Virus record (IMG/VR): IMGVR_UViG_3300025892_001961
Coordinates: 1-44,854 of that record
Length of the DNA: 44,854 bases
Strand: one strand, 5' to 3'
DNA from: a virus
The translations under genes were made by a program, and so were the position numbers. Below the pieces are notes generated by a model. The model searched no databases and was not told the DNA's origin. It saw only the letters and a program-made list of their open reading frames with translations. Of the stretch, positions 1 through 44,854 are shown in pieces (positions within the stretch are counted from its first letter, which is position 1; every line of letters begins with the position of its first letter).

Positions 1-66
1 ATTAGATGCAACAGCACGTCCGCCACCTTTAGCCAATCCCTTTGCCAACGCTCCGATTATTGCCAT
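1..66 (-). CDS. 5' end of an unidentified leftward gene (partial)
   Basis: The first 22 codons of a leftward gene start at the ATG at 66-64, two bases after the stop codon of the 1023-residue gene, and run off the window edge. The visible N-terminus (MAIIGALAKGLAKGGGRAVA) is rich in Gly, Ala and Lys. By position it belongs to the same tail/baseplate operon. Too little is visible to assign a function. Confidence 0.6.
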   Translation of the reverse strand, partial: MAIIGALAKGLAKGGGRAVASN

Positions 67-67
67 C

Positions 68-3000
68 TTACACTATCCCCAAAATCTTACGCTTGGAAGC
101 ACTTCCATTGCCAGCATTGATATCAGGAGTTCTAGATCCCCCGCGTGGTGCTGGAAGACTATCATTAGATTTTGTTTTTGGTATTCTAATGACTGATACT
201 TTAGCTTGCATTGGTGCTTCGGGAGAACTGATTTTTGGTTTGTTTCGTCCCATCACCATTCCACCTTTATGGAATTTTGTCTGAGCATCTACAGCAGCTT
301 GATAATTAGGATAAGTCTTTCCATCTGCACTAGAATAATATTTACCTTTTGATGCTGCATATTTTTGTGCGTTTAATGCCTCTGCTTGACTCATGGAGGG
401 AGTAGCAGGTTTTGCAGAAGAAGCAGGTTTTGCAGGAGCAACAGGTGTAGCAGATGTTGATTTCTGAGCATCTACAGCAGCTTGATAACTCTCATAAGTC
501 CTCCCATCTGTGCTAGAAAAATATTTTCCTTTAGATTCTGCATACTTCTGAGCATTCAAAACCTGTTGCTTAGACATGCCCTGAAGTGTTGAGAGTTGTT
601 TATCAACTTTTTCTCTTGCTTTCTCTTCTTTTTTGCCAGAAGGATTCATCAAACTTCTACCACCCTGCTGATCAAAATCAAATAAATTGCCGGTAAAATG
701 ATCAGCAATACCACCAATCGTATACTTCATAATATTACCAAGATCTCTTTTTGGATTTGGTTTTTCACCAAGAATCATATCAACATTCATCGATCTTGCG
801 AGAGGATTAAGTTGATGTAATGCTTGAAGTTTCTGTCGAAGAGTAATGTCTTCACCTGCTTTTGCTCCTTTAGAGACACCAGAAGAATCTCCTCGCAAAA
901 CTGCCATAGGATCTGGCATCTCAACGAAGTCATATTTTTCATTTACAACTCTATACCCACCCTTTTCGGTAGACGTTGCCCAGAACTTACCAAGAATACT
1001 CTTAGCATTTTCTGCTGCTGGAGTTATATTTTTCTCATCATTTCCATCATAGTAGTCTTGATAGAGAACTCGTACTTCGCCTCGCTTCAGACGATCACGA
1101 ACACTCTGCCTTTCTGCAAGTATTTGCTTATTAAATCCTCCATCTTTTGCTTCTTGTAGTTGTTTCTCTGCAAATGCAAGTTCACTACTAGTTCTCTGTT
1201 TAGCCCTTGCGATTGCATTATTTAATTCTACCCTAGATGCTTCAGAAAGTTGACTCTCTGTGATGGGTCCACCTAGTCCACCCAGCATTGACCTAAGATA
1301 AAGAAGACCAGAGTCTCTGAATGTAGGACTCTTTAACATTCTCTCTGGAATACCATCTGCTTTTTGATCTTTTGAAGTCTCCTGCTCTGAAGATGACGGT
1401 GGTTTATTGGAGGATGAAGGTATAACTGGATCCTTCGGTTGCACTCTTGGTTTAGGTGACGAACTACTTGGTTTACTATCTTGCTCTCCTCCACCAGGTA
1501 ATCTAACTCTACCGCCACTCGATTGCCCAAGTATTCTATCAAGGGCACCTAAAGGATCACTCGTTATAGAACCTGTGGCGTATCCTCTATTATCTCCATA
1601 TCCCCCACCAGGACTGCCTGCTCCAGTTCCTCTACCAATATATCCACCACCTGCAGCATAAACTTTATCCTTCACCATTTTTGGTAGATTAGTTCCTCCA
1701 CCAGCAGCGTTCATTCCTTCAAGTGCTTTAACACCATACTTTTGTACGGCACCACGGGACATAACAAACTCACCAGCAGTAAGCATTGCTGGTACTTTAT
1801 CAGTTCCACCAGGACCATCTACCTCACCGTCAGTTCCAGATGAAACTTCAAGTTCTACTTTTGCAGGAGAAGATAGTTTTACAGTATCATCTTTTTTATT
1901 ACCAAAATTATCAAACAAAGAACCAATACCAGCACCGGCAGCCATTCCAAGTGGACCAAATAAAGATCCAAATACCATGCCCTTCTGAGCACCAGACATT
2001 CCCTGGTTTCTCTCTGCATTTTTAGGAAGTGGTTCTACTTTTGGTGGTTTTGCTAATCCACCACCAGAGAATCCTTGTGTTTGGGTTTCTCCACCTCCAC
2101 CTGCTAATGCACTAGTAGCAGCGTAAGTACCTCCAACTGTCAATGCAGTTGTGAGTCCAGCAGCTAAAAATTTTCCTTTTTTACCACCAAGTAGTCGTGC
2201 AAATTTTCTAGCACCCAGACCACCGACTAGTTTTTTTGCTGCTAAAAGTTTTGCAATAGCAACAGTAAGTTTTACTGCTCCACCAATTAAAGTTTTAGTA
2301 AGACTAAAGATAAATCTTCCTAGTCCAGTACCAAATACAAGATATAATGATAATAACTTAGGCCAATGTTTACCTAGAAATTGTATTATATTTTTTAATT
2401 TCTTCTGGTTATCTGGTTTGGATATCCAACCTATCAGTTTAACTAGAAACTTTCCAATTAATATATTTGCAATGAAACCAAATATCTTATCAAAAATTCC
2501 TCTGACAGGTGCAATTATTTTTTGTGCTGTCTTAAATAATGCAGAGAATCCTTTCTCTAAATTACTTTCATTAAGCTTTCTCTTATCTCTCTGTGCTTTC
2601 TTTCTATCAAACTCACCCGATTTCTTCTTTAAATTATATTGATCCTTAAGTGTATCGGCAATATTAGTAACCGATTTGGCAATTTGTTCTAAAAGATTTG
2701 TTGGTTTTTCTTTTTTCTTTGTCTTCGCTTTAGTATCTTCTTCTGCTTCAGGTGCCTGATAGGGAACTATCGCACTAGTGGGTAGTGCTTTTGGTTTTAG
2801 TCCAACCTCAACTGAATCAAATTTTAATTTAGACGGATCTATTACTCCGGTTTTTACATTATCTCTTACTTCAGATGCAGTTCCTTTCTTAAAGGCATCT
2901 GCGGATATCTTTGTCTTTCTTACTTTGAACTTAGGGTCTGCTGCTTTTCTTTTTTGTCTTACCTTTCTTATTTCTTGCTGAAGAGGACCTATACGATCAT

Positions 3001-3139
3001 CACCAGCATTTTTAATTTGTAATGTATTGACTGCCTCCATCAAGGCACTAAGATAATCCTCCTCTTCGGAGAGATTATCCAGGTCTACACCCATCTCTAA
3101 GAGTATTTCTATTGGATCGGTGCTAGTCCTAGATGCCAT
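68..3139 (-). CDS. Tail tape-measure-like protein, 1023 aa
   Basis: This large structural protein probably sets tail length and fills the tail tube. The N-terminal 200 residues are charged. They are followed by several hydrophobic segments (about 205-350). After them comes a Gly-rich stretch with a motif common in tape-measure proteins (VPAMLTAGEFVMSRG, near residue 455). The middle is rich in Pro, Ser and Gly. Near the C-terminus a 32-residue unit occurs twice (about 861-892 and 922-953), sharing LNAQKYA-x-SKGKY and TY-x2-YQAAVDAQ. The gene follows a gp26-like gene and a small overlapping ORF, the usual place for a tape-measure gene behind its chaperones. T4 uses gp29 for this role; I see no clear gp29 sequence signature, so the call rests on size, motif and position. 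Its ATG overlaps the end of the small ORF. Confidence 0.65.
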   Translation of the reverse strand: MASRTSTDPIEILLEMGVDLDNLSEEEDYLSALMEAVNTLQIKNAGDDRIGPLQQEIRKVRQKRKAADPKFKVRKTKISADAFKKGTASEVRDNVKTGVIDPSKLKFDSVEVGLKPKALPTSAIVPYQAPEAEEDTKAKTKKKEKPTNLLEQIAKSVTNIADTLKDQYNLKKKSGEFDRKKAQRDKRKLNESNLEKGFSALFKTAQKIIAPVRGIFDKIFGFIANILIGKFLVKLIGWISKPDNQKKLKNIIQFLGKHWPKLLSLYLVFGTGLGRFIFSLTKTLIGGAVKLTVAIAKLLAAKKLVGGLGARKFARLLGGKKGKFLAAGLTTALTVGGTYAATSALAGGGGETQTQGFSGGGLAKPPKVEPLPKNAERNQGMSGAQKGMVFGSLFGPLGMAAGAGIGSLFDNFGNKKDDTVKLSSPAKVELEVSSGTDGEVDGPGGTDKVPAMLTAGEFVMSRGAVQKYGVKALEGMNAAGGGTNLPKMVKDKVYAAGGGYIGRGTGAGSPGGGYGDNRGYATGSITSDPLGALDRILGQSSGGRVRLPGGGEQDSKPSSSSPKPRVQPKDPVIPSSSNKPPSSSEQETSKDQKADGIPERMLKSPTFRDSGLLYLRSMLGGLGGPITESQLSEASRVELNNAIARAKQRTSSELAFAEKQLQEAKDGGFNKQILAERQSVRDRLKRGEVRVLYQDYYDGNDEKNITPAAENAKSILGKFWATSTEKGGYRVVNEKYDFVEMPDPMAVLRGDSSGVSKGAKAGEDITLRQKLQALHQLNPLARSMNVDMILGEKPNPKRDLGNIMKYTIGGIADHFTGNLFDFDQQGGRSLMNPSGKKEEKAREKVDKQLSTLQGMSKQQVLNAQKYAESKGKYFSSTDGRTYESYQAAVDAQKSTSATPVAPAKPASSAKPATPSMSQAEALNAQKYAASKGKYYSSADGKTYPNYQAAVDAQTKFHKGGMVMGRNKPKISSPEAPMQAKVSVIRIPKTKSNDSLPAPRGGSRTPDINAGNGSASKRKILGIV
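281..559 (-). repeat. Two copies of a 96-base coding repeat in the tape-measure-like gene
   Basis: Bases 281-376 and 464-559 encode the same 32-residue unit with conservative changes. The copies share exact stretches such as the one covering the YQAAVDAQ codons. They are separated by an 87-base Ala/Pro/Ser linker. This looks like a duplicated small domain, possibly a ligand- or surface-binding module near the C-terminus. Confidence 0.8.
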
Positions 3140-3308
3140 TCGATTGCTGATGCTTTAGTTTCTCTTCTTCAAGATGTTGTTGTAATAAAGCGACGTAGAT
3201 ATCACGTTCCCATGGTATCATATTTTCAATCTCCGTTAATGAGTATTTATGGTACTGAATCAAGGAAAAATTTAATCTTAAGTATGATTCAAGATTCATA
3301 TGAACCAT
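3129..3308 (-). CDS. Small overlapping ORF between gp26-like and tape-measure genes (possible chaperone T part)
   Basis: This 59-codon ORF starts at ATG 3308-3306 or at the second ATG (3299). It ends at a TAG (3131-3129) that overlaps the tape-measure start. The product contains MNLESYLRLNFS and a helical MIPWERDIY motif followed by a charged tail (LLQQHLEEEKLK). Aromatic/acidic helical features of this kind are seen in the 'T' part of tail-assembly chaperones. The ORF stays open upstream through the end of the gp26-like gene in the -1 frame, joining it at a slippery T_TTT_TTC. No good ribosome-binding site precedes either ATG. It may therefore be made only as a frameshift extension, though independent initiation is possible. 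Confidence 0.6.
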   Translation of the reverse strand: MVHMNLESYLRLNFSLIQYHKYSLTEIENMIPWERDIYVALLQQHLEEEKLKHQQSNGI

Positions 3309-3310
3309 AC

Positions 3311-4030
3311 CTACGCGAAAAAACTTGCTAGTCCCTCAAGTACAACATCACTCTTAACTTTAGTAGCAGGGTTAGTCACAGAAACAGTATGCGATAACTT
3401 AGGCATTGTCTCAAAGAACTTCTCAATACCTTTGAACTGCGACGAGTTCATAGACTCAAGGAACTCATTGATTTCTTTCTTGGTACAATCTCCTGCTGCC
3501 CATACTTCTTCTTCACTACAAATAGATTCAATACAAGATGCAATCAAATCAAATGATTGGTCCATCGCATTCTTATCTTCAAAGTCAAAGTTGTTTTTAA
3601 TAAACTGTTCCAAAGAAGGATACTTCATGACCATCATCAAGTCATCACCAATCTTAATCTTATTATCATGTTCATCATCTTTCTGAATTTTAATGTCATC
3701 AATATTAATTGAGACAGGAACTTCAGTTTCTCCATCATCAGGACAAACGATATTGAGTTCAATCTCTTCACCAACCGATTTACCACGGATGTTTAGGAAG
3801 AGAAATTCAATATCAAATGTAGGGAGTTGTTCTACTTTGATACCTTTTGTCTTAATACAGTTCTTAATAACACCTTTGATGGCAGTAGTAATCTGTTTGG
3901 TATCTTCACTCTCCAGAGCAATGACTAAAATCTTTTCCTCTTTTACCAGGAAAGGTCTATATTGAATTGGTTCTCCGGTTGATGGCAACTCAAGTTCATA
4001 TGTTGGTGTGGCAATCTTTGGTAAAGGCAT
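3311..4030 (-). CDS. 26: gp26-like baseplate hub / hub-assembly protein
   Basis: This 239-residue protein resembles T4-type baseplate hub proteins of the gp26/gp51 family. These act in assembly of the central hub of the baseplate. The N-terminus (PTYELELPSTGEPIQYRPFLVKEEKILVIALES, residues 8-40) is typical of the cyanophage form, and the rest is acidic and helical. It sits between the gp54-like gene and the tape-measure-like gene. A late-type CTAAATA box lies 31 bases upstream of its start. Position and the slippery end suggest it may also serve as the 'G' part of a tail chaperone pair. I cannot separate gp26 from gp51 by eye. Confidence 0.75.
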   Translation of the reverse strand: MPLPKIATPTYELELPSTGEPIQYRPFLVKEEKILVIALESEDTKQITTAIKGVIKNCIKTKGIKVEQLPTFDIEFLFLNIRGKSVGEEIELNIVCPDDGETEVPVSINIDDIKIQKDDEHDNKIKIGDDLMMVMKYPSLEQFIKNNFDFEDKNAMDQSFDLIASCIESICSEEEVWAAGDCTKKEINEFLESMNSSQFKGIEKFFETMPKLSHTVSVTNPATKVKSDVVLEGLASFFA

Positions 4031-4060
4031 AATATCCTATAAGTATTATTTCAGTATGAT

Positions 4061-4067
4061 TATTTAG
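4061..4067 (-). promoter_or_regulatory. Late-promoter box CTAAATA upstream of the gp26-like gene
   Basis: The leftward strand reads CTAAATA about 31 bases before the start at 4030. T4-like late promoters consist of a TATAAATA-type -10 box recognised by the phage sigma gp55. The same spacing appears before several other structural genes here. Confidence 0.5.
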
Positions 4068-4081
4068 TGCGTGTTTAGGAA

Positions 4082-5023
4082 TTAAAACATGGAGCGTAGG
4101 TTTCCGCTTGAATCATAAGCAGGGCTTCCATCAGGAAGTAATAATGATCCATCATTTACAGAACTACCTCCACTAGCACTATCTCTATCAGCGAATTGAG
4201 TCCCAGGTCCGTTAGTGCTACCACCTAGTGATGCACTAGCGTTTTGTGCGGTTTGAATTTTTTGTACTGGAGATGCTGCTGGAGGAGATTGAGATGATCC
4301 TGTTGGAGAATCTGCAGCAATGCTAGGATCGCCAGACCTTCTAACAGTATAGCGAATATAATTCATGGAGACGGTACACTTCAAAAGATTTGCTGCCTCA
4401 TAGGAGACTGGCATTGAATTAATTGATAATGGGAATGACCTGTAAAATTCATACTCTAGATATTGTCCCGTGGGATTCCATTGCGGATTGTTCAGTGGAT
4501 TTTTAGCCTTTTTTCCGTAGTCTTTCTCAAACTTATATACTTTGAGTCCTCTATCAGCAGTATAATCATCTGCATAATTCATCCTATAGTAATAGTTTTT
4601 ACTACCACGGGTGTTGCGATCAGCAGATACAAAGTCCCCAGTAGTTCCTGCTCCAGTTATAAAGTCAATCCAAGTCTCAAAGAATATGATAGGTAGATAA
4701 TTTTCCACATCAACGTAAAAAGTAAAGTCAATTCTGTCATCAAAAAATCTCCTATGTGCGTGCCTTTCAGTCACACCCGTATGATCATTATTAATTTCCA
4801 TAGTCGCAACACTAGATCCTGGTAGAACTGCCTCAGAGCAGAGTAAGTTTAGTGTTTCTTGACTAGTACCAAATGTAATACCAGCAGACTTAAGTTTCTG
4901 AGTGAAAGCATCAGCTCCCGTTGCTCCCCCAGATGGCAAAGCAAACTCTACTAGAAAATGTGATGTTGTTGATGGTCTTAGTATTGATGACTTAATATCA
5001 TCAACTGTTTTTACGCTAGGCAT
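4082..5023 (-). CDS. 54: gp54-like baseplate tail-tube initiator
   Basis: This 313-residue structural protein probably starts tail-tube polymerisation on the baseplate. The first 240 residues look like a tube-type beta fold, including the aromatic stretch FFDDRIDFTFYVDVENYLPI and the segment FRSFPLSINSMPVSYEAANLLKCTVSMNYIRY (split here as one region near residues 195-230). The last 80 residues are Ser/Gly/Pro rich and probably flexible. It is transcribed leftward, divergent from gp4, with a 32-base gap. The name follows similarity in order and features to cyanophage gp54; a tube-fold relative such as gp19 is less likely because of size and neighbours. Confidence 0.65.
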   Translation of the reverse strand: MPSVKTVDDIKSSILRPSTTSHFLVEFALPSGGATGADAFTQKLKSAGITFGTSQETLNLLCSEAVLPGSSVATMEINNDHTGVTERHAHRRFFDDRIDFTFYVDVENYLPIIFFETWIDFITGAGTTGDFVSADRNTRGSKNYYYRMNYADDYTADRGLKVYKFEKDYGKKAKNPLNNPQWNPTGQYLEYEFYRSFPLSINSMPVSYEAANLLKCTVSMNYIRYTVRRSGDPSIAADSPTGSSQSPPAASPVQKIQTAQNASASLGGSTNGPGTQFADRDSASGGSSVNDGSLLLPDGSPAYDSSGNLRSMF

Positions 5024-5024
5024 C

Positions 5025-5032
5025 TATAAATA
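5025..5032 (+). promoter_or_regulatory. T4-type late promoter TATAAATA for gp4-gp53
   Basis: A perfect TATAAATA lies 24 bases upstream of the gp4 ATG in the short gap between divergent gp54-like and gp4 genes. It would drive the rightward head/baseplate genes late in infection. Confidence 0.7.
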
Positions 5033-5055
5033 GTTTTTTACCTTATATACTATGT

Positions 5056-5499
5056 ATGGGAGAAAGCATAAAAAGTAAATACAAACCTTCGCATCCAAAG
5101 AAATATAAAGGTAATGTTGAAAATATTATCTGCCGTAGTAGTTGGGAGCGAAAGTTTTGTCGTTACTGTGATCTAAACGAAAATATTCTTGAGTGGGGTA
5201 GTGAGGAGTTTTACATTCCATACGTGTCTCCAGTCGATCGACGAGTTCATAAGTATTACCCAGACTTTATTATTAAAGTCAAGGAGAGTACAGGTACAAT
5301 TAAAACTTATGTGGTAGAAGTAAAACCAAAAAGAGAAACTCTACCACCAGTGCCAGGTAAAAAGCAAAAGAAAACTTTGATACGTGAGTGTACAACCTAT
5401 GCAGTCAACCAAGCAAAATGGAAAGCTGCTGTTGAGTTCTGTGCTGATAGAAGAATTGAATTCAAAATAATCACAGAGAAAGAACTCGGAATCAGATGA
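5056..5499 (+). CDS. 4: gp4 head completion protein
   Basis: This 147-residue protein matches T4 gp4 (gp50/65), needed to complete the DNA-filled head before tail joining. Visible features are the N-terminal basic segment with a SSWERKFCRYCD motif (residues 29-40), then WGSEEFYIPY and HKYYPDFIIKVKE. The latter resemble a PD-(D/E)XK nuclease-like core (PDF and VEVKPK). It is the first rightward gene after a late promoter. Its stop overlaps the next start by four bases. Confidence 0.85.
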   Translation: MGESIKSKYKPSHPKKYKGNVENIICRSSWERKFCRYCDLNENILEWGSEEFYIPYVSPVDRRVHKYYPDFIIKVKESTGTIKTYVVEVKPKRETLPPVPGKKQKKTLIRECTTYAVNQAKWKAAVEFCADRRIEFKIITEKELGIR

Positions 5500-5846
5500 A
5501 CCGTATCGAACCCATACTCACAAAATTAAATGAGACCATGGACACTGAAGATCAGATGATACTGATCATGGATGCTCTCAATGATACCGTTACTCCTGTC
5601 CCTGATCCCGGAACTCTTTGCACATTTTTATACCAAGCAAAAACTCCCAGAATAAGATACGATCAACATCCTTTAGTCTTGGTAACAGAACTATTCCAAT
5701 GGGGATTCCGTGGGTTTAACTTTCACTGGAGGAAGTATAGACAGTATACCTGGGATGAAATTAATGGTCAAGTTTATATCGTACAGAGAGATGAACTTGA
5801 TGAGTTAAACTCCATACAATATGGAAAATTTGTGCTAAATAGATAA
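5496..5846 (+). CDS. Conserved cyanophage protein of unknown function
   Basis: This 116-residue protein is translationally coupled to gp4 through an ATGA overlap. The N-terminal half is acidic and helical. The C-terminal half is rich in aromatic residues (FQWGFRGFNFHWRKYRQYTW) and ends with RDELDELNSIQYGKFVLN. No signal peptide or membrane segment is seen. Its place between gp4 and gp48-like genes suggests a role in head or tail morphogenesis, but I do not recognise a defined family. Confidence 0.75.
   Translation: MNRIEPILTKLNETMDTEDQMILIMDALNDTVTPVPDPGTLCTFLYQAKTPRIRYDQHPLVLVTELFQWGFRGFNFHWRKYRQYTWDEINGQVYIVQRDELDELNSIQYGKFVLNR
5835..5841 (+). promoter_or_regulatory. Late-promoter box CTAAATA upstream of the gp48-like gene
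   Basis: CTAAATA overlaps the end of the preceding gene, 20 bases upstream of the ATG at 5861. Its form and spacing match the other late boxes in the window. Confidence 0.4.
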
Positions 5847-5860
5847 AAAGATAGTGTGTA

Positions 5861-7261
5861 ATGGCAACATACGGGGGGAAAGGCAGCGACAATACCTTTG
5901 AGATTGCGGGTAAAAAGGTTTATGCTGTCGTCGATGCCGATACTGGGGAAACAACTTACTATGAGGACAGGGTAAATCCTCTGGGAGTTCTTAATGACAT
6001 TAAGTTGGGAACTAAAAAACCTGGAGAAGATTTCGTTCCTCATGAGGGCACTGCTTTAGGTGGATTGTTTCCCGATGGATTTAGTGATGTATTTGAAGGG
6101 GATGCTGCTAAGGAATTTTTAAGTGATGAAGGTCAAAAAATATTAGTTCAACAGGCAAAAGCAACTGCAAATAGGACACAGAGAAAATTAGGAGTTGATG
6201 ACACAACTGCAAAACTCAGAACAGAACAGCTGTTCGATCCAGATCGCACAACAGCGTTAACAGATCCAAATCAATCTGCAGAAGATTCTGCGGCTCAAGG
6301 AGCAGAACAAGGTATTGATCTAGTAAATAAAGAAGCAGAAGCATTAATAAACAGTGAAGCGGCAGCTGCAAGAACTAATACAAGAAAAGGTCCTGGATCT
6401 TTTGGTGACCATAGTTATCCATTAGATAGAAATCAATCTCAAGACTTTATGAAGTTTACTCTTTTAGAGTATAAACCAAAGAAAGTTGGTGGTGGTGCTG
6501 GTGGTGGAGGATTTGGTTTTGCTGATCGTGCAAGAGTAGGACCGAACGGAGCTCCACCTGGTAGAACTATACTTGGATCCGTAAGTTTACCCATACCAGG
6601 TGGTATCAAAGATGAAAATGGTTGCGATTGGGCAGGCAATTCGATGGATGAGGTGGCAATTCAAGCGGGAGCTTTAGCAAGAGGTATGCTTGGAACAAGT
6701 GGTGAAAGTGGAACAGATGCAGCAGATGCACTTGTAGGAAGATTAGGAAATAATTCTGAGGTAGTGCAGAAAGCAATCAAAGAAACTTTTGCTGGGAAAG
6801 CAGTTGGAGTTAAAAATTTAATGACCAGATCAACTGGTATGATTTTTAATCCTAACCTTGAATTATTGTTTGATAAACCTGTTCTTAGAGGATTTCAATT
6901 TAGTTTTGATCTCATACCTAGAAGTCAGAAAGAAGGAGAAGAAGTTATTAAAATTATTAAATTCTTTAAGCAGGGGATGGCAGCAATTAGATCAGAATCA
7001 AATCTGTTCTTACTATCTCCACATGTATTTCAAGTTCATTATGTCCTTAATGGTGACGGAAGCAAGGATCATCCATACATAGGAAAGATGAAAGAGTGTG
7101 CGATGACAAACTTCAATGTTGATTACACTCCCCAAGCAAATTATTCAACCCTTCAAGATGGTTTTATGACTGCATATAAAATATCAATGCAGATGAAAGA
7201 ACTTGAACCAGTATTTAATGATGAGTATGGTGTTGGTGATGCAATAGAAATCGGATTCTAA
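5861..7261 (+). CDS. 48: gp48-like baseplate tail-tube cap protein
   Basis: This 466-residue protein probably caps the baseplate where the tail tube begins. The C-terminal third contains the segment typical of this family: FNPNLELLFDKPVLRGF, FDLIPRS and FFKQGMAAIRSESNLFLLSP, followed by a tube-like beta region. The N-terminal 200 residues are acidic with an Ala/Glu-rich helical part and a Gly-rich linker near residues 205-222. It is longer than T4 gp48 (about 364 residues), the extra length lying in the N-terminal half. It is followed one base later by gp53. Confidence 0.7.
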   Translation: MATYGGKGSDNTFEIAGKKVYAVVDADTGETTYYEDRVNPLGVLNDIKLGTKKPGEDFVPHEGTALGGLFPDGFSDVFEGDAAKEFLSDEGQKILVQQAKATANRTQRKLGVDDTTAKLRTEQLFDPDRTTALTDPNQSAEDSAAQGAEQGIDLVNKEAEALINSEAAAARTNTRKGPGSFGDHSYPLDRNQSQDFMKFTLLEYKPKKVGGGAGGGGFGFADRARVGPNGAPPGRTILGSVSLPIPGGIKDENGCDWAGNSMDEVAIQAGALARGMLGTSGESGTDAADALVGRLGNNSEVVQKAIKETFAGKAVGVKNLMTRSTGMIFNPNLELLFDKPVLRGFQFSFDLIPRSQKEGEEVIKIIKFFKQGMAAIRSESNLFLLSPHVFQVHYVLNGDGSKDHPYIGKMKECAMTNFNVDYTPQANYSTLQDGFMTAYKISMQMKELEPVFNDEYGVGDAIEIGF

Positions 7262-7262
7262 G

Positions 7263-7919
7263 ATGTCAAACTACTTCAACAAAATTCCTAATCTTGATTA
7301 TGTTAGCAGACTTCCCGATGCTAACATATCAGATTATATTCCAGTAAAAAATTTATTTAAAAAGGGTAGTCTTAGAGAAGATCTATTTCAAGACCTGACG
7401 GTGTTCACCAAGTATCAAGTTGAAGGTGATGATAGACCTGACAACGTTGCATTCAAAGTATATGGTGAATCTGATCTTGATTGGTTAGTTTTAGCAGCAA
7501 ATAATATCATTAACATTCAAACAGAATGGCCAATGACTCAATATAATTTTGATCAATACTTATTAGATAAGTATGGAACTTACGATAAAATTAATGACAC
7601 TCATCATTATGAAACTATTGAGATAAAGGATAGTACTGGCGTAGCCATTTTAAAGGGAGGTCTTAATGTCCCTTCCGATTTTAATTTCAAATATCAAGAT
7701 AACTCTACTGCATACTCAACCAATCCAGTAAAAGAAGTAACTAATCTTGACTACGAAAATGATATTCAAACAGAAAGAAGAAACATTTGGATTCTGAAAG
7801 GAAGGTATTTAAATATTGCTCTTGATGACCTAGAGATTATCATGACATACAAAAAAGGATCCAGTCAGTATGTGACTGAATCCATGAAGCGTGGGGATAA
7901 TATTAGATTATTTCAGTAG
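7263..7919 (+). CDS. 53: gp53 baseplate wedge protein
   Basis: This 218-residue protein matches the T4 gp53 wedge component, which joins baseplate wedges around the hub. Typical features are YFNKIPNLDYVSR near the start, a segment containing YGESDLDWLVLAANNI, and EWPMTQYNFDQYL at about residues 81-93. It starts directly after gp48. It ends just before a hairpin that separates it from the convergent gp32 gene. Confidence 0.85.
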   Translation: MSNYFNKIPNLDYVSRLPDANISDYIPVKNLFKKGSLREDLFQDLTVFTKYQVEGDDRPDNVAFKVYGESDLDWLVLAANNIINIQTEWPMTQYNFDQYLLDKYGTYDKINDTHHYETIEIKDSTGVAILKGGLNVPSDFNFKYQDNSTAYSTNPVKEVTNLDYENDIQTERRNIWILKGRYLNIALDDLEIIMTYKKGSSQYVTESMKRGDNIRLFQ

Positions 7920-8024
7920 ATTAATATATGCTGCGATAACCAATAAGGTTAAGCACAACTGATTATATTTCATTGGAAGTATTTGTCCATCCTAAGTTTG
8001 ATATAATACATTCCCAACAACCAG

Positions 8025-8049
8025 ACGGAGAAGAGAAATCCTTCTCCGT
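8025..8049. terminator. Hairpin between convergent gp53 and gp32
   Basis: A perfect 9-bp stem, ACGGAGAAG (8025-8033) with CTTCTCCGT (8041-8049), closes a 7-base loop between the two converging genes. No T-run follows on either strand, so it may act as a weak bidirectional terminator or an RNA 3'-end stabiliser. Confidence 0.6.
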
Positions 8050-8085
8050 AACTCATGGTGTTCCATGCGTGAACTGCGCTATCCA

Positions 8086-9012
8086 TTATTCTTCAGCAAG
8101 TTTCTGGAAGTAGGACAGCGCATCATCCTCATCAGAGTCCGCAGACTTGGTGGGAGTGATGTCTGGTGCATTGAAGTCAGCAGCAGGAGGCTTGCTTGAT
8201 TCAAAGTTAGGAGAGAAAGATCCGCGACCTTCACTTTCATTCTCCAGTTCTTCATCATAACGACGGGCAGGTGGTTTAGCACCAAGCACCATCTTCAGAC
8301 GCTTATCCAGGTCTTCATAAGACTTGAATTGGTCAGCAGCAGTCAAAGCAGTCAATGAATACTGCTTCTGCCACAATGCTTCTAGTGCATCGTCATCATC
8401 CAGGAGAGGACTAGGTGTAGCAAACTCAGAAGAATCATAGTTCCAGTAACCTGCAACCTTCTTCAGTTTCAGTTTAAAGTTAGCACCCTGCCAAAAGTCA
8501 AAGGGGTTGATGGCAGTTTCATCTTCATACTCAGGTTGCATTGCTTCCATGATCTTATCAAAGATCTTCTTGCCGAACTTATACAGGAAGACACGACCTT
8601 CGTTCTGAGGGTTTGCCTTATCCTGCACAACATAGATGTTGGCATAGTAGGATAGTTTACGCTTCTGCTTACGAACAGTGTCCTTATCAGAATCAAGACC
8701 ACTATTCCAGAGTTCACGGTTGTGCTCTGATACAGGGTCTTTGCCACCGTTTGTAGTCAAAGAGTTCTCGATGTACCAACCACCAGGACCTTGGAAGGCA
8801 TGGGAGTACATCTTTGCCCAAGGAAGTTCTTCCTCATTAGGGGCAGGGAGGAAACGGATGACGGCATAACCATTGCCGGTCTTATCCATTTCAGGTTTCC
8901 AGAGACGGTCATCTCCACCGCTGCTGGTATTGTTCATCTTCTCAACTTCCTTTACCAATTTAGAGGTCAAGGAACCCAGAGAGGATTGCTTTTTAAGATT
9001 TGCGAAAGACAT
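8086..9012 (-). CDS. 32: gp32 single-stranded DNA-binding protein
   Basis: This 308-residue protein is the T4-type ssDNA-binding protein that coats replication and recombination intermediates. It has the basic N-terminal cooperativity region (MSFANLKKQSSLGSL), the OB-fold core with YAVIRFLPAPNEEELPWAKMYSHAFQ at about 49-74, and an acidic C-terminal tail ending DEDDALSYFQKLAEE that recruits partners. T4 gp32 binds zinc through one His and three Cys. This protein contains no cysteine at all, and the matching region (WYIENSLTTNGGKDPVSEHN) has lost the zinc site. It lies next to gp59, its loading partner. Confidence 0.92.
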   Translation of the reverse strand: MSFANLKKQSSLGSLTSKLVKEVEKMNNTSSGGDDRLWKPEMDKTGNGYAVIRFLPAPNEEELPWAKMYSHAFQGPGGWYIENSLTTNGGKDPVSEHNRELWNSGLDSDKDTVRKQKRKLSYYANIYVVQDKANPQNEGRVFLYKFGKKIFDKIMEAMQPEYEDETAINPFDFWQGANFKLKLKKVAGYWNYDSSEFATPSPLLDDDDALEALWQKQYSLTALTAADQFKSYEDLDKRLKMVLGAKPPARRYDEELENESEGRGSFSPNFESSKPPAADFNAPDITPTKSADSDEDDALSYFQKLAEE

Positions 9013-9060
9013 AGGATTAATTAGATTTGTACGTATTTGGCTTGTGTGTACCTCGGTATT

Positions 9061-9405
9061 CTACACGTTAAAGTCGTCTTCGTCAATCTTCGACTTCATC
9101 ACATCCAGCATTTTGGACATGTTTGTAAAGATTGTCTGCATATCAACATTGGGCGGGAGACCCATCATCTTTGCAGAATCAACGATTCTTTCTTTCATAA
9201 TTTTTGCTTCAGGATCATCTGATAAACTCAGACGAGCATAAAGAACTCTTTGTTTATCAAGAAGTTTTTCCATCATACTAACATGGAACTTTTTTTCTTC
9301 TTTATTCATAGAGGGGAAGTTAAAGACGTTGCGATAAACGTCTTCTTGCAACTCACTTATTTCCGTCATTTCTGCACGGACTACATCGGAATCAAAAAAA
9401 CTCAT
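9061..9405 (-). CDS. DUF1825-like protein of cyanobacterial type
   Basis: This 114-residue protein begins MSFFDSDVVRAEM, has a central KKFHVSMMEKLLDKQRVLYARLSLSDDPEA segment, and ends with a helix MFTNMSKMLDVMKSKI-like (TNMSKMLDVMKSKI). This closely follows the layout of the cyanobacterial DUF1825 family (FFDSE start, KLFIEQMEALM helix, MNQTLERMK end). It is therefore probably a host-derived gene placed between gp32 and gp59. The function of the family is unknown; it is helical and soluble. I considered gp33 or UvsY, but gp33 is better matched by the ORF at 10054-10311. Confidence 0.65.
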   Translation of the reverse strand: MSFFDSDVVRAEMTEISELQEDVYRNVFNFPSMNKEEKKFHVSMMEKLLDKQRVLYARLSLSDDPEAKIMKERIVDSAKMMGLPPNVDMQTIFTNMSKMLDVMKSKIDEDDFNV

Positions 9406-9998
9406 TTTCCTAAAACAACTTGCTTTAAAACTTTTTTATAACGAGATACGTCAATATTTAGGAATGGAGAATACTTTCTCATCCGCATATTAACAGTCTC
9501 CCATACTGGATCAGACAATTTACTATTCCAGTCTTTACTGAACCCAAGTATTCTATCAAGAATAACTAAGGTTTCAATTGAGATATCATCTCTCAAATAT
9601 GATTTCAGAATATCTGGATGACGGGAACCATCCATAGAGAACATGGCATCAAAATTATTATCTGAAAAGACTTTCTCTGTCTCCTCTTTGAAAAGATATG
9701 AGAGTGATTGAGTTCTCTTCTTCCATAAAGTATACCTACCCTCACCTTCGCGTATCATCTCTCCTATCCAAAGTTTACTTGGATCAGTGCAGGTGATGAA
9801 GTTAGATATGAAGAACTCTATTACTTCTTTGTCGTCTTTATTTCTAGAAAGTTTTTCAAACCAGAATCTATCTTTCCTTTTATAGAAAGACTGTACGGTT
9901 GCACGACTCTTACCACAGTACTTGTGATAGTCATACTTCTCTTTCGTGAAGTGATTCTTCAGCGAAAGATATTGCTTGTAGGCATCAAACGGCATCAT
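9402..9998 (-). CDS. 59: gp59 helicase loader
   Basis: This 198-residue protein matches T4 gp59, which loads the replicative helicase gp41 onto gp32-coated forks. The N-terminus (PFDAYKQYLSLKNHF) and the basic, Lys/Phe-rich body (YCGKSRATVQSFYKRKDRFWFEKLS) are characteristic. The C-terminal half includes VILDRILGFSKDW and LSDPVWETVNMRMRKYSPFL. Two start codons are adjacent (MM). It overlaps the DUF1825 gene by four bases and shares a transcript with gp32. Confidence 0.85.
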   Translation of the reverse strand: MMPFDAYKQYLSLKNHFTKEKYDYHKYCGKSRATVQSFYKRKDRFWFEKLSRNKDDKEVIEFFISNFITCTDPSKLWIGEMIREGEGRYTLWKKRTQSLSYLFKEETEKVFSDNNFDAMFSMDGSRHPDILKSYLRDDISIETLVILDRILGFSKDWNSKLSDPVWETVNMRMRKYSPFLNIDVSRYKKVLKQVVLGK

Positions 9999-10019
9999 GA
10001 AAAAAGTAATAGGGTCAAA

Positions 10020-10048
10020 TTTTTGCCAGAAATTTTTTCAGGCAAAAA
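10020..10048. terminator. Hairpin between gp33 and gp59
   Basis: TTTTTGCC (10020-10027) pairs with GGCAAAAA (10041-10048) around a 13-base A/T-rich loop in the gap between the two leftward genes. The A/T ends could give termination on either strand, or the stem could separate expression of gp33 from gp59. Confidence 0.45.
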
Positions 10049-10053
10049 TGGAA

Positions 10054-10311
10054 TCAAATAGGCAATTTTGCACGGGAACTTCTCTTTAAGAAGTTAAGTT
10101 CCATTGCCTCTGCTTTTATTTTGTCTTTCAAAGGTTTGGGAATCAGTTTTGGAACTGATTCTAAATCAATACTATTATTCTCACAGAAGTGAATAATAGC
10201 ATCAATGTAACTCATTCCTGAGTTCTGTATTACAAGAGATTCGATCTCCTGTGCGAAACGAGAGGGGCAAAAGAATTTACTTTCTAATACTTTTTCTAGT
10301 TCATTCTCCAT
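10054..10311 (-). CDS. 33: gp33 late-transcription co-activator
   Basis: This 85-residue protein resembles T4 gp33, which links RNA polymerase to the sliding clamp and is needed for late transcription. The matching region is SYIDAIIHFCENNSI, then PKLIPKPLKDKIKAEAMELNFL, parallel to the T4 helix-rich C-terminal half. T4 gp33 is 112 residues, so the N-terminus here is shorter. I chose ATG 10311 because AGGA lies 10 bases upstream; an earlier in-frame ATG (10338) lies inside the nuclease gene. The product would act with the late boxes seen in this window. Confidence 0.7.
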   Translation of the reverse strand: MENELEKVLESKFFCPSRFAQEIESLVIQNSGMSYIDAIIHFCENNSIDLESVPKLIPKPLKDKIKAEAMELNFLKRSSRAKLPI

Positions 10312-10984
10312 TCTCTGTCCTAAGATTGTGAGATACAAATTCTTTAATATATCGAACTAATAACTTAATATAATCCCCTTTGTTCCTTTTGTCAAATACT
10401 TTAACCTCACCACCAGGTGTAACCATGATGGTAATGAGTTTCTTTACGGGGATACCAGTCAACTCATAATAAGCAGCAGCGTAGAAAGTTTCCTGAACAA
10501 AGTAGTTTTCCAACCACTCTTCTGGTTTGATCTTTTCGGATGTTTTAAAATCGATGACTGCAAGTTCGCCTTCGTACTCTCCGATACAGTCAACGCGACC
10601 AGCTAATCCAAGATACTCGGAATAGAGGGTCCTTTCTATAGCGTGTATATTATTTATCTTGTCTAGATATGGTAGGGCATGATGAAACATATACCGTGTG
10701 AGAGGTTTAAAGTCATCCCAATTGATTTCTTTGTTCCGCATGTAAACTTCAACTGCTTCATGGAAGTCTGTTCCACGGGCAGTTGCTTTCTTTGTGATTC
10801 GGTTTGCTTCCTCAACACCAATTCGCTTACGCCACTTGACAAATATCTGTCGGTTATAAAAAGAAGTTACCGATGTAATAGAAGGCACCCAGTCTCCACT
10901 TGGAAGGTTGTAGAGACGGATGCCATTTGTTTCTTTCTTGTTTAGTTCAAGGTCACCGAGATAATTACAATGCTCAAAAATCAT
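10301..10984 (-). CDS. PD-(D/E)XK exonuclease, RecB/Cas4/MGME1-like
   Basis: This 227-residue nuclease carries the motifs of this superfamily in order: RGTDFHEAVE (about 70), GLAGRVDCIGEYEGELAVIDFKT (about 129-151, with the metal-binding GRVD and the DFK of D-x-K), and a Q-x3-Y helix (QETFYAAAYYE, about 165). It probably processes DNA ends in recombination or host DNA breakdown. The neighbours are gp33 and phoH, and both junctions overlap by a few bases. No helicase or iron-sulphur cysteines are present, so it is a stand-alone nuclease. Confidence 0.8.
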   Translation of the reverse strand: MIFEHCNYLGDLELNKKETNGIRLYNLPSGDWVPSITSVTSFYNRQIFVKWRKRIGVEEANRITKKATARGTDFHEAVEVYMRNKEINWDDFKPLTRYMFHHALPYLDKINNIHAIERTLYSEYLGLAGRVDCIGEYEGELAVIDFKTSEKIKPEEWLENYFVQETFYAAAYYELTGIPVKKLITIMVTPGGEVKVFDKRNKGDYIKLLVRYIKEFVSHNLRTENGE

Positions 10985-11736
10985 AAATTCATTTCCATCT
11001 TAGCTAGTAAGTATTCTTTCACTAATCCAGAGCGAACGATATCTTCAACTCCAAATTCAACAATGTCAACCGAAGGCATGATGCGTAAGATTTTCATGAA
11101 ATCTGCAATGCCATTTTTTTCAGCAGACTTAACGAGGTCAGACTGAGTAGCATCTCCACAGAACATAATCTTTGAATCTTGACCAATTCTAGTGATAATA
11201 CTATCAAGTTCATGATAGTTTAAGTTTTGGAATTCGTCAACGATAACGATTGCATTATCAAGTGTAGTGCCACGAATGAAAGACGTAGACCAGAATGAAA
11301 TTGTTCCTTGTGCTTTGAGGTTACCATACAGCATCTCAAAGTCAGTATCAGTGGGCATCTCAAACATATACTTTACCATATTCTTATATGGAATCTGGTA
11401 AAGGGAAGACTTGTCTTCATGGTCTCCAGGTAGGAAACCAATCTCTCTAGTCGCTACAAGAGACCTGACAAGGTATATTTTGTCGTAAGCAGTCTTCTCA
11501 TCTAAAACGTCTTTAAGAGCATTGTAGAGGGTAATAAAGGTCTTTCCTGTGCCAGCACATCCATATGCTACAAGATTTTGATCGTTCTTGTAACAACGAA
11601 AGAGTTCTTTTTGATTTTCAGTGAGGGGTGTGATGTCCCTCATTAAGTCTGAATTGATTGGTTTCTTCCTTTTCATATGCTTGTTGCTCATTCCAAACGG
11701 AACTACTGGTTGATTAGTCTTTCTTTTTGCGGACAT
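10981..11736 (-). CDS. phoH: PhoH-like ATPase
   Basis: This P-loop ATPase has Walker A GCAGTGKT (about residues 59-66), Walker B AIVIVDEFQNL and a sensor-like FCGDATQSD, as in the PhoH family. The family is common in marine phages and often linked to phosphate stress, with an uncertain RNA- or nucleotide-related role. I chose ATG 11736, giving 251 residues. The longer reading to 11874 would overlap the upstream gene by over 120 bases and starts with unrelated sequence. No clear ribosome-binding site precedes 11736. Confidence 0.85.
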   Translation of the reverse strand: MSAKRKTNQPVVPFGMSNKHMKRKKPINSDLMRDITPLTENQKELFRCYKNDQNLVAYGCAGTGKTFITLYNALKDVLDEKTAYDKIYLVRSLVATREIGFLPGDHEDKSSLYQIPYKNMVKYMFEMPTDTDFEMLYGNLKAQGTISFWSTSFIRGTTLDNAIVIVDEFQNLNYHELDSIITRIGQDSKIMFCGDATQSDLVKSAEKNGIADFMKILRIMPSVDIVEFGVEDIVRSGLVKEYLLAKMEMNL

Positions 11737-11746
11737 AAACGGTAAG

Positions 11747-11998
11747 TTAGAAGGAGTAGTCGCGGTGTTTCCGAACTGTGGCACCTGGTTGTTTAGATGC
11801 ACGGTCCAGAACTTCATTCCAGCCGCTAGATTTTGCTTCACCAGTCCACTTAAATTCTGTAGACTGTCCTGCACATCCTTCTGACCAATCCTTATCCCAT
11901 CCTGGATTCGCTTCTTTCCACTCCGAGTATGCCTTCATAGACATATTGAGTTCCTTCTTTTCTTTTGTTTCTAAATTAATAACGGGGTATGTTGGCAT
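11747..11998 (-). CDS. Small conserved cyanophage protein upstream of phoH (FmdB-like N-terminus)
   Basis: This 83-residue protein starts MPTYPVINLETKEKKELNMSM and has an Asn-Pro-Gly segment, like FmdB-type regulators and the small protein that often precedes phoH in cyanophages. The zinc-ribbon cysteines of FmdB are absent (only one Cys, in EGCAGQS), so metal binding is unlikely. The C-terminus (SSGWNEVLDRASKQPGA) is typical of this phage family. It ends ten bases before phoH and is probably co-transcribed. Function unknown. Confidence 0.75.
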   Translation of the reverse strand: MPTYPVINLETKEKKELNMSMKAYSEWKEANPGWDKDWSEGCAGQSTEFKWTGEAKSSGWNEVLDRASKQPGATVRKHRDYSF

Positions 11999-12021
11999 AA
12001 CTCAATTGTTGGTGTAAATAT

Positions 12022-12672
12022 TTATGAATTCCATTCCATTGCTTCTGCAACAGCAGGGAACTGTTCACAGAAGATTTCTTTTGCACCTAATGCAAGGTCC
12101 ATATGTTCCTTCTGTGTGCCATTTGCAGAACGCAAATCAATATAATGAATCCATGAACGAACTGATCCTGTCATGTAAATTTTGGTGGGACATGCCAGAG
12201 GCAATACAAAACGAGCACACTCCTTTGCTATCGATGCATCAAGCATTTCTTTGTAGAGTTTCATTCCCTCATCAAAGTGTCGTTGCATTTTGATTTGGAA
12301 CTCTTGACGGATAAACGGGTCAATATTATCAATAGAATTCTGACGATTCTTGGTGTCTTGTCTGCGTAGTTCAGGTAAAGGGATCGTCTCCGCGAGTAGG
12401 GAAGAATCAGCATAGCGTTGTGAAAATTCTTGATATGTGAATGACCTGTGACGAAGCACTTGAGCTGCGATTCCTCTAGTAGTATTCAACTCCAGAGTCA
12501 TGTATGCTTGCTCGAAGATACTCCAGTGCTGATGCTTTACACAATACTTTAGAAGTCCAGAAAACTTTTCATTCTCCTGGTTGTTGGGGTTTGACACACG
12601 GGCACAGTAAGCCATGTGTTTCTCAGCATCAGGTGTTACGCTGATTAGTTTTACGTTGTTCTCGCTCATCAA
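12022..12672 (-). CDS. thyX: Flavin-dependent thymidylate synthase ThyX
   Basis: This 216-residue enzyme makes dTMP from dUMP using FAD, NADPH and methylene-tetrahydrofolate. The ThyX signature RHR-x7-S-x-R is present as RHRSFTYQEFSQRY (residues 74-87). HQHWSIFEQAYMTLEL (48-63) and the C-terminal RSWIHYIDLRSANGTQ, with the substrate-binding arginines, also match. The length is normal for the family. The start overlaps the end of the upstream 67-residue ORF by about 40 bases. Confidence 0.95.
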   Translation of the reverse strand: MMSENNVKLISVTPDAEKHMAYCARVSNPNNQENEKFSGLLKYCVKHQHWSIFEQAYMTLELNTTRGIAAQVLRHRSFTYQEFSQRYADSSLLAETIPLPELRRQDTKNRQNSIDNIDPFIRQEFQIKMQRHFDEGMKLYKEMLDASIAKECARFVLPLACPTKIYMTGSVRSWIHYIDLRSANGTQKEHMDLALGAKEIFCEQFPAVAEAMEWNS

Positions 12673-12832
12673 GTGTCTCGTTAATAATGTCTTTTAGTTC
12701 TTGTCTTTCTAAATCAGTAAAGACATTTCGTTTTGGTATTACCAGTGGTGGATATGATTTCCTTGATGAGGTTTTACCGCTACCAGGAAAACTCATTCCT
12801 TGTGTATCTATCTTATCCATCATCATCCTCAA
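12629..12832 (-). CDS. Small basic protein of unknown function
   Basis: This 67-residue ORF begins at one of several clustered ATG codons (12832-12820) inside the end of the 58-residue gene and overlaps the thyX start. The product contains a Gly/Ser-rich GSGKTSSRKS and a C-terminal charged helix (LERQELKDIINETLDEREQ). The GSGKT looks like a P-loop fragment but the ORF is far too short to be an ATPase. Support is tight coupling on both sides; no family is recognised. Confidence 0.5.
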   Translation of the reverse strand: MRMMMDKIDTQGMSFPGSGKTSSRKSYPPLVIPKRNVFTDLERQELKDIINETLDEREQRKTNQRNT

Positions 12833-12989
12833 AAACTTCGTCGTAATCTAAAATGTAATTGCTAGCAGGATCATCAAAATTTTCTTGCTTTGAAGTGTAT
12901 GCATCGGCATTAGAATATACTTCTGATTCCAGAGCATCAACCAGCAGTTTTAGATTCCTTACTATCAGTTTTAGTTTATCTCTTTCCAT
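12813..12989 (-). CDS. Small conserved acidic cyanophage protein, 58 aa
   Basis: This ORF encodes a helical N-terminus (ERDKLKLIVRNLKLLVDALESEVYS) followed by a disordered region and a very acidic end (YDEVFEDDDG). The start at 12989 follows directly after an intrinsic terminator of the upstream gene. The acidic stop region overlaps the next start cluster. The pattern matches a widespread small cyanophage gene; function unknown. Confidence 0.65.
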   Translation of the reverse strand: MERDKLKLIVRNLKLLVDALESEVYSNADAYTSKQENFDDPASNYILDYDEVFEDDDG

Positions 12990-13014
12990 AAAAAATGGGA
13001 GGTTTCCCTCCCAT
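12990..13014 (-). terminator. Intrinsic terminator after the DUF4278-like gene
   Basis: On the leftward strand ATGGGAGG (13014-13007) pairs perfectly with CCTCCCAT (13002-12995) around a GAAA tetraloop, followed by TTTTT. It lies 27 bases after the stop of the 55-residue gene and abuts the next start codon. Readthrough would be needed to reach thyX unless another promoter exists. Confidence 0.85.
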
Positions 13015-13041
13015 CATAACACTATTCAATTGATTTGACAA

Positions 13042-13209
13042 TCACTTGGTGTAAGTGCGTCCACGATAGCAGAAAGTCCCGTGAGACTCTTTGCTTTCTA
13101 CACAACGGGTAGAATACTCAACACCACGATATGAGGTGTGATTAATCTGTGCGTCGTGAAGAGCAGATGCTTTGTTGATCTGCTTCTTGATGATGTTAAG
13201 TGTGTTCAT
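13042..13209 (-). CDS. DUF4278-like small protein, 55 aa
   Basis: The product has an N-terminal helix (MNTLNIIKKQINKASALHD), then YRGVEYSTRC and a terminal CYRGRTY. The paired Y-R-G-x-x-Y motifs are typical of the DUF4278 family found in cyanobacteria and their phages. An AGGAG lies upstream at good spacing (about 13217). A strong terminator follows. Function of the family is unknown. Confidence 0.75.
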   Translation of the reverse strand: MNTLNIIKKQINKASALHDAQINHTSYRGVEYSTRCVESKESHGTFCYRGRTYTK

Positions 13210-13251
13210 TGTAGGTACTCCTAAAGTAGTTGGATTTTTAGGTCCGTTCCT

Positions 13252-13416
13252 TTAGTCGTTTGCGTCCCATGGATAGCACTCAGGTGTAGATTCCTTTACG
13301 GCTTCTATTAGTTCAATCTTAACTTGATTGCTAAGATGTTCATGATTCTTCATCCGAAACATAATTGCATCGGCATCAGAACAACTGAGTGATGAATATA
13401 AAAGAAATTCAATCAT
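13252..13416 (-). CDS. 54-aa peptide downstream of a glutamine-type riboswitch
   Basis: The protein starts MIEFLLYSSLSCSDADAI and ends KESTPECYPWDAND. This resembles the short conserved protein encoded after 'Downstream-peptide' RNAs in marine cyanobacteria and cyanophages. The start at 13416 lies directly after the second CGTTCATCCC copy. The longer 81-residue reading to 13497 would begin upstream of the likely transcription start and translate the RNA element, so I reject it. The peptide is small and soluble with an acidic end. Its function is unknown, but control by glutamine would tie it to nitrogen status. Confidence 0.75.
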   Translation of the reverse strand: MIEFLLYSSLSCSDADAIMFRMKNHEHLSNQVKIELIEAVKESTPECYPWDAND

Positions 13417-13478
13417 GGGATGAACGGCTCCGTTCCGCGACTTACTTGCGTCCCACCCAAGAGTGGGATGAACGTCAG
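13417..13478 (-). promoter_or_regulatory. Probable glutamine riboswitch (Downstream-peptide / glutamine-II type)
   Basis: The leftward RNA reads CGTTCATCCC (13474-13465), a hairpin TCCCAC/GTGGGA (13468-13463 with 13456-13451), then GACGCAAGTAAG and GGAACG. CGTTC can pair with GAACG (13435-13431) as the closing stem. The loop CTTG can pair with CAAG (13447-13444) as a pseudoknot. These features match my memory of the glnA/Downstream-peptide aptamers, which bind L-glutamine. The CGTTCATCCC is repeated exactly at 13426-13417, so GAACG can instead pair with the second copy, placing the GGAG ribosome site in a hairpin loop next to the ATG. Confidence 0.7.
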
Positions 13479-13483
13479 GTCCT

Positions 13484-13512
13484 ATTATAGACCTCATATC
13501 TTATTTAGTCAA
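13484..13512 (-). promoter_or_regulatory. Sigma70-type promoter for the riboswitch gene
   Basis: Leftward TTGACT (13512-13507), a 17-base spacer and TATAAT (13489-13484) place the transcript start near 13477, right at the 5' end of the aptamer. The -35 also overlaps a CTAAATA late-type box. Confidence 0.75.
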
Positions 13513-13546
13513 GTGTCTTCGTATCAACACGAACATTTTATTATTT

Positions 13547-13795
13547 CTAAAGAAGCATACCTTTGTCACTCATATACTTAAGAGTTTCTTTTAAGGTTCC
13601 ACGGTGTTCTAGTCCAATTGCAATTTGAGGATACTCTGCTTCAGCACCAAACTCAGCATGAAACTGATTGCTGGTAAAGTCATCGTCCAAAAGAAGGACT
13701 CTTACATTAACAGAGTCATCGAACTGAACACTTGTAAGGAGACTCTCTGCCCTTTCACATTCTTGACTTCTATTAGAATAAATTATTGGTTGCAT
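13547..13795 (-). CDS. Glutaredoxin-like protein without the CPYC site
   Basis: This 82-residue protein looks like a shortened glutaredoxin fold: an initial strand PIIYSN, a helix starting ECERAESLL where CPYC would be, then FHAEFGAEAEYPQIAIG (the cis-Pro strand), and a C-terminal helix with LKETLKYMSDKGML. The active-site pair is reduced to a single Cys in SQECER. It may be a redox-inactive relative or bind another partner. It is coupled to the gene upstream by overlap. A canonical glutaredoxin gene lies nearby at 16040-16276, suggesting an old duplication. Confidence 0.65.
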   Translation of the reverse strand: MQPIIYSNRSQECERAESLLTSVQFDDSVNVRVLLLDDDFTSNQFHAEFGAEAEYPQIAIGLEHRGTLKETLKYMSDKGMLL

Positions 13796-13950
13796 TCTTT
13801 ATCCTCCTCATATTCAATTACGATTCTTTTATATTCTCTACCAGAACTATCTTTAATGTAGAGTTTTTTGAGTTCTCCATTTAGATCTTTGGCAATTTCA
13901 TGCAACTTGCCCCATGGTATTTCTTTTTCAATCACGTTGCCTCCAGTCAT
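13783..13950 (-). CDS. Small conserved protein, 55 aa
   Basis: The likely product starts MTGGNVIEKEIPWGKLHEIAK and ends in a charged strand (YKRIVIEYEEDKECNQ). An internal GTG (Val-Ile-Glu-Lys) could also serve as start. The longer ORF to 14034 overlaps the upstream gene out of frame and its extra N-terminus looks random. The end overlaps the glutaredoxin-like start. Function unknown. Confidence 0.55.
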   Translation of the reverse strand: MTGGNVIEKEIPWGKLHEIAKDLNGELKKLYIKDSSGREYKRIVIEYEEDKECNQ

Positions 13951-14245
13951 CTGTTTTTTCGTGAGAAAACCAGTCTGCAATATCATCTGCACTACCGAAC
14001 CCTGAAGAATGGTTAGATGGATCAGGGTCCCCAAGGTCCATCTGGTTCATAAAATCATCAAAGTCACCCTCTTTCATATCAGGATTTCTTGCTTGTCTAC
14101 GTGCCTTCCTTAATATTGATGATGCACTTTGGTTTGACTTTGCTAGTTTGTTTGCCCAGATCATATCATCTAGACTTACTTCTTCATTACTAACAATTTT
14201 TTTACAGATTGCTTCAAGTCGCAACCTGTATTGGGTAGAAAGCAT
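13928..14245 (-). CDS. Conserved cyanophage protein, 105 aa
   Basis: The first 60 residues are helical and basic (LRLEAICKKIVSNEEVSLDDMIWANKLAKS, ending SILRKARRQARNP). The rest is acidic and probably flexible (DDFMNQMDLGDPDPSNHSSGFG), closing with ADDIADWFSHEKTDDWRQRD. No membrane segment is seen. It sits in the run of tightly packed small genes between petE and phoH. I do not recognise a function. Confidence 0.65.
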   Translation of the reverse strand: MLSTQYRLRLEAICKKIVSNEEVSLDDMIWANKLAKSNQSASSILRKARRQARNPDMKEGDFDDFMNQMDLGDPDPSNHSSGFGSADDIADWFSHEKTDDWRQRD

Positions 14246-14267
14246 ATGGATTTACCTGCTAGTGTAT

Positions 14268-14486
14268 TTATTCTATTGCCTCTGAATCAATTCCATATTC
14301 ATCTACTAGTTTGTCTATCTGAGTCTCTTGCCCAGATAGTTTTTCTAATTCAAACATGGATGACTTTTGGTACTTCTTCAGTTTCTTATACTCTCTAATA
14401 ATTTTTTGAACTTGCTTTCCGTTAATATTAAGGGTGAACTCTTTGTCCTTTCCAGGTTTGGCAAACCCCTTGAAACCATCACTCAT
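14268..14486 (-). CDS. Small Lys-rich protein, 72 aa
   Basis: I chose ATG 14486 (MSDGFKGFAKPGKDKEF), which overlaps the preceding stop by four bases; the longer ORF runs into that gene. A strand (FTLNINGKQVQKIIREYKKLKKY) is followed by a mixed-charge helix. Possibly nucleic-acid binding from its Lys content, but this is only an inference. Confidence 0.6.
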   Translation of the reverse strand: MSDGFKGFAKPGKDKEFTLNINGKQVQKIIREYKKLKKYQKSSMFELEKLSGQETQIDKLVDEYGIDSEAIE

Positions 14487-14827
14487 TTTCTTTTCTTTTC
14501 TTTCTTTGGTTTTTGTCCCCAAAGTTTAGGGTTAACTGTTCCATATCCAAAGTCAATTCTTTGAACAGAACCTTTTCCATATCGATCATAATACATATCA
14601 AACATCTTTGATACTTTACCACAACGGGTAAGATCGACGCATTGCTTTCCGTCAACGATATACCAGATTAGTCTGGCATCTGTCGGAAATGTTTTATCGT
14701 TTGCTATCTCTATAGTTGTTTTTTCCAACAGAATTTGACACTCATAATCAGATGGATTGATTTGGTTTTCCTCTGATCCATATTCTGCCATTTCTTTTTC
14801 CTGGTGTTCTACAGCAACACTACTCAT
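14483..14827 (-). CDS. Conserved cyanophage protein, 114 aa
   Basis: The start at 14827 overlaps the upstream stop by four bases. Features are YGSEENQINPSDYECQILL, an internal PTDARLIWYIVDGKQCVDLTRCGKVSKMFDMYYDRYG region and a basic C-terminus (WGQKPKKEKKRK). The central part looks like a small alpha/beta domain. Function unknown. Confidence 0.7.
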   Translation of the reverse strand: MSSVAVEHQEKEMAEYGSEENQINPSDYECQILLEKTTIEIANDKTFPTDARLIWYIVDGKQCVDLTRCGKVSKMFDMYYDRYGKGSVQRIDFGYGTVNPKLWGQKPKKEKKRK

Positions 14828-15309
14828 GAACGTCCTCCCCAGTTGATATCGGGATAAGCTTCTTTAATAACTTCGTATGTTAATTTATATTTAGTTTGTA
14901 ATGCTTTGTCTTTTACAAGGCAAAGGATTGATGCCTCCTCAGGGTGTAAACCCTCAAGCATTTGGATAAACATAGTCTCTCTACGAAGAGAAGTGAGACT
15001 ATCATTACCACCCTTTACAAAGTTAAAGAGATGCTTATACTCTTTACGAAGCGATGTGTGGTCTGTTCCAACAGGAACTTCATTTGCCTTGTAAGGAACA
15101 TCTCCAGCAGGAATTACAGAGACTACAGTGTCATCGAAGTTCCAGATGAAAAGACTCTTCAGTGCAGGGTTACCATACTCCTGAAGAATCTCAATTTTTT
15201 TTACTTTACTCCTTTGCTTGCTAGCAAGTTCAAGGATTTCATGAATGAATGGATTAGGTGGGAGTTTTGCTTTCTCCTTAGTCGTCGTCTTCTTGGTCGA
15301 GTTCGTCAT
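14824..15309 (-). CDS. DUF6433-like conserved T4-type protein, 161 aa
   Basis: The protein carries NPALKSLFIWNFDDTVVS, PYKANEVPVGTDHTSLRKE and RRETMFIQMLEGLHPEEA, a layout found in a conserved family of T4-like phages (DUF6433, function unknown). It is soluble and mixed-charge. The start at 15309 lies inside the acidic end of the upstream membrane protein gene; an ATG at 15321 is also in frame. The family is widely kept in cyanomyoviruses, suggesting a core role. Confidence 0.7.
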   Translation of the reverse strand: MTNSTKKTTTKEKAKLPPNPFIHEILELASKQRSKVKKIEILQEYGNPALKSLFIWNFDDTVVSVIPAGDVPYKANEVPVGTDHTSLRKEYKHLFNFVKGGNDSLTSLRRETMFIQMLEGLHPEEASILCLVKDKALQTKYKLTYEVIKEAYPDINWGGRS

Positions 15310-15499
15310 AGCTATTTTCAAATCGTACTGCTAAAATTTCGTCAGGTAATACATTTCCGTTTTCATCAAACATCTCTGGATGAGTATAAACTGGTTGATT
15401 TACCCATGTATTCTCTCTTGCTAACCATCCTACCACACCTCCTACAAAAAAGAACATGATTGAAACAAGGGTTCCAATCGTAAGCGTTACTGCTAACAT
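15278..15499 (-). CDS. Small membrane protein with a DUF2973-like tail
   Basis: The product (73 aa) has one N-terminal membrane segment (VTLTIGTLVSIMFFFVGGVVG) and a soluble tail with HPEMFDENGNVLPDEILAVRF. That tail resembles the end of cyanobacterial DUF2973 proteins (HPE-x-n-L-x-VRF). A second small gene here (17386-17595) has a similar layout. A TCTGGAGT ribosome site precedes the start. Function unknown. Confidence 0.65.
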   Translation of the reverse strand: MLAVTLTIGTLVSIMFFFVGGVVGWLARENTWVNQPVYTHPEMFDENGNVLPDEILAVRFENSYDELDQEDDD

Positions 15500-15517
15500 T
15501 TTTCTATACTCCAGAGA

Positions 15518-15721
15518 TTATTTCTTTCTGATGTCCAGATAAAAATTTAGATGGAATACAATCTCTCTTCGGAAGAGAGCGACCATCTTACCAAACTTTA
15601 CCTGAAAAGTTTTTGGTTGTTCTGGTTTTGCCCTCCTATTGCGTAGAAGCAACTCTACCCCACGATTAATGTGGGTTTCGTGATTATTTAGTTTTCTTTC
15701 TTCGCCCAGGTCGTCGGTCAT
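15518..15721 (-). CDS. Small basic conserved cyanophage protein, 67 aa
   Basis: Starting at ATG 15721 (MTDDLGEERKLNNHETHINRG), the protein continues VELLLRNRRAKPEQPKTFQVKFGKMVALFRREI. It is strongly basic in the second half. It overlaps the end of the 118-residue gene upstream. The motif LNNHE-x4-RGVELLLRNRR looks conserved among cyanophages. Function unknown. Confidence 0.65.
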   Translation of the reverse strand: MTDDLGEERKLNNHETHINRGVELLLRNRRAKPEQPKTFQVKFGKMVALFRREIVFHLNFYLDIRKK

Positions 15722-16040
15722 AACTATACCTCTCCGCATCTTTTAAGATGCAATTTAAATAATCTTTTATTTTTCTCGCTTGAGGTTTAGGAATATGACC
15801 GTAACCTTCCCGCAGTTGTTTATGTTGACTATCAGAACCTCCTTCAATATATTCATTCAGATCTTTAATGATATCATTCAGTTCAAGGACGGTAGAACTG
15901 TCAATGAATAAATCTATCTCATGCTTTTTGACTTTGTTTGCTCTTAAGTAATCGTAAAATTTTAAATTTGTTTTACCCTCAAAGGCATAGTCAATTGCAT
16001 GTTCAATAAGATCATAGATGTCGTTGAGGTTTGTTTCCAT
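15684..16040 (-). CDS. Conserved cyanophage protein, 118 aa
   Basis: An all-helical N-terminus (DIYDLIEHAIDYAFEG) is followed by acidic and basic helices and a Lys/Arg-rich end (YDRRPGRRKKTK). The start shares a base with the glutaredoxin stop (TAATG). No membrane segment or known motif is seen. Possibly nucleic-acid binding by charge only. Confidence 0.65.
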   Translation of the reverse strand: METNLNDIYDLIEHAIDYAFEGKTNLKFYDYLRANKVKKHEIDLFIDSSTVLELNDIIKDLNEYIEGGSDSQHKQLREGYGHIPKPQARKIKDYLNCILKDAERYSYDRRPGRRKKTK

Positions 16041-16276
16041 TAGACCAACTTTTGTTCCCGTAGATACTTAACAGTTTCAGTACATCCACCGATGATTGTA
16101 TCATCTTTCATAACCCTTGGAAAGGTAGAACCTTTTCCAAACTTATCATAGAATTCATCGCGAGTGTAATCCCTGTTAAGTTTATATATCACATGCTTGA
16201 TTTCTGCAAGCTCTAATACCTGCTGAACTTTTGTGCAATATGGACATCCGTCCTTTGAATATACCGTAAATGTCAT
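16040..16276 (-). CDS. grx: Glutaredoxin
   Basis: This 78-residue thiol oxidoreductase has the CPYC active site at residues 11-14 (YSKDGCPYC), a TFPRV cis-proline motif and IGGCTE in the glutathione-binding region. It probably supplies electrons to ribonucleotide reductase, as T4 NrdC does. I chose ATG 16276; the ORF extends six codons further but those overlap talC. It is coupled to talC by a four-base overlap. Confidence 0.9.
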   Translation of the reverse strand: MTFTVYSKDGCPYCTKVQQVLELAEIKHVIYKLNRDYTRDEFYDKFGKGSTFPRVMKDDTIIGGCTETVKYLREQKLV

Positions 16277-16917
16277 TGTTGTACCTGTTTCCAATCGTTA
16301 TCAAAAATTTCCAAACCTTTATCAGTAAGGATGTGGTCATACATTTGGTCAAATACTTTGGGTGGCATGGTGCAGATTTGAGCACCATTGTACCATGACC
16401 TAATAGCACGTTGAACGTTACGAATAGATGCAGACAGAACCTGAGTCCTGACTCCATGGATGCGATACAGTTCTGAGATAGATCGTACAACCTCCAGACC
16501 TGCTACTGATTGGTCGTCTAAGCGTCCTACAAAGGGAGAGACGTATGTTGCCCCTGCTTTTGCTGCTAGGACTGCCTGAGCAGCACAGAAGATAAGTGTG
16601 ACATTGACTCTAATGTTTTGGTCTGACAAAGATTTACAGACTGCAAGTCCTTCACGGGTGCAGGGAACCTTTACTGTGCATACATCACCAAACTTTTCGT
16701 AAAGTCTTTTTGCTTCACGATACATTTGACCCTCATCACCAACAACTTCCATGCTGATGTCTCGGATACCAATGTCTTTAATCTCTTGGTAAACAACCTC
16801 AGGATCTCTTCCTGCTTTCATAATAAGAGTGGGGTTGGTAGTGACACCATCTACCAGTCCCGTTTTAAAGTATTCATTAATAATTTCTGTGTCGGCAGTA
16901 TCAAGAAAAATTTTCAT
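16273..16917 (-). CDS. talC: Transaldolase TalC
   Basis: This 214-residue enzyme belongs to the short transaldolase / fructose-6-phosphate aldolase group. It moves a three-carbon unit in the pentose phosphate pathway, favouring NADPH and ribose supply during infection. The fold is marked by MKIFLDTAD at the start, TTNPTL (26-31), the Schiff-base lysine K83 in CTVKVPCTREG, and YVSPFVGRLDD. I chose the canonical MKIFLDTAD start; an in-frame ATG at 16938 overlaps the petE stop (TAATG) and would add seven residues. Cyanophages often carry this gene next to photosynthesis genes. Confidence 0.93.
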   Translation of the reverse strand: MKIFLDTADTEIINEYFKTGLVDGVTTNPTLIMKAGRDPEVVYQEIKDIGIRDISMEVVGDEGQMYREAKRLYEKFGDVCTVKVPCTREGLAVCKSLSDQNIRVNVTLIFCAAQAVLAAKAGATYVSPFVGRLDDQSVAGLEVVRSISELYRIHGVRTQVLSASIRNVQRAIRSWYNGAQICTMPPKVFDQMYDHILTDKGLEIFDNDWKQVQQ

Positions 16918-16937
16918 ATAGTTATGCGTATATTTCA

Positions 16938-17279
16938 TTATTCTACATGAAGATGTCCAATCATGCCAGCCCCCTGATGAGGACCACAAAAGAAATCATA
17001 GTCTCCAGCATCAGCAAAGAGAATATCTTGCGATTCGCCAGGAGTAAACATTAATGATTCTCTAGAAAGGTCTGCTCTACCCTCAACAATAATATTGTGT
17101 GGGGGCAACATTCCGTTTACGAAATGAACTGTTTCACCAGCAGTAATACTAATATTATCTGGATCGAATACAAGATTTCCATTGGAACCCATTGTTACGT
17201 CTACGGCGTATGCAATCCCAGGTAAAAATATAATCATTGCTGAAATTGTAGCAACGATAACTGCGCTAATAAACTTCAT
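16938..17279 (-). CDS. petE: Plastocyanin
   Basis: This 113-residue blue copper protein carries electrons from cytochrome b6f to photosystem I in the thylakoid lumen. A signal peptide (hydrophobic 4-20) ends at AYA, residue 25. The copper ligands are His61 (PPHN), Cys98, His101 and Met106 (CGPHQGAGM). Length and ligand order are normal. A TATAAT box lies about 26 bases upstream. It heads the block with talC and glutaredoxin. Confidence 0.95.
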   Translation of the reverse strand: MKFISAVIVATISAMIIFLPGIAYAVDVTMGSNGNLVFDPDNISITAGETVHFVNGMLPPHNIIVEGRADLSRESLMFTPGESQDILFADAGDYDFFCGPHQGAGMIGHLHVE

Positions 17280-17304
17280 TATAGTTCATGCAACTACTCT
17301 ATCT

Positions 17305-17310
17305 ATTATA
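17305..17310 (-). promoter_or_regulatory. Candidate -10 box for petE
   Basis: Leftward TATAAT sits 26 bases before the petE start and downstream of the terminator at 17354-17381. I see no good -35 at the usual spacing, so the promoter may be activator-dependent. Confidence 0.4.
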
Positions 17311-17353
17311 TCATCAAATGTTTATACTTGTTTTCTGTCACGACTTCATGACG

Positions 17354-17381
17354 TAAAAAAAGACCCCCTTGAAGGAGGTCT
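17354..17381 (-). terminator. Intrinsic terminator of the psbD operon
   Basis: On the leftward strand AGACC and GGTCT (17381-17377 with 17365-17361) close a hairpin with one internal mismatch, followed by seven T (17360-17354). It lies five bases after the stop of the 69-residue gene and before petE. Confidence 0.85.
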
Positions 17382-17385
17382 GATA

Positions 17386-17595
17386 TTAACTATCTTCGTA
17401 TAATTTCTCTAGTTTTTCTTTAGAAAAATCAACATACATGACCTCTTCACCTGCTTCAGGTGCTTCAGGATGTTTAGGTTTGGATGCTTTCGGGGTTATG
17501 TTCAATGACATGATGTTAGACCACATCATCGCGAACGCAGCCCCTCCAATAAGGGCAAAGCATACACCATATACAAATACAAGGTAATGATTCAT
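17386..17595 (-). CDS. Small membrane protein in the psbD operon (DUF2973-like tail)
   Basis: The product (69 aa) has one N-terminal membrane segment (YLVFVYGVCFALIGGAAFAM) and a tail KPKHPEAPEAGEEVMYVDF followed by SKEKLEKLY. The HPE-x-n-GEE-V-x-VDF pattern resembles cyanobacterial DUF2973 proteins. It overlaps the gene upstream by four bases and ends at the operon terminator, so it is co-expressed with psbD. A thylakoid role is an inference. Confidence 0.65.
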   Translation of the reverse strand: MNHYLVFVYGVCFALIGGAAFAMMWSNIMSLNITPKASKPKHPEAPEAGEEVMYVDFSKEKLEKLYEDS

Positions 17596-17846
17596 GCTTC
17601 AAGACCTTTTTGAATAGTTGCCATTGTATCATGAAGTTCTCCAACATCGCGGAGACCTTCAACACTAAACCAAGGGGCATTCGCCCAACTAAATCCTTCA
17701 CCCATGGTGCTATCGGGTGCTGTGATGTACCAATGACATGCTGTGTCTGGTACATCTACGGCACACTTAGACCAATCATCACTCCATTGTGGGACTTGAA
17801 CCCACATCAATGCAGCAAACATAAAAGTGAAGAGTGATTTAATCAC
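17592..17846 (-). CDS. Exported small protein downstream of psbD
   Basis: An N-terminal hydrophobic segment ([14 protein letters not shown]) is followed by an acidic and aromatic domain with two Cys spaced nine apart ([11 protein letters not shown]) and [16 protein letters not shown]. It looks like a secreted or lumenal protein. It is coupled to psbD by a four-base overlap. This gene is often seen beside psbD in cyanophages; function unknown. It is not CP12, which has different cysteine pairs. Confidence 0.6.
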
Positions 17847-18898
17847 AGTGCGTTACCTCTTGGTAGAACTTCTTCTGGGAATACGAATGACTCATGAGGT
17901 TGATCAACTGGTGCCAACCATGCTCTCAATCCCTCATTTAACAAGATATTTTTTGTATAAAAAGTCTCAAATTCAGGATCTTCTGCTGCACGAATCTCTT
18001 GACTTACAAAGTCGTAAGCACGAAGATTAAGAGCAAGACCAATAATCCCAATACTACTAGTCCAGAGCCCCATAACTGGAACAAATAACATAAAGAAATG
18101 AAGCCAACGCTTGTTACTAAAAGCGATACCAAAAATTTGAGACCAGAATCTGTTGGCTGTAACCATAGAGTAAGTCTCTTCCTCTTGGGTTGAGTCAAAT
18201 GCTTTGAATGTGTTTGCCTGCTCACCGTCTTCATACAGAGTGTTCTCTACTGTAACACCATGAATAGCAGAAAGCAATGCACCACCCAGGATACCTGCAA
18301 CTCCCATCATATGGAAAGGGTTGAGCGTCCAGTTATGGAAACCCTGTAGGAAGAGTAGAAAGCGGAATATCGCAGACACACCAAACGACGGTGCAAAGAA
18401 CCAACTGGACTGTCCGAGAGGATAGATGAGAAACACACTGACAAAAACAGCGATAGGCCCAGAGAACGCAATAGCATTATACGGACGGATTCCAATTAAC
18501 CTAGCCAACTCGAATTGACGAAGCATGAAACCAATGAGGGCAAATGCTCCGTGGAGCGCCACAAAATTCCAGAGTCCCCCAAGTTGGACCCACCTGACGA
18601 AATCCCCCTGAGCCTCAGGACCCCAGAGAAGAAGAAGAGAATGACCCATAGCGTCAGCTGGAGTGCTAACTGCCGCTGTAAGAAAATTTGCACCCTCAAG
18701 ATAGGAACTAGCGAGACCGTGGGTATACCAGCTCGTTGCGAAAGTCGTGCCAGTAAGCCAACCGCCAATAGCAAGATAAGCAGTGGGTAGAAGAAGAAGT
18801 CCAGACCAGCCAATAAAAACGAAACGATCCCGCTTAAGCCAGTCGTCGAGTACGTCAAACCATCCCCTCCTTTGTTGTTGTAGTGTTGATGCTACCAT
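17843..18898 (-). CDS. psbD: Photosystem II D2 protein
   Basis: This full-length (351 residues) D2 protein pairs with D1 in the reaction centre. It contains the expected segments: [55 protein letters not shown], and the C-terminal [17 protein letters not shown]. The first ten residues ([10 protein letters not shown]) differ from host D2 and resemble the D1 N-terminus. A GGAGG sits 13 bases upstream of the ATG. The start overlaps the upstream stop (TAATG). All five membrane helices and iron/quinone ligands appear intact. Confidence 0.97.
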
Positions 18899-19158
18899 TA
18901 TTTAAAACCTCCATTTGTTTTTTTCTTTGTTTGTTTTTTATCCAGGACATTTACCTTACAACCCTTCCAGTTACGAACGCATTGAAACCAATGTGCTCTC
19001 ATCTGGTCATAGTCATCAAAGATAATTGATTGACCATTGAATCGTAATTCGTATTGATGTCTATCGTAAGGTTCGTCGGAGGTTTGTTCAAACCACTCTG
19101 GTAGTTGTGGTGGACCTACAGACAATACCTTCTCTTCTGGATCAAGTTTACCAATCAT
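18898..19158 (-). CDS. Conserved small protein between psbA and psbD
   Basis: This 86-residue soluble protein has a Pro-rich N-terminus ([12 protein letters not shown]), a middle [23 protein letters not shown] and a Lys-rich end. It is coupled to psbD through TAATG. It might act as a small accessory or regulator of the psbD message, but nothing in the sequence shows this. A 16-base palindrome lies just upstream. Confidence 0.65.
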
Positions 19159-19163
19159 GATAA

Positions 19164-19179
19164 TAAGTAATATTACTTA
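19164..19179. repeat. Perfect 16-bp palindrome TAAGTAATATTACTTA upstream of the psbD operon
   Basis: The palindrome lies 6-21 bases before the start of the 86-residue gene and after the psbA terminator, in the only gap where a promoter for the psbD operon could sit. It could be an operator for a dimeric regulator or a small RNA hairpin near the start codon. Confidence 0.6.
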
Positions 19180-19197
19180 ACATTTGAGAAGAAAAAG

Positions 19198-19219
19198 AAA
19201 GGGGACCGAAGTCCCCTTT
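19198..19219 (-). terminator. Intrinsic terminator after psbA with a TTCG tetraloop
   Basis: Leftward AAAGGGGAC (19219-19211) and GTCCCCTTT (19206-19198) form a perfect 9-bp stem closed by a stable TTCG loop, followed by a pyrimidine-rich CTTTTTCTTC. It lies 27 bases after the psbA stop and should isolate psbA from the psbD operon. Confidence 0.88.
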
Positions 19220-19246
19220 TACTTCTTATTGATTATAACAGATTAA

Positions 19247-20329
19247 TCAACCAACCGTGGGTGCGGTGAGTGCAACAGGAGTTGACTCAGCAGCAGCAAG
19301 GTCAAGTGGGAAGTTGTGTGCGTTACGCTCATGCATAACTTCCATACCCAAACCAGCGCGGTTCAGAACATCTGCCCAGGTGTTCAACACACGACCCTGA
19401 CCATCAAGGATGGACTGGTTAAAGTTGAAACCGTTCAAGTTGAATGCCATCGTGGAGACGCCAAGGGCGGTGAACCAGATGCCGACAACAGGCCATGCAG
19501 CAAGGAAGAAGTGCAGGGAGCGGGAGTTGTTGAATGAAGCGTATTGGAAGATCAAACGACCGAAGTACCCGTGGGCAGCAACGATGTTATAGGTCTCTTC
19601 TTCTTGACCAAACTTGTAACCATAGTTCTGTGACTCTTGCTCAGTCGTCTCACGGACGAGTGAAGATGTAACCAAAGAACCGTGCATTGCACTGAACAAT
19701 GAACCACCGAAGACACCTGCTACGCCGAGCATGTGGAAGGGGTGCATGAGAATGTTGTGCTCTGCTTGGAAGACAAGCATGTAGTTGAATGTACCACTGA
19801 TACCCAAAGGCATCGCATCAGAGAAAGAACCTTGACCGAAAGGATAGACGAGGAATACTGCACTCGCAGCAGCGACTGGTGCCGAGTAGGCAACACAGAT
19901 CCATGGACGCATACCTAAGCGGTAAGAAAGTTCCCACTCACGTCCCATATAAGCATAGATGCCGATAAGGAAGTGGAAGATAACTAGTTGGAAAGGACCA
20001 CCATTGTAGAGCCACTCATCGAGTGAGGCAGCTTCCCAGATGGGGTAGAAGTGGAGTCCGATTGCATTAGAAGAAGGAACGACAGCACCAGAGATGATGT
20101 TGTTTCCATACATAAGTGAACCAGCAACTGGTTCGCGGATGCCGTCGATGTCCACAGGAGGAGCAGCGACGAATGCAACGATGAAGCAAATTGTAGCAGC
20201 AAGCAGGGTTGGAATCATGAGGACTCCGAACCAACCGACATACAGACGGTTGTCAGTGCTTGTGACCCAATCACAGAAGTTATTCCATGACGATTGGGAT
20301 TGTTGTTGTTGTAGTGTAGCGTTAGCCAT
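19247..20329 (-). CDS. psbA: Photosystem II D1 protein (Glu-130 type)
   Basis: This full-length 360-residue D1 protein keeps photosystem II repaired during infection. The key regions are intact: [15 protein letters not shown], the segment with [35 protein letters not shown] (Asp170 region), [13 protein letters not shown] (His190/198) and the C-terminal [19 protein letters not shown] with manganese ligands and the processing site. The residue equivalent to position 130 (131 here) is Glu, the high-light D1:2 form. No intron is present. The gene is monocistronic between its own promoter and a strong terminator. Confidence 0.98.
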
Positions 20330-20490
20330 TGTACTGAAAAAAAAGTAAGATCATCAGGGAAATGATGGTTTTACTATTCCTGTATCACCCTTAGATACAG
20401 GTATGAAAGACGTTTTTATACACCCTAGAGGTCTTGGTTTGCGGGGTGTTACGACTTGTTAAGGAATGTGTTGGTTCCTTAACCTCTCGA
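20330..20490 (-). promoter_or_regulatory. Structured psbA leader (possible PhotoRC-II-type RNA)
   Basis: The leader of about 155 bases has several perfect inverted repeats: TTAAGGAA/TTCCTTAA (20482-20475 with 20466-20459), ACACCC/GGGTGT (20449-20444 with 20425-20420) and CCTGTATC/GATACAGG (20401-20394 with 20386-20379), plus a smaller ATCAT/ATGAT near the start. A U-rich stretch precedes the ATG and there is no Shine-Dalgarno site. PhotoRC-II RNAs are described upstream of psbA in marine cyanobacteria and cyanophages. I infer this identity from location and structure; I cannot check the consensus. Confidence 0.6.
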
Positions 20491-20492
20491 CT

Positions 20493-20526
20493 TATTTATA
20501 ATACTACGGTTTTCCGGACCTGTCAA
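20493..20526 (-). promoter_or_regulatory. Dual psbA promoter: sigma70 promoter fused to a late box
   Basis: Leftward TTGACA (20526-20521), 17-base spacer, TATTAT (20503-20498). The -10 runs straight into TATAAATA (20500-20493), the T4 late consensus. psbA could thus be read early by host sigma and late by the phage sigma from nearly the same start. The same design occurs at 28953-28986. Confidence 0.8.
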
Positions 20527-20532
20527 CCCCCC

Positions 20533-20604
20533 CTATTTTGGTTTCTTTGCTGCTGCTCTGACTTTCTTATCAATATGCTTAAGTGCCTTTGCATATAAAC
20601 TCAT
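20533..20604 (-). CDS. Possible 23-aa basic mini-protein upstream of psbA
   Basis: A short ORF reads MSLYAKALKHIDKKVRAAAK and ends after four more residues (KPK preceded by K). About one third of residues are Lys or Arg, as in many real cyanophage mini-proteins. An ATAAATA late-type box lies 20 bases upstream (20630-20624). Its stop lies seven bases before the psbA -35. No clear ribosome site is seen, so it may be chance. Confidence 0.35.
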   Translation of the reverse strand: MSLYAKALKHIDKKVRAAAKKPK

Positions 20605-20684
20605 TCGACCACAACTTTCTAGTTATTTATTTTATCGTAAAAGTATCACTAAGAACATTTACTTGCTCTTGAAAATACATCTTT

Positions 20685-20692
20685 CTAAATAC
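20685..20692 (+). promoter_or_regulatory. Late-promoter box CTAAATAC for the exported-protein genes
   Basis: CTAAATAC lies 28 bases upstream of the ATG at 20720, the usual distance for late boxes in this window. The rest of the gap 20605-20719 holds no gene that I can see. Confidence 0.5.
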
Positions 20693-20719
20693 CTATACAT
20701 ACCTCCTCGGTTTTTTTCT

Positions 20720-21214
20720 ATGAAACGGTTCTTACCTTTCATAATGTTATTGATGACCGCACCAGCAGCGAATGCAGGTGCTCTTACGCATAAACTATCT
20801 TCTAGTGTTCAATTAACCGTTGATGCTGCTGCCACCAATGTCACGAGACTTGGCAGTACATTCGCAATCTCAGGCAACGGTGTAGATACTACTGACGGAA
20901 CGACAGTTAATACAATTTCTACTGGTGCAATCACTAGTGGAATTTATTCTCCTGGTACAATTGCTGCTACCCAAGACACCCCAGGAAATTCTTTTAGTTT
21001 CTCTCAGTCTTACACACAAGGTGATGCGATTCCGACCGCAGCAGTTAGTGTTGGTGATGTAGCAAATTTCGGTAACATTACATCTACAACAGCAGGAACT
21101 GCTGGTAGTCTAGCTGGTACTCTCGGAACTACTGGTGCTATTACTTTAACGGCTGGTGGTGCTGGTACAAATGCTACCGGACAATTTGTTAGTGAACTCA
21201 CGATTCTACACTAA
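20720..21214 (+). CDS. Exported Thr/Gly/Ala-rich protein, 164 aa (first of a trio)
   Basis: Starting at ATG 20720, a signal peptide (MKRFLPFIMLLMTAPAANA) is followed by a Thr/Ser/Gly/Ala-rich beta-type sequence. It contains AISGNGVDTTDG and FSFSQSYTQGDAIPT, which match parts of the next gene's product (YSVSGSNVTSGG; FQFTQTYMGPG), so the two are distant paralogues. There are no Cys and very few charged residues. It may be a virion surface protein or an exported protein. The 19 extra codons upstream to 20663 precede the late box and are not used. Confidence 0.7.
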   Translation: MKRFLPFIMLLMTAPAANAGALTHKLSSSVQLTVDAAATNVTRLGSTFAISGNGVDTTDGTTVNTISTGAITSGIYSPGTIAATQDTPGNSFSFSQSYTQGDAIPTAAVSVGDVANFGNITSTTAGTAGSLAGTLGTTGAITLTAGGAGTNATGQFVSELTILH

Positions 21215-21235
21215 ATAAAATGGAGGTCAGAAAAC

Positions 21236-21706
21236 ATGACTTCTGGAAAGACAATCATATATATTGTGATGTCTGCGGTGGGAGTAAGTCTTATTCCTGC
21301 CGCTGCCCTGGCGGTCCCCGTGGTCCCAAATTTCACTCAGGGAAGCATGACCAGTCACACAGAGACAACATCGAAGGTGACTGAAACTATTAACTCTATA
21401 GATTATGCAACAGGATGGCAATATTCAGTATCGGGTTCAAACGTGACCAGCGGGGGGCAATCCCTCAGTCCAAACCCAACGACAAACTCAGTGATAGTGA
21501 ATCCATTAGGAGGAACAGAGGGGCAAGTAACAAGCGCCAACTCTGGTCTCGATTTAAATGGACAGAGTTTTACGATCGCAGAACCAGGAGCAGCATTCCA
21601 GTTCACTCAGACCTACATGGGACCGGGTGTAACAAATCAAACAGTTATACAAAGAACAACAGAGGTTACAAGCATAACCGATACTACAAGTATCTTTACC
21701 CAGTAA
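21236..21706 (+). CDS. Exported Thr/Ser-rich protein, 156 aa (second of a trio)
   Basis: A GGAGG precedes the start. The N-terminus has a hydrophobic export signal (IIYIVMSAVGVSLIPAAALA) ending near residue 26. The mature part is rich in Thr, Ser, Gly and Asn with alternating beta-type sequence, and shares motifs with the preceding product. Its last 15 codons overlap the signal-peptide region of the third gene in the -1 frame. Function unknown. Confidence 0.7.
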   Translation: MTSGKTIIYIVMSAVGVSLIPAAALAVPVVPNFTQGSMTSHTETTSKVTETINSIDYATGWQYSVSGSNVTSGGQSLSPNPTTNSVIVNPLGGTEGQVTSANSGLDLNGQSFTIAEPGAAFQFTQTYMGPGVTNQTVIQRTTEVTSITDTTSIFTQ

Positions 21707-22692
21707 TCGGGTTGTTAATCGCATCTCCCGTCAGTGCTGCTGATGTGGGAGGTGTTTCTGCGACTGCAAATCCAATCGCAAACTCATCAGGCTCAGTTAC
21801 GAACCAAGCTATTCAGGTTTTACAAGGACCATACATCACTAATCAATATGGTGGGGGCATTGCTTGTCAAGGACCGACTGCTAATATCACACCATTTATT
21901 ACTCATGCTCGTAATGAGAAGGATCCATTTGAGACACATTACATGGAACCTCAGTATGATAACAGAGATTTTAAGGGTCAATTAGTAGAAACTCAAAAGG
22001 TAGTAAAGAACTGGCCATGGGAATCTTGGTATGACGATAGAACATATACCAACTCAGATGGCGAGACTGTTCGTGCATATGAAGATGGTCAGGATATGAC
22101 TATCAGAACAATGGAAATGATGGGAGATGGTGTTCCTGATAATCCTGGAGCAGAACTCTGGCAGAAACCAGTAAGAACTGGTGACACTAAAAACTATAGT
22201 ACCAGTCTTGGTTTATCCGCAACAATCTCTTTCCCACTTGATGGAGGACTACAAGAACGTTGTAAGACAGCAGCAGATACTCAAATCCAAATGCAGCAAC
22301 AGTTAATTGCTAATAAAAGATTAGATTTTGAGATTGCGAGACTTAAAAATTGTGGCGAACTAATGCAGAAGGGAATTAGTTTCCATCCCAGAAGTCCTTA
22401 TTTTAAAGTGTGTGCTGATGTGGTAGTTCAAAATGTAACTACTGTCAAGCAACATCGTCACTCTATCCCTTCGGTTTCAGTGCCGACCGTAGGATCTTTA
22501 TCGCCCGGTTCCGGTCGCGTTGCTCCGCCTTCCTCTCAGTCGCAGACAATACCGGGGGTTTCTTACCCCGTAAGGCAGCAATCTTCTTCACAACCTTCTT
22601 CGTCACAGGTTTCACCACTTTTAACAAAAGGTCAGCAAGAGGTTTTGCGAGCAGTGCCGAGGTCGTTGCCACCACAGCAACTGCAACGGTAG
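21664..22692 (+). CDS. Exported protein, third of the trio; start codon unclear
   Basis: The frame encodes a good export signal (YYKYLYPVIGLLIASPVSA) ending at about 21730. It is followed by ADVGGVSATANPIANSSGSV, an aromatic/acidic middle, a helical region LQERCKTAADTQIQMQQQLIANK and the segment FHPRSPYFKVCADVVVQN, then a Ser/Pro/Gln-rich tail. The body looks conserved and coding. There is no ATG, GTG or TTG suitably placed before the signal; the only upstream ATG in frame is at 21415 inside the second gene and would add 85 unlikely residues. The 5' end given here is provisional. The last 230 bases overlap a leftward gene. Confidence 0.6.
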   Translation, partial: GYKHNRYYKYLYPVIGLLIASPVSAADVGGVSATANPIANSSGSVTNQAIQVLQGPYITNQYGGGIACQGPTANITPFITHARNEKDPFETHYMEPQYDNRDFKGQLVETQKVVKNWPWESWYDDRTYTNSDGETVRAYEDGQDMTIRTMEMMGDGVPDNPGAELWQKPVRTGDTKNYSTSLGLSATISFPLDGGLQERCKTAADTQIQMQQQLIANKRLDFEIARLKNCGELMQKGISFHPRSPYFKVCADVVVQNVTTVKQHRHSIPSVSVPTVGSLSPGSGRVAPPSSQSQTIPGVSYPVRQQSSSQPSSSQVSPLLTKGQQEVLRAVPRSLPPQQLQR

Positions 22693-23266
22693 CAGTTATC
22701 ATACCTGCTGATGGTATGTTTTGGACAATCTGATCAGGTATATCTAAATTTTCAAATACAGGGAGACATTCTTTTCCTACTGTCTCATACCTAGTAATCT
22801 TTTTATTACCCTCTAGGATTGTTCCTACAGGGTTTTTTAATTGTTGTGCTCTATCAGGACACTCTACTTTTTCAGGAGGTGGTGGTGTATTTGTCTTTGA
22901 CTTTGGTGGTGTAACTTCTTCTACTTCTGGTGCTTTATATGGTGGGGGTGGTGGAGATGTTGTTTCTATCGTTAATCTACGAGGATCATAATCAACTGGA
23001 TTATAACTAGGAGTTCCTGCATCACAAAATACCTGGACACCATCCTTGTCCTCTTCTTTTAGAGTTGTATTCTGACTACTATCTCTATGCGACTCAACGC
23101 ATCCTGGTATATTAACAATAGGAACACCCACCTGTGTAGACACGGGTGGGTAAATTGGAACTGCTTGTGAAGGTGTCTTTAACCAATCAGGTGTTTCACT
23201 AATGAATAAATTACCAACTTGCTTAATTCCAATATCAATATTACCTATTTGGATTTCTGGAATCAT
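22463..23266 (-). CDS. Pro-rich membrane-anchored protein with basic C-terminus, 267 aa
   Basis: The N-terminal 90 residues carry a few Cys and hydrophobic strands. The middle is Pro/Lys/Glu rich (SPPPPPYKAPEVEEVTPPKS). One membrane segment lies near residues 185-207 (GMITATVAVAVVATTSALLA), followed by a strongly basic helical tail (KPVTKKVVKKIAALRGKK). The layout suggests a single-pass protein bridging membrane and another layer. It is the last gene of the lysozyme operon, starting within the nuclease stop (TAATG). Its last 230 bases are antisense to the third exported gene. Confidence 0.65.
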   Translation of the reverse strand: MIPEIQIGNIDIGIKQVGNLFISETPDWLKTPSQAVPIYPPVSTQVGVPIVNIPGCVESHRDSSQNTTLKEEDKDGVQVFCDAGTPSYNPVDYDPRRLTIETTSPPPPPYKAPEVEEVTPPKSKTNTPPPPEKVECPDRAQQLKNPVGTILEGNKKITRYETVGKECLPVFENLDIPDQIVQNIPSAGMITATVAVAVVATTSALLAKPLADLLLKVVKPVTKKVVKKIAALRGKKPPVLSATERKAEQRDRNRAIKILRSALKPKG

Positions 23267-23727
23267 TACTCAACCAGAGTGCCATGTTCTCTACGAATGA
23301 CACGAAGTGCTTCAAGGTTCATATCTTTGGTGCCACCATCATATGCATGAGCATATCCTTCTTCAATCATTTGCTCGTTAAGGGACACGCTGTCGTCCCC
23401 AATGTAAAGCCACCCCAGAAGACGACCGTATTTGCCAGTACCGCCAACAAGTTCAGTCCTAACAGACAACTCATCATCACCAGCCAACGTACCTTCGAGT
23501 TTCTCTTTGAGCCAGTTGGTTGCGTCGATTCCAAGTGCTTTCTCCTCTAGGTTTTTGGTCCTTTTCTCTGGCGTATCAACTCCAGCAACTCTAACTCTTT
23601 CTTTCTTGTATAAATCAAACCCGAGGTCGATAGTAACATCAATAGTATCACCATCAAGGACACGGTTGATCTCCGTCACTCGGAAGTTGTAGCAGGACTT
23701 CCTGCTTGGGGGTGTCATCTGTCCCAT
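23266..23727 (-). CDS. Thermonuclease-like nuclease (SNase fold)
   Basis: This 153-residue protein matches the staphylococcal nuclease family: VLDGDTIDV (metal-binding Asp), VRVAGVDTPEKRTKN with the catalytic Arg and Glu region, GKYGRLLGWLY and EGYAHAYDGG. It cleaves DNA or RNA with calcium in known relatives. No signal peptide is visible, so it may act in the cytoplasm. Its N-terminus overlaps the preceding small gene; an internal ATG at 23718 is an alternative start. It lies in a run of membrane and envelope genes. Confidence 0.88.
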   Translation of the reverse strand: MGQMTPPSRKSCYNFRVTEINRVLDGDTIDVTIDLGFDLYKKERVRVAGVDTPEKRTKNLEEKALGIDATNWLKEKLEGTLAGDDELSVRTELVGGTGKYGRLLGWLYIGDDSVSLNEQMIEEGYAHAYDGGTKDMNLEALRVIRREHGTLVE

Positions 23728-23863
23728 CTTTTAATTCTGCAAACGCTATCCTTAATATGTATACGATACAATAGAATGCTCCTGCAACTGCAAGTATCAC
23801 CATAATGATCACTGACCATACAGGATCATTTGGATTATCTAGGGGGCGAAGAAACAGTTCCAT
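23654..23863 (-). CDS. Small single-pass membrane protein, 69 aa
   Basis: The product has one membrane segment (VWSVIIMVILAVAGAFYCIVYIL) and a short acidic tail. It overlaps both neighbours in other frames. The coding case rests on the clean membrane segment and coupling with the upstream gene. Function unknown. Confidence 0.5.
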   Translation of the reverse strand: MELFLRPLDNPNDPVWSVIIMVILAVAGAFYCIVYILRIAFAELKDGTDDTPKQEVLLQLPSDGDQPCP

Positions 23864-24029
23864 CTTTACTATTCACACTAGGGATTAATTGATAAGATAA
23901 TTTATCTCTCAGTTTATTTACACGTTCTTCATCAAATTGGGAAAATTTTCCTCTCTTCTCTACATGTTTATAATAATGTAAAGCATTTTGGATGATTGTA
24001 AAATCTTCCATATCTAATTCAAAATTCAT
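23835..24029 (-). CDS. Small soluble protein, 64 aa
   Basis: The start at 24029 shares TAATG with the preceding stop. The sequence MNFELDMEDFTIIQNALHYY is helical, followed by a Lys/Arg/Glu region. It resembles small conserved cyanophage proteins. Function unknown. Confidence 0.6.
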   Translation of the reverse strand: MNFELDMEDFTIIQNALHYYKHVEKRGKFSQFDEERVNKLRDKLSYQLIPSVNSKDGTVSSPPR

Positions 24030-24592
24030 TAGCAATCATTAAATACACTACCAACTGTAGAACCAACAGTAGAACCTACTCTACCACCTAAAAGTGCTAC
24101 CCAACCAGCCGCCAACCATCCAACATAAGGAATGCCAATTACAGCAGGAACACCAACACCAGCAGCAATACTAGTTCCTGCCATTGCACCTTGTGACCGT
24201 GCTCCAGCGTCCGCCACGATACACTCTATTTCTTTTGCAGACTTTCCCTCGCCGTCTACAGCACCTCCTAGATTTCTAGTGCCGTCCATAGTGTATTGAT
24301 CTCTGCGCCACTCACGGCGACTTTCGTTACCACCACCAAACAATCCTCTCTTCTCTTTATCTAATGATAGAGATTTCTGTGACTCAAGAACAGCAGGATC
24401 GTTTGCTTTATATTCTATACTATAACCTTCTTTATCTGCCTCAATCTTGTATGAGGAATAATCTCCCCTCGGAAAATTAATAACTGGTGCTTCTGGCACT
24501 CTGGTTGCTTTAATGATGTGTCCCAGAACACCGATATGTGCTACGGCAACAACACCACCAACTCCTAATGCAGTCCATTTAAAGAAGGTCAT
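24029..24592 (-). CDS. Membrane protein with Gly/Ala-rich C-terminus, 187 aa
   Basis: The chosen start (MTFFKWTALGVGGVVAVAHIG) opens with a membrane segment. A charged central domain follows (FPRGDYSSYKIEADKEGYSI; ESRREWRRDQYTMDG). A Gly/Ala/Val-rich hydrophobic C-terminus (about 140-180) may form one or two further segments. The longer ORF to 24697 overlaps the upstream gene. Function unknown; it lies in the envelope operon. Confidence 0.6.
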   Translation of the reverse strand: MTFFKWTALGVGGVVAVAHIGVLGHIIKATRVPEAPVINFPRGDYSSYKIEADKEGYSIEYKANDPAVLESQKSLSLDKEKRGLFGGGNESRREWRRDQYTMDGTRNLGGAVDGEGKSAKEIECIVADAGARSQGAMAGTSIAAGVGVPAVIGIPYVGWLAAGWVALLGGRVGSTVGSTVGSVFNDC

Positions 24593-24596
24593 AAGA

Positions 24597-25025
24597 TTAC
24601 ATCTGATAAGGTTTTTCTGTTGAAGCAAATCCAATTTGGATTGGTGCTTGTTCGATACGAATAGTTTGTGCAGGTGCAGTTTGTGCTGCTGCAGCAATCA
24701 ATCTTTCCATATCTGCTTTACTAATACCACCACCATTGCCATTACTTTCTCCTGCTTTCTTTGCTGCCTGAACACCAAAAGTCGCAAGCACCCCAGTAAA
24801 GACACTCGCGATAAAAGTAGGATCTAGTTTTTGTTCAGGAATTCCAAGTGCTGGTGGAAGTTTGATGTATGCCAACGTGAGTATTCCGCCAGACCAAACA
24901 AGGATGCCGAGCCTAACAAAAGTAGACAGAATAGCAAGCTGCTCTTCTTTATCATCTGCAGCTGCCTTTATCTTTCCCAGAAGACCTTTCTTCTTGGGAT
25001 CTTCTTTCTTGACTTCCTCTGGCAT
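24597..25025 (-). CDS. Two-segment membrane protein, holin-like layout, 142 aa
   Basis: A charged N-terminus (EEVKKEDPKKKG) is followed by two membrane segments (about 37-53 and 68-86; FVRLGILVWSGGILTLAYI and FIASVFTGVLATFGV) and a soluble Gln/Ala-rich tail. This layout and the position in an operon with a lysozyme would suit a holin, but I see no direct proof and it could be a virion membrane-interacting protein. Confidence 0.6.
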   Translation of the reverse strand: MPEEVKKEDPKKKGLLGKIKAAADDKEEQLAILSTFVRLGILVWSGGILTLAYIKLPPALGIPEQKLDPTFIASVFTGVLATFGVQAAKKAGESNGNGGGISKADMERLIAAAAQTAPAQTIRIEQAPIQIGFASTEKPYQM

Positions 25026-25046
25026 TCCATATGGAGCAACGCATCT

Positions 25047-25721
25047 CTATTTAGAAATATAACCTTCTTTAACTAGATACTCTCTAGTTAAAGGAGTTGG
25101 TTCATATTCAGTCCACATTTGACCAGCAGCACAAGCATTCAATGCATTCATAGTCATACCTTCTGTCTTACCTGCCCACATTGCTTCCTTCTCCCACGGA
25201 ATTGCTCCTGGTTGCAATGCATATGTCCTACGTACCATCTCTTGCCACATCTCAGGAACACTTTCCTCCGGTAAGATAATAGCAATCAAACTATTATCAA
25301 TCGTTCCTGCCATACAATCCTGTGCAGCGTGCCATCCTTCATGACGCATCACACTCATTAAAACATGAGGGCGACTCATGAATGTCTTATTTAAATAGAA
25401 GTTATTACTTACAGTATGATAGACACCACGATTTCCTACTGGAAAATACTTTTCGTCAGCAAGATATACACCCACACCAACTTCACTTAGTGAAGAGAGC
25501 ATATGATTGAACTCTTGTGCCACTGAAGTAAATGCTTCAGGGTTATCATAATTTGAAGAAACATCTAACAAAGAATTTACTTCAGTCACATCATCGGTGC
25601 ATTCTCGAAGAAGCATACAACCCATAGAATGACTAGAATAATAATGTTCTTTTCTAATAGGGTCTGCCATTGCAGGAGCAGCAAGACATGCTGCCATCAA
25701 GGCCATAATAAGTTTTTTCAT
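25047..25721 (-). CDS. Secreted zinc-metallopeptidase-like protein (HEGWH)
   Basis: From ATG 25721 the protein has a signal peptide (MKKLIMALMAACLAAPAMA) and a mature domain of about 205 residues. The motif HEGWH (about residues 127-131) fits the HExxH zinc-binding site of metallopeptidases. A downstream acidic helix (PWEKEAMWAGKTEGM) could give the third ligand. Four or more cysteines suggest disulphides in the periplasm. It may act on envelope proteins. The zinc role is inferred from the motif alone, and no close family is recognised. Confidence 0.65.
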   Translation of the reverse strand: MKKLIMALMAACLAAPAMADPIRKEHYYSSHSMGCMLLRECTDDVTEVNSLLDVSSNYDNPEAFTSVAQEFNHMLSSLSEVGVGVYLADEKYFPVGNRGVYHTVSNNFYLNKTFMSRPHVLMSVMRHEGWHAAQDCMAGTIDNSLIAIILPEESVPEMWQEMVRRTYALQPGAIPWEKEAMWAGKTEGMTMNALNACAAGQMWTEYEPTPLTREYLVKEGYISK

Positions 25722-25722
25722 A

Positions 25723-25977
25723 TCAGAAAGGTAGAGCGGGTCCGGTAGTTGTGGGAAGTGGTAGAGCACCACCAGTAGTATCAGGAAGTTCTGGCAGTGC
25801 AGAATCCATCATTCCAGGTAGAGCACTAGTAATCGCTTCTGCTGCTGCTTTAGCAACATTCTCTTTTACTTGTTCGACAATAGCATCACGACGGAGATAA
25901 ACAACTGTTCCTCCACCGATGATACCTGCAGTTCCTACAAATGATAGGACTGCTAAAACATTAATTACTTTTTGCAT
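25723..25977 (-). CDS. Small membrane protein, 84 aa
   Basis: From ATG 25977 (MQKVINVLAVLSFVGTAGII) there is one membrane segment followed by an Ala/Glu helix (VEQVKENVAKAAAEAI) and a Pro/Thr-rich tail ending PALPF. This layout recurs in cyanophages. It ends one base before the metallopeptidase-like gene start. Function unknown. Confidence 0.65.
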   Translation of the reverse strand: MQKVINVLAVLSFVGTAGIIGGGTVVYLRRDAIVEQVKENVAKAAAEAITSALPGMMDSALPELPDTTGGALPLPTTTGPALPF

Positions 25978-26182
25978 AATAAGCCTCGTAGTATTTGGCA
26001 ATGCCGTTGCAATTTACATTACCTTGAGATACCCAGTCGTGAGCACACTCGTATATAGATTGATTAGCATACTTCGATTTTCTTGTGTTGTCAAGTTCAG
26101 TGCCATACCTACTTAACAAAATAAGAAGAGCTTGTTCTCTGAGTTTGAGTTTCTCTTTACTATATCTCCAATCATCAACCAT
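25961..26182 (-). CDS. Small soluble protein, 73 aa
   Basis: From ATG 26182 (MVDDWRYSKEKLKLREQALL) the product has a basic helical N-terminus, ILLSRYGTELDN and a Cys/Tyr-containing end. Both ends overlap neighbours, as usual in this operon. Function unknown. Confidence 0.55.
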   Translation of the reverse strand: MVDDWRYSKEKLKLREQALLILLSRYGTELDNTRKSKYANQSIYECAHDWVSQGNVNCNGIAKYYEAYYAKSN

Positions 26183-26585
26183 GAATATTCTCCGATCCTC
26201 CTTGGAAGTTTTCTGATCCACCAACTGGGTCTAACTGAGTTGTAGTCTTTCCACACCTGGTTGCCATATCATACATCACTTCATGGATGTTGTCAGGTTC
26301 TTTGGGGTCTTGCCATTCAGGACGCAACCACCACCCATCATGGGGATCGTCATTGATGTGTTCATACTCCAGTTGTTTTTCTGATTTCACGGGTTCTCCA
26401 AACCAAGGATCATTTTTTAAAACTTTTGGTGCAGGTATTCCTATGAAACCATACCCTTGAGTAAGGTGTCCTGGTCCACATTCAAATAGAGGTGCTTCTA
26501 AGTCATCAATGGTACATCTAACTTCTTTCTGTTTAGTAAATCCAAGAATACCTTTGAGAGTTTTAGTGAGGTTGGTGCCAATCAT
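26175..26585 (-). CDS. Conserved cyanophage protein, 136 aa
   Basis: The sequence has a CTIDDLEAPLFECGPGHLTQGYGF region, Pro/Trp-rich central segments (DDPHDGWWLRPEWQDPKEP) and a Gly/Ser/Asn-rich end. There is no signal peptide. It is coupled to the lysozyme lipoprotein gene by a four-base overlap. Function unknown. Confidence 0.6.
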   Translation of the reverse strand: MIGTNLTKTLKGILGFTKQKEVRCTIDDLEAPLFECGPGHLTQGYGFIGIPAPKVLKNDPWFGEPVKSEKQLEYEHINDDPHDGWWLRPEWQDPKEPDNIHEVMYDMATRCGKTTTQLDPVGGSENFQGGSENIHG

Positions 26586-27163
26586 ACCAATACGAGTTTG
26601 TTAGAGTAGTTATAAGCATAGATTTCACGGTTCCCTTTAATCCCCCAACCCAACCAATAATAGGCAGGAACCATATACTGAGAGATACTTTGTCCATTAC
26701 CTTCAAAGTCTGGAAGGACTTTTTGGAAGATAGGTTCATTAATCATATAACGTGTCTGACACTCAAGAGTGCTAGGGTCACAATCATACTTATCAGAGAA
26801 ATACCTCAACCCCAAATAACGGTGTGTAGAGGTCCACTGAATGAGTCCGTACCCACCCCTATGGCAATCATCGTAAAGAACTCTAGCACCTCCCTCGCAA
26901 ATGTTGGAATGGAACTTGCTTTCTTGTTTAATGTTACCCAGGATCGTTGCCAAGGCATTTGGATCTGTGATTCTTGTTTTGTCTTGTAGTTGTTCAAGGA
27001 CATACTTTTCTTCTGGTGAGCATTCAGGACACTGCCAGGAGGGTTCGTGTGGAACTACAGGGATGCTGACAACATCTTCTTTAATTGTAATTGGTGCGGA
27101 TTTAGAGGCACAGGATGCACCAAGAATCCCTAATGCAAATAAGGCAGCTAAACGGCGGAACAT
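26582..27163 (-). CDS. Lipoprotein with phage tail-lysozyme domain
   Basis: From ATG 27163 (MFRRLAALFALGILGASC) the protein has a lipoprotein signal with lipobox LGASC, so Cys18 would be lipidated. Residues about 55-160 match the phage tail-lysozyme domain: ATILGNIKQESKF with the probable catalytic Glu (81), then GGYGLIQWTSTHRYLGL. It would cut peptidoglycan from a membrane-anchored position. The ATG at 27190 overlaps the -10 box of its own promoter and cannot be used. Upstream of it lies a near-perfect early promoter. Confidence 0.8.
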   Translation of the reverse strand: MFRRLAALFALGILGASCASKSAPITIKEDVVSIPVVPHEPSWQCPECSPEEKYVLEQLQDKTRITDPNALATILGNIKQESKFHSNICEGGARVLYDDCHRGGYGLIQWTSTHRYLGLRYFSDKYDCDPSTLECQTRYMINEPIFQKVLPDFEGNGQSISQYMVPAYYWLGWGIKGNREIYAYNYSNKLVLV

Positions 27164-27188
27164 TAAAAAAGGAGCGTATTGCCCCTTC

Positions 27189-27217
27189 ATTATAGTTTAT
27201 TCGGTTTTGCCTGTCAA
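27189..27217 (-). promoter_or_regulatory. Consensus sigma70 promoter for the lysozyme operon
   Basis: Leftward TTGACA (27217-27212), 17-base spacer, TATAAT (27194-27189): both hexamers perfect. The stop codon TGA of the upstream 42-residue gene lies inside the -35. This points to early expression of an operon that contains envelope enzymes. Confidence 0.85.
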
Positions 27218-27342
27218 GGTGACGGTGCGTAAACTGGTTGCATCAGTCCACCACCTGGTCCGTCATTGTCATCATCAATGTTTTCTTGGGATAAACTCCA
27301 AAGGATAAATCCCATAACCATTGTTGCTGATAGCAATAACAT
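27214..27342 (-). CDS. Small membrane protein with acidic/Gly tail, 42 aa
   Basis: The ORF encodes one membrane segment (MLLLSATMVMGFILWSLS) and a tail QENIDDDNDGPGGGLMQPVY. Its ATG directly follows the hli stop. It looks like a genuine mini-membrane protein co-expressed with the hli gene. Function unknown. Confidence 0.6.
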   Translation of the reverse strand: MLLLSATMVMGFILWSLSQENIDDDNDGPGGGLMQPVYAPSP

Positions 27343-27450
27343 TCACCATACTCCCGGAATGATTTGTCCTGTGACTGCATAACTACCCATTGCGGCAATG
27401 ACTCCGATCATTGCTGCCCAACCATTAATCCGTTCTGCGTTTTCGTTCAT
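27343..27450 (-). CDS. hli: High-light-inducible (Hli) protein, 35 aa
   Basis: A very short Hli protein: ERINGWAAMIGVIAAMGSY, then VTGQIIPGVW. The chlorophyll-binding helix motif ExxNGxxAMIG is present. Such single-helix proteins bind chlorophyll and carotenoid and protect photosystem II under stress. An AGGAGC ribosome site precedes the start. It overlaps the 56-residue gene upstream. Confidence 0.85.
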   Translation of the reverse strand: MNENAERINGWAAMIGVIAAMGSYAVTGQIIPGVW

Positions 27451-27595
27451 TTGTTTGCTCCTGTGTTTTGTTTGTAATAATTACTTTGCTACCATCGTGA
27501 CTGAACATCAGTTCATCATCACAGTCCCAACAAAGTTCTTCAAATAAGGCGTTGAGTTTCTCCATGTCATCATAGAGAGCATTGGGATCAGGCAT
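27425..27595 (-). CDS. Small acidic protein upstream of hli, 56 aa
   Basis: The product (MPDPNALYDDMEKLNALFEE) is acidic and helical, followed by LCWDCDDELMFSHDGSKVII. The two Cys in CWDC are close together. The basic end overlaps the hli start. The pattern recurs in cyanophages. Function unknown. Confidence 0.6.
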   Translation of the reverse strand: MPDPNALYDDMEKLNALFEELCWDCDDELMFSHDGSKVIITNKTQEQTNERKRRTD

Positions 27596-27617
27596 AATAG
27601 ATTAGAAGATATCTTAT

Positions 27618-27845
27618 CTATTCTCCTTCACTCAATACAAAATAGAATTTGCTTTGATCTACTGGTGCATTCTCATAAGATGAAATGTCACCATACTGTT
27701 TGTGGTCTTTGTAACCTACCATGCGACCCTTCGTATTTTGAAGAGCAGACATGAAGACTACGAAAAAGAATACTGCTGGCGCACCGACAAGCAGTGCTCC
27801 TCCAATTACATAATAAGTCAGAATTTCAAGTAGAGAGTTTTCCAT
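27618..27845 (-). CDS. Small membrane protein, 75 aa
   Basis: One long membrane segment (YYVIGGALLVGAPAVFFFVVF) is followed by a soluble tail (LQNTKGRMVGYKDHKQYGDI). The start overlaps the stop of the 28-residue gene (TGATG). It is co-transcribed with the second hli gene. Function unknown, possibly thylakoid. Confidence 0.6.
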   Translation of the reverse strand: MENSLLEILTYYVIGGALLVGAPAVFFFVVFMSALQNTKGRMVGYKDHKQYGDISSYENAPVDQSKFYFVLSEGE

Positions 27846-27931
27846 CAGTAGGTTTCTGAAAGTTGTTCCACAGTATAACCGAGCAGACAGAAAAAAGCAA
27901 CTGTCGTGACGGTGAAAATAACTTCAGTCAT
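27845..27931 (-). CDS. 28-aa single-pass membrane mini-protein
   Basis: The sequence MTEVIFTVTTVAFFCLLGYT is a membrane segment followed by VEQLSETY. It is coupled on both sides through TGATG junctions, between hli and the 75-residue gene. Its size and layout recall small photosystem subunits, but I cannot assign it. Confidence 0.5.
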   Translation of the reverse strand: MTEVIFTVTTVAFFCLLGYTVEQLSETY

Positions 27932-28149
27932 CAGAATCCGAAGACACCAAAGAAAAATACACTACCGGAAGTAGCATAAGAGATAACAGCAGCAACAAAT
28001 CCAAGCATAGCAGTGCGTCCATTCAATTTCTCCGCCCTTTCGGCATATGACTCATATCCATAACGCTCAGCATCGGTCTGAGAGACATACATCTGGGGTT
28101 CTTTAGCGAACAGATTCTGTTGTCCGCGATCGTTCGTTGTTACAGTCAT
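27931..28149 (-). CDS. hli: High-light-inducible (Hli) protein, 72 aa
   Basis: The C-terminal half is a standard Hli helix: ERAEKLNGRTAMLGFVAAVISY, with ExxNGRxAMLGF, then a Gly/Phe-rich end. The N-terminal half is polar (Gln, Tyr, Glu). GGAG precedes the start. It lies first in a three-gene unit behind a consensus promoter. Confidence 0.92.
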   Translation of the reverse strand: MTVTTNDRGQQNLFAKEPQMYVSQTDAERYGYESYAERAEKLNGRTAMLGFVAAVISYATSGSVFFFGVFGF

Positions 28150-28176
28150 GTTACACTCCGTTATAAATCTTTACAT

Positions 28177-28205
28177 ATTATATAGGAAACATAAAGTTTT
28201 GTCAA
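28177..28205 (-). promoter_or_regulatory. Consensus sigma70 promoter for the 72-aa hli gene
   Basis: Leftward TTGACA (28205-28200), 17-base spacer, TATAAT (28182-28177): both perfect. The start of transcription should lie near 28170, about 20 bases before the hli ATG. Confidence 0.85.
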
Positions 28206-28206
28206 G

Positions 28207-28416
28207 TCAGTAGTCATCGTTTCTGCCATACCTGGTACAGGTCTTTTTATTTTCTGCTGATGATCTACACCACTGTCTCACATAACTATCTGCATCCTGC
28301 TCCATAGAGAAGTGGGCATGGTTATGCAGTGTCCCTATCAGTGCTATCGTTCCCAGCAACATAAGGGAGGTCAGTGTCCCTGGATTCGTTATGAAAGTTA
28401 TGAGATACTTTTTCAT
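28207..28416 (-). CDS. Small membrane protein, 69 aa
   Basis: The product (MKKYLITFITNPGTLTSLML, then LGTIALIGTLHNHAHF) has one hydrophobic segment near residues 13-30 and a charged, Cys-containing soluble end (VRQWCRSSAENKKTCTRYGR). It starts right after an intrinsic terminator and ends just before the hli promoter. Function unknown. Confidence 0.6.
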   Translation of the reverse strand: MKKYLITFITNPGTLTSLMLLGTIALIGTLHNHAHFSMEQDADSYVRQWCRSSAENKKTCTRYGRNDDY

Positions 28417-28443
28417 AAAAAAAGGGGATGCCGTCGCACCCCC
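28417..28443 (-). terminator. Intrinsic terminator after the beta-barrel-like gene
   Basis: Leftward GGGGGTGC (28443-28436) and GCATCCCC (28431-28424) pair over 8 bp (one G-T) with a GACG loop, followed by seven T. It lies about 40 bases after the 121-residue gene. Confidence 0.88.
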
Positions 28444-28481
28444 AGTATAACATCTAGATGTTTATGTGTCTATATGAACGA

Positions 28482-28847
28482 TCAGAAGTTGTACTTGACG
28501 CCCAACTTACCACCCAGACCGAAGTCATCATCGTCTTCAGCGGTCAGGAAGGAGAGCTCACCATAGACTCCGAGGGCATCGGAAACGGGGACGCCAACAC
28601 CTGCTTTACCAGAGAACTGGGTGTCAGTTTCTTCACCGTCAACAGCGACGATGGCAGGACCAGCCTGGACGTAGTAAGAAGCAGCACCTGCTTCTCCTTC
28701 AAAACCTACGTGAAGGTCTGTCGTGGCAGAAGTGTAGTCATCGCCAACCCAACCAGCATTGGTTTCGACGTTGACGTAGGGACCTGCAAGGGCAGCGCCA
28801 GCAGAAGCGAACAGAGCAGCGGAAGCTGCGAATACAGATTTAAACAT
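28482..28847 (-). CDS. Exported outer-membrane beta-barrel-like protein, 121 aa
   Basis: A signal peptide (MFKSVFAASAALFASAGAALA) is followed by amphipathic beta strands with Gly/Ala turns and a terminal Phe (GGKLGVKYNF), as in outer-membrane barrels. It is small for a full barrel (about 100 mature residues). It is monocistronic, with a promoter that fuses a sigma70 and a late box and a strong terminator. It may be a virion or host-surface protein. Confidence 0.65.
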   Translation of the reverse strand: MFKSVFAASAALFASAGAALAGPYVNVETNAGWVGDDYTSATTDLHVGFEGEAGAASYYVQAGPAIVAVDGEETDTQFSGKAGVGVPVSDALGVYGELSFLTAEDDDDFGLGGKLGVKYNF

Positions 28848-28952
28848 TTGTTTTACCTTTAGTTACTTGCGGAATGGATACCCGCAGATGAATAGGGACT
28901 CGACTGTCCCGTGTTATGAATACCCTTTGTTATTTTATGACAAAAGGTTAAG

Positions 28953-28986
28953 TATTTATACTACTCGAAGTTTCGTAGTATGTCAA
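28953..28986 (-). promoter_or_regulatory. Dual promoter of the beta-barrel-like gene
   Basis: Leftward TTGACA (28986-28981), 17-base spacer, TAGTAT (28963-28958) running into TATAAATA (28960-28953). Spacing and overlap are identical to the psbA promoter. The -35 covers the stop codon of the GT25-like gene. Confidence 0.78.
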
Positions 28987-29816
28987 GTGGGTGGGGTTTC
29001 ACTACCTTGTTGTTGTGAGTGATGGGTAACCCTACCCAAATATGGGTCATAGTTCATCCAGTCTCCAATATTAACACTGGCACCTTGTTGTTGCCAATAG
29101 TTTGTGAGAGCAGCATGAGGACCCTGATGAAAGACCCCAATATGTTCTTGATGAATCGTAGAACCGAATTCCAGATTATACAAGAACAATGGAATGGTAT
29201 AAGTCTTTCCAGTTTCCAAAATTACATCTTCGGAAACTGCTCTGGGAACGACTCCGTTATCCAGTTTGTATTTGTCACCACGGATGTGATGCTTGATTAT
29301 TTTAGCAGCATGGTGGCGAGAAATCAAGTAGGCAGCAGCAGAAAAATCATTGATAAATTTCAGATGCAGTTTAACGTGAATGTCTCCCGTTGTGATCGTG
29401 GTCATCTGAACACAGTCCCAGTCATAGGGAAGGTATCCAATAAACTCACGCCAAGTGAAATTCCAATACTTCACTGTGAAGAAGTCTACATCATCTTCAA
29501 GAATCATGCAATACTCATCATCAGTCTCCTCATAGAAGTGCTTAATTGCCTTGAGATGCGACATACAACATCCCAACTCAGCAGGACTGACGTTATCAGG
29601 AACCTTACCCTTCAGATGCTCAGAAGGATCATCCTCCCTAGCATCGTATCCAGCAATTCTAGTATGGGTTTTAATATCCCAATACTTAAACTGCTCCTCC
29701 ATGAAGAATCTCCGATTCTCATCGGCATCTAGATTCAACCAATAGATTGCGGGGAGTCCTTCTAGTTTATGGGTGGACTTATTCTTGTCCATCTTACTAA
29801 ATTCGTGTCCATCCAT
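28983..29816 (-). CDS. Family-25-like glycosyltransferase
   Basis: This 277-residue protein matches LPS-type glycosyltransferases of family 25: LPAIYWLNLDADENRR, GCCMSHLKAIKHFYE and the acidic ILEDDVDF. These usually add galactose or another hexose to a surface glycan. It is the last gene of the sugar operon; its stop lies within the next promoter's -35. Start codons at 29816 or 29792 are both possible. Confidence 0.78.
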   Translation of the reverse strand: MDGHEFSKMDKNKSTHKLEGLPAIYWLNLDADENRRFFMEEQFKYWDIKTHTRIAGYDAREDDPSEHLKGKVPDNVSPAELGCCMSHLKAIKHFYEETDDEYCMILEDDVDFFTVKYWNFTWREFIGYLPYDWDCVQMTTITTGDIHVKLHLKFINDFSAAAYLISRHHAAKIIKHHIRGDKYKLDNGVVPRAVSEDVILETGKTYTIPLFLYNLEFGSTIHQEHIGVFHQGPHAALTNYWQQQGASVNIGDWMNYDPYLGRVTHHSQQQGSETPPT

Positions 29817-30597
29817 CGGGCGTTACGTCTTTTGTATCGTGAATTTTTGTATAACCCTCAGCACCAAACCACTGACGGGGAGCAATTACTTTCTTATCTA
29901 CATTAGCAGAGAGCCATGCCCCCCACCAAGAGAAAGTAGAATTAGCAATGATGAAATCCTCACAAAGAGACATCAAACACAGGTCAAGACGATTGTCTTC
30001 GTTCTCAGAAATCATAAAATTATTTCCTGAGAAGAGTTCTTGCTCACTACACCATGCAGGATCATCAGAGAAAACAATCACATTACGATATACCTCAAAG
30101 TTCGACAATGCTTTCTTGTAATAATCAAGAGTACATGGAGGATGATTAGCAGAGTTAGTCACATAATCAGTGCGGCGAACGTGCAATGCAATGGGATTCT
30201 CTACATCCTCCATCATTTCCTTACAAGGATTCAAAATCGCATCCTTAAAGGTAAAGTCTTGACGAATCTCATCTTCAATGTGCTTGAAGTATTTTTCTGT
30301 CTGGAAGTATCCCTGCAAAACTACATCATCAGGACACTGGTCAAACAACTCCTTGTCAAAGTGAAAGTGTCTTTCAGCAAGAGTAGGTGCCTCATATATT
30401 CCAGTCCTAACTTTCAGATCGAAAGAGTCAAATAACTCTGTCCGAAGCATGTTTCCAATACCATCATCCATAAAGTTAGTATGATATGAAATCATATAAT
30501 CATATCCATGATGCCTAGCAATGCCCTTTAGAGAGGCATACTGGAACATCTGATTGGCAAGTCTGCCCATTCGTCCAAGATTATTAAATCCAATCAT
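29797..30597 (-). CDS. Family-11 fucosyltransferase-like protein (first copy)
   Basis: This 266-residue enzyme has the family-11 signature HVRRTDY (about 139-145), the N-terminal NNLGRMGRLANQMFQYASL and ANSTFSWWGAWL near the end. Members transfer L-fucose from GDP-fucose in alpha-1,2 linkage. A second copy lies at 35826-36683. The donor GDP-L-fucose would come from gmd and fcl in the same operon. Confidence 0.85.
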   Translation of the reverse strand: MIGFNNLGRMGRLANQMFQYASLKGIARHHGYDYMISYHTNFMDDGIGNMLRTELFDSFDLKVRTGIYEAPTLAERHFHFDKELFDQCPDDVVLQGYFQTEKYFKHIEDEIRQDFTFKDAILNPCKEMMEDVENPIALHVRRTDYVTNSANHPPCTLDYYKKALSNFEVYRNVIVFSDDPAWCSEQELFSGNNFMISENEDNRLDLCLMSLCEDFIIANSTFSWWGAWLSANVDKKVIAPRQWFGAEGYTKIHDTKDVTPDGWTRI

Positions 30598-31415
30598 TCG
30601 ACTTTTGCTTTCTGAGTTTTAAGGTACTCCTGTGCATCATAATAGTCGGAAAGTTCTTGAGTGTCAAACTTAAGAATCATCTCATACAGGTTTTTATTGT
30701 TTTCAATATATGGGTTGGTAAACCAGGAGTTAGGAGTTCTCTCATGCTCCATATGATAGACGTTTCCATCATATCTACCAACATTATATCCAAGGAGTTT
30801 GAATCGATGATACCTTTCATTATCTTCATACCCGTAGGCAATGAAGTTCTCATTCTCTAGACCACCTTGAATATATTTTTTAGTAGAATAGAACTGACAG
30901 AATCCATACTTAGCATCATATACTTTAGATTGCTCTAAAAGAATACTCAGATCGTAATCGTTGTTAATGAACCTAGAGACTAAATCATCGTCAGTGAAGA
31001 TCTGATATTGCCAATTACCATCACCATAAGGATAGACCATATCATAGGTGCCATCCAAGATCATCTCTTCACATTTTTGGTAGGATTCAAGGGGGAGAAG
31101 AATGTCACAGTCATAATTAACGACAACAGGAGTCTTTGTCATCATCACCATATCATTGAGAAGTCTAGTTCTATGGAAGAACTGATCATTGTTCTTCTCA
31201 AAGACATGAATCAATCGCTTACACTTCTCTTCACCTACACACTCTTTAATTTGAGATAGTGCAGATGCCTCAAAAGCAGACTCCGAGTCTGACTCTTTGA
31301 TAATAAGAGTGCAGTCAGTATTATCAAGAAGATATATCGAACTGACCACCACGTTTCGCAATCGATCAAAAGATTCGATTCGTAGTGGCACGATAAAGGT
31401 AGTATTACTCAGCAT
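30594..31415 (-). CDS. GT-A fold glycosyltransferase
   Basis: This 273-residue protein starts with a GT-A strand (TTFIVPLRIESFDRLRN), has a metal-binding DxD region (VVVNYDCDILLP) and a C-terminal EDNERYHRFKLLGYNV with VYHMEHER, as in galactosyl- or GalNAc-transferase-like enzymes. Its sugar is not clear from sequence. Overlaps neighbours by 4 and 11 bases. Confidence 0.75.
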   Translation of the reverse strand: MLSNTTFIVPLRIESFDRLRNVVVSSIYLLDNTDCTLIIKESDSESAFEASALSQIKECVGEEKCKRLIHVFEKNNDQFFHRTRLLNDMVMMTKTPVVVNYDCDILLPLESYQKCEEMILDGTYDMVYPYGDGNWQYQIFTDDDLVSRFINNDYDLSILLEQSKVYDAKYGFCQFYSTKKYIQGGLENENFIAYGYEDNERYHRFKLLGYNVGRYDGNVYHMEHERTPNSWFTNPYIENNKNLYEMILKFDTQELSDYYDAQEYLKTQKAKVE

Positions 31416-32142
31416 AGTCTCTTGTCTCCTTGTGCTTTTCAGTTACGTATTCTAACTCCTTAGCGTTTGCTTGCCAAGACCCATCAGGGTGTTCGCAGAT
31501 AATATCTAGTTCCAAATTAGATGAAACTCTATAATCCCCTTCTCTACTACAAACACAGATGTCATCAATAATATCAGGCATACCATGAAAATATCTCATC
31601 CTATGATAGAACTCTGTGTCCATCAACATCTTACATTCAGGGTCAAAGTATTCTAGGCACTCTCTTCTCAATGCAACAATAGAAGGTCCACCCATAAAGT
31701 TCTGTCCCTCTAAAAGATGTTCAGACCAACGTGGAACCATGGGACGATAGAAGTTTTGTCCATCAGACGTATGAGAGAATCCTGTCACTATCCATGAGCA
31801 TTCACTCTCAGTGAATCGATTACGAATCTTTTCCAACGCAGCATCGTCAGTGAACAAATCATCCTGGAACATAATTTTAATCAGGTCACCAGAGCAATAC
31901 TTTAGTGCGTTGTTAGTGTTAGCAGGACCGTTCCCTCTATCATAAAAGTTTCTAATGTATGTTACAGGAAAAGTACTGGAATACTTATCGCATACATTAA
32001 GAATGTCATTGTTTTGTGATTGATCAGAAACAACAACCTCTACATCTCTATATGTCTGGTTACTAATAGTATCAAACATCTCGGTAAGAAACTTTGCACC
32101 AAGACCACTCATACCATAAGCAGGGATAGCAATAGAAATCAT
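31405..32142 (-). CDS. Family-2 glycosyltransferase
   Basis: A 245-residue GT-A enzyme of family 2: ISIAIPAYGMSG, QTYRDVEVVVSDQS, GDLIKIMFQDDLF with the acidic metal site. It probably adds a hexose to the growing glycan. No membrane segment is present, so it acts at the cytoplasmic face. Confidence 0.82.
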   Translation of the reverse strand: MISIAIPAYGMSGLGAKFLTEMFDTISNQTYRDVEVVVSDQSQNNDILNVCDKYSSTFPVTYIRNFYDRGNGPANTNNALKYCSGDLIKIMFQDDLFTDDAALEKIRNRFTESECSWIVTGFSHTSDGQNFYRPMVPRWSEHLLEGQNFMGGPSIVALRRECLEYFDPECKMLMDTEFYHRMRYFHGMPDIIDDICVCSREGDYRVSSNLELDIICEHPDGSWQANAKELEYVTEKHKETRDYAE

Positions 32143-33011
32143 CTTAATGCTGTCCCAACTCTCTTTGCCATCCTTAGGAAAGTACTCTGTTTACCCGTGT
32201 CAAAGGGGTTAGATAATGATAAAAGAATAAAGTCTACCACTGCTTCCTTGACATGTTCTGCACCTCTCTCAACATTGAATACAGAGTGCCTACCATCATC
32301 ATCGGTGTATGGATGATGCCATTCTCCTTCAGGAATATACTTCTCAGTTTTATGGACCTTCTGATAAGAGAATGCGTTAGGTAACTCATTAAACCTTGCT
32401 TCAGTATCAGGGTCATCAGAACATACAAAGAACTTCTTATCACCTGTTTTTGCAACTGTCTGAATCCAGTGGTCAACATCAAACGATTCGATGTTTACAA
32501 AATCAGTCATACGAAGATGAATACCATAGTAACCCTGCCGCAATTCATTTTCATCCAAGAACTTACCAACAGTGGCAAGAACATCGTCACTAAATTTAAG
32601 GTCTCTAATAGTCTTCTTGATTTCCTCCTCAGGAATCCAATCATATAGCAAAGGAGTGTAATAGAAGATTGGGTTATCCGAAGAGTTTACAAAGTTTCGG
32701 AATGACTCAACATTCATATTACTTGGTTCCATCCTACCAGGACTTCTAAAGAACTGTAGATAGGATGCGTCACATGAGAGAAGACTATATTGTTCTCCAA
32801 TAGGATAATATTCTCTAATGTTTGTATCAGTTGCCTCAAGATCATTTTCTCTGGAGAAAAGTTCATAGAACCTTGCTCTACACATATTTGTGCTAGGCCA
32901 ACTTACCGTGACTGGTAGATTACACAGTCTCGCTAGTGTAATGCCACCAATCAAACCACTATATCTGTTACCAAAACTGCCATCGCAGCATACATGAAAA
33001 TGTTTCATCAC
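32139..33011 (-). CDS. Fucosyltransferase-like GT-B protein
   Basis: This 290-residue protein begins HFHVCCDGSFGNRYSGLIGG, has GIHLRMTDFVNIE (HxRxxD-type) and FFVCSDDPDTEARF. These features are shared by family-11, -23 and -65/68-type fucosyltransferases. The exact family is not certain. Unusually for this block, it has several Cys near the start. Confidence 0.6.
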   Translation of the reverse strand: MMKHFHVCCDGSFGNRYSGLIGGITLARLCNLPVTVSWPSTNMCRARFYELFSRENDLEATDTNIREYYPIGEQYSLLSCDASYLQFFRSPGRMEPSNMNVESFRNFVNSSDNPIFYYTPLLYDWIPEEEIKKTIRDLKFSDDVLATVGKFLDENELRQGYYGIHLRMTDFVNIESFDVDHWIQTVAKTGDKKFFVCSDDPDTEARFNELPNAFSYQKVHKTEKYIPEGEWHHPYTDDDGRHSVFNVERGAEHVKEAVVDFILLSLSNPFDTGKQSTFLRMAKRVGTALR

Positions 33012-33829
33012 TCACTCAGGTCATCAATGTAAAATGCTTCTGTCTCTTTTTGGAAGTAACCAAGGACTCTATTTCTGTCTTCAAAAATGTCAGACCAGTC
33101 ATCAATATTCTCTTTATAGTTCTTCTTTTTCTTGATATGAACTGTAGTCAGTCCCCAGGATTCAGGACGATGAAGTACAGAAATGTAATCATCTTCATAA
33201 GTAAATCCTTCGTTACCATGCTTATCAAACAGTTCAGTGATTCCAAAGAAGCGACCTACTGCAACCTCAGGACGATCCCACTGAATACCGTTCTCCTTAA
33301 CTTCAGGAACCCAGGTAAGGTCATGCATTCCTGCTGGCCAGTTAGTATCATGGAAGACAATATATCCATCCTCCTCCATATGATCCCACCAATTATAGAG
33401 TTCTGATGCAACCTGAGCAGCAACGTGAATAGAATCTACAAATAGAAGTTTTACAGTACCATACTCTTCAGTATCCCATGCCTTACCGACACTAGAACTA
33501 TCACCCTGAATTATTTTATAAGTTGGATATTCGCCAAGGTCAAATCCAAGACGCCTGAACTGAGTATCAACTCCATAGACAGTGTTGTTTCTCTCTACAG
33601 AATCATAAGTCATGGTAAGAGAAGACACGCCATAGTCAACCCCAAGGTCAACAAAGACATTATTCTCTCCACACTTGTCTACTACTCTTGCAAGTTGATA
33701 GAGGTTTGTTCCAAGGTTACTAAAAACAAAATTCTCTTCCGTTGAGAAGTTCCATCCACCATAGTTACCGGCACGAATGCCTTTTCCAATCGTTACTGTC
33801 ATGTCAGAATCCAATTTTTTCGTTTTCAC
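33008..33829 (-). CDS. Class I SAM-dependent methyltransferase (family 24-like)
   Basis: The protein has NNVFVDLGVDYGVSSLTM as the SAM-binding strand and loop, VKLLFVDSIHVAAQVASELYNW, and GYIVFHDTN typical of Methyltransf_24-type enzymes. It may methylate a sugar of the glycan or a linked group. The neighbours are an asparagine-synthase-like gene and a fucosyltransferase-like gene. Confidence 0.8.
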   Translation of the reverse strand: MKTKKLDSDMTVTIGKGIRAGNYGGWNFSTEENFVFSNLGTNLYQLARVVDKCGENNVFVDLGVDYGVSSLTMTYDSVERNNTVYGVDTQFRRLGFDLGEYPTYKIIQGDSSSVGKAWDTEEYGTVKLLFVDSIHVAAQVASELYNWWDHMEEDGYIVFHDTNWPAGMHDLTWVPEVKENGIQWDRPEVAVGRFFGITELFDKHGNEGFTYEDDYISVLHRPESWGLTTVHIKKKKNYKENIDDWSDIFEDRNRVLGYFQKETEAFYIDDLSE

Positions 33830-35138
33830 AGAAGGGGTAATTATTTTTAGTCAGATAATTATAAAGAACTGATTTATATTTGGAGTTTTTTAACTCAGGA
33901 GTAAGCGAAAGAAACTCTTGTACGACATATTTATCCAGGTATGGATATCTGGTCTCAAGACCAAAAGACCCTGCGACGTGTTCTTCCTTTGCGATGTATG
34001 TTTCTTGTGAACTACCATAAAAAGATGCCCAAGGAAAAATAGTTGAAAGGTCATCAGGAAATAGTCCACCAAAGTTACTGTGAGAATACTTTTTAGTCCC
34101 ACCGAAACCGTAGTCTGAAAACAATTCATCTGCTCCAGAACCAGAGAGATAGATTTTTCTTTCATCTTTTTTTGCCAAAGTGCAGACAGCAACTAAACTT
34201 CCTGCTCCATGGTCATCTTTAATGTTCATATGATATTCATTATAGTCACTGGAACTAGAATGAACAGTATTCTTAAATGGTTCTACTTTATCAATCAGAT
34301 ACTTGGTAAGTAACTGGCGACCAGGACCATACTCATCGATAGTAAACTTTTCATACTGAGATTCGCCACTGATAAGGTCATGTCTACCAGTAAGCACAGG
34401 CATATTCTCAGTGCCAGTGATACTGTATGCTTTATATGGGATGTCTTGCCGTCTCAATTCACATGCAATAGAACCACTATCGTATCCACTAGAGAGTCCG
34501 ATAAAGATTTTCTCTCGAATACCCTTAGTCCTCTTACGAATGGACTCCGCAAACGCAGTATTCCAATCATCAAAGGTAGTCTTATTCTGAGTCAAATCAA
34601 ACTTAAACACTGGACCTTGGTCCAAAACCTTCAGAGTGTCCATGTCAAGGAGCATCCTGGTGTTTGCAGGTATCTTCTTGATATCAGTAAACCCAAGGGC
34701 AAGCAGGGCAGACTCAAAGGTCGCTACACCAATCTTACCTCCATTGATAGCATACCAAATCGGTTTAGTGGCGAAGACATCTGACGATAAAACAATACGT
34801 TCGTTCGCATAATCCACAAGGCAAATTGCAAACTCACCATCCAACATATTTGGAAAGTGAAATCCATGCTGCAGATACTTTGGAATAATACATTCACCAT
34901 CGGAGTTGTAGTGCTCCATGGCGTTGTAAATCTCTCCATTGTATACACATGCAATTTGCCTCTCCTCATTGAGGAAAGGTTGTGGAGTGAACTCACCACT
35001 AATACTAAGAAGATTATGGACAAATGTATATTCACCAACTTCTACAACGTTAGTACTGTCTGGTCCACGATCTTCCATGTATCGGTTTACATAGTCAAGA
35101 TCTTCTATTTCTTTATTCGTAAAAAGAAAACTACACAT
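33804..35138 (-). CDS. Asparagine-synthase-like glutamine amidotransferase
   Basis: This 444-residue protein has an N-terminal class II amidotransferase domain with Cys2 as nucleophile (MCSFLF), RGPDS, YNGEIYN and the second domain's PP-loop (FIGLSSGYDSGSIA). Further on are YLSGSGADELFSDYG and ETRYPYLDKYVV. It is shorter than AsnB (about 550). In surface-polysaccharide clusters such enzymes amidate a carboxyl group on a sugar, which is more likely than free asparagine synthesis. Confidence 0.85.
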   Translation of the reverse strand: MCSFLFTNKEIEDLDYVNRYMEDRGPDSTNVVEVGEYTFVHNLLSISGEFTPQPFLNEERQIACVYNGEIYNAMEHYNSDGECIIPKYLQHGFHFPNMLDGEFAICLVDYANERIVLSSDVFATKPIWYAINGGKIGVATFESALLALGFTDIKKIPANTRMLLDMDTLKVLDQGPVFKFDLTQNKTTFDDWNTAFAESIRKRTKGIREKIFIGLSSGYDSGSIACELRRQDIPYKAYSITGTENMPVLTGRHDLISGESQYEKFTIDEYGPGRQLLTKYLIDKVEPFKNTVHSSSSDYNEYHMNIKDDHGAGSLVAVCTLAKKDERKIYLSGSGADELFSDYGFGGTKKYSHSNFGGLFPDDLSTIFPWASFYGSSQETYIAKEEHVAGSFGLETRYPYLDKYVVQEFLSLTPELKNSKYKSVLYNYLTKNNYPFCENEKIGF

Positions 35139-35829
35139 TAGATAGAAAGTTATGAACTCTACGATGATTTGAATTAATTACTTGAGGAAGAATTTCATTT
35201 TGCATAATACCATTTGCTCTACCAGGCATAATGGTGGGTTTGATGTTATGCATATCCATAGCAAAAGGAAGACTCAATTGATCTCTAGAAGAATACTTAC
35301 AAATAATCTCCCACCATGTTAGCATAAGTTCTTGAATTTCCAAACTGTTTCTCTGAATTCTACAAGGCAACTCATACAAACCATTTTCTTCAGGATAACT
35401 ACGTGACTGATAAAAATTCACCTGTGATTGAACGTGGTATCCTTTATCAAATTTTATTCCTTGAATGATATTTGCTTCAGCATACACACAGTTCCTTTCT
35501 GGGTGTTTGAATAAAGCGATATCACTATCTTTCAGATATTTTTCTACAATCTCTTTCGGATCCATCATGACTGCGTGAGTAGAATCAATCCAGATGTAGT
35601 AATCATATCCAGGTACAAAAAGATGAGGTAAGACCTTATAAATCTTGGCATTCCTTCTGTTTGCATACTCTCTATCAATAGAGAATTTCCTCAATGTCAT
35701 TGGAGTCCATATAGAATCCCCAATTAACTCTTCCTCTACAAAAGCAAAGTAGTCTGCAGAATCATATTTTACATTAACCTCTGCTGGGAGAGTAGCACCA
35801 ACAGAAGCAGTTAAGACAGCAATTTTCAT
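35131..35829 (-). CDS. DUF616-like glycosyltransferase
   Basis: The 232-residue product contains YDYYIWIDSTHAV, DIALFKHPERNCVYAEANII and SSRDQLSLPFAMDMH, matching the DUF616 / TOD1-type glycosyltransferase-like family. The substrate is unknown. It overlaps neighbours by 8 and 4 bases. Confidence 0.7.
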   Translation of the reverse strand: MKIAVLTASVGATLPAEVNVKYDSADYFAFVEEELIGDSIWTPMTLRKFSIDREYANRRNAKIYKVLPHLFVPGYDYYIWIDSTHAVMMDPKEIVEKYLKDSDIALFKHPERNCVYAEANIIQGIKFDKGYHVQSQVNFYQSRSYPEENGLYELPCRIQRNSLEIQELMLTWWEIICKYSSRDQLSLPFAMDMHNIKPTIMPGRANGIMQNEILPQVINSNHRRVHNFLSNV

Positions 35830-36683
35830 AACTCAATCCAGTTTTTGTTTTCAGGGACAATATCAGAGGTGTCATGGTCATATGCTTTACCAAACCACAT
35901 CTTAGGAGAAATTAGTTTACGTGTTCTATCTTTCTGAAGATAACCACCCCACCATGATAGCGAACTGTTGGCAGTGATACCACCATCACACAGAGACATG
36001 AGGCACAAGTCCACAAAGGGAACCAGAGCACCATCTTCATGCGTATCAGTTGACTCTGACATGTTAAACCTATCAGCAGAGAAGAACTCCTGCTCTTTAC
36101 ACCAATCAATAGAATCAGAGAAAACAATCACAGGAGTATCTTCTGGGAAGTGCTCAAGTGCCTTCTGATAATACTCAATAGGTTGGAGGGGGTGATGATC
36201 TTGAAGATTAGTGTATGCCCATTTGAATCCTCTCTTATCTGCTAAGTTAGGGTCACCCCTACGAACATGCAACATTATAGGACGAGTATCAAATCCACTC
36301 ATCATTTCTTCACAAGGTTTTACAATTTCATCATGAAACTGCAAGTCATTCCGAATGACATCTTCAATCTCAACAAAATACTTATCTGTCTGATAGCAAC
36401 CAAGCAGGTTCACATTGTCAGGACAGTTGTCATACAGGTTCTCATCAAAATGAAAATGTGCCTCCTGAACCCCTTGCTGGGTATTCAGAAAAGCAATGTT
36501 CTCTTCTTTGATTCCATCCAACTTAAAGCATTCATGAACACCGTAGTTATCAATACTGTCGTATGGGGGAGGAAATACAAAGTCAAATCCTTTATGTGCT
36601 GCAATGCCACGGAGAGAGGCATACTGAAACAATTGATTGCCTAAGCGGCCACTGTTACCAAGTCCGTTAAATCCAATAGTCAT
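35826..36683 (-). CDS. Family-11 fucosyltransferase-like protein (second copy)
   Basis: This 285-residue paralogue of the 29797-30597 product shares GRLGNQLFQYASLRGIA, HFHFDENLYDNCPD and LHVRRGD with it, and ANSSLSWWGGYL near the end. The two probably arose by duplication and may make different linkages or use related donors such as GDP-L-galactose or GDP-colitose. Confidence 0.85.
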   Translation of the reverse strand: MTIGFNGLGNSGRLGNQLFQYASLRGIAAHKGFDFVFPPPYDSIDNYGVHECFKLDGIKEENIAFLNTQQGVQEAHFHFDENLYDNCPDNVNLLGCYQTDKYFVEIEDVIRNDLQFHDEIVKPCEEMMSGFDTRPIMLHVRRGDPNLADKRGFKWAYTNLQDHHPLQPIEYYQKALEHFPEDTPVIVFSDSIDWCKEQEFFSADRFNMSESTDTHEDGALVPFVDLCLMSLCDGGITANSSLSWWGGYLQKDRTRKLISPKMWFGKAYDHDTSDIVPENKNWIEL

Positions 36684-37531
36684 TTGTAATTCTTTTTCAT
36701 TTCATTATACACCTTTCTAATACCAACATCAATGGTAGTTTTGGGAACCCACCAATTTAAAATATAATTGTCTGCTTCATTTCTCTTATCCATCTGAACA
36801 CTATCTTTTGCTAGACCAGGTTTAATCTCAACATCATAATTACCATCAACAGCAAAGCATCCTTTAATAATAGAGGCAACTTCTTTAATTGTCTCTGATC
36901 TAAATGCTGTAATGTGAAGAGGATCCTCTGGTTTGAAGTCAGTATAGTTTTCCATAACCGTCTCCAATGCTTCACAGCAATCCTCAGCATAGAGAAACTG
37001 ACGTTCTTCAGTGCCATCGGTCAACATCTCAAATTGACCCTCTTCAAACCCTCTACGGATAAAGTCAGTGATGACATGTGCTTTCTCCATGTCCTTTTCA
37101 ATTCCATAGACATTCCAGAACTTAACAGTCAGTCCTTTGAGTGCAGTAGTATGCAGTTCACCGACACGTTTCATCACACCATAAGGAGAGTAAGACATGT
37201 TACTCATTTGAGATGAGGCAAAGACAAATCTCTTCTTAAATTTTCCAAGTAAGCGAAACGTATTTGCCATCATGCGAGTGTTGTTATTCACAAACTCAAA
37301 TGTATGCTGATACTTCTTCAGGTAACGTGAACCACCCACATCAAAAGCAAGAAAGAATACAAAATCAGCGTACTGAATTGCATTCTCTACTACAGTGTTG
37401 GGTGTCACTCTCAAATCATATTGAGCACCATTTACAATATCAACATTAGTTACATGATGTCCTTTATCTTTTAAGTAATCAGATAGATAAGCACCGATCT
37501 GTCCAGCAGATCCTAAGATTGTAATATTCAT
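36680..37531 (-). CDS. NAD-dependent sugar epimerase/dehydratase-like protein
   Basis: The 283-residue SDR enzyme has the Rossmann motif ITILGSAGQIGAYL (GxxGxxG), an active-site SSQMSNMSYSPYGVMK (YxxxK) and VKFWNVYG. Its substrate is not clear. It could be a further GDP-sugar reductase or epimerase in the same pathway. Confidence 0.75.
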   Translation of the reverse strand: MNITILGSAGQIGAYLSDYLKDKGHHVTNVDIVNGAQYDLRVTPNTVVENAIQYADFVFFLAFDVGGSRYLKKYQHTFEFVNNNTRMMANTFRLLGKFKKRFVFASSQMSNMSYSPYGVMKRVGELHTTALKGLTVKFWNVYGIEKDMEKAHVITDFIRRGFEEGQFEMLTDGTEERQFLYAEDCCEALETVMENYTDFKPEDPLHITAFRSETIKEVASIIKGCFAVDGNYDVEIKPGLAKDSVQMDKRNEADNYILNWWVPKTTIDVGIRKVYNEMKKNYK

Positions 37532-38595
37532 TCTTCAGAATTAGCAGCAATTTGATCAGAAATCCAAGCATAAGTTCTAGCAATACCTTCCTCCAGAGTC
37601 ATACTATAGTCCCATTGCAGTGCTTCACGAATCAATTCGTTATTAGAGTTGCGTCCACGCACACCCAGAGGACCATCAATATGAATCTTCCTTACATCCT
37701 TACCAGCAACCTTTCCAACAGTGTCTACTAGTTGATTGATAGTCACCATCTCTTCAGAACCAATGTTTACAGGTCCAAGGAAGTCAGATTCCATCAGGCG
37801 ACGAGTTGCTTCGATACACTCATCAATGTAGAGGAATGAACGAGTCTGTTCACCATCGCCCCAGACCTCAATAGCACCACCGTCTTCAGGTAGATATGCT
37901 ACTTTACGACACATTGCAGCAGGAGACTTCTCCTTACCACCATCCCAGGTGCTATCAGGTCCATAGATGTTATGGAAGCGAGCAATACGAACGGGGATAC
38001 CATGGTTGCGATTGAACGTTAGATATAGACGTTCAGAGAACAGTTTCTCCCAACCATATTCAGAGTCAGGACCAGCAGGATAAGCATCACTTTCCTTGAG
38101 TCCAGGGTTGTCCACATCCATCTGAGCATACTCAGGATACATGCAGGCAGAGGAGGAATAGAAAATCTTAGTTCTGTTCTGTTCAACCTGCTTATTCAAC
38201 TCCAGTTGACACTTGAGCATGTTAAGGTTGATAGCAGCAGAGTTATACATCACCTCAGAGTCATTGTCTCCAGAGAAGATATAACCAGCACCACCCATAT
38301 CAGCAGCATACTGATAGATTTCATCAAAAGGTTCTACAAACTTCTCTGCCACATTTGCATAGAAGTTACCCTGATATCCAGAGAACCTGATGACACGACC
38401 CATCAGACTGATGTCCGTAAGATCTCCAAGGATGAACTCATCAGCAAGAGTAGGAGAATATTCTGGACGCTTGATATCTACACCACGTACCCAGTATCCC
38501 TCACTCTTGAGACGGCGAACCATATGACTACCAATAAATCCACCAGCACCACAAACAAGTGCAGTCTTTTGTCGTTCAGACATTCTATCCTCCAA
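37528..38595 (-). CDS. GDP-mannose 3,5-epimerase-like enzyme
   Basis: The 355-residue SDR enzyme has GAGGFIGSHMVRRLK, YQYAADMGGAGYIFSG, SSSACMYPEY, GWEKLFSERL (YxxxK) and ARFHNIYGPDSTW. It closely follows the plant GDP-mannose 3,5-epimerase layout, including GDGEQTRSFLYIDEC, NIGSEEMVTINQL and GVRGRNSNN. That enzyme makes GDP-L-galactose from GDP-mannose. Such a gene in a phage is striking; I infer the reaction from overall motif match. Confidence 0.8.
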   Translation of the reverse strand: MEDRMSERQKTALVCGAGGFIGSHMVRRLKSEGYWVRGVDIKRPEYSPTLADEFILGDLTDISLMGRVIRFSGYQGNFYANVAEKFVEPFDEIYQYAADMGGAGYIFSGDNDSEVMYNSAAINLNMLKCQLELNKQVEQNRTKIFYSSSACMYPEYAQMDVDNPGLKESDAYPAGPDSEYGWEKLFSERLYLTFNRNHGIPVRIARFHNIYGPDSTWDGGKEKSPAAMCRKVAYLPEDGGAIEVWGDGEQTRSFLYIDECIEATRRLMESDFLGPVNIGSEEMVTINQLVDTVGKVAGKDVRKIHIDGPLGVRGRNSNNELIREALQWDYSMTLEEGIARTYAWISDQIAANSEE

Positions 38596-39343
38596 TAAAT
38601 TCAGAAATTTCGTGTTTTACTCTAGCATGAAAGTCCCAGTATTCTTTGGACTTTCCGTAGTTTTCTTCTACTACATCTACACGATCATCATAAAACTTCT
38701 CATCAAGATTGTCAAGAATATCCTTGAGTTCTTCGATAGTATTAAAAATAATCATGCCATCGGTATTGAAATAATCACCGATGTTCGATGCACCCCAATA
38801 GATTGGGATAGTTTTAGAAGCAAGGCAATCGATCAACTTTTCAGTAATCCAGTTATCTCGCTGCTCGTTCTCTACAACTATGTGATATTTAGCAGTTTCA
38901 AAGAGAAAGTTCTTGTTCGGTGTTCGCGGTGGCGACTTGTGCTTGACAATACTAAAACCATTCAGGTCCTCTGCCTCTTGTAACCCCTCCCAAATTTGCA
39001 GACGGAGTTTATGTCCAGGGGCCCATCCCTTATTACTGGTGTTAAAGGAACAAATCTTCTGTTTGTTTGGTTTGAACTCATCCCATTCAATCCAACAGCA
39101 ACCAAAGATAAACTTTTGAGCATTAGGAAGGTCTAGAAGGTCTTCCCTCCAGGTAAGAATTAAATCAAACTGTTCTGCGTTTGCTCTTACATTATTGGCA
39201 ATGTCAAGAATAGAAGGTGGTTCACATAAAACCAATACATTTATACAGTCTGCTTTCCATGCGAGTGCATCATAGGAAATATGAACCTTCTTCTCAAACT
39301 GACCATCTGTGGACAGTGTTCCACTACACTCAATATCATACAT
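38585..39343 (-). CDS. Family-10 alpha-1,3/4-fucosyltransferase-like protein
   Basis: The 252-residue protein has the family-10 signature: KYHIVVENEQRDNWITEKL followed by SKTIPIYWGASNIGDYF. These enzymes add L-fucose from GDP-fucose. The N-terminal part (about 1-100) is shorter than in typical members. Together with the two family-11 genes this gives at least three fucosyltransferase-like enzymes in one operon. Confidence 0.82.
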   Translation of the reverse strand: MYDIECSGTLSTDGQFEKKVHISYDALAWKADCINVLVLCEPPSILDIANNVRANAEQFDLILTWREDLLDLPNAQKFIFGCCWIEWDEFKPNKQKICSFNTSNKGWAPGHKLRLQIWEGLQEAEDLNGFSIVKHKSPPRTPNKNFLFETAKYHIVVENEQRDNWITEKLIDCLASKTIPIYWGASNIGDYFNTDGMIIFNTIEELKDILDNLDEKFYDDRVDVVEENYGKSKEYWDFHARVKHEISEFIGG

Positions 39344-40511
39344 TTGGAATTACCTCGTTCAAAATTTCAAGAAGTCTATTTACTTTTCTGTCAGTTACGA
39401 ATTGACTATTACCCACGTACAATCCATTCTTATGTAGGATCTCTACGTTGGGTTCCTCTCGCTGAGTGCAGAGTTCATACTTCCTAAATGCAGGATGGCG
39501 AAGAAGATTGCCACTGATAATAGGACGAAACTCAATTTCATTAAGCATCAAAGTTCCCTTTACCTTTGCAACACACTTCTCATCAAAAGGAATAATTGGT
39601 AGAGAAAAACTACTATTACCCGGTTGATACTGAGGTGTTCTGAGTCCCTTATGAAACAAAACACCGTTATAATACTGACGGTAATTTTGTTTACGGATTT
39701 CGATATTCTTATTAAGTTTTTTTAGTTGAGAAAGTCCTAGAACAGCACAGATTTCATGGTTACGGAAGTTATATCCATCCGTCATGAACAAGAATGCAGG
39801 ATCAATATCAGGGTTTTCTGTTACATATTTGTCACGATTAAAGTCAGATTCCCTTGCCATGCCATGGGATCTCTTCATTCGCATCAAATCATAAAGGTCT
39901 GGATTGTTAGTGCAGACCATTCCACCTTCAACAGTAGTGATATGATGTCCAAAATAAAAACTAAAAGTTGATCCAGCAGATAGAGTTCCTCTCTTGTTTA
40001 GATTAGAATCTTGAACACCATGAGACTCACAAACGTCTTCAAGAATCAATGCGTTAGGAAAAATATCCTCAATCTTCTCCACATCAGAGGACAATCCAAT
40101 CAAGTGTGTGACAAAAACTACCTTAATATCAGGATGTTGAGTGGCAACATACTTCAATTCTTCAATATCAAAGGAGAAATTGTTCAGATTAATGTCACAA
40201 AAGATAGGTTGTAATCCATTTTGAATGACTGGACCAACATTAGTGACCCAAGTCGTAGCAGGAACTAGAACTTTGTCTCCGTCTTTAAGACCACAGAGTT
40301 CTTTGATAGATGCAATCAAAAGAGAGTTGGCAGTGCTACCACTAGAAACATAAAGAGAGTAATCAACACCCAACCACTCTGCCCACTTCTTTTCAAATTG
40401 ACGAACCTTAGGTCCATTTGTCAATCTCGAACTAGTGAGAAGAAATGCTGCCATTTTGAGACGATCTTTGAAGGTAATCGTCTCTTCCATCAGAGGCCAA
40501 GATTCAATCAT
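39336..40511 (-). CDS. ColD-like PLP-dependent sugar 3-dehydratase (His in place of Lys)
   Basis: This 391-residue DegT/DnrJ-family protein has the PLP-contact Asp159 (ALILEDVCESHG). In place of the usual PLP-binding lysine it has SFYFGHHITTVEGG with His190. A histidine there is the mark of ColD and RfbH-type dehydratases. ColD acts on GDP-4-keto-6-deoxy-D-mannose to remove the 3-hydroxyl. That substrate is made by the adjacent gmd product. A perosamine-type transaminase would keep Lys, so I favour the dehydratase. Confidence 0.8.
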   Translation of the reverse strand: MIESWPLMEETITFKDRLKMAAFLLTSSRLTNGPKVRQFEKKWAEWLGVDYSLYVSSGSTANSLLIASIKELCGLKDGDKVLVPATTWVTNVGPVIQNGLQPIFCDINLNNFSFDIEELKYVATQHPDIKVVFVTHLIGLSSDVEKIEDIFPNALILEDVCESHGVQDSNLNKRGTLSAGSTFSFYFGHHITTVEGGMVCTNNPDLYDLMRMKRSHGMARESDFNRDKYVTENPDIDPAFLFMTDGYNFRNHEICAVLGLSQLKKLNKNIEIRKQNYRQYYNGVLFHKGLRTPQYQPGNSSFSLPIIPFDEKCVAKVKGTLMLNEIEFRPIISGNLLRHPAFRKYELCTQREEPNVEILHKNGLYVGNSQFVTDRKVNRLLEILNEVIPNV

Positions 40512-41425
40512 GTGTTTTTCTTCTCCAACTTGTAGTATTCATAAGTATTTTTCAATCCCTTTTCCAGGGAAGTTTTAGGTTTCCAACCAAGATTTTCTAG
40601 TTTTGACACATCAAGAAGTTTTTTCATCATACCATCTGGTTTATCAGTGTCCCACTTTATTTCCCCTTTAAACTCAACCACATCTTTAATGATGTCTGCA
40701 AGTTCTTTAATAGAATAATCAACGCCACTTCCTACATTGATTATATCGCCATCATTGTAGTTAAGCATCAGAAATACACAGGCATCCGCAAGATCTTCAA
40801 CGTAGATAAATTCCCTTCTAGCGACTCCAGTCCCCCAACAGGTAACACTATCATCAGATGTAGAGAACTTAGATATCAAAGATCCAATAACATGTCCTGT
40901 ACTGGAGTTGAACTTATCCTTCGGACCATAAACATTACAAGGTTGAGCAGTGATAAAGTTACAATTATATTGCTTCCGATATGCTTGGCACAGTTTAATA
41001 CCAGCAATTTTAGCGATGGAGTACGCTTCATTAGTAGGTTCAAGATGTCCTGATAATAGATACTCTTCCCTCATAGGCTGAGGACATTCCTTAGGGTAGA
41101 TGCATGATGAACCCAGGAACAAGAGTTTCTTTACCTTATATTTGTGCGAACACTTGATAATATTGCTCTGAATAGAAAGGTTATCAAGTAAAAAGTCAAC
41201 AGGATGAGCAGCATTATCCCCAATACCACCACATTTAGCTGCTGCTAAGAGCACGTAATCAGGTCTTTCCAACTTAAAGAAAGTAGAAACCTGATCATAA
41301 TCAGATAAATCCAACTCCTTTCTCGTCTTTAGAACTAGATTTCTATACCCAAGTTCACCTAATCGTCTTACGATTGCAGATCCAACCATCCCAGTGTGAC
41401 CTGCAACGTAAATCTTGTCACTCAT
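40508..41425 (-). CDS. fcl: GDP-L-fucose synthase-like epimerase/reductase
   Basis: From ATG 41425 ([21 protein letters not shown]) this 305-residue SDR enzyme has [31 protein letters not shown] (Ser106/107, Cys108), YSIAK (Tyr135, Lys139) and [15 protein letters not shown]. It converts GDP-4-keto-6-deoxymannose to GDP-L-fucose. ColC, the final enzyme for GDP-L-colitose, is related and cannot be separated by eye. The ORF extends upstream but those codons overlap gmd. Confidence 0.9.
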
Positions 41426-42488
41426 ATGCATAACGACTGAATCCTCCCGATGTAAGAAGTTCATCTCTTTTAGCAAACTCGATGTCCTTATTTACCATCT
41501 CTCCAATCATCTCATCCAGAGTAATTTCTGGTTTCCAACCAAGAGTCTCTCTTGCTTTGGTTGAATCACCAAGCAAAGTCTCAACTTCAGCATCCCTAAA
41601 GTACCTAGGACTAACACTAATTACCACATTACCAGTGTTTTTATCGATTCCAATCTCATTTACACCCTCACCTTGCCACTGAATATCCATTCCAAGGCAC
41701 TTACCAGTGCGCTCACAGAACTCTCTAACAGTGATTTGTTCCATAGTAGAGATCACAAAGTCATCTGGTACATCATGTTGCATCATCATCCACATAGCAC
41801 GGACGTAATCCTTAGCATGACCCCAGTCACGCTTAGCATCTAGGTTACCCAGTCTCAAAGTCTTCAGAAGACCAAGACTGACCCGTGCAAGGTCCCGTGT
41901 AATCTTCCTAGTGACAAAAGTTTCACCTCTACGGGGCGATTCGTGGTTGAAAAGGATACCAGAACACGCAAACATACCGTATGACTCACGATAGTTCTTA
42001 GTAATCCAGTGAGCATATAGTTTTGCTACCCCATATGGAGACCGTGGATAGAAGGGAGTAGTCTCTTTCTGAGGATTTTCTTGCACCAAACCAAACATTT
42101 CTGAGGTAGATGCCTGGTAGAACCTAGTCGTTTTCTCCAAACCAAGGATACGAATTGCCTCAAGGATACGAAGAGTTCCAATCGCATCACTGTTAGCAGT
42201 GTACTCAGGTGTTTCAAAAGAAACCTTCACATGACTCTGAGCACCTAGGTTATAGATCTCATCAGGTCGAATCATCTGAATCAAACGAATCAAATTCGTA
42301 GAATCAGTCAAATCACCATAGTGCATATAGAAGTTTTTACTTCCATTAAAGACATGATTCACTCTATCAGTATTAAATGAAGAACTTCTTCGTTTAATAC
42401 CATGCACTTCATATCCTTTTTCCAAGAGTAACTCAGCAAGATAAGAACCATCTTGCCCCGTTAGTCCCGTAATCAGTGCTCTTTTCAT
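41418..42488 (-). CDS. gmd: GDP-mannose 4,6-dehydratase
   Basis: The 356-residue enzyme has [21 protein letters not shown] (NADP site), then STSEMFG and SPYGVAK giving Thr128, Glu130, Tyr152 and Lys156, and [16 protein letters not shown]. It makes GDP-4-keto-6-deoxymannose, the branch point for fucose and 3,6-dideoxy sugars. It is the first gene of the operon. No mannose-1-phosphate guanylyltransferase is in the window, so GDP-mannose must come from the host. Confidence 0.96.
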
Positions 42489-42510
42489 ACGTTCATTCTA
42501 CTATCTCAAC

Positions 42511-42539
42511 ATTATACAAAAAAAGACAGGTTTATGCAA
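42511..42539 (-). promoter_or_regulatory. Candidate promoter for the sugar operon, inside the terminator region
   Basis: Leftward TATAAT (42516-42511) lies 23 bases before the gmd ATG. At 17-base spacing the -35 would be TTGCAT (42539-42534), only three of six consensus bases. It overlaps the loop and arm of the preceding terminator hairpin. Either this promoter or readthrough from upstream drives the operon. Confidence 0.45.
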
Positions 42540-42547
42540 CCTGTCTT
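42518..42547 (-). terminator. Strong intrinsic terminator just upstream of gmd
   Basis: Leftward AAGACAGGTT (42547-42538) pairs perfectly with AACCTGTCTT (42532-42523), loop GCATA, followed by a run of T (42524-42518, sharing bases with the stem end). It lies 35 bases before the gmd start and just after the tandem hairpins, so it could be a plain 3' end or the decision point of an attenuator. Confidence 0.88.
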
Positions 42548-42559
42548 AGAGGGAACTTT

Positions 42560-42655
42560 CATGCACGCCACTTGCTCTTTTACCTGAAGCAAGAAACAGG
42601 GCGGGAGTGTTACCTCCATCCGCACCACTTACTCTTAGGTAAAGTAAGAAACCTC
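42560..42655 (-). promoter_or_regulatory. Tandem covarying hairpins upstream of gmd (wcaG-type RNA candidate)
   Basis: Two units share GTTTCTTRCTT and AGAGYAAGTGGYG: one at 42652-42623, the other at 42597-42566. In each, CTTRCT pairs with AGYAAG; the changing base pair (A-T in one, G-C in the other) keeps the stem. A small GGAG/CTCC hairpin separates them. The RNA lies between the 68-residue gene and the terminator before gmd. A 'wcaG' RNA class is described in cyanophages upstream of sugar genes; I infer a link from context and cannot check the consensus. Confidence 0.55.
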
Positions 42656-42860
42656 AGAGATCGCCAAACTTAGCAGGAAATTCACGCTTGAGTGCAGCAA
42701 TCAGTTGCTCTACTCTTGCAGCATCTCCACCGCCACCGCCGCCGTCACATTTTTCATGTGCTTTCGCTTCTAATGCCTTTACCCTTGCTTCGATTTCTAC
42801 ATCATACTTGGACATTGCTGCTCCGCTTGCAGACTTTGCTGCTTTTCCTTGAATTGACAT
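42654..42860 (-). CDS. Small conserved cyanophage protein with Gly tract, 68 aa
   Basis: The sequence MSIQGKAAKSASGAAMSKYD is followed by a helix (VEIEARVKALEAKAHEKC), a run of Gly and a C-terminal helix (VEQLIAALKREF). This resembles a small coiled-coil virion protein common in cyanophages. A late box lies 27 bases upstream. Function unknown. Confidence 0.65.
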   Translation of the reverse strand: MSIQGKAAKSASGAAMSKYDVEIEARVKALEAKAHEKCDGGGGGGDAARVEQLIAALKREFPAKFGDL

Positions 42861-42886
42861 TTTAATAAATTAATAACATCTTTTTT

Positions 42887-42893
42887 TATTTAG
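42887..42893 (-). promoter_or_regulatory. Late-promoter box CTAAATA for the 68-aa gene
   Basis: Leftward CTAAATA lies 27 bases before the start at 42860, matching the other late boxes. Confidence 0.5.
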
Positions 42894-42966
42894 TTTTTAG
42901 AGGGTCTTATGACTCCACCAGTTCTGTTAAAGTCCATCCGTGACTTTGGGATCATCCCGACCAGGG

Positions 42967-43203
42967 CTAGTTTACATGACATACCGAGTCTTTGATATAG
43001 CAGGGTTTACCTGTCAACCACTTAGGATACTCTGCATCTTCCATTGCTAGAAGGCATTGTGCCTGGTTGTCGAACAGATAAACGTCAAACCATCTACGAT
43101 TGTAGTAGTCTTGCTCCTGTAATCTATAATCAGGTTTACCATTGAGTTCAATGATACCCTTTTCAACAAACCTAAAAGGTCCACGTTCTAATAGAACTTT
43201 CAT
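42967..43203 (-). CDS. Conserved cyanophage protein, 78 aa
   Basis: The product (MKVLLERGPFRFVEKGIIEL, then PDYRLQEQDYYNRRWFDVYLFD) is rich in aromatic and charged residues and ends with a Cys-containing strand. It overlaps the upstream gene by four bases. Small compact domain, function unknown. Confidence 0.65.
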   Translation of the reverse strand: MKVLLERGPFRFVEKGIIELNGKPDYRLQEQDYYNRRWFDVYLFDNQAQCLLAMEDAEYPKWLTGKPCYIKDSVCHVN

Positions 43204-43412
43204 GCTTCGACTGCTTCAAGATCGACAGAGATTTGTTCCATCAAAATATCATAATCATCAAGGGCATCACCTGAGAAGACAACGCCAGTGTTTTCATAAT
43301 AACGACGGACTTTTTTGAGAAGTTTCGGATTCTTCACATCCAGGAAGAACTCTCCATTTACCGCACCCTTAAGGGTTTGGATGTCTTTCTTGAACTTAGT
43401 AGTCAGTGTCAT
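43200..43412 (-). CDS. Conserved cyanophage protein, 70 aa
   Basis: The product (MTLTTKFKKDIQTLKGAVNG, then EFFLDVKNPKLLKKVRRYY) is basic in its first half and acidic at the end (DDYDILMEQISVDLEA). It follows a TTGACA/TATAAT promoter (43435-43464) and is coupled to the next gene. Function unknown. Confidence 0.65.
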   Translation of the reverse strand: MTLTTKFKKDIQTLKGAVNGEFFLDVKNPKLLKKVRRYYENTGVVFSGDALDDYDILMEQISVDLEAVEA

Positions 43413-43434
43413 TGTTCCGTTTGTTGACCTTAGT

Positions 43435-43464
43435 ATTATAAGGGTTTGACAGGGTTTCTGTCAA
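43435..43464 (-). promoter_or_regulatory. Sigma70-type promoter after the tRNA-Met gene
   Basis: Leftward TTGACA (43464-43459), 18-base spacer, TATAAT (43440-43435). It starts two bases after the end of the tRNA-Met gene and drives the 70- and 78-residue genes. Confidence 0.75.
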
Positions 43465-43465
43465 G

Positions 43466-43538
43466 TGCTTCCTGTGAGGATCGAACTCACCTTAGGCAAA
43501 TTATGAGTTTGCTGCATTCACCAGATTGCTAAGGAAGC
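43466..43538 (-). tRNA. tRNA-Met (anticodon CAT)
   Basis: A full cloverleaf can be folded: acceptor GCTTCCT/AGGAAGC, a D arm, anticodon stem GCAAA/TTTGC with loop CTCATAA (anticodon CAT), variable CTAAG and T arm GTGAG/CTCAC with TTCGATC. The G1-C72 pair argues against an initiator. It could be elongator Met or, if the host modifies C34, an Ile tRNA for AUA. CCA is not encoded. Confidence 0.85.
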
Positions 43539-43541
43539 AAA

Positions 43542-43613
43542 TAGGACTGCTGGGAATTGAACCCAGTTTACCCCGTTATAAGCAGAGAGCATTAACCAAT
43601 ATGCGACAGTCCC
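43542..43613 (-). tRNA. tRNA-Ile (anticodon TAT)
   Basis: Cloverleaf: acceptor GGGACTG/CAGTCCT (one G-T), D arm GCAT/ATGC, anticodon stem CTCTG/CGGGG with two G-T pairs, loop CTTATAA giving TAT, T arm CTGGG/CCCAG with TTCAATT. It would read AUA, which is frequent in this AT-rich phage. It ends three bases from the tRNA-Met gene. Confidence 0.78.
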
Positions 43614-43787
43614 TCAGGATCCTTCGTTGTTTTGCTCTGTGTATATTCGTATGAGTTCATCATCAGCAGGAACCATCACTGCTCTATCTCCGTTCTCATT
43701 CTCTACGCCTATTGTCTCCCCCTTTTCAACTCTTTCCATCAGAGTTTCCCAATTGCTCTGCCAGTATTCCACAGAATAAAAATGCAT
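43614..43787 (-). CDS. Phd/YefM-antitoxin-like small protein
   Basis: From ATG 43787 (MHFYSVEYWQSNWETLMERV) the 57-residue protein continues EKGETIGVENENGDRAVMVPADDELIRIYTEQ. The order helix, strand with GE-x-x-x-V-x-NENG, AVM(V/M)P and acidic helix matches Phd/YefM-type antitoxins. No partner toxin is adjacent. The 25 extra codons to 43862 cover a structured leader and are not counted. It starts next to the tRNA genes. Confidence 0.7.
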   Translation of the reverse strand: MHFYSVEYWQSNWETLMERVEKGETIGVENENGDRAVMVPADDELIRIYTEQNNEGS

Positions 43788-43800
43788 CTTGTCATTATGT

Positions 43801-43880
43801 ATAATGAAATTTTGTGGTAGGTTCCTGTCGCCGCTACTCCTGAACCCACCAAAGGGGAGCACCGCAGTTGATCTCTCAAC
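43801..43880 (-). promoter_or_regulatory. Structured leader of the Phd/YefM-like gene
   Basis: The leader has a GTTGA/TCAAC hairpin with a GAGA tetraloop (43880-43867) and a longer hairpin between GGTGGGTTC and GGAACCTACC (about 43853-43811) with AGGAG in its loop. It may tune translation of the small protein, possibly by its own product, as some antitoxins do. Confidence 0.5.
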
Positions 43881-43886
43881 CTTTAA

Positions 43887-43915
43887 ATTATACTACTTGG
43901 TATGTCCACTGTCAA
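43887..43915 (-). promoter_or_regulatory. Consensus sigma70 promoter for the Phd/YefM-like gene and tRNAs
   Basis: Leftward TTGACA (43915-43910), 17-base spacer, TATAAT (43892-43887), both perfect. It lies inside the end of the 57-residue membrane gene. It could also transcribe the two tRNAs. Confidence 0.82.
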
Positions 43916-44066
43916 ATGGTTCCCAGTGTTGCCATCCATTTTTATGAACTAAATGCATACCAATAATAGGCACAAAAACTAATGCGAGACTTAGAGTGCC
44001 AATCCCAAAAGGATTATTAAGTGTGACAGCAGCAAAGTGTGCTGCCTTAAGTGCTATGTTGCCCAT
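43893..44066 (-). CDS. Small membrane protein, 57 aa
   Basis: The sequence MGNIALKAAHFAAVTLNNPF is followed by a membrane segment GIGTLSLALVFVPIIGMHLV and a His/Trp-rich tail (HKNGWQHWEPFDSGHTK). It overlaps the upstream gene by some 20 bases. Conserved look, function unknown. Confidence 0.6.
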   Translation of the reverse strand: MGNIALKAAHFAAVTLNNPFGIGTLSLALVFVPIIGMHLVHKNGWQHWEPFDSGHTK

Positions 44067-44289
44067 AAGTATTCTCTCTATTTTTCCAGAGTTCTAGGAA
44101 GTAACGATCAACTTGGTACAATTCACCTTGAGGTGGTTGCTCTTCAGTATTTTGAGACCATTGATTACAAAGTTCTCTCATTTCTTGTGATATACCTGAA
44201 GGTTTAAACATTCGCCCGAATGAAGACATTGCAAATGCAAATCGCATTCTAATGCGCTGTTCCATTTCCTGAGTAGGCGTCGGTTTCAT
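44047..44289 (-). CDS. Conserved cyanophage protein, 80 aa
   Basis: From ATG 44289 (MKPTPTQEMEQRIRMRFAFA) the product continues MSSFGRMFKPSGISQEMRELC and ends with VDRYFLELWKNREN. It is mostly helical and basic. The longer ORF to 44367 has a less likely N-terminus. Function unknown. Confidence 0.6.
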   Translation of the reverse strand: MKPTPTQEMEQRIRMRFAFAMSSFGRMFKPSGISQEMRELCNQWSQNTEEQPPQGELYQVDRYFLELWKNRENTYGQHST

Positions 44290-44376
44290 AATAGTTATTT
44301 TCACCTTTTCTGTGCCCGAAATAAATGGTGGCACATATAAAGGGTAGTGATCCGATAAGTAGGACATGTGCTAGAG

Positions 44377-44850
44377 TCATTTGAAAAATACCTTTAATCC
44401 TAGAGATGTTCTGCCACCTTCAAATTCTTTTATGCTGCCTAGGTATTCAGCAAATAATTTTAAATCATTACCATACTCAATACCAATAGATCCTAAAGGT
44501 CCATCAAAGTTATCATTACTATCAAACTTTGAGTTGTTCAAAGATATACCACTGTATACTGTAAGGTCGGGTGATAGTGGTGCTAAAAATTTTACACCAG
44601 CATGATTAACACCAGGATGATCATCACACCGAACAGGAGTAGAAAAATGTTCAGCAAATAATCTAACATTTTTATGGACATCCCATTCTACACCAAAAGA
44701 GCCTATAGGTTCTTTAAAATCTAATTGATGACTATCATATGGTTCTAAAGTAACTCCAACATAAGTTTTCACTTGGTCAGGACTCATGACTCCAAGTATT
44801 GCAGTTGTTATTGTTCCGATAATCGTACTTGGTCCAAGACATAAACTCAT
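44377..44850 (-). CDS. Exported beta-barrel-like protein, 157 aa
   Basis: A short hydrophobic N-terminus (LGPSTIIGTITTAILGV) is followed by repeated strand-turn units: EPIGSFGVEWDVHKNVRLFAEHF and GPLGSIGIEYGNDLKLFAEYLG, which resemble each other. It ends LGLKVFFK. This suggests a small outer-membrane-type barrel or virion protein with an internal duplication. The gene starts four bases from the window edge, so an upstream start cannot be excluded. Confidence 0.6.
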   Translation of the reverse strand: MSLCLGPSTIIGTITTAILGVMSPDQVKTYVGVTLEPYDSHQLDFKEPIGSFGVEWDVHKNVRLFAEHFSTPVRCDDHPGVNHAGVKFLAPLSPDLTVYSGISLNNSKFDSNDNFDGPLGSIGIEYGNDLKLFAEYLGSIKEFEGGRTSLGLKVFFK

Positions 44851-44854
44851 AATA

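Follow-up and report, generated by a model that had tools for sequence, protein, structure and literature searches.

We find that the gp26-like gene of this virus ends in a conserved slippery site, T_TTT_TTC, at which a -1 programmed ribosomal frameshift very probably yields two proteins: gp26 (TAC-N) and a longer gp26-51 fusion (TAC-NC). The sequence, its conservation, the frame, the absence of other usable start codons from many relatives and the statistics of the two stimulators were computed here. The window, by which we mean the whole stretch of DNA analysed, is a 44.9-kb virus record (44,854 nucleotides); among named phages, myoviruses of Synechococcus and Prochlorococcus are its nearest relatives.

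On the minus strand of the window, three ORFs stand in succession: the gp26-like gene (4030-3311; 239 aa), which we propose to be the short tail assembly chaperone TAC-N, then a small gp51-like ORF and then a 1023-aa ORF. The gp26-like gene matches PF12322 (T4_baseplate, E=5e-74) in Pfam and PHROG_150 (baseplate hub, E=2.5e-78) in PHROG. A mechanical ORF caller begins the small ORF at its own ATG (3308-3129), and another in-frame ATG follows at 3299; the matches of this ORF are to PHROG_634 (baseplate hub assembly catalyst, E=3.5e-26) and to the C-terminal end of PHROG_150. A first-pass annotation had read the end of the gp26-like gene as AGT TTT TTC GCG TAG, and the sequence bears this out: the heptamer (3323-3317) is in phase and conforms to X_XXY_YYZ in the zero frame, and it is separated by the single codon GCG (3316-3314) from the zero-frame stop TAG (3313-3311), the second codon after it, which agrees with the "two codons before the stop" of that annotation. 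The Shine-Dalgarno (SD)-like GAGGGA (3337-3332), a proposed upstream stimulator, also stands where it had been placed, 8 nt before the heptamer, the spacer being CTAGCAAG. A -1 slip at this site does enter the frame of the small ORF, as had been claimed: it gives RVGMVHMNLESYLRLNFSLIQYHKYSLTEIENMIPWERDIYVALLQQHLEEEKLKHQQSNGI, which ends at 3129, and the predicted fusion is 300 aa long, with a junction peptide that includes EGLASFFRVGMVHM. The -1 frame extension (3317-3129, minus strand), a gp51-like C-terminal domain, comprises 62 residues after FF and a stop, and it overlaps the start of the 1023-aa ORF (ATG at 3139) by 11 nt.

Our set of relatives, to which further queries and named phages were added, held 266 sequences with 218 non-redundant gene ends. 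All 80 of the nearest relatives have TTTTTTC, followed two codons later by a stop across which the -1 frame is open. An in-phase T_TTT_TTN was present at every one of the 214 non-redundant loci of the group, and at the gene end of all 89 genes that remained after clustering at 80%; elsewhere in the gp26 gene it occurred in 7 of 20,483 codon triplets. TTTTTTC itself lies 3 nt before the stop at 198 of the 218 non-redundant loci, and the heptamer type is kept in 28 of 28 clusters at 60% identity. Most of the loci that do not have TTTTTTC keep a slippery variant, either T_TTT_TTT (the Pelagibacter-phage relatives and two other loci) or T_TTT_TTA (seven loci), and the latter, which is the HIV-1 heptamer (U UUU UUA), replaces Phe with Leu while retaining slipperiness. 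All three codon columns of the slip site rank in the top seven of the gp26 alignment for synonymous constraint (z of 4.2, 2.7 and 2.1). We rejected a chance run of Ts because in-phase T_TTT_TTN is so rare elsewhere in the gene and because the slip columns are constrained. The first-pass annotation had proposed an alignment of relatives as the check, with loss of the heptamer or of frame continuity counting against the site; what we found, across hundreds of relatives, was that heptamer, phase, -1 frame and stop are all conserved.

The exceptions among the 218 were the Vibrio phages VAP7 and K476, which have shorter T runs, the T4-type phage Melville, which has none, and one locus (L258) that is 99% identical to the gp26 of HTVC008M. 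At this last locus the best gp26-matching ORF stops early (SDCV*), possibly through an assembly error or because the gene is broken. Close to its 5' end, the gp26 alignment also has some columns whose synonymous constraint equals or exceeds that of the slip codons, and these may lie in an untranslated leader. At these 5' codon positions (near 4031-4060 in the window, probably just upstream of the ATG) TTA is found in 70 of 89, and the conserved stretch is perhaps a late promoter or a ribosome-binding region.

All 211 complete -1 tails are open, with lengths of 58 to 71 codons. Could the small ORF nevertheless be an independent gene, gp51, with ribosomes reinitiating at its own ATG just past the gp26 stop and the heptamer being incidental? 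The window does offer in-frame ATGs at 3308 and 3299, and gp51 is given as a gene of its own in all of the inspected database records that list it. These two ATGs are not conserved across the group, however, and at 62 of the 214 loci the first ATG comes at codon 18 or later past the slip, although the residues before it are conserved as the peptide FFRIALLHxxLxxYYxxNFAL. Codons 3-17 are without even a GTG or TTG at 47 of 206 loci, and differences within the stretch before the ATG are concentrated at the third positions of the -1 frame (0.62, versus 0.38 and 0.33). Because the peptide is conserved at so many loci where at least 18 codons pass without an ATG, separate initiation is inadequate as the only route to gp51, and we rejected it as such; it also leaves the invariance of the heptamer unexplained, and we regard an independent gp51 as highly improbable. 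Translation from its own ATG only, which the first-pass annotation had listed as counter-evidence, is thus hard to reconcile with the many relatives that have no usable start.

The existing annotations of gp51 bear on the same point, since late starts drop conserved residues. In syn9 the annotated gp51 starts late, at MHHHKW, and conserved residues are lost; in RN05-S gp51 is annotated with 29 aa, and the avDM12 record has no gp51 gene. No ATG was found near the real beginning of gp51 in syn9 or avDM12. Among the roughly 20 phage records that we inspected, several cut gp51 short or miss the gene, and none annotates a joined gp26-51 product. Where ATGs do exist, separate initiation could supply an additional, free gp51-like fragment; in the window an ATG lies 2 nt after the stop, and therefore reinitiation could also yield a free fragment of 59 aa.

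We next turn to the signals that flank the heptamer. In the 80 nearest relatives, the SD-like element is always GAGGGN or GAAGGG. Its anti-SD duplex energy exceeds what codon usage predicts for the encoded residues (0 of 300 usage draws reach it, with 89, 48 or 28 representatives). Under column permutation, the element was significant at 89 and 48 representatives and not at 28 (37/300). Shuffle controls in general remove relatedness in part only. A simpler rule, by which GAA GGH never encodes the Glu-Gly pair, is true of the 80 nearest relatives and fails in the wider set, so we base the claim for an SD-like element on duplex energies.

Downstream, the window carries a hairpin (3313-3279, minus strand; arms 3313-3301 and 3291-3279) with a 13-bp stem, a 9-nt loop and a minimum free energy of -14.1 kcal/mol; it begins 3 nt after the heptamer, and its first G-C pair is 6 nt after the heptamer. 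Across 125 representatives, the local folding energy drops immediately 3' of the heptamer. This downstream structure has a mean z of -2.07 against synonymous redraws, versus -0.4 to -0.85 for controls, and it beats permutation of codons for the same residue (0/200) even at 60% identity clustering; the hairpin signal stays significant against amino-acid-preserving controls down to small representative sets. The inner stem of the window's own hairpin is common to 12 loci, with compensatory changes at three pairs (G-U/U-G, C-G/U-A and U-A/A-U). The hairpin is absent or weak in some clades, and the syn9-like loci have no clear one, so a hairpin stimulator is not universal. We also rejected the idea of one universal hairpin, because relatives carry several different hairpins at the same place, and for this reason we report only a position statistic and covariation in one sub-family. 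Judged from these sequence comparisons, the SD-like element and the downstream hairpin, our two proposed stimulators, go beyond what coding needs. These signals also bear on whether RNA polymerase, rather than the ribosome, joins the frames by transcriptional realignment, slipping where the Ts are repeated: the window has six consecutive Ts, and one Pelagibacter-phage clade has more, but six Ts are generally regarded as short for efficient transcriptional slippage, which moreover would not select for an SD-like element at ribosomal spacing or for a hairpin a few nucleotides downstream, and we give this explanation very little credence.

With ribosomal frameshifting as the preferred reading, the majority of ribosomes would complete the 239-aa gp26 (TAC-N). 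A minority would be slowed between the GAGGGA element, which they have just passed, and the hairpin that they are about to enter, and both tRNA-Phe would re-pair one base back (UUU/UUU), so that slipped ribosomes would bypass the TAG and produce the 300-aa gp26-51 fusion (TAC-NC). Both the slippage itself and its rate are what we infer here. By analogy with lambda G/GT, the short and long forms would both coat the tape measure, while the C-terminal domain, present in fewer copies, would bring in the subunits of the tail tube.

The tail chaperone role that we suggest for gp26 and gp26-51 draws on position, on the short/long design and on the literature. The locus lies directly before the 1023-aa ORF (3139-68, minus strand), which matches PHROG_35029 (unknown function, E=2e-78) and, weakly, tape-measure profiles (about 8e-4), and which by its position and these weak matches is likely the tape-measure protein. 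The earlier claim that the small ORF ends over the tape-measure start thus stands as regards the overlap, and its identification of the tape measure is likely from position, with weak support from profiles. An AlphaFold model of gp26 is confident (pLDDT 86.5). Comparison of this fold with known chaperones gave no significant match, the HK97 chaperone 2ob9 having the highest probability (0.38) among the weak PDB matches listed (E=2.3), and a sequence search of solved structures found no match. The structure model predicts, with moderate confidence, that the -1 tail is helical.

How does this locus relate to that of T4? Genes 26 and 51 of T4 belong to the same families as the window genes (PF12322/PHROG_150 and PHROG_634), and hhalign aligned the gp26-like family with T4 gp26 (E=1e-23) and the -1 tail with T4 gp51 (E=2e-5). 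Residues 3-248 of T4 gp51 align with PHROG_150, the C-terminal end of that profile included, and its C end also matches PHROG_634; it therefore has the domain plan of the fusion. T4 gp26 corresponds to the short form and lacks a slip site. Because T4 gp51 combines a gp26-like domain and the tail in one gene, T4 uses two genes, not frameshifting; unlike the window, it has them on opposite strands and has no slippery site. Genome searches agreed: T4 and Melville have two genes, and each genome with the frameshift layout has a single full-length gp26 locus. Not every member of the T4 family, Straboviridae, has the two-gene layout, because two of them, Aeromonas phage avDM12 (Chrysonvirus) and Vibrio phage R10Z (Schizotequatrovirus), show the frameshift layout. 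It is possible, if somewhat doubtful, that three parts, namely an SD-like element, the slip site U_UUU_UUN and a covarying hairpin with a sequence rebuilt between clades, make up a recoding signal at the cyanophage-type site that is undescribed in such form, and that the T4 two-gene arrangement evolved by replacing the frameshift.

Vladimirov, Gautam and Davidson (Virology 2022, 566:9-15) are reported to have identified the T4-like chaperone genes and to have found frameshifting seemingly conserved in several T4-like groups, with T4 having separate genes 26 and 51. Because frameshifting in T4-like phages was published in 2022 (Vladimirov et al.), the window site belongs to a published kind; it is a well-supported, unannotated case of that kind, with stimulator details that may be new. 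The first-pass annotation had called a G/GT design not textbook for T4-type tails, which is right for T4 itself but overlooks the frameshifting already in the literature for T4-like groups. Two papers citing Vladimirov et al. 2022 describe -1 poly-T frameshift signals in TAC-N genes of T4-like phages (PMC12846349) and fused genes in some T4-like phages (PMC10885494), and according to a 2016 review (PMC5009743) G-T frameshifting is conserved widely among phages with long tails, T4 being the exception. The likeness to lambda G/GT is one of design, namely a chaperone gene, placed before that of the tape measure, near whose end a -1 slip gives a long form besides the short one (PMC5009743); we claim no sequence similarity, and the window has U_UUU_UUC with SD-like and hairpin signals. 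The TAC genes of Vandenendeviridae and Andersonviridae (phage Adele, PMC12846349) are alike in having a poly-T slip near the TAC-N end and a -1 frame that stays open in every genome which that study examined, but they differ in their GTTTTT motif and belong to other virus families.

Correct annotation would give marine T4-like phages long and short tail chaperones, and the spread among clades suggests that frameshifting and the T4 two-gene solution are alternative routes to the same protein pair. The conserved signal also lends itself directly to testing how cyanobacterial ribosomes frameshift. At the same place, VAP7 (Ackermannviridae) and K476 have GTTTTTC and CTTTTTG, respectively, with a TAATG overlap and a downstream ORF without a PHROG_634 match. 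This site could be one of P-site slippage or of reinitiation, and its shorter T runs resemble the Adele-type poly-T site.

Follow-up and report, generated by a model that had tools for sequence, protein, structure and literature searches.

Covariation points to two interlocked glutamine aptamers, one nested within the other, in the leader of a cyanophage operon

Introduction

Glutamine riboswitches are known in cyanophages and other marine phages (PMC9964418, PMC9602691, PMC9004378), and in cyanobacteria they are found mainly ahead of DUF4278 genes, where they act as ON switches (PMC6316151, PMC6698751). Two aptamer classes are close to the locus described here. The glutamine-I aptamer (glnA RNA, RF01739; structure 5DDP) combines a CGUUC/GAACG P1 helix, an A, a P2 hairpin, CG-X-AAGUA, P3 and GAAG with a long-range X23-N60 pair, which is G-C in the crystallised RNA (PMC5393176), and with a DUF4278 target gene. 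The glutamine-II aptamer (Downstream-peptide RNA, RF01704; PMC6698751) has a ligand site that includes a CGC and the C19-G41 pair, a short ORF downstream and a marine cyanobacterial setting, and it crystallised as a dimer with exchanged strands. The tandem glnA riboswitches (Weinberg 2010, PMC2864571) carry two copies of a glutamine aptamer in a single leader, and natural circularly permuted RNAs (hammerhead, twister, 5S rRNA, group II intron; PMC10085705) have cores with a rotated strand order, although the latter source, as of 2023, lists no natural permuted riboswitch aptamer.

Here we analyze a leader in virus record IMGVR_UViG_3300025892_001961 (positions 1 to 44,854; this whole stretch of 44,854 nucleotides is called the window). 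The source is a T4-like cyanophage, with phoH, thyX, talC and petE nearby. The leader shares parts with all of these systems, and it differs from tandem glnA RNAs in that its two GAACGG strands are exchanged and one aptamer lies inside the other.

Results

All features of the locus lie on the minus strand and are given below in the order of transcription. They include the consensus-like promoter and the exact 10-base duplicate abutting a start codon that had been pointed out in the initial annotation.

13484-13512, minus: sigma70-like promoter seen in the sequence, TTGACT (13512-13507), 17-nt spacer, TATAAT (13489-13484)
13477-13494, minus: palindrome AGGTCtataataGGACCT around the -10 box, assessed by stem counts against shuffles
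13474-13465, minus: copy 1 of the exact 10-mer, CGTTCATCCC
13470-13474, minus: CGTTC of copy 1, 5' strand of outer P1, covarying with 13245-13249 and not with 13431-13435
13451-13468, minus: outer P2 hairpin TCCCAC/GTGGGA, covariation at 3/4 counted pairs
13443-13450, minus: outer core CGC-AAGTA (glutamine-I CGGAAGUA, with C23 for G23), AAGTA in 196/196 records
13438-13442, minus: 5' strand of outer P3, AGTCG, covarying with 13254-13258
13430-13436, minus: near GGAACGG, 3'-type strand of inner P1 placed first, changing from GAACG/CGTTC to CAACG/CGTTG together with copy 2
13427-13431, minus: GGAGC, the last base of the near GAACG plus the loop GAGC, containing a GGAG that resembles a ribosome-binding sequence
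13426-13417, minus: copy 2, an exact repeat of CGTTCATCCC, abutting the ATG at 13416
13422-13426, minus: CGTTC of copy 2, 5' strand of inner P1, with covariation
13414-13420, minus: 5' strand of inner P2', TCCCATG, including the ORF2 ATG and pairing with 13271-13265
13252-13416, minus: ORF2, 54 codons, phrog_504 (PHROG match 5e-28), in the loop of inner P2'
13265-13271, minus: 3' strand of inner P2', CATGGGA, inside the codons Pro-Trp-Asp
13262-13264, minus: inner core CGC (G18 and C19 equivalents), C19-G41 in 78/80 distinct sequences
13254-13258, minus: 3' strand of outer P3, CGACT, overlapping the ORF2 stop codon TAA (13254-13252)
13244-13253, minus: outer AAAG-GAACG-G, i.e. the 3' side of the E-loop ([G/A]AAG in 196/196), the far GAACG (13249-13245, covarying with copy 1) and G60
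13221-13255, minus: OFF hairpin CTAAAG/CTTTAG, a competitor of the outer aptamer that extends into the ORF3 Shine-Dalgarno sequence
13218-13222, minus: Shine-Dalgarno sequence of ORF3, AGGAG, from the sequence
13042-13209, minus: ORF3, 55 aa, phrog_545 (1e-35), DUF4278-like

After copy 1 the window runs through the P2 hairpin, GACGCAAGTAAGTCGCGGAACGG (with the near GAACG at 13435-13431) and AGC into copy 2 and the ATG of ORF2. By simple arithmetic, an exact 10-mer repeat within 96 bases has a chance expectation of about 0.004. The promoter layout is shared with many homologous loci. A search with the ORF2 protein matched at least 142 viral contigs, of which 80 were kept, and copy 2, the near core and a far core were present in 79 of the 80 loci recovered by this protein alone; the sole exception was cut off by the edge of its contig. 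The duplicate is thus kept in homologous phages. The proposal of a glutamine-type aptamer core was borne out as well, yet a second core past the ORF had been missed, and the full element extends beyond ORF2 to 13221. This second core, GGGACGCAAACGACTAAAGGAACGG, is made up of the last ORF2 codons (CCA TGG GAC GCA AAC GAC TAA), overlaps the stop codon and lies upstream of ORF3; it is followed by CTTTAGGAG and the ORF3 ATG.

From these parts we consider it likely, on comparative sequence evidence, that the leader of this two-gene operon consists of two interlocked L-glutamine aptamers, the inner one nested in P3 of the outer one. Within the limits of such evidence, covariation demonstrates the four-strand pairing, P3, P2, P2', the OFF hairpin and the location of genes in the P2 loops. 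Structure was counted in 38 rows picked for variety from 80 distinct core sequences (196 parsed records): 98.7% were paired, double changes were seen in 12/26 pairs and none of 500 shuffles reached any of the measures, while slid controls dropped to 28-52% paired.

The outer module consists of the copy 1 strand, the P2 hairpin, CGC-AAGUA, P3 AGUCG/CGACU, (A/G)AAG and the far GAACG-G, with P3 spanning about 190 nt. Because CGC-AAGUA of the first core joins (G/A)AAG-GAACG-G of the second core, the glutamine-I consensus is complete with its E-loop; the three-way junction of P1, P2 and P3 with the AAGUA...GAAG E-loop is present, and all three helices covary. P3 is found in four compensated forms across the inner aptamer (AGUCG/CGACU, AGUUG/CAACU, AGUCA/UGACU and AGUAA/UUACU), and the long-range pair C23-G60, which is G-C in the crystallised glutamine-I RNA and C-G here, is present in 79/80 distinct sequences. 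Covariation thus shows the outer module to be a canonical glutamine-I aptamer with putative ligand binding. It has every part of glutamine-I named above, including the DUF4278 target gene, and is unlike it in that P3 encloses a second aptamer and a gene.

An Rfam scan of the window at the gathering cut-offs gave no glutamine match. Below gathering both families named in the initial annotation match the window, Glutamine-II with 24.7 (cut-off 33) and Glutamine-I with 24.5 bits (cut-off 35), the latter in a tandem-like alignment with the ORF in the way. Only where ORF2 is absent does the ordinary Glutamine-I model attain its cut-off, and there it aligns through P3 (L090 43.6, L116 40.3, isolate ACG-2014f 41.1). 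Members without ORF2 are L090, L115, L116, L131 and the isolates Bellamy and ACG-2014f, in which the second core follows copy 2 and a short hairpin.

The inner module has the order near GGAACGG, a 2-3-nt loop, copy 2 CGUUC, A, P2' and CGC, and the helix between the near GAACG and copy 2 is without mismatch in 196 records. The loop is found as GAG, GAGC, GAA, GAT or GTTC, and GGAG is thus not strictly conserved; it had been placed in the loop of this hairpin, and at 13431-13428 it does run through the loop, but its first base is the last base of the GAACG-CGTTC stem. In a CAACG subgroup of seven loci the loop is GTTC in place of GAG, which abolishes the GGAG of ORF2, and initiation of ORF2 may be independent of a Shine-Dalgarno sequence there. 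The entire ORF2 lies within the P2' loop, and the start codon is paired in P2' in many members, the window included. P2' covaries across ORF2, with GATTATGG/CCATAATC in L133 and CCCC/GGGG in four other loci, and its mean helix is 5.67 compared with 5.18 when partners are swapped (maximum of 500, 5.33).

In 78-80 of 80 sequences the inner module retains the ligand-site bases of glutamine-II (C1-G40, G2-C39, G18, C19-G41, G35 and A6). The best Glutamine-II score was 32.1 in ACG-2014f, so that gathering was not reached, and the 24.7 of the window comes from the alignment of the initial annotation; a covariance model is unable to score a permuted strand order. A P2 helix closing a pseudoknot with a CGUUC 5' of GAACG is absent, since the inner GAACG precedes its CGUUC and covaries in that order. 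Compared with glutamine-II, the inner module has the same ligand-site bases, including CGC and C19-G41, and the strand swap seen in the crystal dimer occurs here within one RNA; it differs in its permuted strand order, in lacking the P2 pseudoknot closure and in carrying a gene in the P1(II) hairpin loop. We take these features to suggest a circularly permuted glutamine aptamer inside the outer P3, with putative ligand binding. A purely structural extension of P3 that masks the ORF2 start without itself binding a ligand, on top of a real outer glutamine-I aptamer, would also account for part of this, since the inner module has no P3 and E-loop of its own and its ligand binding is putative, and since the permuted order closes P1 with 2-3 nt only and could strain C19-G41. 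We regard this as the less likely reading, although it deserves attention, because a plain hairpin would be expected to drift, whereas all ligand-site bases are kept, and because pair 5 alone changes, which is also among the variable pairs of known aptamers (PMC6698751).

The nested arrangement depends on which of the four P1 strands pair, i.e. copy 1, the near GAACG, copy 2 and the far GAACG. Pairs 1-4 of P1 are invariant and so uninformative with respect to nested or tandem pairing, and pair 5 and P3 alone discriminate. Base 5 varies in each strand, and in the 196 records the combinations copy 1/near/copy 2/far were C/G/C/G (168), C/C/G/G (18), T/C/G/A (9) and T/G/C/A (1). Among the 80 distinct sequences, pair 5 of the outer P1 (copy 1 with the far strand) was C-G in 76 and T-A in 4, and pair 5 of the inner P1 (near strand with copy 2) was G-C in 65 and C-G in 15, with zero violations in either helix and with all four combinations of outer and inner states occurring. 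For two loci with CGTTT in copy 1 (L083 and L147) the nested model had predicted the far strand AAACG before inspection, and this was the sequence found; all further records with A in the far strand, found by a far-strand pattern and parsed, had T in copy 1. It should be noted that one search pattern required CAACG/CGTTG jointly and others fixed parts of the core, so the invariance counts lean on them, whereas the ORF2 protein search and a far-strand pattern that put no constraint on copy 1 introduce no bias at the pairs under test and agree with each other. Supported contrasts on a tree of ORF2 and ORF3 DNA were concordant for the nested partners in 5/5 cases (inner P1), 2/2 (outer P1) and 3/3 (first pair of P2'), and for the tandem partners in about 0.2/5. 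The contrasts are few, since P1 pairs 1-4 show no variation.

On this evidence an ordinary tandem leader, in which copy 1 would pair with the near GAACG and copy 2 with the far one and a gene would have entered the second glutamine aptamer, is improbable. GAACG/CGTTC on all four strands makes such pairing possible in most members, tandem glnA RNAs are known (PMC2864571) and Rfam favours a second-aptamer reading in L377 (42.8), L170 (40.4), Bellamy (34.5) and L115 (30.9); but pair 5 of the tandem helices is broken in 15 and 16 of the 80 distinct sequences while the nested pairs are intact, the covarying P3 AGUCG/CGACU exists in the nested fold only, and neither tandem half has the whole glutamine-I E-loop, either AAGUA or GAAG being absent. 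Pair 5 and P3 were the grounds for rejecting a simple tandem interrupted by a gene, but a tandem fold may survive as an alternative state, since some members score best as a canonical second aptamer. Judged from sequence, the inner and outer modules are equivalent to a tandem pair with its two GAACGG strands exchanged, and a tandem glnA leader is possibly the ancestor of the nested element.

The strand-exchange switch before one gene that was proposed in the initial annotation, taken here as one in which copy 2 traps the GAACG of a single aptamer together with the ORF2 ribosome site until glutamine frees copy 2 and turns ORF2 on, is highly improbable even though its hairpin is real by covariation (15/80, no mismatch) and is the preferred unbound fold with a probability of 0.99, because the GAACG is not kept as the partner of copy 1 (violated in 15/80), members with copy 1 more than 200 nt upstream, before another gene, do not fit, and the far core and the covariation of P3 and P2' across the ORF are left unexplained. 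The plain competitor hairpin was dropped once the far core and its covariation had appeared, and copy 2 is better described as supplying the 5' side of P1 to a second aptamer, the rest of which lies 150 nt downstream, after the ORF; two nested aptamers with swapped strands fit the evidence better. For loci seemingly devoid of copy 1, the idea of a free-standing permuted aptamer was likewise rejected when copy 1 was found 203-238 nt upstream, before another ORF.

Third-position entropy in ORF2 is 1.2-1.3 bits in the body, which has coding-type codon variation, and below 0.1 in the last six codons, which double as aptamer. In two loci ORF2 stops ahead of the core and the core is retained, and in AGUUG-class members the C-terminus DAKGN replaces DAND, so that the peptide is altered and the helix preserved. 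ORF2 gave no Pfam match above cut-off and no NCBIfam match, and its AlphaFold model is a two-helix hairpin (pLDDT 81), a shape too simple for an informative fold comparison. ORF3, which matches Pfam DUF4278 at 3.5e-4, below cut-off, is most likely the regulated downstream gene. A further gene, ORF1 (about 66 aa, phrog_6471), is found between copy 1 and the first core in 34 records, with its stop codon adjoining GACGC in most of them. From the placement of ORF1 and ORF2 relative to the cores it follows that the genes occupy the P2 loops. The ORFs are annotated as hypothetical proteins.

Some variation was noted in these loops. ORF1 in the outer P2 loop (at least eight loci) has a hydrophobic N-terminus, and many members have the ORF1 stop codon paired with the bases that precede the ORF1 start codon (TCTTATG/TATAAGA, TCTCATG/CATGAGA). 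A near-identical long palindrome, ATTCGCTATT(T/C)GC(G/A)AATAGCGAAT, replaces the outer P2 loop in eight loci and the inner P2' loop in L131 instead, as if a short mobile inverted repeat settled in these hairpins.

The complete element was present in 16 of 17 inspected Kyanoviridae isolates (S-SSM2, S-SM2, S-MbCM25, ACG-2014a/d/e/f, S-RIM2/8/12/44, S-CAM9, Bellamy, S-RSM4, WH25-B and S-SCSM2R, the family of the last being not yet assigned in its record); S-8S53 has a run of N inside the element. S-CRES1, a different kind of phage with a weak ORF3 match only, does not carry it. The four isolate genomes checked have one copy each, and ORF3 homologues occur in 372 phage records. Among 84,980 bacterial and archaeal species scanned, the only matches were five contigs, filed under Saprospiraceae, Rhodospirillaceae, Nonlabens and Euryarchaeota and none of them under a cyanobacterium, and a host origin was rejected. 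The presence of the cyanophage element in these five suggests that contigs of phage origin were binned or assembled together with those genomes. Above the Rfam cut-offs the window has a wcaG RNA, a PhotoRC-II RNA and two tRNAs (42557-42656, 20366-20461 and 43466-43613, all minus).

Discussion

The leader is most likely, judging from its sequence, a two-site glutamine ON switch for ORF3 in which the start and stop codons of ORF2 form part of the aptamer helices. The OFF hairpin covaries (A-U 77, G-C 76, G-U 36, A-C 0), and an unconstrained fold of the 298-nt leader gave it a probability of 0.94, next to about 1.0 for P2' with the ORF2 start. At low glutamine the OFF hairpin would silence ORF3. 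At high glutamine the nested fold would form both P1 helices (copy 1 with the far GAACG, near GAACG with copy 2) and P3, and would release CUUUAGGAG; the ligand would stabilise the outer aptamer, break the OFF hairpin and turn ORF3 on, and the inner aptamer could be stabilised too via stacking or the shared P3, two sites giving a steep response. Glutamine should release ORF3 because formation of the outer aptamer uses the 5' strand of the OFF hairpin, and this agrees with the known ON switches before DUF4278 genes (PMC6316151). In silico the unbound fold (-76.3 kcal/mol) is better than the nested fold (-70.2 kcal/mol) by about 6 kcal/mol, and ligand and tertiary energy must therefore pay for the latter. 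The bound model predicts some residual pairing of the ORF3 Shine-Dalgarno sequence, and its calculated opening is weak.

For ORF2 itself, glutamine control finds no support in the folding model, which predicts P2' closed in both states. ORF2 may be started only while P2' is open, e.g. before its 3' half has been transcribed. A ribosome ending ORF2 would cover P3 and the far GAACG, and ORF2 translation and aptamer folding would therefore be mutually exclusive. It is an evenly balanced question whether the nested permuted aptamer in P3, the genes in hairpin loops (that of P2' for ORF2 and, in 34 records, that of the outer P2 for ORF1 as well), the start and stop codons in helices and the exclusion between translation and binding add up to a gene-in-riboswitch logic element that exchanges one phage protein for another depending on the glutamine level of the host.

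DUF4278 is the N-terminal domain of the glutamine synthetase inactivating factor IF17. If the proposed function is correct, DUF4278 would connect phage expression with host nitrogen assimilation and two phage genes would be tied to the nitrogen state of the host, and we infer that the leader could sense host nitrogen status, as was suggested initially. No nested, permuted or gene-bearing riboswitch or aptamer was found in the literature searched, the coverage of which is incomplete. If the model is right, natural circular permutation of a riboswitch aptamer and an aptamer within an aptamer would both, as far as we have found, be without precedent, and whole genes would reside inside a ligand-binding RNA. 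The element is widespread in a major marine virus group, where it is annotated as hypothetical proteins only. It offers a way to study the sharing of a single RNA between two nested binding sites and a translating ribosome.

The palindrome around the -10 box has a stem of at least 6 in 127/150 distinct upstream sequences compared with 13% of shuffles. In the window (13477-13508) and upstream of most related loci its arms change together among phages (AGGTC..GACCT, GGTATACTAATACC, GAGTTATAATTACTC), and the palindrome may form a 5' hairpin in a late transcript or serve as a site for a regulator. Between the -35 and -10 boxes the window and most related loci have CTAAATA or ATAAATA, which resembles a T4-type late promoter.
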